A stretch of DNA of 47,682 nucleotides from Bacteroidales bacterium. Lineage in GTDB: Bacteria > Bacteroidota > Bacteroidia > Bacteroidales > UBA932. The stretch lies in the NCBI GenBank assembly GCA_017458265.1, contig JAFTFV010000061.1, positions 1 through 47,682 of the forward strand, read 5' to 3'. Positions 1 to 47,682 of this stretch are shown piece after piece; position 1 is the first letter of the stretch, and every line of letters begins with the position of its first letter. Both the position numbers and the translations under genes were made by a program. The notes beneath the pieces are model-generated. The model saw only the letters and a program-made list of their open reading frames with translations, was not told where the DNA came from and made no database searches.

Positions 1-411
1 AAGGAAGAATCGGCAAACATTGACAGGAAGGCGATGACCTCGCCGGACCTCATTTACGGGCTCATGGTTCCGGTCATGAGAAACCTTGACCATGAGGAGT
101 GCTGGGCTGTGTTCTTGAACAGGCGCAACCACGTGCTGAGCAAGCAGATGATTTGCTCCGGAAGCCTTGAAAACACCCTTATCGACACAAGGCGGATAAT
201 CAAGTTCGCCATCGAAAAGCAGGCCGGGAGCATCATACTGGTGCATAATCACCCTAGCGGCACCACAATGCCGTCTGACAGCGACATCCGTCAGACAGAT
301 ATTGTCAGGAAAGCCCTTTCAGTAATGGAAATAAAGCTTCTGGACCATATTATTATAGCCGGAGACAGTTTCTTCTCCTTCGCCCAGGAAAAGGTCTTCG
401 AAATACGTTGA
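1..411 (+). CDS. radC: RadC-family JAB/MPN domain protein, 3' part only
   Basis: The frame is open from the first base of the window, so this is the C-terminal part of a longer gene; an internal ATG at 34 need not be the start. The visible product ends in a RadC-type JAMM domain: HNHPSG followed by SDSD gives the His-x-His...Ser...Asp zinc-site pattern. RadC proteins were named as DNA repair factors, but their biochemical role is not settled. The gene ends 50 bp before upp, which has its own promoter box. The family is clear; the missing N-terminus (normally helix-hairpin-helix) cannot be judged. Confidence 0.85.
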   Translation, partial: KEESANIDRKAMTSPDLIYGLMVPVMRNLDHEECWAVFLNRRNHVLSKQMICSGSLENTLIDTRRIIKFAIEKQAGSIILVHNHPSGTTMPSDSDIRQTDIVRKALSVMEIKLLDHIIIAGDSFFSFAQEKVFEIR

Positions 412-438
412 CTTTTGGAAGTTTTTTTCATATATTTG
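408..438 (+). promoter_or_regulatory. Promoter of upp
   Basis: TTG at 408-410, 20 bp, then TATATTTG at 431-438 fits the Bacteroidota consensus. Transcription would start about 15 bp before the upp ATG at 462. Confidence 0.5.
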
Positions 439-461
439 TCTTCGGATAAATCTGCATTCGT

Positions 462-1115
462 ATGAAAGTCATCAATCTTGGCGAAACAAATTCCGTTCTC
501 GGCAGTTTCATCGCCGAACTGCGTGACATCCGCATTCAGAAGGACAGCCTCCGGTTCAGGACCAACCTTGAAAGAGTGGGAGAGATCTTCGCGTACGAGA
601 TTTCCAAGACACTCACCTATTCCGAAAAGGATGTAACCACGCCTCTAGGAATCGCAAGGGTATCCACCCCGGACAGCCAGATTGTTGCTTCCACCATCCT
701 CAGGGCCGGCCTTCCAGTCCATAACGGCGTCATTCGCTTCTTCGACCATGCCGAATCGGCCTTCCTTGCAGCCTTCAGGAAATACGGGAAAGGAGATTAC
801 TTTGAAATCCGGGCCGATTATTGCACAACTCCATCTCTGGAAGGCAAGGTGCTCATTCTGTCAGACACCCTCATTGCCACCGGCTCATCCGTGGAAGTTG
901 TACTGAAAAAACTCATTCATGACGGCGGCCATCCGTCACAAATCCATATCGTCTGCCCTATTGCCAGCAGCTATGCAGTGGACATGCTCTGCCAGAAACT
1001 GGACGACGACGTAACCCTCTGGGTAGCCGCAATAGATCCCGAACTCACAAGCCACAGCTTCATCATTCCCGGTCTGGGTGATGCAGGCGACCTGGCTTTC
1101 GGCGGAAAATTATAA
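462..1115 (+). CDS. upp: Uracil phosphoribosyltransferase
   Basis: 217 residues, full length for Upp, which converts uracil and PRPP to UMP in pyrimidine salvage. The C-terminus carries the family's uracil-binding signature, IPGLGDAGDLAFGGK. The PRPP loop reads SDTLIATGSS, where most Upp proteins have DPMLATGGS, so the usual aspartate-proline is changed, as in several Bacteroidota homologues. It is monocistronic with a promoter box just upstream. Its last 6 bp overlap the 3' end of the convergent rpoN, and no terminator is visible between the two. Confidence 0.9.
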   Translation: MKVINLGETNSVLGSFIAELRDIRIQKDSLRFRTNLERVGEIFAYEISKTLTYSEKDVTTPLGIARVSTPDSQIVASTILRAGLPVHNGVIRFFDHAESAFLAAFRKYGKGDYFEIRADYCTTPSLEGKVLILSDTLIATGSSVEVVLKKLIHDGGHPSQIHIVCPIASSYAVDMLCQKLDDDVTLWVAAIDPELTSHSFIIPGLGDAGDLAFGGKL

Positions 1116-2564
1116 ATCCCTTCTCATCCGCGCCTTGGGTATATCCAGCTGGGCGCGGTATTTTGCAATGGTACGACGTGCGACCTTGTATCCTTTCGAG
1201 GACAGGGCATCCACGAGTTCGTCGTCGGTAAGGGGGTTGTGCTTGTCTTCAGAATCGACAAGATCTTTAAGCACCTTCTTGATTTCGCGGGTGGAAACTT
1301 CCTCTCCGTCGCTGTTTTCGAGTCCCTCGGAGAAGAAATACTTGAGCGGGAATATGCCGAAGTGTGTCTCTATCCACTTGCTGTTCACCACTCTTGAAAT
1401 AGTGCTGATATCAAAACCGGTGCGCTCTGCAATATCCTTGAGGACCATGGGCTTGAGTGAACTTTCGTCCCCGTCCATGAAGTACTCCCGCTGATAGTCC
1501 AGTATGGCCCTCATTGTACTCTCAAGGGTATTCTGCCTCTGACGCAGGGCCTCAACGAACCATTTTGCCGAATCTATCTTCTGCTTCACGAAGGCAGCGG
1601 CATCTTTGTCGGCCCGGGAGTTTGACATGCGGCCGGTTTCCAGTATCTCCGAGTACTTGTGGTTGATCCTGAGTTCCGGGATGGAAAACCGGGGCATGGA
1701 AAGGATGAGTTCCCCGTGTTCGTATTCAAGACGGAAGTCAGGGACCACCTGTTGGGCCTGGTCGTTATAGGAGTCGTCGATGTCTCCGCCGGGAGCGGGA
1801 TTCAGATGGCGGATCTCTTCCATCACGGCCTTCATTTCATCCTCGGAGAGGTGAAGGCGGGCCATTATCTTCTGGAAATGGCGGTTCTTGAAGGCTTCGA
1901 ACTGAGTATCGACAACCTTTATGGCATTCTCTACCGAAGGTGTGCGTTTCTTGTCTTCAAGCTGTATCAGGAGGCATTCCCTGAGGTCCCTTGCGCCGAC
2001 ACCGGAAGGTTCGAACTGCTGAATCACCTTGAGCATGTCCTCTACTTCCTCTGCCGTAGCTTCTACACCGGCTCGGAATGCAAGGTCATCCACCAGTGAT
2101 TCAATGTCACGGCGCAGATATCCGTCATCGTCCAGTGAGCCGATGATGAATGTCGCCACGGTGCGTTGATGGTCTGTAAGGTTGCGGTATCCCAACTGCT
2201 CCAGAAGGCTCTGGGAGAAGCTCTGCTTCACGGAGAAGGTGTTGTATTCGGGCCTTTCATCCTTTCCCCAGTTGTTCACGTGAAGGTTATAGGAAGGAAT
2301 ATCGTCATCATTGGAGCCGTAGTTCTCCTCGAGTGAGCCGCCGCTCTGTTCCCTTTCCTCAACCTCTGAGATTGAAACGTCGCGGGGTTCGTCGCTGCCG
2401 CCCTGGGGGGTGGTGTCGTCCAGAACAGGGTTGTCGTTAAGGACCTCCCGGACATGCTGCTCCAGAGCCTGCACCGGCATCTCGATCAGCTTTATGGTCT
2501 GGATCTGGAGCGGAGAAAGCTTCTGCTGGAGTTTTTGCTGGAGTCCCTGTTCAATGGCCGCCAT
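1110..2564 (-). CDS. rpoN: RNA polymerase sigma-54 factor
   Basis: 484 residues with full sigma-54 architecture. The N-terminal activator-interacting region is Gln/Leu rich (QQKLQQKLSPLQIQTIKLIE), followed by an acidic region II near 50-90, a core-binding region, a helix-turn-helix near 380-400, and the RpoN box ARRTIAKYRAQL at about 462-473, which reads the -24 element. It directs transcription that depends on AAA+ enhancer-binding proteins; none is encoded in this window. It lies 2 bp after the SPOR-domain gene and is probably the last gene of a three-gene operon with it and the lipoprotein gene. The start has the usual MAAIEQGLQQKL opening. Confidence 0.95.
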   Translation of the reverse strand: MAAIEQGLQQKLQQKLSPLQIQTIKLIEMPVQALEQHVREVLNDNPVLDDTTPQGGSDEPRDVSISEVEEREQSGGSLEENYGSNDDDIPSYNLHVNNWGKDERPEYNTFSVKQSFSQSLLEQLGYRNLTDHQRTVATFIIGSLDDDGYLRRDIESLVDDLAFRAGVEATAEEVEDMLKVIQQFEPSGVGARDLRECLLIQLEDKKRTPSVENAIKVVDTQFEAFKNRHFQKIMARLHLSEDEMKAVMEEIRHLNPAPGGDIDDSYNDQAQQVVPDFRLEYEHGELILSMPRFSIPELRINHKYSEILETGRMSNSRADKDAAAFVKQKIDSAKWFVEALRQRQNTLESTMRAILDYQREYFMDGDESSLKPMVLKDIAERTGFDISTISRVVNSKWIETHFGIFPLKYFFSEGLENSDGEEVSTREIKKVLKDLVDSEDKHNPLTDDELVDALSSKGYKVARRTIAKYRAQLDIPKARMRRDL

Positions 2565-2566
2565 AA

Positions 2567-3031
2567 CTACATGGGATAATTGATGCTCTTCTCTTTAATT
2601 ATATATGCAGTAGGATATATGCTCTTAAGAGCCATATAGAGCTTAAGGGCTTCCTCCTTGGAACGGAAGTCCCCTACCGCCACTTTGTAATTTGGGCTTT
2701 CGAAACTGCGATATACGCCAACATCCGGGTACTGGGAACGGATATATGCCGCAATGCTTTCACTGCGTGTACGCGCCTGTGGGCTGTTATCGTAGAAAAC
2801 ACGGATTCTGTATCCCGAAACAGACTTGGTCCTGTTTGCGCTGATATAACTTGCAAGGGCACTGCGAACCGCACTGGACTGGCTCACCTTGATTCCGCTG
2901 CCCATGAGAGTCATGATGTCACGCCCGACAAGGGTGGTATCCATTGTGGCCCTGGTAAGTGAATCGAGTTCCTGCGCTCCGGCGGTGAGGCCGAGAATCA
3001 GGGCAGAAAGTATGATAATAAGTCTTTTCAT
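2567..3031 (-). CDS. SPOR-domain-like secreted protein
   Basis: 154 residues with a cleavable signal peptide (MKRLIIILSALILGLTAGAQ). The C-terminal half (about 70-150) resembles a SPOR peptidoglycan-binding repeat: an RIRVFYDNSPQART strand, then YKVAVGDFRSKEEALKLYMALK. SPOR domains bind denuded glycan strands at septa, so a periplasmic wall-associated role is inferred. The ATG overlaps the stop of the upstream lipoprotein gene (ATGA), and rpoN follows after 2 bp. No catalytic motif is visible. Confidence 0.7.
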   Translation of the reverse strand: MKRLIIILSALILGLTAGAQELDSLTRATMDTTLVGRDIMTLMGSGIKVSQSSAVRSALASYISANRTKSVSGYRIRVFYDNSPQARTRSESIAAYIRSQYPDVGVYRSFESPNYKVAVGDFRSKEEALKLYMALKSIYPTAYIIKEKSINYPM

Positions 3032-3495
3032 CGTGAAGTGAGCTTTGTTATCGAGAGATCGTTGAATGCAAGGTCCGTGCCCAAACCGTGCTTGTTTGCG
3101 ACATGGAGTTTGATATCGGCAGTGAGCCTGTCCGGATTGCCTTGAGACAGAAGGGGAAGCAGGCTCAGGAGGGAGACGCCGTCTACCAGGGAGGCAGAGC
3201 AGGGATACTCGTAAACCTTTTCCGATTTCTTTTCCAGAAGGATTTCCCCTCCTTCAACATTGACAAGGGGGCGGTCTGCGTATTTTACGGTTCCGCTCAG
3301 GTCAGATACGCTGAAGGTCCCGGCAGGATTGCTTATTCCAATGAGAAGAACCGCATCAAGAGACCTGGATGACGTGGGCGCTATGTACTTGAAATCCACC
3401 GACGTCACTGTGATATCTTTGACTTTGGACATACTGCACCCTGCCGCCATTACCATGGCAAGTACCAGAAATGCAATATGTCCAAATCTTTTCAC
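3028..3495 (-). CDS. LEA-type-2-like lipoprotein
   Basis: 155 residues starting at GTG. The lipobox ends at Cys20 (AMVMAAGC), so it is predicted to be a lipoprotein. The rest is beta-rich, with a pattern like water-stress/LEA-2 domains of immunoglobulin fold (VDFKYIAPTSSRSLDAVLLIGISNP). No active site is seen and the function is unknown. It is the first gene of the operon with the SPOR protein and rpoN. The promoter box TATCTTTG ends 5 nt before the GTG, so the message is probably leaderless. Confidence 0.65.
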   Translation of the reverse strand: MKRFGHIAFLVLAMVMAAGCSMSKVKDITVTSVDFKYIAPTSSRSLDAVLLIGISNPAGTFSVSDLSGTVKYADRPLVNVEGGEILLEKKSEKVYEYPCSASLVDGVSLLSLLPLLSQGNPDRLTADIKLHVANKHGLGTDLAFNDLSITKLTSR

Positions 3496-3500
3496 GGATA

Positions 3501-3508
3501 CAAAGATA
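3501..3508 (-). promoter_or_regulatory. -7 box adjoining a GTG start
   Basis: TATCTTTG on the minus strand ends 5 nt upstream of the GTG at 3495-3493. No convincing -33 TTTG is seen at 19-21 bp. Confidence 0.5.
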
Positions 3509-3516
3509 CTGCTTTT

Positions 3517-4236
3517 TTAGAATACAAGCAGATAAAGTCCTGCGGCAATTGCACCGCCCACGAGCGGACCGCACACGGGCACCCAACTGTATGACCAGCC
3601 GCTGTCACGTTTACCCTCGATGGGAAGGATGGCATGAGCAAGACGGGGGCTGAGGTCACGCGCGGGGTTCATGGCATAACCGGTGGTTGCGCCAAGTGAC
3701 ATACCTAGGGACATGATGACGCAGGTCACGGGGAAGGCGCCGAGGCTGCCCATTCCCACGTTTGCATTACCCTTGGTACCGAGAGCCAGGATAACGAACA
3801 CCAGAAGTCCGGTTGCGATGACCTCTGAGAGGAAGTTGCGCCAGGGATTCCAGATTGCAGGCATGGTGCAGAATGTGCCAAGCATTGCATCGGGCTGGTC
3901 TTTTGTTGCCTTGTAATGGTCCTTGTAGAAAATCCAGACGAGTACGGCACCAAGGAAACCGCCGACCATCTGGGCGATTATATAACCGGGAACAAGGTTC
4001 CAGGCAAAAGTGCCGGCAAGTGCAAGACCAAGAGTGACGGCAGGATTCAGGTGTGCTCCGGAAACGGGGCCTACGATGAGTACGCCCACCATGACGGCGA
4101 AACCCCATGCGAGGGTTACGACCACCCAACCTGCTCCCTGGGCCTTGGATTTATTGAGAGTAACTGCTGCACAGACGCCGTCGCCAAGAAGGACGAGGGC
4201 AAGCGTGCCGATAAGTTCAAAAATGTATTGAGTCAT
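3517..4236 (-). CDS. glpF: Glycerol facilitator / aquaporin (MIP family)
   Basis: 239 residues, six predicted transmembrane helices plus the two half-helix NPA loops of the MIP family: HLNPAV (NPA at 64-66) and MNPARD (190-192). An Asp directly after the second NPAR is typical of glycerol-conducting members. It passes glycerol through the inner membrane by facilitated diffusion. It follows glpK by 4 bp, so uptake and phosphorylation are coupled in one operon. No terminator is visible after it. Confidence 0.92.
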   Translation of the reverse strand: MTQYIFELIGTLALVLLGDGVCAAVTLNKSKAQGAGWVVVTLAWGFAVMVGVLIVGPVSGAHLNPAVTLGLALAGTFAWNLVPGYIIAQMVGGFLGAVLVWIFYKDHYKATKDQPDAMLGTFCTMPAIWNPWRNFLSEVIATGLLVFVILALGTKGNANVGMGSLGAFPVTCVIMSLGMSLGATTGYAMNPARDLSPRLAHAILPIEGKRDSGWSYSWVPVCGPLVGGAIAAGLYLLVF

Positions 4237-4240
4237 AGCG

Positions 4241-5716
4241 TTATTTGTTTATTGTTCTCTTAATGGCGTCGGCCCAGCCTGCCTTGAGTGCCTTGGTGTC
4301 TGAGCCGGAGGGCTTGAACTGGGCATCCACCTGCCACTGGCGCTTGATTTCGTCGATGGAACCCCAGTAACCTACGGCGAGGCCGGCGAGGTATGCAGCA
4401 CCCATTGCGGTGGTTTCCGTAACCTTTGGACGGATGACGGATGTGTCAAGGATATCGGCCTGGAACTGCATCATGAGGTTGTTCCGGGATGCGCCGCCGT
4501 CAACCTTGAGTTCCGAAAGCTTAACGCCGGCATCGTTCTGCATGGCGTTCACAATGTCCATGGTCTGGAATGCGATTCCCTCCAGGGCCGCACGGGCGAT
4601 ATGCGCTGCCGTAGTTCCACGGGTTATGCCGGAAATGAGTCCGCGTGCCGATGAATCCCAGTATGGAGCGCCCATGCCGGTTAGCGCAGGGACGAAATAG
4701 ACTCCGGCGTTGTCCGGGACAGATGCTGCAAGGGCTTCGATCTCAGAGCTGGAACGGATGATTCCAAGGCCGTCCCTGAGCCACTGGACGACGGAACCGC
4801 CCACGAAGATGGAGCCTTCAAGTGCATACTGAACCTTATTGCCGATCTTCCATGCAACGGTGGTGAGCAGGTTATTCTTGGACATGATGGGCTTTTCTCC
4901 GGTGTTCATGAGAAGGAAGCAGCCTGTGCCATAAGTGTTCTTTACGCTTCCGGGTTCAGTGCACATCTGGCCGAAGAGGGCGGCCTGCTGGTCGCCGGCG
5001 ATTCCGGCGATGGGAACCTCGTGTGCGAAGATGGTGGTCTTGGTGTTGCCGTAGACCTCGGACGAGGACCTTACGGCAGGCATCATGGATGCGGGGATAT
5101 CAAGGAGTTCCAGGAGCTCTTTATCCCACTCAAGCGTATTGATATTGAACAGCATGGTGCGGGAGGCGTTGGAGACGTCGGTCACGTGTACCTCTCCGCG
5201 TGTAAGCTGCCATACCAGCCATGTATCAACGGTTCCGAAACGGAGTTTTCCGGCTTCGGCCTTTTCGCGGGCGCCGGGTACGTTGTCAAGTATCCAGCGG
5301 ATCTTCGTACCGGAGAAATAGGCATCGACAATAAGGCCTGTCTTCCGGCGGATCTTTTCGGCATAAGGGCTGAGCGTTTCGCAGAATTCTGCCGTGCGGC
5401 GGTCCTGCCAGACAATAGCATTATACACGGGTGCTCCGGTCTCGGCATCCCAGACGATTGTGGTTTCCCTCTGGTTGGTTATGCCGATACCGGCGATATC
5501 CAGGCCGTTGATGCCGATTGCAGAGATGGCCTCGGCAATAACTGCTGCCTCCGAAGCCCAGATCTCCATGGGATCGTGCTCCACCCAGCCGGGTTTTGGG
5601 AAATGCTGGGTGAACTCCTTCTGGGCCACGCTGCAGATACTGCCATCATGGTCAAAAACAATGGCGCGGGAACTGCTGGTTCCCTGGTCGAGCGCCAGAA
5701 TGTACTTCTTTTCCAT
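4241..5716 (-). CDS. glpK: Glycerol kinase
   Basis: 491 residues from the ATG at 5716 ([19 protein letters not shown]), which matches the family's N-terminus. An in-frame ATG at 5752 would overlap miaB by about 30 bp and add a non-homologous leader. FGGY kinase features are present: the phosphate loop [14 protein letters not shown], the middle [10 protein letters not shown] loop, and [14 protein letters not shown] near the C-terminus. It phosphorylates glycerol with ATP to sn-glycerol-3-phosphate. It lies 5 bp after miaB and 4 bp before glpF. The three are probably co-transcribed. Confidence 0.95.
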
Positions 5717-5721
5717 ATCGG

Positions 5722-7026
5722 TTATTTGCATATTAGTGTTGCACTTGTACAATCCGTGACGGTGACTGTTGCGTAGTCGCCTGGTTTGAGGTCACGGGCG
5801 GGGAAAACACACATCATGTTGTTGGATGCGCGGCCGCAAAGCTGGCCGGGATCCCTCTTTGAGGGGCCTTCGACAAGGACTTCGAAGGTCTTTCCTATCT
5901 GGGCGCGGTAACGCTCGAGGGAGATGGCGTTCTGCTGCTCGATGATTTCCTGGAGACGGCGTTTCTTGACATCTTCGGGGACATCGTCCGGCATGGTCCT
6001 GTGGGCCAGGGTGCCGGGACGTTCGGAGTAGGCAAACATGAAAGCCCAGTCAAAACGCACCTCTGCCATGAGACTCATCGTGGCCTCATGGTCTTCTTCC
6101 GTTTCGCTTGAGAATCCGGCAATGACATCTGTAGTGAGGCCGCACTCGGGAATGAGCGAGCGTATCTTGGAGACTCTTTCCAGATACCACTGACGGTCAT
6201 ATTTCCTGCGCATCTTTTCCAGCATCCTGGAACTGCCGCTCTGGACCGGAAGATGGATGTGTTTGCAGATGTTAGGATATGCGGCCATGGTCTCTATGAC
6301 CTCGTCGGAGATATCCTTGGGATGGGAGGTTGCAAAACGGACGCGAAGAAGCGGACTGATCTCTGCAACCATCCTGAGGAGGGCGGCGAAATTGACGGTT
6401 TCATCGGCCCCCTTCCAGAGATAGCTGTCTACGTTCTGCCCGAGAAGGGTAACTTCACGATAGCCGCGCTGAAAGACATCGCAGGCTTCGCGGACTATGC
6501 TGTGGGCATCCCTGGAACGCTCTGCGCCGCGGGTATAAGGCACTACGCAATATGAGCAGACGTTGTTGCAGCCTCTCATGATGGAAATGAATGCCGAAAG
6601 GCCGTTCTTGTCTGTCCTGACCGGGGTAATATCGGCATAAGTTTCGTCCCTGGAAAGGAGGACGTCAATCTGGGGATTGTCCGGGGTGATGGCATCCAGA
6701 AGCTTTGGAAGTGAGCGGTAGGCGTCGGGGCCGACGACGAGGTCTACCTTGCCGGTATCCAGCAGCTTGTCCTTGAGGCGTTCTGCCATGCAGCCCACGA
6801 TGCCGATGAAGGCGCCCTTCTTGCGATGGCTGTTGAAATGGTCTATGCGGCCCCAGATACGCTGCTCTGCGTTGTCACGCACAGAGCAGGTGTTGGCCAT
6901 GACAAGGTCTGCATCTTCAATGTCTTCGGTGCGGGTGTATCCCGCTTTTTCAAGTATTGCGAAAATGACTTCGGTGTCGTTCACGTTCATCTGACAGCCG
7001 TAAGTCTCAATGTAGGCTTTTTTCAT
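5722..7026 (-). CDS. miaB: tRNA-2-methylthio-N6-dimethylallyladenosine synthase
   Basis: 434 residues with the three MiaB domains. The N-terminal UPF0004 domain has its cluster cysteines in TYGCQMN, ANTCSVR and IVGCMAE. The radical SAM domain has CNNVCSYC, and a C-terminal TRAM domain spans about 370-430. It adds a methylthio group to i6A37 of tRNAs that read codons starting with U, using two iron-sulfur clusters and SAM. It is the first gene of the operon with glpK and glpF. Its promoter box ends 4 nt before the ATG. The TYGCQMN and SERPGT motifs favour MiaB over RimO or MtaB. Confidence 0.95.
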
Positions 7027-7030
7027 CTCT

Positions 7031-7038
7031 CAAATTTA
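7031..7038 (-). promoter_or_regulatory. -7 box of the miaB operon
   Basis: TAAATTTG on the minus strand, then AGAG and the ATG at 7026-7024. A 4-nt gap puts the predicted start of transcription at or within the start codon. Confidence 0.5.
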
Positions 7039-7087
7039 CACATTTTTTCCGACTTGACACTGCACAGACATGTTGTTAAAAAGTTTG

Positions 7088-7140
7088 TGGAAAATTTTGG
7101 AAGAAATTGTAACAAAGTGGAAAATTTTTGTTAACTTTGC
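7088..7140 (+). promoter_or_regulatory. dcw promoter with probable MraZ operator repeats
   Basis: TGGAA occurs at 7088, 7098 and 7118, with a degenerate TGTAA at 7108: four pentamers in a 10-bp register with 5-nt spacers. MraZ of other bacteria binds tandem TGGGN-like repeats with 5-nt spacers upstream of its own gene, so this is a strong operator candidate. A -7 box, TAACTTTGC, lies at 7132-7140, directly after the last repeat; the nearest -33 TTG is at 7107-7109 (22 bp). Bound MraZ would cover the polymerase site. The leader to mraZ is about 35 nt. Confidence 0.65.
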
Positions 7141-7180
7141 ACACAAAGCGTGAAAGTATAAAGTTTAACAATCAAGCCAA

Positions 7181-7642
7181 ATGGTCAGATTCTTTGGAAA
7201 AGCCAGCGGGAAAGTAGATGACAAGGGGCGCCTGGTGCTCCCTGCCATCTTCCGTGACGCCATGGTCCGCGGCGGTTCCGAAGGAATGACCCTTGTGCTC
7301 AAGAAGAATATCCAGCAGCCCTGCCTGGACCTTTTCCCGTCAGAGGAATGGGACCGCCGCAGCGGACTCATCCTGGATAAAATAGATACTGAACTCAGTA
7401 CTGAAGACGCTTTGTTTTGGACCAAGTACAATGACGGCGTCTTCACAATCGTCCCGGACACAAAGCTGGGCCGCTTGAACATACCGTCAGAACTGCTTGA
7501 AAGTGCAGGTATAACCAAAGAGGTTGTATTCGGCGGTGTAGGCTACAAGCTCCAGATCTGGGATGCAGACACTTACAAAGCCAATCTCCTGTCTGATCAG
7601 GAATTCAAAGACGCAGCCTCCAAATTGTCCGCAAGGAAATAA
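7181..7642 (+). CDS. mraZ: Transcriptional regulator MraZ
   Basis: 153 residues, two SpoVT/AbrB-like swapped-hairpin repeats with the family signature near the start (GKVDDKGRLVLPAIFRD) and a second copy at about 85-130 (DTKLGRLNIPSELLE). MraZ forms a ring that binds direct repeats before its own operon and controls dcw genes. The phased TGGAA repeats upstream fit this. It is the first gene of the cluster; rsmH follows after 11 bp. Confidence 0.95.
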   Translation: MVRFFGKASGKVDDKGRLVLPAIFRDAMVRGGSEGMTLVLKKNIQQPCLDLFPSEEWDRRSGLILDKIDTELSTEDALFWTKYNDGVFTIVPDTKLGRLNIPSELLESAGITKEVVFGGVGYKLQIWDADTYKANLLSDQEFKDAASKLSARK

Positions 7643-7653
7643 GGAGGGGCCGA

Positions 7654-8565
7654 ATGTCTGAGTATCATACACCTGTGCTTTTGGAAGAGAGTATCTCCTT
7701 CCTTGTCACAAATCCTGAAGGAATATACGCTGATGCCACTTTCGGAGGCGGTGGTCACACCGCTCTCCTACTTTCACGCTTACTCGATGGCGGCCGGGTC
7801 ATCGCCTTCGATCGTGACATTGACGCTATAGAAAACGGTCTCAAGGACCCCCGCCTCACCCTTGTCCACAACAACTTCCGCTTTATCGAGAACTATGCGG
7901 TACACGAGTTTGGCAAGAGTCAGGTGCTGGACGGCGTCCTTGCAGACCTTGGCGTGAGCTCTCACCAGTTTGACACCCCGGAGCGCGGCTTCAGCTTCCG
8001 CTTCGAGGATGCCCCGCTGGACATGAGAATGGGACAGGAAGCGCAGCTCACCGCCGCTGATGTTGTGAACACTTACCCCGAAGAGAGGCTCACGAGCCTT
8101 CTGAGCCTCTACGGGGAAGTGGAGAACGCAAGACAGATAGCAAGGCTCATAAAGGCAGCAGGTGAAATCCGCACCACCGGAGACCTGGACAGGGCTATAG
8201 CAAAGGCAATCCCCCAGAACATTGCCCACAAGGTCCTGGCAAAGATATACCAGGCTCTTCGCATAGAAGTCAACGGCGAAATGCGTTCACTTGAGAAATT
8301 CCTCGAGGGCACGGCCGCAACCATCAAACCCGGCGGACGCCTTGCCGTCATCAGCTACCACAGCCTGGAAGACAGGATGGTCAAGAACTTCATCCGCACA
8401 GGACGAATAGACGGAGTCGAGACCAAAGACATATACGGGCGCGTATCAACGCCATGGGAAGCGGTAACCAGGAAACCGGTCATCCCCTCCGAAAGCGAAA
8501 TTGCCGGAAACACCCGCGCTAGAAGCGCAAAACTGCGTGTGGCAGAAAGGAGGGCCGATGTATGA
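7654..8565 (+). CDS. rsmH: 16S rRNA (cytosine1402-N4)-methyltransferase
   Basis: 303 residues. SAM-binding motifs: YADATFGGGGHT (about 25-36) and an acidic turn AFDRDIDAI; the conserved GVLADLGVSSHQFD and ISYHSLEDR motifs are also present. It N4-methylates C1402 in the ribosomal P site and is a standard second gene of dcw clusters. The start is set by AGGAGGGG at 7642-7649, a strong Shine-Dalgarno that is uncommon in this phylum. The 3' end overlaps ftsL by 4 bp. Confidence 0.95.
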   Translation: MSEYHTPVLLEESISFLVTNPEGIYADATFGGGGHTALLLSRLLDGGRVIAFDRDIDAIENGLKDPRLTLVHNNFRFIENYAVHEFGKSQVLDGVLADLGVSSHQFDTPERGFSFRFEDAPLDMRMGQEAQLTAADVVNTYPEERLTSLLSLYGEVENARQIARLIKAAGEIRTTGDLDRAIAKAIPQNIAHKVLAKIYQALRIEVNGEMRSLEKFLEGTAATIKPGGRLAVISYHSLEDRMVKNFIRTGRIDGVETKDIYGRVSTPWEAVTRKPVIPSESEIAGNTRARSAKLRVAERRADV

Positions 8566-8897
8566 AAAAGTTCTGGACTGCGACGAAGAACATATTCAAG
8601 GCGCTCAGAAACGGGGAATTCCTCCTGAGAATCAGGGCCGACAAGTACTACCTCCACATCATGTACCTCTTTCTCCTGATGTGGCTGAGTATCCTCCTGA
8701 GCCTGAGGGTGGACAAGACTCTTGCCACAGCAGGCAGGAACAAGGCAGCAATCGAAGAGCTCAGGATACGCCACTCGCAGAAAGAAGCCGAACTGGTAAA
8801 ACTCCAGAGCGCATCGGAAATAGAAAGAAGACTTGACAGGATGGGTTCGAACGTGGCAATGCCAAAGGAACCCGCAATGATATTAAAAAGGAAGTAA
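8562..8897 (+). CDS. ftsL: FtsL-like division protein
   Basis: 111 residues: a basic cytoplasmic N-terminus, one transmembrane helix (about 34-50) and a periplasmic coiled coil rich in E, K, L and R (about 55-95). Size, topology and position between rsmH and ftsI match FtsL of Bacteroidota, which joins FtsQ and FtsB to activate FtsWI. Sequence identity to proteobacterial FtsL is low, so the call rests on context and topology. It has a good Shine-Dalgarno (AAAGGAGG), overlaps rsmH by 4 bp, and shares one base with ftsI. Confidence 0.75.
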   Translation: MKKFWTATKNIFKALRNGEFLLRIRADKYYLHIMYLFLLMWLSILLSLRVDKTLATAGRNKAAIEELRIRHSQKEAELVKLQSASEIERRLDRMGSNVAMPKEPAMILKRK

Positions 8898-10810
8898 TGC
8901 CCAAGAGGAACGAAATAACGGACAAGATTGAAAACCGCGACAGAATCCACGTGGTCATGTTCTTCCTGTCCATACTCTTCCTTCTGGTAGGAGTCCTCAT
9001 CCTGATTCAGATTGTCAGGATACAGACGGGCTACCAGGTGGACGACCGCGTCGTAGACCTCTTCCGCACCACTGTCTCAAAGCATACGGACAATCCTGTG
9101 CGAGGACGCATCCTTGCAACCGACGGCCGCCCCATGGCAATATCGGCCCCTCTTTATGACATCCACATGGACTGCACCGTAAGGAAGCAGGAATTCATCG
9201 ACAAGGGCAACAGCGAAGGCGAGGCAAAGTGGCGCGAAAAGGCCGCAGAGCTGTCCCGCTGCCTCTCCAGGGAATTCAGGGACCGCTCTGCCGATGATTA
9301 CCTCAAGGCAATCCTGAACGGACGTGAAAAGGGATCCCGCTACCTCAAGATAAGGAACAATGTCGAGCTTTCGGTGCTGAACCGCCTCAAGACCTATCCC
9401 CTCTTCAATGAGAATACCAACAAGGGCGGAATGATAGTGGAAAGGCACGACGAACGCATCTACCCTTACGACTCCCTCGCCCGCCGCGTAATCGGCTACG
9501 TCAAAGAAAACAACCGCATCGGCCTTGAGCACAGCTTCGACCACGAACTCCACGGACGCGAAGGCTACGAGTGGCGCCGCGTCACCGACAAGAAGACCTG
9601 GATAAGGGACCTCGACTCGACAAGCGTCACTGTAAAGGACGGCAACGACATCCGCACAACCCTCAACGTGGATTTTCAGGAAATTGCCGACAAGGCCCTG
9701 CGCGCCCAGATCCAGGCCGATGAAGAAGTCCGTGCCGGAATCTGCATCATAATGGAAGCAAAAACGGGAGCAATCAGGGCAATGGTGAATCTCTCCCGCG
9801 GAGACACTCCCCAGACTGTCCTATGGGAAAGGGACAACCTGGTTCTCAGGGAAGTTGGAGAGCAGGGCTCGGTTATGAAGACCGTCACCCTCGTATCCCT
9901 TGTAGAAGACGGCTACGTCAAGACTCTCGAGCAGACACTCCCCACCAACAACGGTTTCGTCCCCGGAGGTTACAACCAGGACGTCCACATCCTCGATTAC
10001 CAGAGAGAAACCGGGCGCAGGGACATTACCGTCATGCACGGGTTCGAGATCTCATCGAACTACGTGTTCACATGGCTGGCAGAGAACTACTACGGCAAAA
10101 AGCCGCAGGAAATGTTCGACCATATCTACTCCTACCGCCTTGGAGAGGCATTTGACTTTGACATACAGGGAATGGGGACTCCCGTCGTAAACCGTCCCGG
10201 GACTGCCGGCTGGTCAAAGACGACACTCGGCACCACCGCCTATGGCTACGGCCTCAGCGTCACTCCCCTTCACATCGCCACATTCTACAACGGCATAGCC
10301 AACAAAGGCACAATGATGAAGCCCTACCTTGTTGAAAGCGTGGAAAAAGACGGCAAGGTCATAAAGCGTTTCCAGCCCAGCGTGCTTAACAGCAGCATCT
10401 GTTCGCCCGCAACTGCGGATACCGTAACCAGAGCACTCAGAGCCGTTGTCAATGAAGGCACGGCTACCAGGCTGAAAAGCGCAAAGCTTCCGGTTGCAGG
10501 AAAGACGGGAACAGCCCGAGTGGTTCTTTCACCGGAGGAAAGAGGCGGCAGCAAGGATGCCTACAGCGATGCTTACGGCAGGAAGAAATTCCAGGGCACA
10601 TTCGTAGGCTTTTTCCCTGCAGACAATCCCAAGTACACGATACTGGTAACGGTTTACTCCTACCCTTCCCACAGGAATTTCTACGGTGGAACCAAACCGG
10701 CAATGGCAGTAAGGGAGATAGTAGATAAGATATATGCGATAGACCCCGAATGGAGGCATCAGATGAGCCCCGTTGCAACGGTCCCCGAAATGAAAGAAAC
10801 AAAGAAATGA
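8897..10810 (+). CDS. ftsI: Septal peptidoglycan transpeptidase (class B PBP)
   Basis: 637 residues. An N-terminal transmembrane helix (about 18-38), a PBP dimerisation domain (about 55-215), and the transpeptidase domain with all three active-site motifs: SVMK with nucleophile Ser325, SSN at 386-388, and KTG at 536-538. It cross-links septal peptidoglycan with FtsW. There is no clear C-terminal PASTA domain, unlike SpoVD types. It starts one base inside ftsL and ends in a 4-bp overlap with murE. Confidence 0.93.
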   Translation: MPKRNEITDKIENRDRIHVVMFFLSILFLLVGVLILIQIVRIQTGYQVDDRVVDLFRTTVSKHTDNPVRGRILATDGRPMAISAPLYDIHMDCTVRKQEFIDKGNSEGEAKWREKAAELSRCLSREFRDRSADDYLKAILNGREKGSRYLKIRNNVELSVLNRLKTYPLFNENTNKGGMIVERHDERIYPYDSLARRVIGYVKENNRIGLEHSFDHELHGREGYEWRRVTDKKTWIRDLDSTSVTVKDGNDIRTTLNVDFQEIADKALRAQIQADEEVRAGICIIMEAKTGAIRAMVNLSRGDTPQTVLWERDNLVLREVGEQGSVMKTVTLVSLVEDGYVKTLEQTLPTNNGFVPGGYNQDVHILDYQRETGRRDITVMHGFEISSNYVFTWLAENYYGKKPQEMFDHIYSYRLGEAFDFDIQGMGTPVVNRPGTAGWSKTTLGTTAYGYGLSVTPLHIATFYNGIANKGTMMKPYLVESVEKDGKVIKRFQPSVLNSSICSPATADTVTRALRAVVNEGTATRLKSAKLPVAGKTGTARVVLSPEERGGSKDAYSDAYGRKKFQGTFVGFFPADNPKYTILVTVYSYPSHRNFYGGTKPAMAVREIVDKIYAIDPEWRHQMSPVATVPEMKETKK

Positions 10811-12234
10811 ACATAAGAGAACATACCATAATCACTGCCGATTCCAGGAAAGTCATTCCCGGAGCGCTCTTTGTAGCCGTAAGGGGCTTTGCCTCTGACG
10901 GACACGATTACATCGCCGATGCTGTCGCCAAAGGGGCTACGGGAGTTATTTGCGAGGAGATTCCACAGAATCTTTGCTCCGCTCAGAATGACAATGACGG
11001 CAAGGTGGAATTCGAGGTGGTGGAGAATTCAAGGCTGGCATTGGCACTGGCGGCCGATGAGTTCTACGGTCATCCTTCAAGGAAACTGAATCTTGTCGGG
11101 ATAACCGGAACCAACGGCAAGACAACCACCGTCACGCTTCTCTACAACATGTTCATGGGAATGGGGCTCAAATGCGGACTTCTCTCCACTATTGCAAACT
11201 ACGTGGGAGAAACCAGGCTGGAGACCGAAAACACCACTGCAGACCCTGTCACCATCAATTCCCTCCTTGCCCGCATGGTGGAAGAAGGATGCCGGTACTG
11301 CTTCATGGAAGTGAGTTCCATCGGGGTTGAGCAGGACAGGGTGAGCGGCCTTCAGTTCAGGATAGGCATCTTTTCCAACCTCACTCACGACCACCTTGAC
11401 TATCACAAGACATTTGCAGAGTATCTCCGCTGCAAGAAACTGTTCTTCGACCGTCTTCCCGGGAGCGCAACCGCACTCATAAACACAGACGACAAGAACG
11501 GCCCCGTGATGGTCCAGAATACCAGGGCCAAGGTCGTAACCTACTCCGTAAAGGGTCTTGCCGACCACAGCGCCAGAATACTCGAACAAAGTTTCGAGGG
11601 TATGCTCCTCAAGATTGACGGAACAGACACATGGTGCCGCCTCATCGGAGAACACAACGCATACAACCTCCTTGCGATCTACAGTACGGCAGTGTGTCTG
11701 GGACTTCCCAAGGAAGACGTGCTCATCGCACTGTCCGCCCTTGGTTCCGCTCCCGGAAGACTCGAGAACATCCCGGGACCTAAGGGAATCACCGTAGTCA
11801 TAGACTATGCACATACGCCCGATGCAATGGAGAACGTCCTGAAGACACTGAGGGCAATCGCTCCCGAACGCCAGCTCATCTGCCTGTTCGGCTGCGGAGG
11901 TGACCGTGACCGGACAAAACGCCCCGAGATGGCCGCCGTGGCAGAGAAAATGGCCGACCGCGTTGTCGTGACATCAGACAACCCGCGCACAGAAGACCCT
12001 CAGGCCATCATCGACGAGATACTCACCGGGCTCACTCCGGCTGCAATGGCGAAGACTCTTGTTGTGAGCGACCGTCGCGAAGCCATCCGCACGGCAATAC
12101 TCACCGCGCCCGAAAACGCAACCGTGCTGCTGGCCGGAAAGGGCCACGAGACCTACCAGATCATCGGCAGGGAGAAAAGACATTTTGACGAAAAAGAAAT
12201 AGTAGCTGAAACCTTTAAACTCATTCTGAAATGA
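10807..12234 (+). CDS. murE: UDP-MurNAc-L-Ala-D-Glu:meso-diaminopimelate ligase
   Basis: 475 residues from the ATG at 10807, which overlaps the ftsI stop (ATGA); an in-frame ATG at 10750 lies inside ftsI and is unlikely. Mur ligase features: P-loop GITGTNGKTTT, central HxxxxxDHLDYH, and the C-terminal motif SDNPRTEDP. DNPR is the signature for meso-diaminopimelate, so a DAP-type peptidoglycan is predicted. It adds the third residue of the stem peptide in the cytoplasm. Confidence 0.95.
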   Translation: MNIREHTIITADSRKVIPGALFVAVRGFASDGHDYIADAVAKGATGVICEEIPQNLCSAQNDNDGKVEFEVVENSRLALALAADEFYGHPSRKLNLVGITGTNGKTTTVTLLYNMFMGMGLKCGLLSTIANYVGETRLETENTTADPVTINSLLARMVEEGCRYCFMEVSSIGVEQDRVSGLQFRIGIFSNLTHDHLDYHKTFAEYLRCKKLFFDRLPGSATALINTDDKNGPVMVQNTRAKVVTYSVKGLADHSARILEQSFEGMLLKIDGTDTWCRLIGEHNAYNLLAIYSTAVCLGLPKEDVLIALSALGSAPGRLENIPGPKGITVVIDYAHTPDAMENVLKTLRAIAPERQLICLFGCGGDRDRTKRPEMAAVAEKMADRVVVTSDNPRTEDPQAIIDEILTGLTPAAMAKTLVVSDRREAIRTAILTAPENATVLLAGKGHETYQIIGREKRHFDEKEIVAETFKLILK

Positions 12235-13523
12235 TTTACCATCTGTTTCAATATCTTGAGAAACTCGGAGTGGATTTCCCGGGCATCGGCCTGATGCATT
12301 ACCTGTCATTCAGGGCAATGCTGGCAGCCGTTACCGCCGTGCTCACCTCCCTCATCGCAGGAAAGCGCATTATCCGCTGGCTCCAGAAAAAGCAGATCGG
12401 AGAAACCGTACGAGACCTCGGCCTCGAAGGACAGGTTCAGAAGAAAGGCACCCCCACAATGGGAGGAATCATAATCATCCTCTCCATCATCACCGGTGTC
12501 ATCCTCTTCTGCGACCTTACCAATATTTATATCATCCTCCTTATCGTGAGCACCCTCTGGTGCGGTGCACTTGGATTTGCCGATGATTACATCAAAGTAT
12601 TCCGCCACAACAAGGAAGGAATGTCAGAAAAGGGAAAACTGCTTGGACAGGTAGTCCTTGGCTTCATCGTAGGACTTGCAGTCTGGATGAGCCCGGACAT
12701 CGTCGTACGTGAAAAGGTGCACGTGGAAGAGAGCATTGAGCGCACCCTGGAAACGGAAACCACAGTAACAAGCGGGAAATATGTAGACGAGGATGTGGTC
12801 AAGAGCACCAAGACCACGATTCCCTTCGTGAAAAATCACGAATTCGACTACCGCTGGCTCTCGCCCGTAAAGGGGGCCTGGGGCTGGTATGCAAAATGGG
12901 CCATTTACGTGCTCATGATAATCATCGTAATCACCGCCTGCTCCAACGGTACCAACCTCACCGACGGACTTGACGGTCTTGCGGCCGGAACTTCAGCAGT
13001 AGTTGGAGTTGTGCTAGGCATCCTGGCTTGGCTGGGGGGCAACCTGATCGACTCCAACTACTTGAATATAATGTACATTCCCGGGTCGGGAGAGATAGCC
13101 ATATTCATGAGTGCCTTCGTTGGCGCACTCATCGGCTTCCTCTGGTACAATTCATTCCCTGCACAGGTATTCATGGGTGACACCGGCAGCCTTACGATAG
13201 GCGGCATCATCGGCGTGAGTGCAGTTCTCATGAGAAAGGAACTCCTCATCCCCCTCCTGTGCGGTATCTTCTTCGTCGAAAGCTTGTCCGTACTTCTTCA
13301 GAGGCTTTATTTCAAGACCACAAAGAAGCGTTACGGCAAGGGCAGAAGAATCTGGAGCATGGCTCCGCTCCATCATCATTTCCAGGACAAACCCGCTCCG
13401 GAAGGAAGCGTCATCTTCCCCAAGCCCGTCCCCGCCCTTCATGAGGCAAAGATTACCGTAAGGTTCTGGATTGTGGGAATCATCCTGGCGGTCAGTACGT
13501 TAGCTTTATTGAAACTTAGGTAG
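12231..13523 (+). CDS. mraY: Phospho-MurNAc-pentapeptide transferase
   Basis: 430 residues, about 70 longer than E. coli MraY; the extra length is mainly a charged insert at about 160-215, common in Bacteroidota. Multiple membrane helices, with the conserved TPTMGG, ADDYIK, NLTDGLDGLA and APLHHHF motifs that bind magnesium and substrate. It transfers phospho-MurNAc-pentapeptide to undecaprenyl phosphate to make lipid I. It overlaps murE by 4 bp and precedes murD by 3 bp. Confidence 0.95.
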   Translation: MIYHLFQYLEKLGVDFPGIGLMHYLSFRAMLAAVTAVLTSLIAGKRIIRWLQKKQIGETVRDLGLEGQVQKKGTPTMGGIIIILSIITGVILFCDLTNIYIILLIVSTLWCGALGFADDYIKVFRHNKEGMSEKGKLLGQVVLGFIVGLAVWMSPDIVVREKVHVEESIERTLETETTVTSGKYVDEDVVKSTKTTIPFVKNHEFDYRWLSPVKGAWGWYAKWAIYVLMIIIVITACSNGTNLTDGLDGLAAGTSAVVGVVLGILAWLGGNLIDSNYLNIMYIPGSGEIAIFMSAFVGALIGFLWYNSFPAQVFMGDTGSLTIGGIIGVSAVLMRKELLIPLLCGIFFVESLSVLLQRLYFKTTKKRYGKGRRIWSMAPLHHHFQDKPAPEGSVIFPKPVPALHEAKITVRFWIVGIILAVSTLALLKLR

Positions 13524-13526
13524 AAT

Positions 13527-14861
13527 ATGTCAAGAGTAGTAGTTTTGGGTGGCGCAGAAAGTGGTGTCGGCGCCGCAGTACTTGCAAAGGTAAAAGGTTA
13601 TGATGTGTTCCTTTCCGACAAGGGGCAGATCAAGGAGAATTATGCCGATATGCTCCGCAAATGGGACATTCCCTTCGAGCAGGGACAGCACAGCGAGGAC
13701 CTCATCCTCAATGCCGACGAGGTGGTCAAGTCTCCCGGCATTCCGGGAACCGTTCCCATGGTGCAGAAAATCCGCGAAAAAGGCATCAGGGTTGTATCCG
13801 AGATTGAATTTGCAAGCCGCTTCGACTCTGCAAAGAAGATCTGCATCACAGGTTCCAACGGCAAGACAACTACAACTTCGCTGATCTATCACCTCATGCA
13901 GAACGCCGGGCTCAACGTGGGTCTTGGCGGAAACATCGGCAAGTCCTATGCATACCAGGTAGCTACAGAGCACTTTGACTACTATGTCCTGGAAATCTCC
14001 AGTTTCCAGCTGGACGACATTTACGACTTCCGTCCGGACATCGCCATCATCACCAACATCACCCCGGACCATCTTGACCGCTACGACCACAACATCGAAA
14101 ACTATGTGGCCGCAAAGTTCAACATCACCAGGAACCTCGGTCCTGACGACTGCTTCATCTTCGACTCGGACGATGCCATCACCATCGGCCATCTGGACAA
14201 GATAGTCCTCCGCTGCAAGATGCTTCCCTTCTCCCAGGAGAAGGAGCTTGAGCAGGGAGCATTCCTCAGGGGTGAAAAGATTCACATCCGCTACGAAAAG
14301 GAAGAGACGGACCTCTTCCTCCAGGAACTCGCACTTGGCGGCAAGCACAATATCTACAACTCCATGGCCGCCGCTCTTGCCGCAAAGGCGGCAGGCATCG
14401 AAAACGAAGTCATACGCAAGTCCCTGGCCACTTTCAAGCCCATCGAGCACCGCCTGGAGCCCGTCCTGAGCATCAAGGATGTCCTTTACATCAATGACTC
14501 CAAGGCTACCAACATCGACTCTGCATGGTATGCCCTCGAGTGCCAGAAGCGTCCCGTGGTATGGATACTGGGCGGCACAGACAAGGGCAACGACTACTCC
14601 ATCCTCGAAGGCCTTGTCCGTGAGAAAGTGAAAGGCATCGTATGCCTTGGCGTAGACAACGCGAAGATTCACGCTGCATTCGGCAAGATTGTCCCCAACA
14701 TGGTGGATGCCCTCTCTGCCGATGAAGCAGTGAAGAAGGCCGCAGCGATGGCAGAAGCAGGAGACGTCGTACTGCTCAGCCCCTGCTGCGCAAGCTTTGA
14801 CCTTTTCAAGAATTACGAGGACCGCGGCGACCAGTTCAAAGCCGCCGTCCGCAAACTGTAA
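13527..14861 (+). CDS. murD: UDP-MurNAc-L-alanine:D-glutamate ligase
   Basis: 444 residues in three domains: an N-terminal Rossmann-like UDP-binding domain (VVVLGGAESGVGAA), a central ATPase with P-loop ITGSNGKTTTT and TPDHLDRY, and a C-terminal domain containing NDSKATN. The last motif and the length identify MurD. It adds D-Glu to UDP-MurNAc-L-Ala. It sits 3 bp after mraY and 6 bp before ftsW. Confidence 0.95.
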   Translation: MSRVVVLGGAESGVGAAVLAKVKGYDVFLSDKGQIKENYADMLRKWDIPFEQGQHSEDLILNADEVVKSPGIPGTVPMVQKIREKGIRVVSEIEFASRFDSAKKICITGSNGKTTTTSLIYHLMQNAGLNVGLGGNIGKSYAYQVATEHFDYYVLEISSFQLDDIYDFRPDIAIITNITPDHLDRYDHNIENYVAAKFNITRNLGPDDCFIFDSDDAITIGHLDKIVLRCKMLPFSQEKELEQGAFLRGEKIHIRYEKEETDLFLQELALGGKHNIYNSMAAALAAKAAGIENEVIRKSLATFKPIEHRLEPVLSIKDVLYINDSKATNIDSAWYALECQKRPVVWILGGTDKGNDYSILEGLVREKVKGIVCLGVDNAKIHAAFGKIVPNMVDALSADEAVKKAAAMAEAGDVVLLSPCCASFDLFKNYEDRGDQFKAAVRKL

Positions 14862-14867
14862 TACAAA

Positions 14868-16220
14868 ATGGCAGAAGAAGAAAAGAACATACCGGTCAAA
14901 ATTACGGACTTTCTGGACCGCTTCACTGGCGACAAGGTGATTTTCCTTATCGCCCTGTTCCTCATGCTCATATCCGTAATTTCCGTCTTTTCTTCAACCC
15001 CGCGTCTTGCAAACGACCTGGGAAGCGACCGTACCACCATCATGCTGGACCAGCTGAAACTGGTTGCAGTGGGATTCATCCTCATTTTCGTGCTTTACGG
15101 GTTTGGAAGGGTAGACTGGTACAAGAGCCTTTCAAAGTATGGATTCGCAGTGAGTTTCTTCTTCCTGGCGATACTTGTGCTGAACCTGAATCTGGGAATA
15201 CTCAAGGCAGGAGAAATCAACGGCGCAAGACGAATCCTGGTTGTTGCGGGAAAACAGATCCATATATACGAGTTCGTGAAACTGTTCATGGTAATGTACC
15301 TTGGATGGGCACTGGACGCATATAAGAACCACGAATTCAAAATCGGCCCCTCGCTGGCGCAGAAGTTCGAAAAGCTGGCATTCCTGGAAAAGGACATCTG
15401 GCAGAAGATACTGTATATTTACCTGCCGGTTGGCGTAATCACGCTGATGGTCATGATGGGTTCCAACTCATCGGCACTGTTCATCGGAGGCATCATGATA
15501 CTGATGATTCTGGTTGGAGGCCTGGACTTCAAGGATATCGCCGTGGTGGGAGGCGTGATGATAGTTGCTGTGGCGCTGATGTTCGGTGCATATAAGGCCG
15601 GAGTTCTGAAGAACAGCCGCATCGGCACCGCAATTTCCCGAATCACTGCCGACGATGACGAAACCATGCAGCAGCTTCTGGAAGCAAAGCGCGGGACCAA
15701 GGAATGGGAACAGGCGCGCGGAAAGCTGGACCAGCCCGTCGGAGCGCTTCTTGCCATAAAGGAAGGCGGAGTCTTTGGGAAGGGCATCGGCAACAGTACG
15801 CAGAAGTACCAGGTGCCGGTCATCTTCGGAGACTACATGTTCAGCTTTATCATTGAAGAAACCGGGCTCTGGGGTGCCCTGATACTGATATTGCTATACT
15901 ACAGCCTCCTTGCGAGGGGAACATTCGTGGCAAAGCTGTGCAACAATTACTATGACAAGATGATAGTCACAGGACTCATCATCCTTGTCACAGGACAGGC
16001 CTTCATGCACATGGCCGTGAACGTGCACCTTCCACTGGTGCCACAGACAGGACAGACCCTGCCGCTCGTGAGCCACGGAACAAACTCATTCCTGGTATTC
16101 GCACTCGTATTCGGAATCCTGCTTTCTATTTCAAAGGATGCACACGAAAGCATAACCCGCATGGAAGAGGAGGCCGAACCGATACTTGAACACGACTGGA
16201 CTCAAGATTCGACTATATGA
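14868..16220 (+). CDS. ftsW: Septal peptidoglycan polymerase FtsW (SEDS family)
   Basis: 450 residues, about ten predicted membrane helices. SEDS features include a GARR segment (INGARRILV), a YEFVKLFMVMYL helix, and the C-terminal signature TGQTLPLVSHGTNS. The large loop between helices 7 and 8 (about 240-300) carries the region equivalent to the catalytic Asp of SEDS polymerases. It polymerises lipid II at the septum with FtsI. The position between murD and murG favours FtsW over RodA. Confidence 0.93.
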   Translation: MAEEEKNIPVKITDFLDRFTGDKVIFLIALFLMLISVISVFSSTPRLANDLGSDRTTIMLDQLKLVAVGFILIFVLYGFGRVDWYKSLSKYGFAVSFFFLAILVLNLNLGILKAGEINGARRILVVAGKQIHIYEFVKLFMVMYLGWALDAYKNHEFKIGPSLAQKFEKLAFLEKDIWQKILYIYLPVGVITLMVMMGSNSSALFIGGIMILMILVGGLDFKDIAVVGGVMIVAVALMFGAYKAGVLKNSRIGTAISRITADDDETMQQLLEAKRGTKEWEQARGKLDQPVGALLAIKEGGVFGKGIGNSTQKYQVPVIFGDYMFSFIIEETGLWGALILILLYYSLLARGTFVAKLCNNYYDKMIVTGLIILVTGQAFMHMAVNVHLPLVPQTGQTLPLVSHGTNSFLVFALVFGILLSISKDAHESITRMEEEAEPILEHDWTQDSTI

Positions 16221-17350
16221 GAAAGTACAAAGCCATAAGAGCCATAATAAGTGGCGGAGGCACCGGGGGGCACATCTTCCCGGCCGTATCCATTGCGCAT
16301 AAACTCAAGGAGCTCAACCCCGACACTGAGATTCTATTCGTCGGGGCCAGCGGCAAGATGGAGATGGAGAAAGTTCCTGCCGAGGGCTTCGAAATAGTTG
16401 GCCTGCCCATTGTGGGAATGCAGAGAAGGCTCACCCTGAAAAACATCTTGAACGACATTCAGGTGCCGTTCAGGGTGCTTGACAGCGTACGAAGGGCCCG
16501 AAGCATCGTGAGGCAGTTCAAGCCGGATATCGCCATCGGCGTGGGCGGCTATGCCAGCGCTCCCCTCCTCTGGGCGGCGAGCGGTATGAAGATTCCCTGC
16601 CTCATCCAGGAGCAGAACGGTTTTGCAGGAGTCACCAACAAAATTCTCGCAAAGAGAGTCCAGAGCATCTGCGTGGCATATGAAGGCATGGAAAAGTTCT
16701 TCCCTGCCGACAGGATTGTCCTTTCCGGCAACCCCATAAGGCCGGCAGTGAGCATACCTGCAACAGCAAAGATGAAGGAAGAGGCTATAGAGTTCTACGG
16801 ACTGGACGCCTCCAAGAAGCATATTTTCATCGTTGGCGGCAGCCTTGGCAGTGGCACGCTCAACCGCTCCATGAAAAGATGGATTGAGGCAGGCTGCCCG
16901 GGCGGAGATGACGTGGAAATCATCTGGCAGTGCGGCAAATACTACAAAGCCGGTACCGATGAGTTCATGGTCTCACACCCTGAGGTAAAGGGTGTCCGTC
17001 ATTACGACTTCATCGGCAGGATGGACCTTGCCTATGCTGCTGCCGACGTGGTCATTTCCCGCAGCGGTGCCAGCACGGTCTCCGAAATATGCGCCATGGG
17101 CAAAGCCTGCGTCTTCGTTCCTTCCCCCAATGTTGCCGAAGACCACCAGACCCACAACGCAATGGCCCTTGTCCGCAAGGACGCCGCCCTCATTGTCAAG
17201 GATGCCGATGCCCCCGAACTCCTCATGTCCACTGCGCTTGAACTTGTGCATTCCCCTGAAAGGATTGCCGTCCTTGAGAAGAATTCCCTGTCGATGGCCC
17301 TCCGCGACGCCGCCCAGACCATCTGTGACGAAATATACAAACTGGTATGA
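16217..17350 (+). CDS. murG: UDP-GlcNAc:lipid I N-acetylglucosaminyltransferase
   Basis: 377 residues with GT-B fold markers: the N-terminal glycine loop SGGGTGGHIFPA, GVGGYAS and QEQNGFAG, and in the C-terminal domain VGGSLGSGTLN and the UDP-GlcNAc site SRSGASTVSEI. It makes lipid II on the inner face of the membrane. Both ends overlap neighbours by 4 bp (ftsW and murC), so translation is probably coupled. Confidence 0.95.
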   Translation: MRKYKAIRAIISGGGTGGHIFPAVSIAHKLKELNPDTEILFVGASGKMEMEKVPAEGFEIVGLPIVGMQRRLTLKNILNDIQVPFRVLDSVRRARSIVRQFKPDIAIGVGGYASAPLLWAASGMKIPCLIQEQNGFAGVTNKILAKRVQSICVAYEGMEKFFPADRIVLSGNPIRPAVSIPATAKMKEEAIEFYGLDASKKHIFIVGGSLGSGTLNRSMKRWIEAGCPGGDDVEIIWQCGKYYKAGTDEFMVSHPEVKGVRHYDFIGRMDLAYAAADVVISRSGASTVSEICAMGKACVFVPSPNVAEDHQTHNAMALVRKDAALIVKDADAPELLMSTALELVHSPERIAVLEKNSLSMALRDAAQTICDEIYKLV

Positions 17351-18696
17351 AAAACGTTTATTTCATAGGCATAGGCGGCATCGGAATGTCTGCTCTTGCA
17401 AGATACTACAAATTCAAGGGATTTGAAGTGGCCGGCTATGACAGGACTCCGTCCGACCTTACAAAGCAGCTGGAGGGCGAAGGCATAAGCGTACACTACG
17501 AAGACCGCCCGGACCTTATCCCTGCAGACAAGGACAACACCCTGGTAGTTTACACCCCTGCCGTTCCTTCAGACCTTGGAGAAATGAGAAAGGTAACGGA
17601 GGAGGGCTATGCAGTCCTCAAACGCTCCCGCACGCTTGGTGAAATCACCCGCGGACAGCGCTGTATCGCCGTTTCCGGAACTCATGGGAAAACGACCACG
17701 TCTACCCTCATCGCACATATCCTTACAGAAAGCGGCGAGGGCTGTTCCGCCTTCCTTGGCGGCATCTCCCGCAACTACGGCACCAACCTCCTGATGTCCA
17801 AAACAGAGACCGTAGTTGCCGAGGCCGATGAATTCGACCGTTCCTTCCTGCAGCTCTTCCCGGAGATTGCAATCGTGACTGCCGTGGATGCCGACCATCT
17901 TGACATCTACGGAGACTACGCCCACGTGGTTGAAGCCTTCAAAGCCTTCGTATCCCAGGTGAGCGGCACCGTCATCGCCAAAAAAGGCACCCCCATCGTT
18001 GCCGTTGACACCAAAGCGAATCTTCTGACCTATCACTATACAGACACCGGGGCCGATTTCTGCGCCCTGAACCCCAAGGCCGACGGACTTGGCCTCTTCC
18101 ACTATGACCTCAAGTGGCCAGGCGGAATCATCAAGGACATAAAGGTGGGTGCTCCCGGATGGGTGAATGCAGAGAACAGCGTTGCCGCTGCTGCCGCCTG
18201 TCTGGTATACGGAATGGAGCCCGAGGCCGTAAAGGCCGCTATCGGCACATTTGAAGGAGTGAAGCGCCGCCTGGAGCTCCATGTAAACTCCCCTTCCCTG
18301 TCCTATATCGACGACTACGCCCATCATCCCAAGGAGCTGAAAAGCGCCATTTCCTCCATTAGGGACATCTTCCCCGGAAGAAAGCTCACCGGCATATTCC
18401 AGCCCCACCTTTACACCCGTACAAGGGACTTTGCCGATGAATTCGCAGAGGCTCTGTCAGGTTTGGACAAACTCATCCTTCTGGACATTTATCCTGCAAG
18501 GGAAGAACCCATTCCCGGAGTCACTTCCGAGATTATATTCAAGAATGTCACCGCACCTGAAAAGGTCCTCATAAAGAAGGAAGAATTGATGGACTACCTC
18601 TCTGAGGAGCCACTTGACGTTCTTGCGACCTTTGGTGCCGGAAATGTAGACCGGTTCGTCGAACCCATAACAAAAATGCTCAAGGAACGCCTGTGA
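17347..18696 (+). CDS. murC: UDP-N-acetylmuramate:L-alanine ligase
   Basis: 449 residues. N-terminal FIGIGGIGMSALA dinucleotide-like fold, P-loop VSGTHGKTTTS, EADEFDRSFL, and a C-terminal DDYAHHPKE motif that is characteristic of MurC. It attaches L-Ala to UDP-MurNAc, the first cytoplasmic step of stem peptide synthesis. It overlaps murG (ATGA) and ftsQ (GTGA). No ddl gene lies between murC and ftsQ, unlike in many Proteobacteria. Confidence 0.95.
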   Translation: MKNVYFIGIGGIGMSALARYYKFKGFEVAGYDRTPSDLTKQLEGEGISVHYEDRPDLIPADKDNTLVVYTPAVPSDLGEMRKVTEEGYAVLKRSRTLGEITRGQRCIAVSGTHGKTTTSTLIAHILTESGEGCSAFLGGISRNYGTNLLMSKTETVVAEADEFDRSFLQLFPEIAIVTAVDADHLDIYGDYAHVVEAFKAFVSQVSGTVIAKKGTPIVAVDTKANLLTYHYTDTGADFCALNPKADGLGLFHYDLKWPGGIIKDIKVGAPGWVNAENSVAAAAACLVYGMEPEAVKAAIGTFEGVKRRLELHVNSPSLSYIDDYAHHPKELKSAISSIRDIFPGRKLTGIFQPHLYTRTRDFADEFAEALSGLDKLILLDIYPAREEPIPGVTSEIIFKNVTAPEKVLIKKEELMDYLSEEPLDVLATFGAGNVDRFVEPITKMLKERL

Positions 18697-19481
18697 AACC
18701 AATAGTACGCCGCGGTCTGGGACTGCTTGTCATAATTGTATCCGCAACTGTCTGGGTGCTCACTGCGAGCATGGCCAGACGGGACCTCCGCGTGCGCACT
18801 TGTACAGGAAAGGAAACCATTGACGTCATAGTAAAGGACAGCACCGAAAGGCGTTTCGTAGAGAAACAAGACATAGAGAACTGGCTGGAAGACGAGTACA
18901 GGGCATATGCCGGCCTCCGCCTTGACAGCGTAGACCTCGCAAGGATAGAACGCATCGTTCTTGGGCACAGTGCCGTAAAGACATGCCAGGCCTGGCTCAC
19001 TGACGACGGCAGCCTTCACGTTGAACTCACCCAGAGGGAGCCTGTATTGAGGTTCAACGAGACGTCCAACGGCTATTATTCCGATGCCGACGGCTTCATC
19101 TTCCCTCTCCAGTCCCGTTTCAGCGTTGACGTTCCTGTCGTGGACGGAAGCATTCCAATGAGCATCTCCAGAGGATATAAAGGACGTCCCGGAACCGCTG
19201 CCGAGCAGAAATGGCTGGAACAGATGCTATCGCTGACCGGATACATGAACCGGGGAGTATGGAAGTCCAACATCCGTCACATCTCGGTCGAAAAGTCCGG
19301 AGACCTGATACTGCATCCGCTGGAAGGCAAGGAGAAGTTTGTATTCGGCCCTCCGGTGAGGATTCCTGAAAAATTCGGGCTCATGGAGAAGTACTACACT
19401 ACGGTTGCGCCCACAGTGGGCCCCGGTCATTACTCAGTTGTTGACCTGCGCTACAGGGGACAGATGATTTGCAGAAAATAA
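18693..19481 (+). CDS. ftsQ: Cell division protein FtsQ
   Basis: 262 residues starting at a GTG that overlaps the murC stop. One N-terminal membrane helix (about 8-28), then a POTRA-like segment (about 40-110, with VEKQDIENWLEDE) and the FtsQ beta domain (VELTQREPVLRFNE). The protein is bitopic and scaffolds FtsL in the divisome. The call rests on topology and position between murC and ftsA; the sequence is weakly conserved, as is normal for FtsQ. Confidence 0.85.
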   Translation: MKPIVRRGLGLLVIIVSATVWVLTASMARRDLRVRTCTGKETIDVIVKDSTERRFVEKQDIENWLEDEYRAYAGLRLDSVDLARIERIVLGHSAVKTCQAWLTDDGSLHVELTQREPVLRFNETSNGYYSDADGFIFPLQSRFSVDVPVVDGSIPMSISRGYKGRPGTAAEQKWLEQMLSLTGYMNRGVWKSNIRHISVEKSGDLILHPLEGKEKFVFGPPVRIPEKFGLMEKYYTTVAPTVGPGHYSVVDLRYRGQMICRK

Positions 19482-19492
19482 ACAAACTATAT

Positions 19493-20920
19493 ATGGAAAA
19501 ATACATAGCATCAATCGATCTTGGTAGTTCCAAATTCGGGCTTTGCGTCGCCAGGGTAAACGGCGACGACGTCCAAATCGTGTACTACAAGGAAACTCCG
19601 TCGGCAGGTATACGTGCCAGCATTATCACCAACCCCATGCGTGCGTCAGAAAAGCTGAAGGAGGCTGTTCAGGACGCCGAGAACGAGCTCATGATCCACA
19701 TCATGCAGGTAGTTGTGGGCATGCCCAGAAGTGAAGTCGACCAGGTTACCGCCCAGGCACGCATAGAGCGCAGCAACCCCGACGAGTACATCTCCTCCGA
19801 GGAAGTCCAGAACCTCAAATCCATAGCCCTTGAAACCTATCCCCTGCCCAATCCTGAGAAGCAGATAATGCTTGGCGCTGTTGCACAGTCATTCTCCATC
19901 GACGACGAGATTCAGCTGGTGGAAAGCGAGGTCGTTGGCACGCTGAGTTCCTCGCTCGAAGGCAATTTCAAGGTCTTCATCGGCAGCAGAGGTGCCACCG
20001 CAGCCCTGGACAAGATATTCAACGGGATGAACATAGCCATCGCCAAGAAGTACTTCCTTCCCGACGTGGTTGCCCGCACTGTCCTTACTGACGATGAGAT
20101 GACAAGCGGTGTTGCCCTTGTGGATGTAGGCGCGGGCGTGACCTCCGTCTCAATTTACTACGGAGGCATCATGAGATACTATGCATCCATCCCCTTCGGC
20201 GGAAAATCCGTTACAGGCGACATCCGTACGGAATGCTCGATATCCGACGATCTTGCAGAGAAGATCAAGAAACGCTTCGGCGCATGCCTCCCCGGCAAAC
20301 TCGCATCCCTGAGTGAGAAGGTGCTGCAGATAAGGCTTACTGAACCCTTCAAGGAAGTTCCCGTAAGATACATCTCCGAGATAATCGACTGCCGCGCCCG
20401 TGAAATCGTGGAAGCCGTACTCTTTTACATACAGGAAAGCGGCCTCCAGAACTCAATCAGAAGCGGCATCGTGCTCACCGGCGGCGGTGCCGAGCTTGCC
20501 AACTTCGTTCCCCTGGTGAAGGAAATGTCCGGATACGAGGTAAGGAAGGGTTATCCCCGCTTCATGTTCAGCGCATCGGTCGGCAGCGGAGTTTACTCCA
20601 CTTCGGCGACATCGGCAATAGGAATGATTCTGGCGGCAAAGGAGGACAACCTTCCCGACTGCGTCACGATGCCCGTCAAGGAAGAGGTTCACGAGGAAGA
20701 TCTCGTAGAGGTGGAGGTGACGGACGAAACCCCTGCCGACACCCTCTTCGCTCCTGAAGAATTCGGCGAAGCCCAGGAGCCCAAGCCGGAGAAGAAGAAA
20801 AAGACCAAGAAGGTCAAGGTACAGCGTCCGAAGGGCGAAAGGAGCGGATTCCTCTCCGTTATCTGGAACACTCTTGAAGACACCGCACTCAAAATTTACG
20901 ATGAAGCAAACAAGGAATAG
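19493..20920 (+). CDS. ftsA: Cell division protein FtsA
   Basis: 475 residues from the ATG at 19493 (MEKYIASIDLGSSKFG), which gives the usual N-terminus; an in-frame ATG at 19469 lies inside ftsQ. Actin-fold motifs: phosphate-1 loop IDLGSSKFG, VDVGAGVTSVS, and the adenosine motif VLTGGGAELA. The C-terminus has a Lys/Glu-rich linker and a terminal amphipathic segment (SVIWNTLEDTALKIYDEA) that would bind the membrane. It tethers FtsZ filaments. Confidence 0.94.
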   Translation: MEKYIASIDLGSSKFGLCVARVNGDDVQIVYYKETPSAGIRASIITNPMRASEKLKEAVQDAENELMIHIMQVVVGMPRSEVDQVTAQARIERSNPDEYISSEEVQNLKSIALETYPLPNPEKQIMLGAVAQSFSIDDEIQLVESEVVGTLSSSLEGNFKVFIGSRGATAALDKIFNGMNIAIAKKYFLPDVVARTVLTDDEMTSGVALVDVGAGVTSVSIYYGGIMRYYASIPFGGKSVTGDIRTECSISDDLAEKIKKRFGACLPGKLASLSEKVLQIRLTEPFKEVPVRYISEIIDCRAREIVEAVLFYIQESGLQNSIRSGIVLTGGGAELANFVPLVKEMSGYEVRKGYPRFMFSASVGSGVYSTSATSAIGMILAAKEDNLPDCVTMPVKEEVHEEDLVEVEVTDETPADTLFAPEEFGEAQEPKPEKKKKTKKVKVQRPKGERSGFLSVIWNTLEDTALKIYDEANKE

Positions 20921-20923
20921 GCC

Positions 20924-22165
20924 ATGAATATCGATATCAACACCGGAATCACTCCTTCTGACTGGAATCAGGAGAACTCCATCATCAAGGTTATCGGCGT
21001 AGGCGGCGGTGGCTGCAATGCCGTAAATTACATGTACAAGCAGAATATCAAGGGCTGCAGTTTCGTCGTCTGCAACACTGATGCACAGGCCCTCCAGACC
21101 AGCGAAGTTCCCGTCAAGATCCAGATGGGGCAGAACGGCCTGGGAGCAGGAACAGACCCCACTGCCGGACGAAATGCCGCACTGGAATCCCAGGATGAAA
21201 TCGCACGTAAGGTCCTTGACTGCGGCACCCAGATGCTTTTCATCACCGCTGGCATGGGCGGCGGTACAGGAACCGGAGCTTCCCCTGTCATTGCCAAGAT
21301 GGCAAAGGAAAGAGGTATACTCACAGTTGCTGTAGTGACTATTCCCTTCAAGAACGAAGGCAACGAGTCCCAGTCAAAGGCCGTTGACGGCATCCACGAG
21401 CTTGAGAAAAACGTAGACTCCCTCCTTATAATCAACAACGAGAAACTCTACCAGTTCTTCGGAGATACCCTCATCCAGGAAGCCTTCCCCAAGGCCGATG
21501 AGGTTCTCGCAACTGCAGTGCGCGGCATTATCGAAGTAATCAACCGTCCCGGTTACATCAACGTTGACTTCCAGGATGTATGCAAGATGATGAGAAACTC
21601 AGGCATGGCTCTGATGGGCAGCGGTGAAGGAACCGGTCCCGACCGTCTTGAGATGGCCGTAAAGGGCGCTTTTGAGAGCCCGCTCCTGAACGACTTCGAC
21701 CTCAAGACCGCAAAGAATGTCCTCGTGAATATAACCACCGGAAACAATGAGCACGGTGCAAAGATGAGTGACCTGGAAAAGATTGACGGCATGATTTCCG
21801 AATATACCGGCGATGCCAATCACTTCAAGAAGGGTATCATCTGGGACAACGATCCGGACTTTGGAGACAAAGTGCGCATCACTGCTATCGTTACAGGTTT
21901 CGACATGGACCTCGGCGGCCTGGGCCTCAACAAGGACCTTGGCAACCTTGTCATCATCGACGAAGGTTTCAAGTGGGATCTTTCAGACCATGGCACGGAA
22001 ATGTCAATCCCGGGCGGCACCGAGACAATCAAGATAGGCTACAACAACTCAGACAATGCCAAGAATTTCAACTTCGCCAGCGACGTGCGCCCCGTGCTCT
22101 GCGTAAAGCCCGGCGAGCACCGCTCAGACCTTGAAATAATCCCTGCTATCCGTCGTCCGCATTAA
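20924..22165 (+). CDS. ftsZ: Cell division GTPase FtsZ
   Basis: 413 residues, tubulin-like GTPase. N-terminal VIGVGGGGCNAVN, the tubulin signature GGGTGTGASPV, and the T7-loop region NVDFQDVCKMM. The C-terminal tail ends in DLEIIPAIRR, resembling the conserved peptide that binds FtsA. The linker between the GTPase body and this peptide is only some 60-70 residues. It is the last gene of the cluster, 3 bp after ftsA; no terminator is visible in the 9 bp before the convergent gltX. Confidence 0.96.
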   Translation: MNIDINTGITPSDWNQENSIIKVIGVGGGGCNAVNYMYKQNIKGCSFVVCNTDAQALQTSEVPVKIQMGQNGLGAGTDPTAGRNAALESQDEIARKVLDCGTQMLFITAGMGGGTGTGASPVIAKMAKERGILTVAVVTIPFKNEGNESQSKAVDGIHELEKNVDSLLIINNEKLYQFFGDTLIQEAFPKADEVLATAVRGIIEVINRPGYINVDFQDVCKMMRNSGMALMGSGEGTGPDRLEMAVKGAFESPLLNDFDLKTAKNVLVNITTGNNEHGAKMSDLEKIDGMISEYTGDANHFKKGIIWDNDPDFGDKVRITAIVTGFDMDLGGLGLNKDLGNLVIIDEGFKWDLSDHGTEMSIPGGTETIKIGYNNSDNAKNFNFASDVRPVLCVKPGEHRSDLEIIPAIRRPH

Positions 22166-22174
22166 TGTTTCACG

Positions 22175-23845
22175 CTATTTTCGGCCGAGTTTGTCTGCGA
22201 CTGTTGTCATGCGGCGGGCAAACTCCTTGCGGCCGATGAAGTGGATGATATCGGCAATGCCAAGGCCGCTTGCGGCGCCGGTGAGGGCGAGGCGGAGGCT
22301 GTTCATGACTTTGCCCATGGGATACTCGCGCATCTTGATGTAATCGACCATTGCGGTTTCAATGGCCTCACGGGTCATTGTGCCGTCATAGACGTCGAGG
22401 TCGTCGAAGCCGAATTCTGCACCGGTAATATACTGGCAAACCTCGAAGCAGTTCTCATAGTGCTCTTCCTTCCAGAACTTGTCCACGTCTTTCTGGACAT
22501 ATTCTGAAGGAGCCACGAAAAGGAACTTTGCGATGTCCCAGAAATCGGCCACGAAGGTTGCACGCTCCTTGATGAGTTCAACGACGGCTTCTACGTATTC
22601 GCGGGTGAAAATGTGATTCTCAAAATCGGCACCGAAGCCTTCGAAGGAAGCTCCGGCGGTCAATGCGCACTTGGGACAGTCTACCACCTTGATGTCATGT
22701 TCTTCAAGGATGGGGATGAAGAGGTCTGTGAGTTCCTGATTGGATTTCTGGCGGAGGTATTCCTTGTTGTACCACTTGGCCTTTTCCGGGTTGAATTTTG
22801 CACCGGCTTTCTGAACCTTGTCAAGCGAGAAGGCGTGGACCAGTTCCTCCAGAGTGAACATTTCCCTGTCGTCACCAGGGTTCCAGCCCAGCATGGCGAG
22901 CATGTTCACGAAGGCCTCCGGGAAGTAGCCGTCCTCGCGATAGCCGCGTGAAAGCTCTCCGGTTTCAGGATTCTGCCAGCGCAGGGGGAATACGGGGAAT
23001 CCCATCTTGTCACCGTCACGCTTTGAAAGTTTTCCGTTTCCAACGGGCTTGAGAAGCAGGGAAAGGTGAGCGAAACGAGGCATGGTATCAGTCCAGCCAA
23101 ACGCCTCATACAGAAGGTAATGAAGAGGGAGTGACGGGAGCCACTCTTCTCCGCGGATAACCTCCGTGATTTCCATCAGATGGTCATCGACGATGTTGGC
23201 GAGATGGTATGTAGGGAGCTCATCGGCACGTTTCCAGAGGACTTTGTCGTCAAGGGTGTCGGTGTTCACTTCCACATGGCCGCGGATGAGGTCGTCCATC
23301 TTTACGATACGGTTTTCAGGCATCTTGAAGCGGATGGTCCAGTCGGTGGTCTCTTCCAGAAGGCGTTTTACCTCATCGGCAGGGAGGGTGAGTGAATTGC
23401 GAAGGTGCACGCGCGTAGCGGCGTTATACATGAAGGTCTCCTTGGCGGCCTCGGCTGCAGCCCTTTTCTCTGCAAGTTCTGCGGCGCTGTCAAATGCATA
23501 ATATGCCCAGCCGGCTTCCACCAGTTGTTCTGCATATTTGCGGTAGATGGGTCTTCTCTGGCTCTGGCGGTAGGGGCCGTGAGGATGCTTGGCGGAAGCC
23601 TCTTCTACGACTTTTCCGTTTTCGACGCCTTCGTCAGGAATGATGCCGCACCACTGGAGTGCTTCTATGATATAAGCTTCAGCACCCGGGACAAAGCGGT
23701 TGGAGTCTGTGTCTTCAATCCTGAGGATGAAGTCTCCGCCCTTCTGCTTTGCATAAAGGTAGTTGTAAAGTGCCGTACGTACGCCGCCCATGTGGAGCGG
23801 TCCGGTGGGTGAGGGTGCGAATCTTACGCGTGTTCTTCTTTCCAT
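22175..23845 (-). CDS. gltX: Glutamyl-tRNA synthetase
   Basis: 556 residues from the ATG at 23845 (MERRTRVRFAPSPTGPLHMGG). Class I motifs: the HIGH equivalent PLHMGG and the KMSKS equivalent KLSKRDG. It charges tRNA-Glu. At about 556 residues it is longer than the common bacterial enzyme (about 470-490), mainly in the C-terminal anticodon-binding part, as in other Bacteroidota. A TTG at 23866 gives a longer frame but lies in the promoter region. It is transcribed from its own promoter, just downstream of truB. Confidence 0.94.
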   Translation of the reverse strand: MERRTRVRFAPSPTGPLHMGGVRTALYNYLYAKQKGGDFILRIEDTDSNRFVPGAEAYIIEALQWCGIIPDEGVENGKVVEEASAKHPHGPYRQSQRRPIYRKYAEQLVEAGWAYYAFDSAAELAEKRAAAEAAKETFMYNAATRVHLRNSLTLPADEVKRLLEETTDWTIRFKMPENRIVKMDDLIRGHVEVNTDTLDDKVLWKRADELPTYHLANIVDDHLMEITEVIRGEEWLPSLPLHYLLYEAFGWTDTMPRFAHLSLLLKPVGNGKLSKRDGDKMGFPVFPLRWQNPETGELSRGYREDGYFPEAFVNMLAMLGWNPGDDREMFTLEELVHAFSLDKVQKAGAKFNPEKAKWYNKEYLRQKSNQELTDLFIPILEEHDIKVVDCPKCALTAGASFEGFGADFENHIFTREYVEAVVELIKERATFVADFWDIAKFLFVAPSEYVQKDVDKFWKEEHYENCFEVCQYITGAEFGFDDLDVYDGTMTREAIETAMVDYIKMREYPMGKVMNSLRLALTGAASGLGIADIIHFIGRKEFARRMTTVADKLGRK

Positions 23846-23863
23846 ATTTACAGTTTTGCAGTG

Positions 23864-23871
23864 CAAAGATA
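23864..23871 (-). promoter_or_regulatory. -7 box of gltX
   Basis: TATCTTTG on the minus strand, 18 nt before the gltX ATG, leaving a leader of about 12 nt. No clear -33 partner is seen. Confidence 0.45.
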
Positions 23872-23876
23872 GTCAT

Positions 23877-24866
23877 TTAACGGAATAATTCCATCGCCTG
23901 GTCCATAGTGAAGGCATCAGAGAGCCGGAAGGAGCCGCTGCGAGAACGGATGAGTCCCGCAAGATGGGCTCCGGAGCCCAGCGCCTCGCCAAGATCTCGT
24001 GCAAATGCCCGGATATACGTTCCCTTGGAGCAGGCTATGCGAATCGTCGCCTCAGGCAGCCCCAGTACCGATGTGTCCTCAAGATGAATTCTTGAGGAGG
24101 CTGTTGACTTTTCGGAAGAGGTAGACTCTCCTGAAACCTCGGACCTTCGGTCCTCGTCCCTCCCATTGTCATCAGGGCCTGTGTGAAAGCAAGCTTTCCC
24201 ACATTCCCTGCCGCCAATGGGCCCCTCCCACTCATGTGCCGTGGGCGGCACAGTTTCCGGAGAGTCTACCTCTTCCGAAAAAGACGCCTCTAGGTAGTTC
24301 AGCAATTCCAGTTCTGATATGGTTATTCTGGAACGATGGAGGGTTTCAAGGGCGGCGGTGTCAAGGTTTCCTGAGCCGGAACGATATAGCTTGCGGGCAA
24401 GTTCGTAGGCGCGGACGCCGTCGACGCTTTTGGCGCTGAAAAGCGGAGCTACCTGCTCCTGTTCGCCTAAAAAGGCTGGCAAGGCTGCGCGCACGGCTTC
24501 TTCTGTTATATGCTCATAGGGGAACATCCTGTCCACGGGCTTCTCAAGGTCATAGGAAGGAGTGGTGGCGCCGAAACGCATCAGCGCTACGTACTCCTTG
24601 TCCGTGTCCTGAAGCGACTGCGCCATCCGGCAGGCAGGGCCGATGCACACCAGAAGGATTCCGGTTGCAAGGGGATCCAGCGTTCCGGCATGGCCAACCT
24701 TCAGGTTCTTCTTACCGAAATGCTTGATTGCCGCGAACTTGAGCTTGCGGATAACATCGGCAGAAGTCCAGCGGAGAGGCTTGTTTACCGGGATGACTAT
24801 GCCTTCAGGGAAGTCTGCTATGTCACGGGAGAGCTGAGCCCCGGGAACAGGGACGAGAAAACTCAT
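23877..24866 (-). CDS. truB: tRNA pseudouridine-55 synthase with an in-frame insertion
   Basis: 329 residues. The catalytic motif GHAGTLDPLATG places the nucleophile at Asp64; KEYVALMRFG, and later SKGTYIRAFARDLGEALG, are family hallmarks. It makes pseudouridine 55 in the T-loop of tRNAs. Between ELELLNY (about 188) and the SKGTYIR strand lies an extra hydrophilic segment (about 190-268) that interrupts the conserved catalytic domain. That segment is encoded by the multi-hairpin element at 24078-24283 and adds no stop or frameshift. Without it the protein would be about 250 residues, normal for this phylum. It overlaps rpiB by 4 bp. Whether the insert is tolerated as a surface loop is inferred. 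Confidence 0.92.
   Translation of the reverse strand: MSFLVPVPGAQLSRDIADFPEGIVIPVNKPLRWTSADVIRKLKFAAIKHFGKKNLKVGHAGTLDPLATGILLVCIGPACRMAQSLQDTDKEYVALMRFGATTPSYDLEKPVDRMFPYEHITEEAVRAALPAFLGEQEQVAPLFSAKSVDGVRAYELARKLYRSGSGNLDTAALETLHRSRITISELELLNYLEASFSEEVDSPETVPPTAHEWEGPIGGRECGKACFHTGPDDNGRDEDRRSEVSGESTSSEKSTASSRIHLEDTSVLGLPEATIRIACSKGTYIRAFARDLGEALGSGAHLAGLIRSRSGSFRLSDAFTMDQAMELFR
24078..24283 (-). repeat. Multi-hairpin palindromic element inside truB
   Basis: On the plus strand, 24108-24137 and 24253-24283 form a 30-bp inverted repeat with one mismatch and one bulge. Inside, read in truB direction, are: hairpin A (24251-24236, stem GTGCCG); stem P2 CCCATTG/CAATGGG (24221-24215 with 24168-24162); stem P3 CAGGG/CCCTG; hairpin B (24202-24181) with GAAAGCTTGCTTTC; and hairpin C (24153-24141, GGACC-GAA-GGTCC). 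A further 7-bp hairpin (24078-24098, CCTCAAG/CTTGAGG) lies just beyond. The order A, P2(B), C and the B core match the two elements 3' of the tRNA-Ser genes. Confidence 0.75.
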
Positions 24867-25294
24867 TTGCAGGGCATTTTGTCAATGCGCTTCTGGTGGC
24901 GTCCACCTTCAAAGGGGGTGTCAAGCCAAGTGCGCACTATAGCGCTGGCCATGCGGTAGCTTATGAAACGGGCGGGCAGGACCAGCACGTTGGCATTGTT
25001 GTGGGCTGCAACTAGCTGGCCGATGGCGGTTCCCCATGCAAGGCCCGCACGGATGCCCTGATGCTTGTTCAGGGTTATTGCCATGCCGTTGCCGGTGCCG
25101 CAGAGGGCTATTCCAAGGTCAACTTCATGGGACTCCACTGCCTGGGCGAGTTTGTGTGCATAATCAGGATAATCGACACTGTCTTCAGTATCGGTTCCAA
25201 AATTCACTACTTCAATTCCGCGCTTTTCCAGCATCTTCACAAGCTTGAACTTGTAGTCTACGCCGGCGTGGTCGTTACAGATTCCTATTTTCAT
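24863..25294 (-). CDS. rpiB: Ribose-5-phosphate isomerase B
   Basis: 143 residues from the ATG at 25294 (MKIGICNDHAG); an ATG three codons earlier is also possible. RpiB/LacAB signature: the DHAG loop (Asp8-His9) and the catalytic cysteine in ALCGTGNGM. It interconverts ribose-5-phosphate and ribulose-5-phosphate in the pentose phosphate pathway. It starts inside the 3' end of the upstream kinase-like gene (about 20 bp overlap) and overlaps truB by 4 bp, forming a three-gene operon. Confidence 0.93.
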   Translation of the reverse strand: MKIGICNDHAGVDYKFKLVKMLEKRGIEVVNFGTDTEDSVDYPDYAHKLAQAVESHEVDLGIALCGTGNGMAITLNKHQGIRAGLAWGTAIGQLVAAHNNANVLVLPARFISYRMASAIVRTWLDTPFEGGRHQKRIDKMPCK

Positions 25295-26357
25295 ATATTG
25301 CATTTTTACATGTTTCTACAGCCTGAGAATCAGGGCGGCATTCCAGTTTGTAACATGGAACGTTCATCGAGATTGCCTCTACCGTAGGGATTATCTTGTC
25401 CATTATGTCGGAGTTCCAGCGGATTGAAGAAACAGCAGCTACAAGACTGGCATAGGCCTGGAGACCGGAGAGTCTTTCAATCCTGTTTTCAGGGGCCTGT
25501 TCAAGGCGCACGAGTGCATTCACGGGGGCTTCCACGTTACGGTAGCAGAGCGTTTTTCCGCTCCATGGGCCGCCGTAGACCTTCACGCCTTCCGGAGTTA
25601 TCCTCATGACGGGATTGTCATCGTTCATCAGGTCCGAGCCAGGGACGTTCTCATGCCACAGACGGCTGTGTGTGCTCTTTCCGGTACCGCTGACGCCGAA
25701 GAAAAGATTGGCTACACCCTTGTATCGGGTTACGGAGGCGTGCAGAAGCGCTGTCGAAAGGCCTGCCGTTGCAAAGGTGAACTGAATCATCAGGGATGTG
25801 TTCACCTGCATCATCAGAAGACGCGGGCCGATTCCCGCCTCGGGATAAAATGCCCCTTCGGAAGCATCGGCATTCTGAACGAAAAAGCCGGCACGCAGGT
25901 CCGGAGAGGGGAAAAACTCATAAACGGTGTCATCCCCATACTCATACCCATAATAATATGGAAGCACCTGGTCAACAGAAACGACCTTCTTCCAGGTTTC
26001 CCTTGCCGATGTATCCATCGGCCCGGATTTCAACGTGAAGGTAAAAAGAGGATCGCCTTCACTTACCTCGAACGGGGCATACTGAAGAAAGTCCAGGCTG
26101 TGGCGGAATGCTTCTTTCTCGCTCTCTTCCATGGAATCCCAAATCTCGCGCGTCATGTGCTCCTTGCCCATGAGACTGTCATTGACCGCCAACTGTTCCT
26201 GACGGTCTGCCGGAACGGACTCCACGCCTACATCCTCTCCACTCTTGAGCCTTTCGACCAGTTGTTTCTGTTCTTCACTCAGTTCTTTGAATGTCCACGG
26301 GCTTTCCAGATTCACCCGCACTATGTGACCGGCTATGCTGAATAATTTGCTTTCCAT
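25275..26357 (-). CDS. HPr-kinase-like P-loop protein
   Basis: 360 residues from the ATG at 26357, chosen because a perfect promoter ends 6 nt upstream; the frame is open further up but overlaps luxS. A Walker A, GVSGTGKST, lies at 221-229, preceded by a hydrophobic strand and followed by HSRLW. This layout is that of the HPr serine kinase C-terminal domain/PEP carboxykinase-like fold. The N-terminal 200 residues match no domain I recognise. Many Bacteroidales carry such stand-alone proteins with unknown substrates. It is the first gene of the operon with rpiB and truB. No HPr/PTS gene is nearby. Confidence 0.7.
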   Translation of the reverse strand: MESKLFSIAGHIVRVNLESPWTFKELSEEQKQLVERLKSGEDVGVESVPADRQEQLAVNDSLMGKEHMTREIWDSMEESEKEAFRHSLDFLQYAPFEVSEGDPLFTFTLKSGPMDTSARETWKKVVSVDQVLPYYYGYEYGDDTVYEFFPSPDLRAGFFVQNADASEGAFYPEAGIGPRLLMMQVNTSLMIQFTFATAGLSTALLHASVTRYKGVANLFFGVSGTGKSTHSRLWHENVPGSDLMNDDNPVMRITPEGVKVYGGPWSGKTLCYRNVEAPVNALVRLEQAPENRIERLSGLQAYASLVAAVSSIRWNSDIMDKIIPTVEAISMNVPCYKLECRPDSQAVETCKNAIYENRNL

Positions 26358-26363
26358 ACCCTG

Positions 26364-26394
26364 CAAAGATACGAACTTTCTACGCATCGGCAAA
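26364..26394 (-). promoter_or_regulatory. Promoter of the kinase-like/rpiB/truB operon
   Basis: On the minus strand TTTG (26394-26391), exactly 19 bp, then TATCTTTG (26371-26364): a perfect Bacteroidota promoter. The box ends 6 nt before the ATG at 26357, and the -33 part lies in the 3' end of luxS. Confidence 0.75.
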
Positions 26395-26874
26395 GACCCG
26401 GCCGTCGTCAAGGGTCACGCGAAGCATGGTATATTCACTGTGGAAATCGTTTTCCAGACGGTCCAGGTAGCGGGCGCTTTCCCATTTGCACATCGGCAGG
26501 TCATGAAGAAGATAATTGCCGCATGTCTCCGGCGTGGTGGCCGGAACCTCCGTCTGGGTGAGGATCCATCGCAGGCACTCAATCGTGAGGCGGCGCATGT
26601 CCTCTACTGTGTACTCCCCTGTCATTACTATGTACATACCTGTAAGACAGCCCATGGGGCCCACGTAGACCACATCGCCCTTGGCCTCGCTGTTTCTGAA
26701 CCAGGTGGCCATGAGATGTTCTATGCTGTGCATGGCAGCAGGCGCCACCGCCGGCTCCTTGTTGGGCTCTGTAATTCTGAGGTCGAATGTAGTGAAGCCC
26801 TTATCCTTACGGGACACATAAATCCCCGGCTTCAGATGAGTATGGTCAATTGTAAAACTCTGTATTACTTCCAT
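26380..26874 (-). CDS. luxS: S-ribosylhomocysteine lyase
   Basis: 164 residues. Zinc and catalytic residues are all present: HSIEH (His49, Glu52, His53), Cys76 in GPMGCLTGMY, and Cys118 in ETCGNY. It cleaves S-ribosylhomocysteine to homocysteine and DPD, the precursor of autoinducer-2, in the activated methyl cycle. It is a single gene with a structured leader of about 65 nt; the IS110 element is inserted upstream of its promoter. Whether it acts in signalling or only in methyl recycling cannot be told from sequence. Confidence 0.95.
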   Translation of the reverse strand: MEVIQSFTIDHTHLKPGIYVSRKDKGFTTFDLRITEPNKEPAVAPAAMHSIEHLMATWFRNSEAKGDVVYVGPMGCLTGMYIVMTGEYTVEDMRRLTIECLRWILTQTEVPATTPETCGNYLLHDLPMCKWESARYLDRLENDFHSEYTMLRVTLDDGRVFADA

Positions 26875-26893
26875 GATATGGCTTTTATTTTTT

Positions 26894-26947
26894 AAACCTT
26901 AGATTTGCAGCGTAGTTCTCTGCGCCAAGGTTTGTACGACAAAAATA
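26894..26947 (-). promoter_or_regulatory. luxS promoter box and 5' leader hairpin
   Basis: A -7 box TATTTTTG (minus strand, 26947-26940) is followed by a leader that can fold as AAACCTT/AAGGTTT (26933-26927 with 26900-26894) enclosing GCAG/CTGC (26923-26920 with 26910-26907). It matches no SAM or SAH riboswitch that I recognise. No good -33 is seen. Confidence 0.4.
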
Positions 26948-26991
26948 GTAAATTTATGCCGATAAAGAAAGTTTAACAGAAGGACAATGGA

Positions 26992-27121
26992 GCCGGGCGG
27001 TTCTCAATATTTTCAAATGGGTAAGACCCGTGTATCTTTTTTGCCCCGCCCGGCCCGTTGATCCAGGACCTGAATAAGAATATCCTTAGACGCAATAAGG
27101 TTTGTAGGTGACGGATCGACG
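26992..27121 (+). ncRNA. Candidate IS110 bridge RNA
   Basis: Two adjacent stem domains lie between the probable left end and the transposase. The first is GCCGGGCGG (26992-27000) paired with CCGCCCGGC (27046-27054), with an inner hairpin GGGT-AAG-ACCC (27019-27029). The second is CGTTGATCC (27056-27064) paired with GGATCGACG (27113-27121), with an inner CCTTA/TAAGG hairpin. IS110 elements encode a bridge RNA with target-binding and donor-binding loops in this position; the two-domain fold fits. The exact RNA ends and which loop does what are not determined. Confidence 0.6.
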
Positions 27122-27153
27122 GCCCACTGTCCGCTTAAAAAGCAGTGCAAGTT

Positions 27154-28161
27154 ATGAAAAAAATCTATGTCGGCATCGACATCAGCAAAGAAAAGTGTAA
27201 TCTTTGCTTCCGTAGCGGTCTGGAGATTGTCCGCGAAGAAGAGTGTTCAAATGATGTAAAAGCCCTCAAGAAGGCCTTTAAAGCAGCGTTAAAAGTCCTT
27301 GGTGCGTCAGTGGATGAGGTCTTGGTCTGCGCCGAGTACACAGGCCGATACATCTACCCTCTGACCGTGGCCAGCCAGGAACTGGGCATCTTCCTCTGGA
27401 TGGATGACCCCACCCGCATCAAGAACTCCATGGGCCTCACCCGTGGAAAGAATGACGTCATTGACGCCGCCAGGATTGCCGAATATGCTTTCCGCTACAG
27501 CGACAAAGCTATCCGTTACTGCATCCCGGATGCCGCCCTGGTCTCCATGAAGAACCTACTGGCAGACCGCGAGTTCCTCCTCATCGACCGCAAAAGATAC
27601 CAGTCTCAACTCACTGATCAGAAGAAGTATATGGCTCCTAGCGACTTCAAACATAAGAACAGCAGATGGAACAAGGTCATAAGGTCCATTGACGAGCAGA
27701 TTGCAGCCATAGATGCCGAGATAGAATCGCTTATTGCAGCTGATCCGGTATTGACACGTCAGAAGGAACTTCTTGTAAGCATTGACGGCATTGGGGATCG
27801 CATCGCCATCAACATGATTGCCATAACCGGAGGCTTCACCCGCTTCCAGAATGCACGGCAGTTCTGCAGCTTCGCCGGACTCACGCCGTACAAGTACGAC
27901 TCCGGAACGTCAGTCCGCTCAAAGGCCAAGATATCCAAACGGGCTAACCAAACCATGAAAGCGCTGCTGCATCTCGCAGCCGTCGGAGCCGCCACACACA
28001 TGAAGGAGGGTGAATACAAAGACTATTATGAACGAAAAACCAAGGAGGGCAAACACGTTATGTGCGTGCTGAACGTTATCCGGGCAAAGCTCGTTCACCG
28101 AATGTTCTCAGTCATCAAACGAGATACAGAATACACAAAGGAATATAAACCTGCATGTTAA
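27154..28161 (+). CDS. IS110-family transposase
   Basis: 335 residues from the ATG at 27154 (MKKIYVGIDISKEKC); an in-frame ATG lies three codons earlier. An N-terminal RuvC-like DEDD domain has Asp9, Glu61, Asp101 and Asp104 (CAEYTG, KNDVIDAARIAEYA). A central coiled coil spans about 145-200. The C-terminal Transposase_20 domain (SIDGIGDRIAINMIAITGG, then SFAGLTPYKYDSG) contains the serine-rich segment with the nucleophile. It acts with a bridge RNA as a recombinase. It appears intact. Confidence 0.93.
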   Translation: MKKIYVGIDISKEKCNLCFRSGLEIVREEECSNDVKALKKAFKAALKVLGASVDEVLVCAEYTGRYIYPLTVASQELGIFLWMDDPTRIKNSMGLTRGKNDVIDAARIAEYAFRYSDKAIRYCIPDAALVSMKNLLADREFLLIDRKRYQSQLTDQKKYMAPSDFKHKNSRWNKVIRSIDEQIAAIDAEIESLIAADPVLTRQKELLVSIDGIGDRIAINMIAITGGFTRFQNARQFCSFAGLTPYKYDSGTSVRSKAKISKRANQTMKALLHLAAVGAATHMKEGEYKDYYERKTKEGKHVMCVLNVIRAKLVHRMFSVIKRDTEYTKEYKPAC

Positions 28162-28162
28162 A

Positions 28163-28210
28163 CGCTCCAGGGGTAGCCGCGCGGCCAGGGGCGGGACGCC
28201 CCTATGAGCG
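28163..28210 (+). other. Hairpins at the right end of the IS110 element
   Basis: AGGGGCG-GGA-CGCCCCT (28187-28203) is enclosed by CGCTC (28163-28167) and GAGCG (28206-28210). There is no U-tract, so this is more likely part of the element's end than a terminator. Confidence 0.4.
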
Positions 28211-28529
28211 CAATATATATCCACAAACTACACCGTTGAATCGAAGTGATGACCTATAACCCAACTTCTTTCCAAATCTTTTGGAAAATCCATAAGAATA
28301 GATACCAATTTTTTCCATTACACCACCCTATTTTTTTGATTATTTTATTTAACTATTTGGCTATTAGTAAATTAAATTGCAATAAATAATCGCGTCCCCT
28401 TAGACTCATTATATAAGAACACGACTTACTTTTGTAAAACGAAACCCGATAACTTGGATTTCTCCAGAGGTTACCGGGAATAAACATTACAAAGTTAGCA
28501 ATTATATTTATGAAACAAACAATTTTCCT
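28211..28529. other. AT-rich intergenic region before the Abi-like gene
   Basis: No gene is seen. On the plus strand TACTTTTG (28427-28434) could be a -7 box for the next gene. It is followed by an imperfect hairpin at 28445-28478 (CCCGATAAC pairing with GTTACCGGG). The rest is AT-rich and without recognisable structure. Confidence 0.4.
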
Positions 28530-29219
28530 ATGGATTTCAATACTTTCCAAAATGTAATATCGAAAGAACGTCTGAAACGATATGTTGATGCATGTGATGG
28601 AAATAAGCGAAAAGGCATTACTCTTTACCGATACAATCTAAGTCTATCAAGCGAGATGTTAAAGATTATTAGTTGCTTCGAGGTGGCTCTACGGAACCGT
28701 ATTGATAAGACTCTGGTTCCCATATTGGGGAGAGATTGGTTAAGAGACAGTTGCCTGGCTGGAGGAATATTCGATAATCCAAAAACCAACAGCACAAAAA
28801 CGATAATATGTAAAGCATATAATGGCCTGTTAAAAGAAGGCCTTTATACACCGACCAAATTGATGGCAGAAATGGAATTTGGAGTATGGAAGTACATGTT
28901 CTCTGGGCCACAGTATTATGCTACAGGGCAAAACTTGCTAACCATATTCCCTAAAAAACCAAAATCGACACCATTCTTGAGCATTGACAACAAACATATT
29001 TTTAACGAGTTAGACAGAATAAACCAGATACGTAATCGGATAGCCCATCATGAGCCGATTTGCTTCATGACGCATCTGCCCAAGAAATCAGTAACATATG
29101 CTCAGAATGAATACAGCCGCATTCTAAAACTACTTTCATGGATGAATATAGATAGTAGGGGTTTATTGTTTGGACTAGATCATGTGCGCCCGATTTGCAA
29201 CAAGATTATGTCAATCTGA
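28530..29219 (+). CDS. Abi-family (AbiD/F-like) protein
   Basis: 229 residues. The C-terminal motif RNRIAHHEP (from Arg168) is the HEPN-type R-x4-H signature of Abi_2 proteins, and an N-terminal [16 protein letters not shown] segment matches the same family. Such proteins are RNases or RNA-binding factors linked to abortive phage infection. The gene is visibly more AT-rich than its neighbours and lies beside the IS110 element, so horizontal acquisition is likely. There is no partner antitoxin. An antiphage role is inferred from the family only. Confidence 0.75.
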
Positions 29220-29258
29220 AAGCAACCTTTTACATTTTTGAAAATGGAATACTGAAAT

Positions 29259-29290
29259 TTTGTATTACGGAAATAATTCCCTATCTTTGC
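29259..29290 (+). promoter_or_regulatory. Promoter of rpsO
   Basis: TTTG (29259-29262), 19 bp, TATCTTTGC (29282-29290): a consensus Bacteroidota promoter. It leaves a leader of about 55 nt before rpsO, where S15 could regulate its own translation. Confidence 0.75.
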
Positions 29291-29350
29291 ACGCTTTTTA
29301 TGGGACGGTCTCATAAGGAGCCAATAACACCAAACAAAACTCATTGCATC

Positions 29351-29626
29351 ATGGCAGAATATTTACAGCCTGAGAAAAAGCAAGAGATTTTCGCGAAGTA
29401 CGGGAAGTCCAATAAGGACACCGGCTCTCCTGAGAGTCAGGTTGCTTTATTTTCCTACCGTATCGCTCACCTTACAGAGCACGTGAAGAAGAACAAGAAA
29501 GACGTGGTTACACGCCGCAGCCTTCTTCGCCTGGTCAGCAAGCGCCGCCAGCTTCTGAACTACCTTCAGAAAGTTGACATCGAGAGATACAGGGCTATCG
29601 TGAAGGAGCTTGGTCTCCGCCGATAA
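29351..29626 (+). CDS. rpsO: 30S ribosomal protein S15
   Basis: 91 residues starting at the ATG at 29351 ([20 protein letters not shown]); the frame is open further upstream but those codons precede and include the promoter. Family motifs are [15 protein letters not shown] and [18 protein letters not shown]. It binds 16S rRNA helices 20-22 early in 30S assembly. It is followed by an intrinsic terminator and then pnp, the same gene pair as in E. coli. Confidence 0.96.
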
Positions 29627-29645
29627 GCGCACAGGAAAACAGAAC

Positions 29646-29680
29646 GGGGGTACGGATGCAAGGCATCCTGCCCCTTTTTT
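29646..29680 (+). terminator. Intrinsic terminator of rpsO
   Basis: GGGG...GGATGC-AAG-GCATCC...CCCC followed by six T. It separates rpsO from pnp, perhaps with partial read-through. Confidence 0.8.
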
Positions 29681-29694
29681 CAGTAAAAAAAGAT

Positions 29695-29711
29695 GCCCGG
29701 ACGGTCCGGGC
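29695..29711 (+). promoter_or_regulatory. Hairpin in the pnp leader
   Basis: GCCCGGA-CGG-TCCGGGC, a 7-bp GC hairpin ending 22 nt before the pnp ATG and without a U-tract. It could be a processing or autoregulation site like the pnp leader stem of E. coli; this is inferred from position. Confidence 0.4.
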
Positions 29712-29733
29712 ACATGAAGATAAGACGTAACAG

Positions 29734-32067
29734 ATGAACATTATCAAAAAGACTATCACCCTGCCTGACGGCCGCGTGATTGAGATTGAGACCGGAAAAC
29801 TGGCCAAGCAGGCCGCCGGCTCAGCAGTAGTGAAAATGGGCGGCACCATGCTGCTCGCAACCGTAACCTGCGCAACAGAGGTAAAGGAAGGCACAGACTT
29901 CATGCCCCTCACCGTGGATTACCGTGAAAAGTATTATGCCGCCGGCCGTTTCCCCGGAGGTTTCCTCAAGAGGGAGAGCCGTCCTTCAGACTATGAGGTG
30001 CTTGTAGCACGTCTGGTAGACCGCCCCATCCGCCCGCTGTGGCCCTCTGACTTCCACCTGGAAGTATTCGTGAACGTTATGCTCATTTCTGCAGAAAAGG
30101 ACATCCAGCCCGACGCCCTCGCAGGCCTTGCAGCATCTGCAGCACTCGCAACCAGCGACCTCCCCTTCGGCGGTCCCGTAAGCGAAGTCCGCGTATCACG
30201 CATTGACGGAAAATTCGTAATCAACCCCGGCTTCGAGGACAACAAGAGGGCTGACCTTGACCTCATGGTTGCCGCTACCGAGGAAAATATCATGATGGTT
30301 GAAGGTGAGATGAACGAGGTTTCAGAGCACGACATGCTCGAGGCCATCAAGTTCGCCCACGAAGAAATCAAGAAGCACTGCCGCGTTCAGAAGGAGCTCA
30401 TGCAGGAACTTGGAACAGACGTCAACAAGAGGGACTATCCTCACGACGAAGAAGACGAGGCCCTGAAGACCGCCGTTCACGAGGCTTGCTACAACAAGTG
30501 CTACGAGCTTGCAAAGAGCGCAAAGCCCAAGCACGAGCGCGAAGACGGCTTCAACGCCATCCGCGACGAATTCAAGGCACAGTTCTCTGAGGAAGACATC
30601 GAGCTCAAGGGTGCCATGATTGACCGTTACTATCACGATGTAGAGAAAGAGGCCATGCGCAACCTCGTTCTCGATGAAGGCAAGCGCCTTGACGGCCGCG
30701 CCACCAACGAAGTTCGCCCCATCTGGTGCGAGGTTGACTACCTCCCCTGCGCACACGGCAGCGCAATCTTCACCCGTGGTGAAACCCAGTCCCTTGCTAC
30801 CGTTACCCTGGGCACCAAGATGGACATGAAGGAGATGGACGAGGTCCTCATCCAGGACGACCAGCAGTTCGTTCTCCACTACAACTTCCCTCCTTTCGCA
30901 ACAGGTGAGGCAAAGCCCCAGCGCAGCACCGGACGCCGCGAAATCGGCCACGGCAACCTTGCAATGCGCGCTCTCAAGCCCGTCATCCCTACAGCTCCTG
31001 AATTCCCTTACGCTGTACGCGTAGTTTCCGATATCCTCGAGTCCAACGGTTCATCCTCCATGGCATCTGTCTGCGGTGGCTGCCTTGCCCTCATGGATGC
31101 AGGTGTCCAGATCAAGAAGCCTGTTGCAGGTGTTGCAATGGGTCTTATCACCGACGCAGAACGTCCCAACGACCGTTACGCCATCCTTACCGACATCCTC
31201 GGTGACGAAGATCACCTTGGCGACATGGACTTCAAGGTAACCGGTACCAAGGACGGTATCACCGCCACCCAGATGGATATCAAGGTTGACGGTCTCAGCT
31301 ATGAGGTTCTCGAGAAGGCTCTCGAGCAGGCACGTCAGGGCCGTCTCCACATCATGGGAGAAATGCTCAAGACCATCCCTGCACCCCGTGAGGACTTCAA
31401 GCCCTTCGTTCCCCGCATGGTCCAGATCGAGGTTGCTTCCGAGTTCATCGGCGCAATCATCGGCAAGGGCGGCGAGACCATCCAGGGCATGCAGAAGGAA
31501 TTCGGCACCGTCATCACTATCGAAGAAGTTGACAACGGCGACGGCACAACCAAGGGTGTTGTCGATATCTTCGGCTCCGACAAAGCTGCCATGGATGCAA
31601 CCCTCGAGCGCATCAAGGGCATCTGCGCAGTTCCCGAGGCCGGCCAGACCTACCACGGAAAGGTTGTCTCCATCCTGGACTTCGGTGCATTTATCGAAAT
31701 CCTCCCCGGCAAGGAAGGCCTTCTCCATGTGAGCGAGATCGCCTGGACAAAGACAGAGAATGTTGCCGATGTCCTCAAGGTTGGTGACGAGGTTGACGTA
31801 AAGCTCCTCGAAATCGACGCCAAGACCGGCAAGATGCGTCTTTCCATGCGCGCCCTCACCGAAAAACCCGAAGGCTATGTAGAGCCCAAGCGCGCTCCCC
31901 GCGGAGACCGCAAGGATTCTGACCGCGGCCCTCGCCGCGACGGTGACCGCAAGCCCCGCCGTGAAGGCGACCGTGGCGACCGCAAAGACCAGCGCTCCTC
32001 CGACAAGCCCCGCCGTCCCCGCTTCGAGGACAACGAGCCCAAGACCTCAGAGCCTGACGTGTTCTAA
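29734..32067 (+). CDS. pnp: Polyribonucleotide nucleotidyltransferase (PNPase)
   Basis: 777 residues. Two RNase PH-like domains: the first at about 1-230, and the second, active one at about 310-550 with [16 protein letters not shown] and its catalytic aspartates. They are followed by a KH domain ([17 protein letters not shown]) and an S1 domain (about 630-705). A basic tail of about 60 residues, with repeated R, D, G and K, is typical of Bacteroidota. It degrades RNA 3' to 5' with phosphate. It is probably transcribed with rpsO by read-through. Confidence 0.96.
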
Positions 32068-32071
32068 GGAA

Positions 32072-32998
32072 TCAGAACTGATATAATTCATTGGACAGGG
32101 TGGTAGAAATACCATCCTGTTCTTTTATGGGAAGAATCCGGGAGGCAAAAAGATATCGGCCGGTGTTGTAGGCGTCGTAGAGGGGGTCATCGGCATTGAA
32201 GCTGCCGATTTTCACGAGGCCCAGGCTGTGGATGAAGCGGCCACCGCCGATGTAGATGCCGACGTGGGAGACACGGGGTGTTTCACCGTCCCATCGGCCG
32301 AAAAAGACAAGGTCTCCTTTCTCAAGGGCCGACAGTCCCAGCACCCGCTCACCTGTACGCGACTGCGGACCGGCATCGCGGGGGATGATGACATCGTGCA
32401 TGAAGAGGACGGTGCGCACGAAGCCGCTGCAGTCCATGCCTTTGGGGGACATTCCCGCCCAGAGGTAAGGGAATCCGTTCATGGAAAGGGCGGTGGCGAC
32501 GATGGCATCGGCACTCTTGTCAATGCCCTTGCGCCAGTCTTCTTCCAGGGAGGCATCGGCCTTGGAGATGAGGCCGGTCCGGCCGTCCGGAAGGGCAACT
32601 TTATATGAACAGCCCTTTTTGCCGATATATCTGAGCCTGGAGCCGGCAACAACGTCGCAGACAGTCTCCTTTCCGTTTTTCACAACGCTCCAGAGGGCGG
32701 TCACAACCACCTTGGGAGCTGCGTTCCACTCATGGAGTTCCTCTGCCGACATATAGGCTATTGCGTCCTTATGCACCCAGCCGGTGTAGGTGTCCGGCGT
32801 CTGGACCTCCGGCCAGTTGTACTCCCCACCCCGCTGCAGAATCCTGAGCGGAGTTCCCATGATAGCCTGGGACACCATCTCTGCGCTGTACTGGGGAACA
32901 TCCCTCAAGTTGCAGACTGAGATATTCACAACTCCATATTCCTGTGCCGATGCGATTGTGCCGATAAGAATAGCCACGGCCGCAAATAGTCTTTTCAT
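32072..32998 (-). CDS. Secreted NlpC/P60 cysteine peptidase with SH3 domains
   Basis: 308 residues from the ATG at 32998; the frame extends 60 codons upstream into the HAD gene with non-homologous sequence. Signal peptide 1-18 (cleavage near ASAQ). Two SH3-like segments lie at about 20-80 and 95-150. The C-terminal NlpC/P60 domain has catalytic Cys190 (MDCSGFVR), His245 (SHVGIYIGGG) and His257. It is likely a gamma-D-Glu-diamino acid endopeptidase that cuts peptidoglycan stems. It overlaps the upstream HAD gene by 4 bp. Confidence 0.88.
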   Translation of the reverse strand: MKRLFAAVAILIGTIASAQEYGVVNISVCNLRDVPQYSAEMVSQAIMGTPLRILQRGGEYNWPEVQTPDTYTGWVHKDAIAYMSAEELHEWNAAPKVVVTALWSVVKNGKETVCDVVAGSRLRYIGKKGCSYKVALPDGRTGLISKADASLEEDWRKGIDKSADAIVATALSMNGFPYLWAGMSPKGMDCSGFVRTVLFMHDVIIPRDAGPQSRTGERVLGLSALEKGDLVFFGRWDGETPRVSHVGIYIGGGRFIHSLGLVKIGSFNADDPLYDAYNTGRYLFASRILPIKEQDGISTTLSNELYQF

Positions 32999-33609
32999 CT
33001 GAAATCCGGTATTTGAATGTCTGAAAGGTCTTTTATTTCTTCTGCAGGATGCGCTGTAGTCACGCCGATGGTGAACATTCCTGCCGCCTGCGCCGCCTTG
33101 AGTCCGTTGATGCTGTCCTCGAAGACCGCACAGTCCCTGATGTCCATGCCAAGTTTCTTTGCCGCCAGCAAATAACACTGAGGAGACGGTTTACTCTCCG
33201 TGAAATCCTCGGCCATAAGAATGGCATCGAAGTATCCTTTGAATTCCGGATGCGCCCTGTAAACGCTTTGCATCTTCTCCAGATTGCTGGACGTAACCAC
33301 GGCCGTTTTAACGCCCCTCTTGCGAAGCCCCGTCACAAACTCCTGGAAACCCGGCACATATATATATGGCATTTTGCTCTCGAACTCATTGAGTTCCTCA
33401 AACACCACGGGCCTCTCCTTCTCAAGATCCCCGCTGAAAAGTATGTTATAGGTCTGGAACAACGTCGTTCCCTTGATACTCTCCGTCCTTGCTTCCGGAT
33501 CCGGGTAATACCTTGACAGAACTCTGCCCCAGAATATTGTGTATTGCGGTTCGGTGTCAAAAATGACCCCGTCAAGATCAAACAACGCCGCCTTGTGATT
33601 GAATTCCAT
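32995..33609 (-). CDS. HAD-superfamily phosphatase, beta-phosphoglucomutase-like
   Basis: 204 residues. Motif I DLDG (Asp11, Asp13), motif II TSSNL, and a C-terminal FEDSINGLKAAQAAGM motif are typical of the subfamily I beta-phosphoglucomutase/phosphatase group. A four-helix cap lies at about 18-85. It probably dephosphorylates a sugar phosphate; the substrate cannot be named. It is the first gene of a two-gene operon with the NlpC/P60 hydrolase. The box TAATTTTG ends 7 nt before its ATG. Confidence 0.85.
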   Translation of the reverse strand: MEFNHKAALFDLDGVIFDTEPQYTIFWGRVLSRYYPDPEARTESIKGTTLFQTYNILFSGDLEKERPVVFEELNEFESKMPYIYVPGFQEFVTGLRKRGVKTAVVTSSNLEKMQSVYRAHPEFKGYFDAILMAEDFTESKPSPQCYLLAAKKLGMDIRDCAVFEDSINGLKAAQAAGMFTIGVTTAHPAEEIKDLSDIQIPDFR

Positions 33610-33616
33610 AATAATG

Positions 33617-33624
33617 CAAAATTA
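33617..33624 (-). promoter_or_regulatory. -7 box of the HAD gene
   Basis: TAATTTTG on the minus strand, 7 nt before the ATG. It is back to back with the tRNA-Ser box on the other strand. Confidence 0.45.
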
Positions 33625-33636
33625 ACAAAAAATCCT

Positions 33637-33645
33637 TATATTTGC
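33637..33645 (+). promoter_or_regulatory. -7 box of tRNA-Ser(CGA)
   Basis: TATATTTGC, 13 nt before the tRNA. A -33 match at the right distance is not seen. Confidence 0.5.
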
Positions 33646-33658
33646 AGTCCCTTAACCC

Positions 33659-33745
33659 GGTGGGGTGTCCGAGTGGTTGAAGGAGCCTGCCTCGAAAACA
33701 GGTGTACGGGTGACCGTATCGGGGGTTCGAATCCCTTCCCCACCG
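33659..33745 (+). tRNA. tRNA-Ser (anticodon CGA)
   Basis: An 87-nt class II tRNA. Acceptor GGTGGGG pairs with CCCCACC, discriminator G at 33745; loop CTCGAAA puts anticodon CGA at 33693-33695; a long variable arm and GTTCGAATC T-loop follow. CCA is not encoded. It reads UCG. A terminator-bearing multi-hairpin element starts directly after it. Confidence 0.95.
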
Positions 33746-33757
33746 CAAAAAGGAATG

Positions 33758-33786
33758 GCATCGCAGCGCAGCTGCGGTGCTTTTTT
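33758..33786 (+). terminator. Intrinsic terminator of tRNA-Ser(CGA)
   Basis: GCATCGCAG (33758-33766) pairs with CTGCGGTGC (33772-33780), 9 bp with one T-G pair, followed by six T. This is hairpin A of the element and competes with its outer and inner stems. Confidence 0.8.
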
Positions 33787-33829
33787 GATGACTGACCGTT
33801 GAAAGCTTGCTTTCAACGGCCAGACAGCG

Positions 33830-33863
33830 AAAAAGCATTGCGGCCACGAAGTGGTCGCAATGC
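33830..33863 (-). terminator. Oppositely oriented intrinsic terminator (hairpin C)
   Basis: On the minus strand a 13-bp stem (33863-33851 with 33847-33835, TTC loop) is followed by five T (33834-33830). It faces the tRNA terminator and would stop leftward transcription arriving from the sstT/SMR operon. Confidence 0.7.
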
Positions 33864-33977
33864 CATTCTATGCTTTGCAGGGCCCCGCGGCGAGCGGTCA
33901 GGGAAGTCGGAGCGAAGCGACGAAATCCTGGTGGGGAAGGTGCGTGGGGATTGAAGTCGGAGGGCGTCTAAATGAAC

Positions 33978-34301
33978 CTAACTCACCACCCGGAGCCCAA
34001 CCACCGAGGCAATCAGGGTGAAGATGAAAAACAGCCTCCAGAAACTTGCAGGCTCTTTGAAAACGAAAATACCCACGAGCACCGTTCCTACAGCGCCGAT
34101 GCCGGTCCATACCGGATATGCCGTGCCGATAGGAATAGCCTTCGACGCCTTTGCAAGCAGTATCATGCTCAGCGCCGACACCACCACAAAGCCGGCATAC
34201 CACCAGAAAGCCTCCCAGCCGGCGGCCATCTTGGCCTTTCCGAGGCAGAAAGTGAAGCCGCACTCACAGAGTCCGGCTATTATGAGAATAATCCAGTTCA
34301 T
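33978..34301 (-). CDS. Small multidrug resistance (SMR) family exporter
   Basis: 107 residues with four membrane helices. The essential glutamate is Glu13 (AGLCECGF), and AYPVWTGIGAVGTVLVGI is the SMR signature. The proteins work as antiparallel dimers that exchange protons for cations; the Gdx/SugE branch exports guanidinium. The subtype is not certain from sequence. It overlaps the 3' end of sstT by 4 bp, so the two are one operon. Confidence 0.88.
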   Translation of the reverse strand: MNWIILIIAGLCECGFTFCLGKAKMAAGWEAFWWYAGFVVVSALSMILLAKASKAIPIGTAYPVWTGIGAVGTVLVGIFVFKEPASFWRLFFIFTLIASVVGLRVVS

Positions 34302-35503
34302 TTCTGCTTCCTGTCTTTCATTTCTGCTGTTGCAGTAAAGAAAACGTCACTCGAAGAATTGAGCGCCGTCTCTACCGAATCCTGCACCACACCAATTATA
34401 AACCCAACGGCAACGGCCTGCATTGCTATATCTGAGGATATCCCGAAGAAAGAGCACGCCATGGGGACCAGAAGCAGCGAACCTCCGGCAACGCCGGATG
34501 CGCCGCAGGCGCCCAGTGTAGCCACAAGGCTCAGCAGCAGCGCAGCTCCGAATGACACCTGAATACCCATTGTATGCGCCACTGCCAGCGACAGCACCGT
34601 GATGGTCACGGCCGCACCGCTCATGTTTATGGTTGCCCCAAGCGGGATGCTCACGGAATAGAACTCTTCATCCAGGCCAAGTTTCCTGCAAAGCGTCATG
34701 TTCACCGGGATGTTCGCTGCCGATGAACGCGTAAAGAACGCATTGATACCGCTTTCCTTGAGGCACTGCCACAGAAGAGGATAAGGATTGGTTCCAAGAA
34801 GCAGGAAGTGAATCAGCGGATTCACCACCGCCCATGTGAACAGCATGCATCCCACAAGCAGCAGAAGCAGTTTTCCGTAGGTCGTAAATATATCCAGACC
34901 GCCCTCGGACACGGAAGTGAATACCAGGCCCAGGATACCGAAAGGAGCAAACTGGATGACCCAGGTAATGGCCAGGGAGACTACATCGGCAAGGTCGCTC
35001 ACGACGCGGAGGGTAGTCTCTCCCGCCTTTGCCTTGAGCGCAAGGCCGATGATTATGGCCCAGAACAATATGCCGATATAATTGGCCGTGGACACCGCCA
35101 TGAGCGGATTGTAGACCATATTGGAGAGAAGGCTCGTAAAAACCTCAGAAAGCGATCCTGGGGCAGCCGCCTGCGCCGCATCCTTCAAATCCAGCGTTAC
35201 CGGGAAGAAGAAACTTGCCGATACTGCCACCAGGGCTGCCGAAAAGGTGGCCCCCAGATACAGCATAATGACAGTCCTGAACCTTGCGCCCAGTCCCTTT
35301 CCGGCCTTGGAGATGGAAGACATCACCAGGACGGCGACAAGCACAGGAGCCAGCGCCTTGAGTGCGCTCACAAACACGGTTCCGAGGATTCCGATCCCCG
35401 TCCAGCCGGGCAGGACAAGGCCTAAAACGGCGCCAATTACCACGCCGGCGAGTATTCTCGCCACCAGACTTGTATCAGTCCACCACTTGAGCAGTTTTTT
35501 CAT
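34298..35503 (-). CDS. sstT: Serine/threonine:sodium symporter
   Basis: 401 residues, the DAACS fold with about eight helices and two re-entrant loops. SstT-like features are SSAANIPVNM (substrate loop) and the motif SIPLGATINMSGAAVTITVL. The N-terminus MKKLLKWWTDTSLVARILAG matches SstT. It imports Ser/Thr with Na+. It is the first gene of the operon with the SMR exporter; the box TATATTTG ends 7 nt before the ATG. Confidence 0.92.
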   Translation of the reverse strand: MKKLLKWWTDTSLVARILAGVVIGAVLGLVLPGWTGIGILGTVFVSALKALAPVLVAVLVMSSISKAGKGLGARFRTVIMLYLGATFSAALVAVSASFFFPVTLDLKDAAQAAAPGSLSEVFTSLLSNMVYNPLMAVSTANYIGILFWAIIIGLALKAKAGETTLRVVSDLADVVSLAITWVIQFAPFGILGLVFTSVSEGGLDIFTTYGKLLLLLVGCMLFTWAVVNPLIHFLLLGTNPYPLLWQCLKESGINAFFTRSSAANIPVNMTLCRKLGLDEEFYSVSIPLGATINMSGAAVTITVLSLAVAHTMGIQVSFGAALLLSLVATLGACGASGVAGGSLLLVPMACSFFGISSDIAMQAVAVGFIIGVVQDSVETALNSSSDVFFTATAEMKDRKQK

Positions 35504-35510
35504 ACAAATA

Positions 35511-35518
35511 CAAATATA
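35511..35518 (-). promoter_or_regulatory. -7 box of sstT
   Basis: TATATTTG on the minus strand, 7 nt before the ATG at 35503. It is divergent from the box at 35532. Confidence 0.45.
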
Positions 35519-35531
35519 AGGTATTTTTTGC

Positions 35532-35539
35532 TAAATTTG
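35532..35539 (+). promoter_or_regulatory. -7 box of the 35544 operon
   Basis: TAAATTTG, then CGGT and the ATG at 35544: a 4-nt gap, so a leaderless start is expected. Confidence 0.45.
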
Positions 35540-35543
35540 CGGT

Positions 35544-36536
35544 ATGGGACTTATCAAACCATCCACAAAAGCATACCTCGCAACAGCCGGCTGCCTCATT
35601 CTCATCATTCTCAATGTTGGGCTGTTCGTATTCCTCCCCAAGAGTGCCGCACCCCTGTGGGTTGTCATATCCAATGTCATTACCGTCCTCATCATGCTCC
35701 TTGCAGTCAAGCCCATCATGACACTGCAGGACAAGGAAATAGATGAAAAAGCCCTCGCAAAAGCACGGGAAGAGGAAGCCCTCCGCGGTAAAATAGCCTC
35801 CCTGGAAAGCGAGAACCGCGAACTAGCCAGCCGCCTGGACACATACTCCCAGAGCGCCGGTGTCCCCTCTTCAGTGAACTTCACCTTCAAACTGGAGACA
35901 ATGACATACGACAAGAGCGGCTACATCGTCAAGGAAGAGCCCCTGGAGAAGTTCCTGGAAGACCCCGCCTACAAACTTGCCGACAAGAGCCGCCTCTCCA
36001 AATGGATGGACAGCCTCACCCATCCCGGCGACAGGAAGGTCCTTTACATCGGCAAATATTATGCAAAGGCGTCAATCGGCCTTGATTTCACAAAGATAAA
36101 GTATTCCGTCAGGGGCAACTACCTGGCCTTCGCCGGCGTCACCTTCACCAAGCTCAACGACCTTGCCTTCCAGAAATCCCCGGACGACGTAAACCACTGC
36201 TGGCTCCTGAACGAAGGCGAAGATACCGTCTCCATCAACCAGTCAGGCCTGTACAAAGATTTTACCGCAGAATATGCAAAGGTCCGTGCCGATGAAGCCA
36301 CCGCCGCCCTTGCCGACGAAGTCAAGAACCTCTGCGAACACTACACCTCCGTCTTCAGGAACAAGCTTTCCGAGCGATTCCCCCTAATCGAATTCTGCGA
36401 CGACATAGAAAACACCACGGACACATGGTACTCCCTTGCAGACCATAGCCGTGACTCACGTGTACTTAACATAGCTTCCAACATGCTTCTCATGGCCGAT
36501 GTCATGAGCGGCTCCTTAACCAGCGACAACCAATGA
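35544..36536 (+). CDS. Membrane protein of unknown function with coiled coil
   Basis: 330 residues, not recognised. Two membrane helices lie at about 10-30 and 38-56. A coiled coil (about 60-105, rich in E, K, A and R) follows, then a soluble domain of about 220 residues with no motif I know (KWMDSLTHPGDRKVLYIGKYYAK). Helices placed at the very N-terminus suggest a membrane-anchored cytoplasmic domain. It overlaps the GtrA-family gene by 4 bp and is the first gene of a three-gene operon. Confidence 0.75.
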   Translation: MGLIKPSTKAYLATAGCLILIILNVGLFVFLPKSAAPLWVVISNVITVLIMLLAVKPIMTLQDKEIDEKALAKAREEEALRGKIASLESENRELASRLDTYSQSAGVPSSVNFTFKLETMTYDKSGYIVKEEPLEKFLEDPAYKLADKSRLSKWMDSLTHPGDRKVLYIGKYYAKASIGLDFTKIKYSVRGNYLAFAGVTFTKLNDLAFQKSPDDVNHCWLLNEGEDTVSINQSGLYKDFTAEYAKVRADEATAALADEVKNLCEHYTSVFRNKLSERFPLIEFCDDIENTTDTWYSLADHSRDSRVLNIASNMLLMADVMSGSLTSDNQ

Positions 36537-36934
36537 ACGAATACTGGAGATTCTTCAAATTCGTGTTCTTTTCGGCAAGTGCCGGAATAATAGAGATGGG
36601 CAGCTTTGCCCTGCTTAACGAACTGCTCGACTGGCCATACTGGCCGTCATACCTCATAGCCCTGACGCTCAGCGTCCTCTGGAACTTCACCCTCAACAGG
36701 AAGTTCACTTTCAAAAGTACCGCAAACGTACCCAGGGCCATGTTCCTGGTGTTTCTCTACTATCTGGTATTTACACCGCTCACAACCATCGGCGGGAATT
36801 ACCTTGCAGAGGACCTCCACTGGAATGAGTATCTTGTCACAGGCATTAACATGGTACTGAACCTGGTCACGGAATTCCTCTATCAGAAATACGTAGTTTA
36901 CAGAAACCAAATTGATAACGCAGTAAAACAATGA
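36533..36934 (+). CDS. GtrA-like membrane protein
   Basis: 133 residues, four predicted helices. It has the GtrA-family pattern: FFSASAGIIEMGSFALLNELL in helix 1, then SVLWNFTLNRKFTFKS, the most conserved loop. GtrA proteins are thought to help flip undecaprenyl-linked sugars, often for O-antigen or wall glycans. No glycosyltransferase is adjacent, so the substrate is unknown. It overlaps both neighbours by 4 bp. Confidence 0.85.
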   Translation: MNEYWRFFKFVFFSASAGIIEMGSFALLNELLDWPYWPSYLIALTLSVLWNFTLNRKFTFKSTANVPRAMFLVFLYYLVFTPLTTIGGNYLAEDLHWNEYLVTGINMVLNLVTEFLYQKYVVYRNQIDNAVKQ

Positions 36935-37791
36935 GAATGGACGGACGGCGCGAAAGCCGTAATGTAGAAGACCGCCGCGGAAAAGGCGGAAGCGCAGCAG
37001 GCCTTGGAATAGGCGGAGTTGCTATCGTAGCCATCATCACCCTCCTCATGGGAGGCAATATCACCGACGTTTTCCGCAACGTCCAGAGCGCCGGCGGCGT
37101 ATCGGCCCAGACCACCTCATATGAGCCCACAGCAGAGAACGAGGCCCTGGCAAAATTCTCCCGCCAGATCCTGGCCTCGACAGAAGACGTCTGGAGTGCA
37201 TACTTCAAGCAGATGGGCATCGGCACTTATGAGAACCCTACCCTGGTCCTCTACACCGGCACCACGTCTACCAGCTGCGGCACCGGCCAGGCCGCCATGG
37301 GCCCCTTCTACTGCTCTGCCGACAAGAAGCTCTACATAGACCTCTCCTTCTTTTCTTCCATGAAAACCCAGCTGGGGGCCGACGGGGACTTCGCGTACGC
37401 ATACGTCATTGCCCACGAGGTGGGCCATCACGTCCAGAATCTTCTTGGGACACTCTCCCAGGCCCATTCCCAGATGGCCAGGATGTCATCCAAGGACTCC
37501 AACCGCATGAGCGTCCGCATAGAACTCCAGGCCGATTTCTATGCCGGCGTCTGGGCTCACTATGAGAGCAGCATGTTCTCCTCAATTGAGGACGGAGACC
37601 TTGAGGAAGCCATCCGCTGCGCTTCCGTAATCGGCGACGACTACCTCCAGAAGAAGTCGCAGGGATATGCCGTAGAGGAGTCATTCACCCACGGTACCGC
37701 TGCACAGCGCATGCGCTGGCTCAAGAAGGGCATGACCACCGGGGACATCCGCCAGGGCGACACCTTCTCCCTAAGCGACAGCCAGTTGTAA
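36931..37791 (+). CDS. ypfJ: YpfJ-family neutral zinc metallopeptidase
   Basis: 286 residues. One N-terminal membrane helix (about 24-42) after a basic, Arg/Gly-rich tail. The zinc site is HEVGHH (His162, Glu163, His166), with a downstream acidic ligand in ELQADFYAGVWAHY. This is the family of E. coli YpfJ, predicted membrane-anchored metallopeptidases of unknown substrate. It is the last gene of the operon, 4 bp before the convergent CotH-like gene. Confidence 0.88.
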   Translation: MRMDGRRESRNVEDRRGKGGSAAGLGIGGVAIVAIITLLMGGNITDVFRNVQSAGGVSAQTTSYEPTAENEALAKFSRQILASTEDVWSAYFKQMGIGTYENPTLVLYTGTTSTSCGTGQAAMGPFYCSADKKLYIDLSFFSSMKTQLGADGDFAYAYVIAHEVGHHVQNLLGTLSQAHSQMARMSSKDSNRMSVRIELQADFYAGVWAHYESSMFSSIEDGDLEEAIRCASVIGDDYLQKKSQGYAVEESFTHGTAAQRMRWLKKGMTTGDIRQGDTFSLSDSQL

Positions 37792-37795
37792 CGGG

Positions 37796-39547
37796 TTATT
37801 TTTTCACCAGTTCATCAAAACGGGTGAGCCTGCGGGTGATGTAAGATTTTACTACGCTTACTTCACCGGCATATGAGCCCTTTGGGGCATTGTTCTGGTG
37901 TACTCTCTGGCTCAGGATGGGCCAGCGCTTGAAATTGAGTTTCTGGGACTCATCCAGGAGCTTTGCCGTCTCATCCACATAATCATTCAGACTGGAAAGG
38001 GCCGGTTTTGATGCGTTCCAGATTTCCACAAGGCGTGCCTTTGCGGCAGCGTCCTGCTTGACAATCTTGTTTACCATGGTTCTGGTCGCATCGGAGGCTA
38101 CAGAGCCCGCACTGGCATATATATAGTCTGAAAGATTGTTTATTGGGTAAGTTCTCTGGTCGTTCTCGAATGCGAGGTCATAATCCCATGCCGGACCGGT
38201 GAACAAAACTCCGTCTCCCCCGTCCTTGTACATGTTCACGCTCCAGTAAGTGTCGGTATTGCCGCTGAACTCTCCCACGATGAAATTCCTGAGGAAACTG
38301 TCCACGTCAAGATACTTCCTGTATCCGTTCACCGGATCCTTGAAGCCGGAGCTCCACAGGGCCGTTTCCATTTGTCCGAAGTAGTTCTTGATGAAACTCA
38401 GCTGTGCCGCGGTAATCTCGTCATCCTTCGGATACTTCACAGTGACCGGCATGCCCTTCCCGGAGTAGAAATACACATCCTCTCCGTATGCGTATGCATC
38501 TATTTCAATCAGGTATCCATCCTTGGCCTCCACTCTTCCGGTGCCCACTTCCACCTGGTCACACAGCTGATAGCAGCCCTGGTACTCTCCATTGAAAACC
38601 ACGTCTACAGGTGTGCAGAAAGGGGTATAGGTCATGCCCACACGGCGGCTCACCTCGAAGGCGAGGATGTTGCGCATGAGGGTTTTGTCTCCGTAATTGT
38701 TGATAAGCGTCCATTTCTTGTCATTGGACGGCGAACCAAGGACATGGTGCTTTTCCTGGAACTTTATCTTATATGGCTTCTTTGGGAAATCCCAGCTGGC
38801 ATTTCCACGGCCGCGAATATCAGTCTGGGGCGCAGACAGCAGCTCCTTCCCGTCATTGGAGACTATATACACGTTGCACTTGATATAGTCCTTCTTGGAA
38901 GTAACCGCACGGGCGTTTTCCGTGTTGATTACAACCGTGGGAAGGTTGGTTATCTGGTAAAAGCAGGAGTCGTCACCATCGGCCTCATAACCGTAAAACT
39001 CCAGTTCCGCTATGTTGCAGCGGGCATCGTTCGGTCCCACATAGCGGACGTACCTGAAACCGCGGGAGCAGTTCACGTCCAGATAATGCATGACACCCGA
39101 ACTTGCACGTTCCTTTACCATTGCAATAGGGAGAGCGTCGCTGAAATCGGCCTCGTTGGCCCCTTCGAAAAGAGCCAGTTCAACCCTTCCTTCCTGGGTA
39201 ATGCGCGGAGAATATCCCACCTTGGTGATCACATGCTTTTTTCCAAGGTCAAGTCCCGCCCACGTGCCGCTGCGGTCATAAGATGCAAAGAAGGTGTTGA
39301 AATCCCTGTCGAAGGCGCAGTTTCTGCTGTTCACCGTGAAAGAAACCGCCCCGCTGCTGTAGTCCACGGCCTTTTCCGTGCCGATTACCGTCCCGAAAAG
39401 TTGCTTTGTGACGGCCGGCTCCACCGGCTTTTCCGAAGGTTTTTCCTCCGGCTTCTGAACCGGAACGGGAACAACCTCCTTCTTCTCGCAGGAAAGGACC
39501 GCAAAAACAGCCACCGCTGCCGCCAATATGCCATACCTCACATTCAT
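37796..39547 (-). CDS. CotH-kinase-family lipoprotein
   Basis: 583 residues from the ATG at 39547; the open frame continues upstream but without a signal peptide. Lipobox AVLSC with Cys20, then a Pro/Glu/Lys linker. An N-terminal discoidin-like domain (about 55-190, YDRSGTWAGLDLGKKHVITKVGY) is followed by a CotH domain (about 205-580) with RGRGNASWDFPKKPYKIKF and the catalytic-type WDYDLAFEN. CotH proteins are atypical protein kinases in spore formers; in Bacteroidota they are surface lipoproteins of unknown role. No operon partners. Confidence 0.85.
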   Translation of the reverse strand: MNVRYGILAAAVAVFAVLSCEKKEVVPVPVQKPEEKPSEKPVEPAVTKQLFGTVIGTEKAVDYSSGAVSFTVNSRNCAFDRDFNTFFASYDRSGTWAGLDLGKKHVITKVGYSPRITQEGRVELALFEGANEADFSDALPIAMVKERASSGVMHYLDVNCSRGFRYVRYVGPNDARCNIAELEFYGYEADGDDSCFYQITNLPTVVINTENARAVTSKKDYIKCNVYIVSNDGKELLSAPQTDIRGRGNASWDFPKKPYKIKFQEKHHVLGSPSNDKKWTLINNYGDKTLMRNILAFEVSRRVGMTYTPFCTPVDVVFNGEYQGCYQLCDQVEVGTGRVEAKDGYLIEIDAYAYGEDVYFYSGKGMPVTVKYPKDDEITAAQLSFIKNYFGQMETALWSSGFKDPVNGYRKYLDVDSFLRNFIVGEFSGNTDTYWSVNMYKDGGDGVLFTGPAWDYDLAFENDQRTYPINNLSDYIYASAGSVASDATRTMVNKIVKQDAAAKARLVEIWNASKPALSSLNDYVDETAKLLDESQKLNFKRWPILSQRVHQNNAPKGSYAGEVSVVKSYITRRLTRFDELVKK

Positions 39548-39551
39548 AATG

Positions 39552-39581
39552 CAAATGTAATCATTTTTTTTGCCCATACAA
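39552..39581 (-). promoter_or_regulatory. Promoter of the CotH-like gene
   Basis: TTG (39581-39579), 19 bp, TACATTTG (39559-39552) on the minus strand. The box ends 4 nt before the ATG at 39547, suggesting a leaderless message. Confidence 0.6.
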
Positions 39582-39616
39582 CAAAGGGCAGGCATCTTGG
39601 CGATGTCTGCCCTTTG
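39582..39616 (-). terminator. Terminator-like hairpin after tRNA-Val
   Basis: CAAAGGGCAGGCATC (39582-39596) and GATGTCTGCCCTTTG (39602-39616) form a 15-bp stem with one T-G pair and a 5-nt loop. It begins 4 bp after the tRNA end. The T-tract after it is poor. Confidence 0.65.
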
Positions 39617-39620
39617 GGAG

Positions 39621-39695
39621 TAGGGACGATCGGATTCGAACCGATGACCTCTTCAATGTGACTGAAGCGCTCTAAACCAGCTGAGCTACGCCCCT
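39621..39695 (-). tRNA. tRNA-Val (anticodon CAC)
   Basis: 75 nt. Acceptor AGGGGCG pairs with CGTCCCT, discriminator A at 39621. Anticodon stem CTTCA/TGAAG encloses loop GTCACAT, giving CAC at 39660-39658. T-arm ATCGG-TTCGAAT-CCGAT. CCA is not encoded. It reads GUG. Confidence 0.94.
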
Positions 39696-39711
39696 GTTTT
39701 CAACGGGACTG

Positions 39712-39742
39712 CAAATGTAGCATCTTTTCCGTGAAAAACAAA
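39712..39742 (-). promoter_or_regulatory. Promoter of tRNA-Val
   Basis: On the minus strand TTTG (39742-39739), 19 bp, TACATTTG (39719-39712): a consensus promoter about 16 nt before the tRNA. Confidence 0.75.
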
Positions 39743-39762
39743 AATTTTCCGTCAAAAAAGCT

Positions 39763-39770
39763 TATCTTTG
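39763..39770 (+). promoter_or_regulatory. -7 box of the umuD operon
   Basis: TATCTTTG, then ATTCG and the ATG at 39776. It is divergent from the tRNA-Val promoter. I see no LexA-box palindrome, but the Bacteroidota motif is not well defined to me. Confidence 0.5.
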
Positions 39771-39775
39771 ATTCG

Positions 39776-40198
39776 ATGGAAAAATTTGAACCTCATCCCA
39801 TAGGCAGCAGTTTCGAAGGAGAAATGCTCGGCCAGATTAAAGCCGGATTCCCTTCCCCCGCAGAAAACGTCCACGAAAAACTGGACCTCGTGAAGCTGCT
39901 TGTAAGGCATTCGGCATCCACCTTCTTCTTCAGGGTGGACGGCATTTCCATGGTTGACGCAGACATGGACGAAGGGGATATCCTCATAGTAGACCGCTCT
40001 GTAGACCCGTGGAACGGATGTAAGGCCGTGTGCTTCATAGACGGGGAATACACAGTAAAGAAAGTGGAATTCACGGATGGCGGAGCCCTTCTTGTTCCAT
40101 GCAATGAGCACAACACCAAATACAGGCCCATTCCTGTGGGCCCCGAAAACAGTTTCCTCATCTGGGGAATAGTGACCTGGATAATCAAGAAAGCCTGA
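39776..40198 (+). CDS. umuD: UmuD-like S24 self-cleaving protein
   Basis: 140 residues from the ATG at 39776 (MEKFEPHPIG); an earlier in-frame ATG at 39731 precedes the promoter. The cleavage site is Ala23-Gly24 in IKAGFPSPAEN, as in UmuD/LexA. The Ser-Lys dyad is Ser58 (DGISMVD) and Lys95 (EYTVKK). After RecA-stimulated self-cleavage it joins UmuC to form DNA polymerase V. umuC follows after 1 bp. Confidence 0.94.
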   Translation: MEKFEPHPIGSSFEGEMLGQIKAGFPSPAENVHEKLDLVKLLVRHSASTFFFRVDGISMVDADMDEGDILIVDRSVDPWNGCKAVCFIDGEYTVKKVEFTDGGALLVPCNEHNTKYRPIPVGPENSFLIWGIVTWIIKKA

Positions 40199-40199
40199 C

Positions 40200-41462
40200 A
40201 TGTTCGCCCTTGCCGACTGCAACAACTTCTTCGCCTCATGCGAAAGAGTCTTCCGTCCGGAACTGAACGGAAAGCCAGTCATTGTACTCTCCAACAATGA
40301 CGGCTGCGCAGTTGCAAGGTCCAATGAGGCCAAGGCCCTGGGCATAAAAATGGGCGCTCCGTTTTTCCAGATCAAGGATCTTGTAGAGAAAAACGATGTG
40401 GCTGTATTCTCCGGTAACTTCGCCCTCTACGGGGATATGTCAAGGCGCGTACAGGAAGTCCTTAGGCGCTACTCCCCTTCCGTGGAGCAGTACTCCATAG
40501 ACGAGGCATTCCTGAACCTCAGCGGCATAGACACGGACTTCGACGCCTATGCCAGGAAGATATCGGCCGATTGCTATAAGTCCACTGGCATTCCCGTCTC
40601 CGTAGGGATTGCTCCCACCAAGACACTGGCAAAGATCGCTTCCAAGCTCTGCAAACAGTACCCCAAGCTCAAGGGCGGTTGCTACATGTGGCGGCCGCAG
40701 GACATTGAAAAGGTGCTCCGGCGCTTCCCCGTGGCCGATGTATGGGGCATCGGCAGAAGGTCTGTCCCAAAACTTGCGTCGATGGGCGTCAAAACCGCCT
40801 GGGACTATACACAGCTTCCGGAAGCCGCTGTCCGGAGACTCTTTGCCCTGCCCGGATTCAAGACCTGGAAGGAACTGCGCGGAGAGCCCTGCATAGAGTT
40901 TGACGACATCCTTGAAGACCGCCAGAGCATCTGCGTTTCCAGAAGTTTCACCAAGGAAATCACAGATGCCGATGCCCTCTGCGAGCAGATAGCGAACTTT
41001 GCAGAAACTGCCGTGCACAAGCTCAGGCAGCAGCATTCCCTATGCATGGAGATGGCCGTTTTCGCCTTCACCAACCGGTTCAAGGAAAATGCTCCGCAGG
41101 CGCATGTGTCGGTACTTTCCACATTCCCGGACGGGACCGACGACCACATGGCCTTCGTACTTGCCGCCGTAAGCGCCACACGCGAAATGTTCCAGGCCGG
41201 ATACGGCTACAAGAAAGCCGGAGTAGTAATAACAAAGCTCATTTCCAAGGCCCACATGAGCGGTTCCGTCTTTGCCGATACGAAGGAAGAAGAGCGCTCT
41301 CACAGGCTTTCATCGGCAATGGATGCCGTGAATTCCGTCTTCGGGGACGGGACTCTGAGGTTTGGAGTCCAGGGGGACGGTGTCATCTGGTCTTCGAGGG
41401 AGCATCAGTCCCCGCACTATACCACAAAGTGGGAAGATATACCAACAGTAAGTGTAAAGTAG
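40200..41462 (+). CDS. umuC: DNA polymerase V catalytic subunit UmuC
   Basis: 420 residues, Y-family polymerase. The N-terminal ALADCNNFFASCERVF carries the first metal ligand, and YSIDEAFLNL the other two. GIAPTKTLAKIASKLCKQ and WGIGRRSVPKLASMG cover the fingers and HhH region, and a C-terminal little-finger domain ends near residue 350. It copies damaged DNA in the SOS response with low fidelity. It is the second gene of a four-gene operon. Confidence 0.95.
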   Translation: MFALADCNNFFASCERVFRPELNGKPVIVLSNNDGCAVARSNEAKALGIKMGAPFFQIKDLVEKNDVAVFSGNFALYGDMSRRVQEVLRRYSPSVEQYSIDEAFLNLSGIDTDFDAYARKISADCYKSTGIPVSVGIAPTKTLAKIASKLCKQYPKLKGGCYMWRPQDIEKVLRRFPVADVWGIGRRSVPKLASMGVKTAWDYTQLPEAAVRRLFALPGFKTWKELRGEPCIEFDDILEDRQSICVSRSFTKEITDADALCEQIANFAETAVHKLRQQHSLCMEMAVFAFTNRFKENAPQAHVSVLSTFPDGTDDHMAFVLAAVSATREMFQAGYGYKKAGVVITKLISKAHMSGSVFADTKEEERSHRLSSAMDAVNSVFGDGTLRFGVQGDGVIWSSREHQSPHYTTKWEDIPTVSVK

Positions 41463-41463
41463 T

Positions 41464-42129
41464 ATGATAACAAGCGCTGAAACCATGCACAGGGCTATCT
41501 TGGAAGCAGGAATCATACCCTTCTTCGAGAATCCGGTCCGCGGGTATTCCATAGAGGAACTCACCGCCCCGGAATACTGGTTCGACGGTGATGCAGGCGT
41601 ACTTGGGCCCTGGGACTGGAAGATTGACTGCATCCAGAGCGGGGACATCGTCTACGGCAAATTCCTTGGCGGTAAGGCCGCTTTTGCAACGGTCGAATGG
41701 TACAAGGAACTCCGCGCCTGGAGACTCTCCCGCCTCTTCCCAGATGCCGCCGGGCAGAAGATTCTGGATTTCATCGGCACAAACGGGTCCATCTCCATAA
41801 AAGAGGTCCGCGGTCTCCTGGGGGTAAAGAAAGCCGCTGCCGATACCGCTATCTCACGCCTGCAGATGCAATGCCGCGTTGTCACGGGCGACATCCGCCG
41901 CGTCTACCGTGGCGAAGACCTTCACTACAACGGCTGGCAGGTAAGTTCATTCACAACACCGGAAGCCCTCTTCGGAGCCGACCCGGTCTTTCCCTTCCCC
42001 TTCAGGTCCGGTGCCGATCCCCTCGCAACGGAAGGCACTCCGGAGCAGTCGCTTGAACGGCTGCTTGAGCATATCGGCACCGTTTCAGGATGTACAGACA
42101 GAAAAACCTTAATGAAACTTATAAAATGA
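41464..42129 (+). CDS. AlkZ-related winged-helix protein
   Basis: 221 residues. The pattern GYSIEELTAPEYWF, GPWDWK, YGKFLGGKAAFATVEWY matches proteins named AlkZ-related in Bacteroidota, which resemble part of the HTH_42 glycosylase family that unhooks DNA cross-links. A winged-helix-like segment spans about 100-150 (ISIKEVRGLLGVKKAAADTA). The catalytic Gln-rich motif of AlkZ is not evident to me, so enzymatic activity is uncertain. It starts 1 bp after umuC, implying a role in damage response. Confidence 0.6.
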   Translation: MITSAETMHRAILEAGIIPFFENPVRGYSIEELTAPEYWFDGDAGVLGPWDWKIDCIQSGDIVYGKFLGGKAAFATVEWYKELRAWRLSRLFPDAAGQKILDFIGTNGSISIKEVRGLLGVKKAAADTAISRLQMQCRVVTGDIRRVYRGEDLHYNGWQVSSFTTPEALFGADPVFPFPFRSGADPLATEGTPEQSLERLLEHIGTVSGCTDRKTLMKLIK

Positions 42130-42734
42130 AAAAACTTGCAATCATCGCAGCAGTAACTTCCCTACTGGCCGCATGCGCTCCGTCACAGGAGAGCCAGAAA
42201 GGCGCCCTGGACACCATTTTCAGCCGCAAAAGCGTGCGCTCATACACCCAGGAGCCCGTTTCTGCAGAACAGACCGAGATCCTCCTCAAGGCCGCCATGT
42301 CCGCTCCCACGGGCATGAACGTCCAGCCCTGGCGCTTTATTGTCGTCACAGAACCCGAAGTAAAGGAAGCCCTTGCCGGTCCACGCGGTAAAATGATCAA
42401 GAATGCACCGCTCGTTGTCGTAGTTTGCGGCGAAACCACCTTCTCCAGGAAGGACCGTGAAACAGGAGAGGAGGTCAGCATGGACAACCCCAACTGGACT
42501 GCCGACTGCGCCGCAGCCACCGAGAATCTCCTTCTCGCCGCCGAAGCCCTTGGCCTCGGTGCCGTCTGGACCGCCTGCTACCCCTATCCGGAAAGGATGT
42601 CCCAGACCATCTCCGCCCTTGGCATCCCTGACGGCGTAACCCCCTACTGCATCGTTCCCGTAGGCCACCCCGACAGCGACAACCAACCCAAGGACAAGTG
42701 GAAGCCCGAGAACATCCACTACAATAAGTGGTAA
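42126..42734 (+). CDS. Nitroreductase-family lipoprotein
   Basis: 202 residues from the ATG at 42126, which overlaps the previous stop (ATGA). Lipobox with Cys17 (SLLAACAPS). The rest is a nitroreductase fold: SRKSVRSYT (FMN phosphate site), SAPTGMNVQPWRFIVV, and AAEALGLGAVWTACYP. Such enzymes are FMN flavoproteins that use NAD(P)H; a lipid-anchored one outside the cytoplasm would need another electron source, which is odd but common in Bacteroidales. It is the last gene of the umuDC operon. Confidence 0.85.
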   Translation: MKKLAIIAAVTSLLAACAPSQESQKGALDTIFSRKSVRSYTQEPVSAEQTEILLKAAMSAPTGMNVQPWRFIVVTEPEVKEALAGPRGKMIKNAPLVVVVCGETTFSRKDRETGEEVSMDNPNWTADCAAATENLLLAAEALGLGAVWTACYPYPERMSQTISALGIPDGVTPYCIVPVGHPDSDNQPKDKWKPENIHYNKW

Positions 42735-42740
42735 TAATTT

Positions 42741-42772
42741 TTTGCACTTTCCCACATTTTTCCTACCTTTGC
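42741..42772 (+). promoter_or_regulatory. Promoter of tRNA-Ser(TGA)
   Basis: TTTG (42741-42744), 19 bp, TACCTTTGC (42764-42772): consensus, 16 nt before the tRNA. Confidence 0.75.
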
Positions 42773-42788
42773 AATCCACAATTGCCCA

Positions 42789-42873
42789 GGAGGTGTGGCC
42801 GAGTGGTCGATGGCGGCAGTCTTGAAAACTGTTGAACGGCAACGTTCCGGGGGTTCGAATCCCTCCGCCTCCG
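42789..42873 (+). tRNA. tRNA-Ser (anticodon TGA)
   Basis: 85-nt class II tRNA. Acceptor GGAGGTG pairs with CGCCTCC, discriminator G at 42873. Loop CTTGAAA gives anticodon TGA at 42823-42825. Long variable arm; GTTCGAATC T-loop; CCA not encoded. It reads UCA and related codons. CAAAAAGGAATG follows, exactly as after tRNA-Ser(CGA). Confidence 0.95.
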
Positions 42874-42885
42874 CAAAAAGGAATG

Positions 42886-42916
42886 CAGCTGGTCGCGTAA
42901 GCGACCGGCTGTTTTT
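42886..42916 (+). terminator. Intrinsic terminator of tRNA-Ser(TGA)
   Basis: CAGCTGGTCGC-GTAA-GCGACCGGCTG, 11 bp with one T-G pair, followed by five T. It is hairpin A extended by bases that otherwise form P1 and P2. Confidence 0.8.
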
Positions 42917-42961
42917 GGCTTCCGGCGGCAGCCAAGCTTGCTTGGATGACGTTGGAAGACG

Positions 42962-42995
42962 AAAACAGCCAGTTGACCCTGTGGGTCAACAGCTG
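42962..42995 (-). terminator. Oppositely oriented terminator (hairpin C)
   Basis: On the minus strand CAGCT plus GTTGACCC pairs with GGGTCAAC plus GGCTG (one bulged T), followed by four T. It faces the tRNA terminator. Confidence 0.6.
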
Positions 42996-43057
42996 CATTC
43001 TATGCTTTGCAGGACCCCTGGCCAAGGGATGTCGGAGGGCGCAGCCCGACGAAATCC

Positions 43058-43431
43058 CGGAGGCGGCAGAAGATAGCCCCCCCACCGTCGCTACAGGTCC
43101 ACCGGCATGGCAGGGTAGGCTCATTTCAGGCCGATTTTGACGCTACCGGTCCATAATACTTGCAGGGTAGGAACATGAACATGTTACTTTCAAAGTTTTC
43201 CGCCCCTGGATACCTCGTATGGAGCAGCCGGCACAGCAAACGTGAAATACAAGTAATTGAATATCAGTAGATAAGCCAAAATGCTTTCCCCGTTTTGAAG
43301 GAAAGCATTTTGTCGCCTATAGCATGCCGTGATGCCCTGGCCGAGGGCCTGCCGGAACCAACCCGGATGCCACTTGAGGAAACCCTTTATCCAATGGACT
43401 GAAGGCATTTGTATGGCTATAATTTAAAAAA
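43058..43431. other. Non-coding stretch before the ABC transporter operon
   Basis: No convincing gene. GCAGGGTAGG occurs twice, near 43111 and 43163. A strong hairpin, AAAATGCTTTCC/GGAAAGCATTTT, sits at 43278-43311. CCCTGGCCGAGGG (43335-43347) nearly repeats CCCTGGCCAAGGG at 43016-43028, which follows the tRNA-Ser element. The stretch may be a decayed copy of that element. Confidence 0.4.
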
Positions 43432-43463
43432 TTGCTATATTAGCATGATAAAAACAATAGCAA
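43432..43463 (+). promoter_or_regulatory. Inverted repeat abutting the GTG start of the ABC operon
   Basis: TTGCTAT (43432-43438) and ATAGCAA (43457-43463) form a 7-bp inverted repeat that ends at the GTG at 43464. It could be an operator or a hairpin limiting ribosome access. TATATTAG (43437-43444) is only a weak -7 match. Confidence 0.35.
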
Positions 43464-44939
43464 GTGAAAATACCCAGATTCGCACAAATTGCAATTCTGC
43501 TGTCGGCCGGAATCCTGCTGACCTCTGCCTGTAACAAGGATGCGAAAAAATCGCCCATCCTTTCCGAGGCAGACCTCCCCGGCCACACAGTCGCCACCCA
43601 GGCCGGTTCATACTACGACAACAAATACGCAAAGGCAGAGGGAATTACTCCCTTCCGGGTCAACACGGAGGCCGACGCCATCCAGGCCGTACGCTCAGGC
43701 AAGGCCGATGTGTTCGTCACCGACGAGGTGCTGCTCGACGCCGAAACAATGAACCGTACCGGACTGAAACTGGCCTTCTCCGGAGCTGAATCTTTCCCTT
43801 GTGCCATGGCATTCGCGAAAGGAGACACTGAGACTCTCCCCTTATTCAACGAATTCCTAAGGCTCATAAAGGAGCAAGGAGCCCTCGACGCCCACATCAA
43901 CTTCTGGATTCACGGAGGAGAGCCCGCCAAGTACCCGGAACCCAGGGGAACATCGGATGACAGGCCGGTTCGCTATATCACTTGCCTTAAAACTTCGCCT
44001 GTAAGTTTCATAAAGAACAACCAGTGGACCGGACTCGACGTCGAACTGGTAAGGGAATTCGCCAAATGGTGCGGAAGACCTCTCCAGATATCGGACATTG
44101 ATTTGGCAGCCGGAATCATGGCACTCCAGACCGGTCAGGCAGACATGCTGTCCGCCTGCCTCTTCGTAACGGAAGAAAGGAAGAAGCACATGGACTTCTC
44201 CGATCCGTATTACCAATGCCATCCCGGCTTTTTCATGCTAGATGAAGACGCCGTTTCAAAGGGCGGTTTCTGGTCAAGGACAAAGGACGCGTTTGTCCAG
44301 AGTTTCGTGACGGAGAGCCGATGGAAACTCATCACCAACGGCCTTGTAGTTACCCTGGAGATTACCATACTCGCCATAATCATCGGCACCATTCTGGGCA
44401 TGCTCTACTGCCGGATGGTGCTGAGCCGCCGCAAATGGCTGAAGAAAACGGCCGCTTTCTACGATTTCCTCATGCAGGGCATTCCCACCCTGGTTCTGCT
44501 GCTCATAATGTACTATGTGGTGCTTGCTAAATCAGGCATGTCAGGCATAGCCGTAGCGGTAATAACCTTTGCCCTTGGTTTTGCCGCTTCTTCCGGAAAC
44601 GTGATGGCCTCATCCATTTCCAATATCCCCAAAGGCCAGTGGGAGGCGGGAATGGCACTGGGCTTCACCCGCGCCCAGACATTCAGTTCGATAGTATTCC
44701 CGCAGGCCGTCAGAAAAGGCATAGGCGCATACCAAGGACATTGCGTCTCCCTTCTCAAGAGCACGTCCATCGTAGGTTACATAGCTGTCCAGGATATCAC
44801 GAGAGCCAGCGATCTTCTGAGAAGCCGCACTTTCGAAGCCTTTGCTCCCCTTCTGGTCATCACCGTCATCTACTTTATCCTGGCCTGGATAATCAGGCTC
44901 CTTTTAAACCTTGCCCTTCCCAAGAAGAATCATGATTAA
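43464..44939 (+). CDS. Amino-acid ABC transporter: fused substrate-binding lipoprotein and permease
   Basis: 491 residues starting at GTG. Lipobox LLTSAC with Cys23. Residues about 35-165 look like the second lobe of a family-3 binding protein: LPGHTVATQAGS, AVRSGKADVFVTDEVL, then EFLRLIKEQGALDAHINFWI, normally its C-terminal end. Residues about 170-260 look like the first lobe (WTGLDVELVREFAKWCG, ACLFVTEERKKHMDFSDPYY). A HisM/GlnP-type permease follows (about 285-485) with the EAA loop AGMALGFTRAQTFSSIVFPQA. The lobe order is thus permuted. It imports polar amino acids by family; the actual substrate is unknown. Confidence 0.88.
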   Translation: MKIPRFAQIAILLSAGILLTSACNKDAKKSPILSEADLPGHTVATQAGSYYDNKYAKAEGITPFRVNTEADAIQAVRSGKADVFVTDEVLLDAETMNRTGLKLAFSGAESFPCAMAFAKGDTETLPLFNEFLRLIKEQGALDAHINFWIHGGEPAKYPEPRGTSDDRPVRYITCLKTSPVSFIKNNQWTGLDVELVREFAKWCGRPLQISDIDLAAGIMALQTGQADMLSACLFVTEERKKHMDFSDPYYQCHPGFFMLDEDAVSKGGFWSRTKDAFVQSFVTESRWKLITNGLVVTLEITILAIIIGTILGMLYCRMVLSRRKWLKKTAAFYDFLMQGIPTLVLLLIMYYVVLAKSGMSGIAVAVITFALGFAASSGNVMASSISNIPKGQWEAGMALGFTRAQTFSSIVFPQAVRKGIGAYQGHCVSLLKSTSIVGYIAVQDITRASDLLRSRTFEAFAPLLVITVIYFILAWIIRLLLNLALPKKNHD

Positions 44940-46011
44940 AGTAAAACACCTCAGCAAGTCATTCAACAATCCAGACGGCAGCGTAATCAATGTCCTCACT
45001 GACGTAAACTGCGACATCCGCCCGGGAGAGGTTATCAGCATCATCGGTCCTTCCGGGACAGGAAAAAGCACCTTCCTCAGGGCTCTCAACATGCTTGACC
45101 CTCCAACCGGAGGAGAGATATGGGTAGACGGAGAGAACATCATGGCAAAAGGATATCCTCTGGACAAGCTCCGCCGAAAAATGGGGATGGTTTTCCAGAA
45201 CTTCAACCTTTTCCCCCACATGACTATCATCGAGAACGTGATATTTGCTCCAGTAAAACTTCTCAAAGTCCCTGAAGAGCAGGCCCGGAAAGAAGCCCTC
45301 GAACTCCTGAAAAAGGTGGGAATGGCCCACAAGGCCGATGTCTATCCGGACAACCTCTCCGGCGGACAGAAGCAGCGTGTTGCAATTGCAAGGGCCCTTG
45401 CCATGAAGCCGGAAGCAATTCTGTTCGACGAGCCCACATCGGCACTTGACCCCACTATGGTAGGAGAAGTGCTCAGCGTTATCCGTCAGCTGGCCAAAGA
45501 AGGAATGACAATGCTCATAGTCACCCACGAAATGAAATTCGCACGCGACGTGAGCACCAGGATATTCTTCATGAATGAAGGCATAATCTACGAAGACGGC
45601 ACGCCCGAGCAGATCTTCGAGAATCCCGTCAGGAGCGCCACCAAAACCTTCGTCCAGAGAATCCACAAGCAGGTATTCGAAGTCAACACGGGCAGTCCGG
45701 ACTTCGACCCCTACGAGATGGGAACGGAGATGTCCCGCTTCTGCATGAAATACGGCATACCACAATATGCCGAATCGGCCTCAGCCGTCCTCAAGGAAAT
45801 GATCAACGAACACCTTGCCAGCTACAAGGATATCACCGTAAGGCTCTCCTACGGGGAAATCAAGAATGTGGCTGCGCTGGATTTCATGATCAGGGGGCTG
45901 GACCATTCCCCTCTCACTGCCGATATGGACCTTTCCGGAGTGAAGAAGTATTCGAAGGATATCATTGAAGAGCCCACCAAACTTGGTTTCAGGATAAAAG
46001 TAATACTGTAA
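44932..46011 (+). CDS. Amino-acid ABC transporter ATPase with C-terminal extension
   Basis: 359 residues from the ATG at 44932, which overlaps the permease stop. ATPase core: Walker A GPSGTGKST (39-47), Q-loop FQNFNLF, signature LSGGQKQ, Walker B ILFDEPTSALD and the switch His in VTHE. This is a GlnQ-type protein, which usually ends near 245 residues. Here about 115 residues follow (from about 245), ending YSKDIIEEPTKLGFRIKVIL; they loosely resemble a degenerate HATPase-like fold. A regulatory role is possible. The RelA/SpoT-type gene follows 4 bp later. Confidence 0.9.
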   Translation: MIKVKHLSKSFNNPDGSVINVLTDVNCDIRPGEVISIIGPSGTGKSTFLRALNMLDPPTGGEIWVDGENIMAKGYPLDKLRRKMGMVFQNFNLFPHMTIIENVIFAPVKLLKVPEEQARKEALELLKKVGMAHKADVYPDNLSGGQKQRVAIARALAMKPEAILFDEPTSALDPTMVGEVLSVIRQLAKEGMTMLIVTHEMKFARDVSTRIFFMNEGIIYEDGTPEQIFENPVRSATKTFVQRIHKQVFEVNTGSPDFDPYEMGTEMSRFCMKYGIPQYAESASAVLKEMINEHLASYKDITVRLSYGEIKNVAALDFMIRGLDHSPLTADMDLSGVKKYSKDIIEEPTKLGFRIKVIL

Positions 46012-46015
46012 ACAT

Positions 46016-47116
46016 ATGTCCCAGAGCACTATACATCTCGACCCCCACGGAGAGCAGATTCTCCGGGAGTACCGCAGCCTCCTTCCAGTGTACACAAAGA
46101 TGGAAGAGGTCATTCCGGGAAAAATAAAGGAGTTTTTTGACCAGGCAGGCATCATTGTAGCCGCAATGGAACACCGAGTGAAGACCGAATCTTCACTTGC
46201 CGGCAAACTTGAGCTCAAAGGCAGCAAGTATAAGAGCATCCTGGACATAACGGATATCCTCGGACTCAGGGTAATCACATTCTACATTGACGACGTCGAC
46301 AAGGTTGCATCCGTAATAGAGCGCCTTTTTGACATTGACTGGGAGCAGTCGGTGGACAAGAGGAAAATCCACGAAATAGACAGCTTCGGATACCTCTCCC
46401 TCCACTACATCTGCAGCATCCCCGAAAGTACGTTTTCAGACCCCGCATTCCCCGAGCTGAACAAAATCCGCTTCGAGGTGCAGATGAGGACAGTCCTCCA
46501 GCACGCCTGGGCCAACATGAACCACGACACGGGCTACAAGAGCGGCGTGGAAGTGCCCAAAGAGTATCTCCGCAACCTCAGCCGGCTCGCCGGTATGCTC
46601 GAACTTGCCGATGAGCAGTTCAGCCGCATCCGCACTGAACTGAACGACTACCGCCGCCGCATCCAGGCTCTCGTCGCATCCGGAAACCTCGGAGAAGTTC
46701 CCCTGGACGGCGACTCATTCCGCAGCTACATGGAATTGCAGCCCTTCAGCCGCCTCACAAAGAGGATGGCTGCAGTGAACCAGGCCGAAATCCAGCCCGT
46801 GTCGCTCATGCCTTATCTGGCCGTATTCAAGGGACTGGGATTCAAGACTTTGGAAGACATCGAAAAACTTATCGGCGAATTCTCAGAGGCGGCATACCAG
46901 ATAGCATGCTATCAGATAGGTCTCACAGACCTGGACATCATATCCGAATCCATCGCCCCTCAGGACCTGTGCATCGCCTTTGTCCTTAAGAACGGCGGCG
47001 GCAAAAACGGGCTCAAGCACCTGTTTGACATGATTAACGGAGAGTCCGAAAGCAATGAAATCCTTGCCGAAATGCTTGTAGGACAGGCCTCCGACTTCCC
47101 CTTCATGAACCAGTAG
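46016..47116 (+). CDS. RelA/SpoT-domain (p)ppGpp synthetase-like protein
   Basis: 366 residues. Synthetase motifs: HRVKTESSLAGKL, DILGLRVITFYIDD, GYLSLHYIC, and FEVQMRTVLQHAWANM. There is no HD hydrolase domain, so this is closer to small alarmone synthetases, but with a C-terminal region of about 150 residues of unknown role (about 215-366). It should make (p)ppGpp from ATP and GDP/GTP. It is encoded 4 bp after an amino-acid ABC ATPase, which suggests coupling of nutrient uptake to the stringent response. Activity is inferred. Confidence 0.85.
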   Translation: MSQSTIHLDPHGEQILREYRSLLPVYTKMEEVIPGKIKEFFDQAGIIVAAMEHRVKTESSLAGKLELKGSKYKSILDITDILGLRVITFYIDDVDKVASVIERLFDIDWEQSVDKRKIHEIDSFGYLSLHYICSIPESTFSDPAFPELNKIRFEVQMRTVLQHAWANMNHDTGYKSGVEVPKEYLRNLSRLAGMLELADEQFSRIRTELNDYRRRIQALVASGNLGEVPLDGDSFRSYMELQPFSRLTKRMAAVNQAEIQPVSLMPYLAVFKGLGFKTLEDIEKLIGEFSEAAYQIACYQIGLTDLDIISESIAPQDLCIAFVLKNGGGKNGLKHLFDMINGESESNEILAEMLVGQASDFPFMNQ

Positions 47117-47143
47117 CAACAAAAAAGGGCTCCAGTCATGACA

Positions 47144-47682
47144 TGAACCCCGAAAGTTAGACAAAAAACTTTCGGGGTTTTGTTATGCGTAAAAAACATT
47201 CTTTTGAAGATCGCCTTAAGTATATGAAAATGCTTGAGGGAGGGTATAGTATTCACTATATCCACACACACTTTGGAATCTCTCATAGTCTTCTTGAGAG
47301 TCTTTGGCTTAAATATCAGATTGAAGGGCCGTCATCACTGATTAAGAAAAAATACATCTACTCTGACGGAGCGTATCGAGAAAAGATCTTGCGTGATATT
47401 GAGGACAATTGCTTAACTTTGTCGGAGGCGGCTGTAAAATATAATGTAAGTACAAGCCAAATACAGGTGTGGATACGAAAGGTAAGGGAGTTTGGGTATA
47501 AGGCTTTGTATGTGATAAAACGAAGAGGCCGCCCGCCAAAAGATATGGGAAGGCCCAGGAAAAAGAAACCAGAGGAAATGACGGAACTGGAGCGGCTCAG
47601 ATATGAGAATGAGTGCCTCAGGACCGAGAATGCTCTGTTAAAAAAAGTGAGGGCCTTAGTCGAGGAAAGGAACGCCCGTCTG
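47144..47682 (+). mobile_element. IS3-family element, left part
   Basis: The left end is placed at TGAACCCCGAAAGTT (47144). AACCCCGAAAGTT (47146-47158) and AACTTTCGGGGTT (47167-47179) form a 13-bp hairpin followed by a short T-run, which would also terminate transcription from the upstream operon. The right end and target duplication are outside the window. Confidence 0.75.
47185..47682 (+). CDS. IS3-family transposase OrfA, truncated by the window end
   Basis: 166 codons are open from the ATG at 47185 to the last base. Two helix-turn-helix segments (GYSIHYIHTHFGISHSLL and TLSEAAVKYNVSTSQIQVW) are followed by a basic GRPRKKK stretch and a leucine-zipper-like coiled coil (LERLRYENECLRTENALLKK). 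This is the layout of IS150-group OrfA, which binds the ends and, by -1 frameshifting, is fused to OrfB. The frameshift site is not in the window. Confidence 0.88.
   Translation, partial: MRKKHSFEDRLKYMKMLEGGYSIHYIHTHFGISHSLLESLWLKYQIEGPSSLIKKKYIYSDGAYREKILRDIEDNCLTLSEAAVKYNVSTSQIQVWIRKVREFGYKALYVIKRRGRPPKDMGRPRKKKPEEMTELERLRYENECLRTENALLKKVRALVEERNARL

What the first reader, a model, noticed from the sequence alone, without database searches (positions are those of the whole stretch)
24078..24283. Third multi-hairpin element inserted in frame inside truB
TruB is interrupted by about 80 hydrophilic residues between ELELLNY and SKGTYIR. The DNA there is a 30-bp inverted repeat enclosing hairpins in the same order (A, P2, P3, B, C) as the tRNA-Ser elements. 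Hairpin B shares the 14-nt core GAAAGCTTGCTTTC with the tRNA-Ser(CGA) copy, and GGCGGCA before B and GATGAC after it are shared with the tRNA-Ser(TGA) copy. This recalls Rickettsia palindromic elements that insert in frame in genes, but in Bacteroidota. The host gene modifies tRNA, which links all three copies to tRNA biology, perhaps by chance.
Basis: partly seen in the sequence, partly recalled or inferred. Interest (0 to 1): 0.85.

Follow-up and report, generated by a model that had tools for sequence, protein, structure and literature searches.

The report
Flipping hairpin insert inside genes
A tRNA-modifying enzyme gene in a Bacteroidales genome carries, in frame, one copy of a family of small repeated DNA hairpins whose centre is conserved and can lie either way round, while its long paired arms differ from site to site yet stay complementary.

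Summary
The truB insert is real: 29-nt arms, 97% complementary, at 24109-24137/24253-24281, inside an intact ORF. It is not a third copy of the tRNA-Ser elements: with a covariance model of its family truB scores 47.1 bits, they 5.3-5.5. The family has five clear copies in this genome (truB, tilS, yggS, mtaB, ribF) and a half copy, and matches in 80 of 199 genomes of its family, 6 of 393 of its order and 1 of 295 of its class. The core has covarying helices. Outer arms differ between copies, in 3 of 11 identical-core pairs near chance level, yet stay paired; their GC follows local DNA. At one site in different species arms change on both sides together, and at 5 of 15 sites the centre is inverted. 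All six reading frames are used. Strand marks (G-T over A-C mismatches 63:18; GNA loops 48:0 over their complement) follow the element, not the host gene. Best reading: a mobile hairpin tolerated in protein loops, arms kept paired and centre flipped by template switching. No mobilising enzyme was identified.

The parts
23877..24866 (-). truB (tRNA pseudouridine-55 synthase), host gene, one ORF through the insert
24109..24281 (-). the element, arm to arm (173 nt); element sense = gene sense
   Evidence: R1 match 24261-24192
24253..24281 (-). 5' arm of outer stem P1
24109..24137 (-). 3' arm of outer stem P1
24235..24252 (-). P2 hairpin TGTGCC...GGCACA
   Evidence: sequence; covarying helix 1 (85.3% of cells paired)
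24227..24245 (-). CCCAC (24241-24245) complementary to GTGGG (24227-24231): pseudoknot or alternative hairpin to P2
   Evidence: helix 2 (99.3% of cells paired, 2 of 5 pairs with changes on both sides, 3 never vary)
24219..24229 (-). GGGAGGGGCCC, nearly invariant in the family
24162..24221 (-). long P3 hairpin with AAGCTTGCTT apex (24187-24196)
   Evidence: helix 3
24158..24164 (-). second GGGAGGG
24141..24153 (-). P4 hairpin GGACC-GAA-GGTCC, GNA triloop
33747..33886 (+). tRNA-Ser(CGA) downstream multi-hairpin element; NOT a member
42871..43018 (+). tRNA-Ser(TGA) downstream multi-hairpin element; NOT a member

Best explanation
A family of small, apparently non-autonomous mobile hairpin elements. 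Shown: a conserved, covarying core of about 60-80 nt (longer when P3 is extended) lies between arms of about 13-35 bp that pair but differ between loci; copies lie outside genes and, in frame and in both orientations, inside protein genes; at 5 of 15 compared sites the core lies in opposite orientations in different species. Inferred: the copies move; a genic copy is translated as a tolerated loop; polymerase template switching between the arms repeatedly copies one arm onto the other and inverts the middle; the strand that folds is the element's own sense strand (as RNA or single-stranded DNA), perhaps in a mobility intermediate. Also inferred: at least some insertions carry only the core and take the outer arms from local DNA.
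For: Repeat family: (55 of 151 genus genomes by DNA). Covarying core: (93.6% of cells paired, shuffles 81.1; covariation 0.331 against 0.113). Arms site-specific: 99 non-orthologous pairs with core identity 93% or more, median outer-arm identity 0.50; of 11 pairs with identical cores, 3 have outer arms at 0.14-0.41; random pairs average 0.31. Local make-up of arms: outer-arm GC 0.52, flank 0.51, rho 0.49, p 7e-10; core GC 0.68, rho 0.09. Concerted arms: (770 pair columns changed on both sides and still paired, 84 changed on one side, 34 otherwise, 976 unchanged, over 78 site pairs that come from 52 copies at 15 sites). Inversion: 4 of the 15 sites, and tilS by comparison of G000 with G057. Arm homogenisation and spacer inversion are what the abstract of PMC8604942 gives for template switching between inverted repeats; the abstract of PMC8794818 says it can create and maintain hairpins. 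Open frames: 51 of 52 truB-search loci and 34 of 39 murB-search loci show both flanking motifs in one ORF, 6 undetermined, none split; sense frame 2, closed in 142 of 159 copies, is used by 2 of 78 genic copies. Strand marks.
Against: Seven of the 11 identical-core pairs have similar arms (0.76-1.0), so arms are often carried along. Outer-arm GC also follows core GC (rho 0.28, p 0.0006), and within G065 the arm-flank rho is -0.52 (n 6). No certain empty site was found: murB in G000 holds one arm only, which may be the original target or a deletion; G003 murB and several G000 sites look like deletions. 11 of 15 sites show no inversion (tilS among them, inverted only against G057). The number of further pair types does not exceed shuffles (16 against 16.6). 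The G-T over A-C bias does not follow from template switching alone. Perfect inverted repeats of 16 bp or more occur outside elements at about 1 per 53 kb (23 in 1.215 Mb of partly overlapping loci), so insertion into existing palindromes is not excluded. Translation is inferred from open frames; the ORFs for the frame counts were chosen as open, and one truB match (G048, no locus taken) has a TGA inside.
Confidence: 0.6

Rival explanations
1. The element is a cis-acting structured RNA (for example a regulator or processing signal in mRNA), its arms kept paired by selection on host transcripts.
For: Strong covariation and G-U tolerance; GNA and CUUG loops.
Against: Genic copies are more often antisense (49) than sense (29) and use six frames; the G-T bias has the same direction in antisense copies (22:6) as in sense copies (8:2), where selection on the host mRNA would reverse it; core orientation differs between species at some sites.
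Confidence: 0.12
2. A RAYT-like Y1 transposase mobilises the element as folded single-stranded DNA, as proposed for REPs.
For: Y1_Tnp matches (E up to 0.001) in 20 of 20 element-bearing genomes that I chose, against 8 of 12 without R1 matches; over the Pfam cut-off 17 of 20 against 7 of 12. Three such proteins weakly match REP_Tyr_transpos. The folded strand is a property of the element.
Against: The genomes were hand-picked. Three of the eight matches in element-free genomes are short or broken (G128, G463, G451), but five are not. Only 3 of 52 loci fetched around Y1 matches also hold an element, near the 1.2 that I estimate by hand from copy number. G089, with 34 element matches, has one weak Y1 match and no element in that locus. 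REP_Tyr_transpos scores are below its cut-off.
Confidence: 0.25
3. Phase-variable inverton: a recombinase flips the segment to switch protein versions.
For: Orientation differs at some sites; invertons are described in human gut bacteria (abstract in the listing, PMC11892184).
Against: Arms fall in 104 clusters without a shared recombination sequence beyond the inner few bases; about half the copies are not in ORFs; switching within a population could not be tested.
Confidence: 0.12
4. Skipped or removed insert (translational bypass or intron-like removal).
For: Strong hairpin.
Against: Frames stay open in truB and murB, and the mostly closed frame is rarely used.
Confidence: 0.03
5. Insertion into pre-existing palindromes, so the arms are old target sequence and nothing is duplicated.
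For: Long palindromes occur about 1 per 53 kb outside elements; arms match local GC.
Against: 78 of 159 copies are genic, where two ready-made arms would be demanding; truB loops without a core are mostly shorter than those with it.
Confidence: 0.2

Closest known systems
Rickettsia palindromic elements (RPE)
   Same: Palindromic repeats of about 150 bp, inserted in frame in unrelated genes (review passage, PMC10969869)
   Different: RPEs are said there to encode a conserved peptide; here all six frames are used and outer arms differ between loci; the host clade differs
REP sequences and RAYTs (GTAG and CGTC families, PMC3733652)
   Same: Short palindromes, some inside genes; CGTC families were found in Bacteroidetes among other phyla and lack a dedicated transposase (passages)
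   Different: REP stems are given as 5-13 bp; here three hairpins lie within a much longer arm pair
MITEs
   Same: Small, apparently non-autonomous, bounded by inverted repeats
   Different: MITE terminal repeats are shared between copies and flanked by direct target duplications (partly recalled); here outer arms are not shared and I saw no direct duplication
Coding palindromes of nematomorph mitochondria (PMC6649704, abstract)
   Same: Long inverted repeats kept inside translated genes
   Different: No mobile conserved core is described in that abstract
Invertons
   Same: Segment between inverted repeats found in both orientations
   Different: No shared recombination site seen; differences seen between species only

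Membership tests
tRNA-Ser downstream elements of the window | Matches the truB family's core covariance model | tested here: not met
   5.3-5.5 bits against 47.1
Rickettsia palindromic elements | Repeat of about 150 bp inserted in frame in unrelated genes | tested here: met
Rickettsia palindromic elements | Conserved encoded peptide | tested here: not met
   six reading frames used
Rickettsia palindromic elements | Sequence homology to RPE families | not tested
   no RPE sequence was fetched
MITE | Terminal inverted repeats shared between copies | tested here: not met
   104 arm clusters among 159 copies; outer arms as low as 0.14 identical with identical cores, though 7 of 11 such pairs share them
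MITE | Direct target-site duplication | tested here: inconclusive
   none seen by eye in the site pairs, but no certain empty site
REP/RAYT system | Y1 transposase gene flanked by the repeat | tested here: inconclusive
   3 of 52 loci hold an element
Known Rfam RNA | Match at gathering score | tested here: not met
   window: three tRNA matches only; five loci with copies: best match mir-4524 on L018, 34.2 bits against a gathering score of 68
Inverton | Switching within one population | not testable with these tools
   one genome per species is held

The most novel reading that the evidence does not exclude
A mobile nucleic-acid core that can move without its terminal repeats and builds new ones at the new site from local DNA as an inverted duplication, so that each copy is framed by its own hairpin stem; the strand that folds is fixed by the element, and the copy may later flip in place, rewriting the host protein's loop.
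Probability: 0.3. Interest if true: 0.88.

Novelty: new variant of a known kind. Interest (0 to 1): 0.74.

Why it matters
It gives natural cases of inverted-repeat arms changing in concert and centres lying in either orientation inside intact genes, and so a way to test how template switching shapes hairpins and proteins. If the arms are made from the target, it is a way of inserting DNA that the usual terminal-repeat and target-duplication rules for mobile elements do not cover. It also warns annotators that loops in conserved enzymes of this family can be repeated DNA.

Tried and rejected
Rfam for a known RNA: none at gathering score in the window or in five loci with copies. Plasmid and phage collections, one 84-nt element-like query, distant mode: no match. 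Host-mRNA selection: made unlikely by the same bias in sense and antisense copies. Orientation against replication by GC skew of flanks: no significant bias, 81 negative and 61 positive of 143. Arms as self-hairpins: mean stem 3.45 against 3.26 in shuffles, sd 0.09, a small excess. RAYT partner: inconclusive. Seven literature searches were answered; I saw nothing on this family in their listings, which are capped, and most subscription papers are not held.

Full report
WHAT IS THERE. The window lies in a 2.13 Mb draft genome (G000). truB runs on the minus strand at 23877-24866 as one 329-codon ORF, with Pfam TruB_N and TruB_C_2 matches on either side of the insert. The element is 24109-24281, 173 nt; its arms are 29 nt and 97% complementary. 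Folded as RNA the stretch gives -101.8 kcal/mol, z -8.2, none of 200 shuffles as low; as DNA, -61.1 for the element-sense strand and -52.4 for the other.

A FAMILY. A DNA search of the same genome found a 90% copy in yggS and partial matches in tilS and mtaB (names). A covariance model (R1, 63 positions, from 30 copies) found five clear copies in G000 (truB, tilS, yggS, mtaB and ribF; ribF named) and a half copy at E 5e-4, with three more matches at noise level. The site of the half copy corresponds to a G057 gene with PG_1098 and THUMP-like domains. In one search, 93.6% of cells are paired against 81.1 in shuffles and covariation is 0.331 against 0.113, with no slid version above 0.068; the count of further pair types does not exceed shuffles (16 against 16.6). 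One helix, CCCTC with GAGGG, crosses or competes with P2; which was not settled. The model matched 10 of 10 relatives that I picked from DNA matches (1-35 matches each), 80 of 199 genomes sampled in the GTDB family (11 of 25 genera), 6 of 393 in the order, three of them in other families, and 1 of 295 in the class, its own. Searches of more than 40 genomes used stricter filters, so these are lower bounds.

NOT THE tRNA-Ser ELEMENT. With filters off over the whole window the truB copy scores 47.1 bits and the next match 9.4; matches touching the tRNA-Ser stretches score 5.3-5.5. The shared AAGCTTGCTT is real and above chance (3 against 0.16). CTTG-loop hairpins are frequent in the family's P3 (14 of 74 hairpins counted as G(CTTG)C or A(CTTG)T), so a shared stable hairpin, or a shared small module, remains possible. 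The exact 14-mer was found in 15 of 388 loci: overlapping views of the truB and yggS copies of G000 and the yggS copy of G057, and L306 and L307 around the tRNA-Ser(CGA) element.

ARMS. Of 159 copies with detectable arms, arms fall in 104 clusters. Among 99 non-orthologous copy pairs with core identity of 93% or more, median outer-arm identity is 0.50 and 69% lie below 0.6; outer-arm columns changed on both sides and still paired number 800, one-sided 84, other 45, unchanged 873. Of 11 pairs with identical cores, three lie at 0.14, 0.25 and 0.41, one at 0.56 and seven at 0.76-1.0; random pairs average 0.31. So arms are sometimes carried along and sometimes new or replaced. Outer-arm GC follows the flanks (rho 0.49, p 7e-10, n 142) and, more weakly, the core (rho 0.28); core GC does not follow the flanks (rho 0.09). 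Pooled within five genomes the arm-flank rho is 0.41, p 0.017, n 34, though one of the five, G065, shows -0.52.

SAME SITE, OTHER SPECIES. Flank comparison gave 78 occupied site pairs, 45 in the same and 33 in opposite orientation. They come from 52 copies at 15 sites, and 4 sites (truB, yggS, murB and the L106/L126 site) hold the inverted pairs (murB named); distant pairs at one site may be separate insertions. tilS, a fifth, is inverted between G000 and G057 with identical arms. The truB copy is inverted between G000 and G057 with flanks 94/92% identical, five arm pairs changed together and one otherwise. yggS is not inverted between these two. In two other species (L278, L280; flanks 93/90%) seven arm pairs changed together and one on one side. 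Pairs with one-sided changes only also exist: L039/L121, L002/L012, L025/L026, L134/L322. The abstract of PMC8604942 names arm homogenisation and spacer inversion as results of template switching between inverted repeats; that of PMC8794818 says the process can create and maintain hairpins. Only abstracts, outlines and, for PMC8794818, the opening paragraphs were seen.

STRAND. Mismatches in arms are more often G-T than A-C in the element-sense strand: 57 to 17 (144 copies), 63 to 18 when repeats within an arm cluster count once (159 copies, p 5e-7). The direction is the same in genic sense (8:2), genic antisense (22:6) and other copies (27:9). P4 loops are C(GNA)G in 48 of 69 hairpins and the complementary C(TNC)G in none; P3, 21 and 2 of 74; background triloop hairpins in 160 loci, 77 and 74 of 1026, a background that does not exclude the elements. 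So one strand seems to fold, and which one is set by the element. That GNA triloops are specially stable in DNA, and CUUG loops in RNA, is recalled, not from a call; RNA and DNA are therefore not told apart.

IN GENES. 78 of 159 copies lie within ORFs of 200 codons or more that span them; frames are sense 19, 8, 2 and antisense 18, 19, 12. The ORFs were chosen as open, but the least used frame is the one most often closed (142 of 159). Independently of that choice, none of 52 truB-search and 39 murB-search loci was split (6 undetermined); one further truB match, in G048, has a TGA inside. By a core-and-arm test 18 of 52 truB-search loci and 6 of 39 murB-search loci carry an element somewhere. 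From the copy positions, L068 and L080 carry it outside truB, and L092, missed by that test, inside; so 17 loci have it in truB, four of which repeat another locus letter for letter in the stretch compared.

LOSS. G000 lacks or has shortened several copies that G057 keeps, with remnants of arm or core left at some. murB is the case of most interest: G057 has the full element, G000 only one arm, joined without core letters; an inverted duplication of native sequence would predict this, but a deletion fits too, and G005 murB also has a single arm, there with the inner arm letters of the element.

MOBILISER. Y1-like proteins of about 300 codons are frequent in these genomes, and three tested match the REP-associated tyrosine transposase model below its cut-off. 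Three of 52 loci around Y1 matches also hold an element. This is not enough to name them as partner.

VERDICT. A genuine and widespread small repeated element, not seen in my seven literature searches, with in-frame coding insertions, unusual arm behaviour and inversion at some sites. Existence and family membership of the truB copy are secure; translation and template switching are likely; mobility is inferred from dispersal; the origin of the arms and the enzyme are open.

Noticed in passing
window 33747-33886 and 42871-43018: Two related multi-hairpin elements directly after tRNA-Ser genes share AAAAAGGAATG...CATTCTATGCTTTGCAGG; found at these two places in G000 and not in G057 or G054.
   Followed up: partly
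L200 murB ORF 945-2027; truB of G051 (L064): Peptides such as GEISPRASLGRNDRRGDFVISSEVEKS look like translated copies of another repeat family inserted in frame in the same genes.
   Followed up: no
L136-L146 (G065): Near-identical copies, all but one with the same full 20-bp arm and most with shared flanks, as if carried in a larger repeated unit.
   Followed up: no
L172-L181 and L247-L252 (G089): A subfamily with AT-rich arms resembling TGAAAAAATTACCTGCATCACTTTC; copies L176 and L177 have the same 73-nt core and different, still mostly paired arms.
   Followed up: partly
G000:C11:96440-96511 (L102): Half copy in a gene whose G057 counterpart has the full element.
   Followed up: partly
window 24077-24097: Short palindrome CCTCAAGATGAATTCTTGAGG just outside the element, in a protein segment conserved in relatives.
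   Followed up: partly
L054 514-573: A truB-search locus has long arms around a short spacer with core-like scraps, perhaps an element with its core deleted.
   Followed up: no
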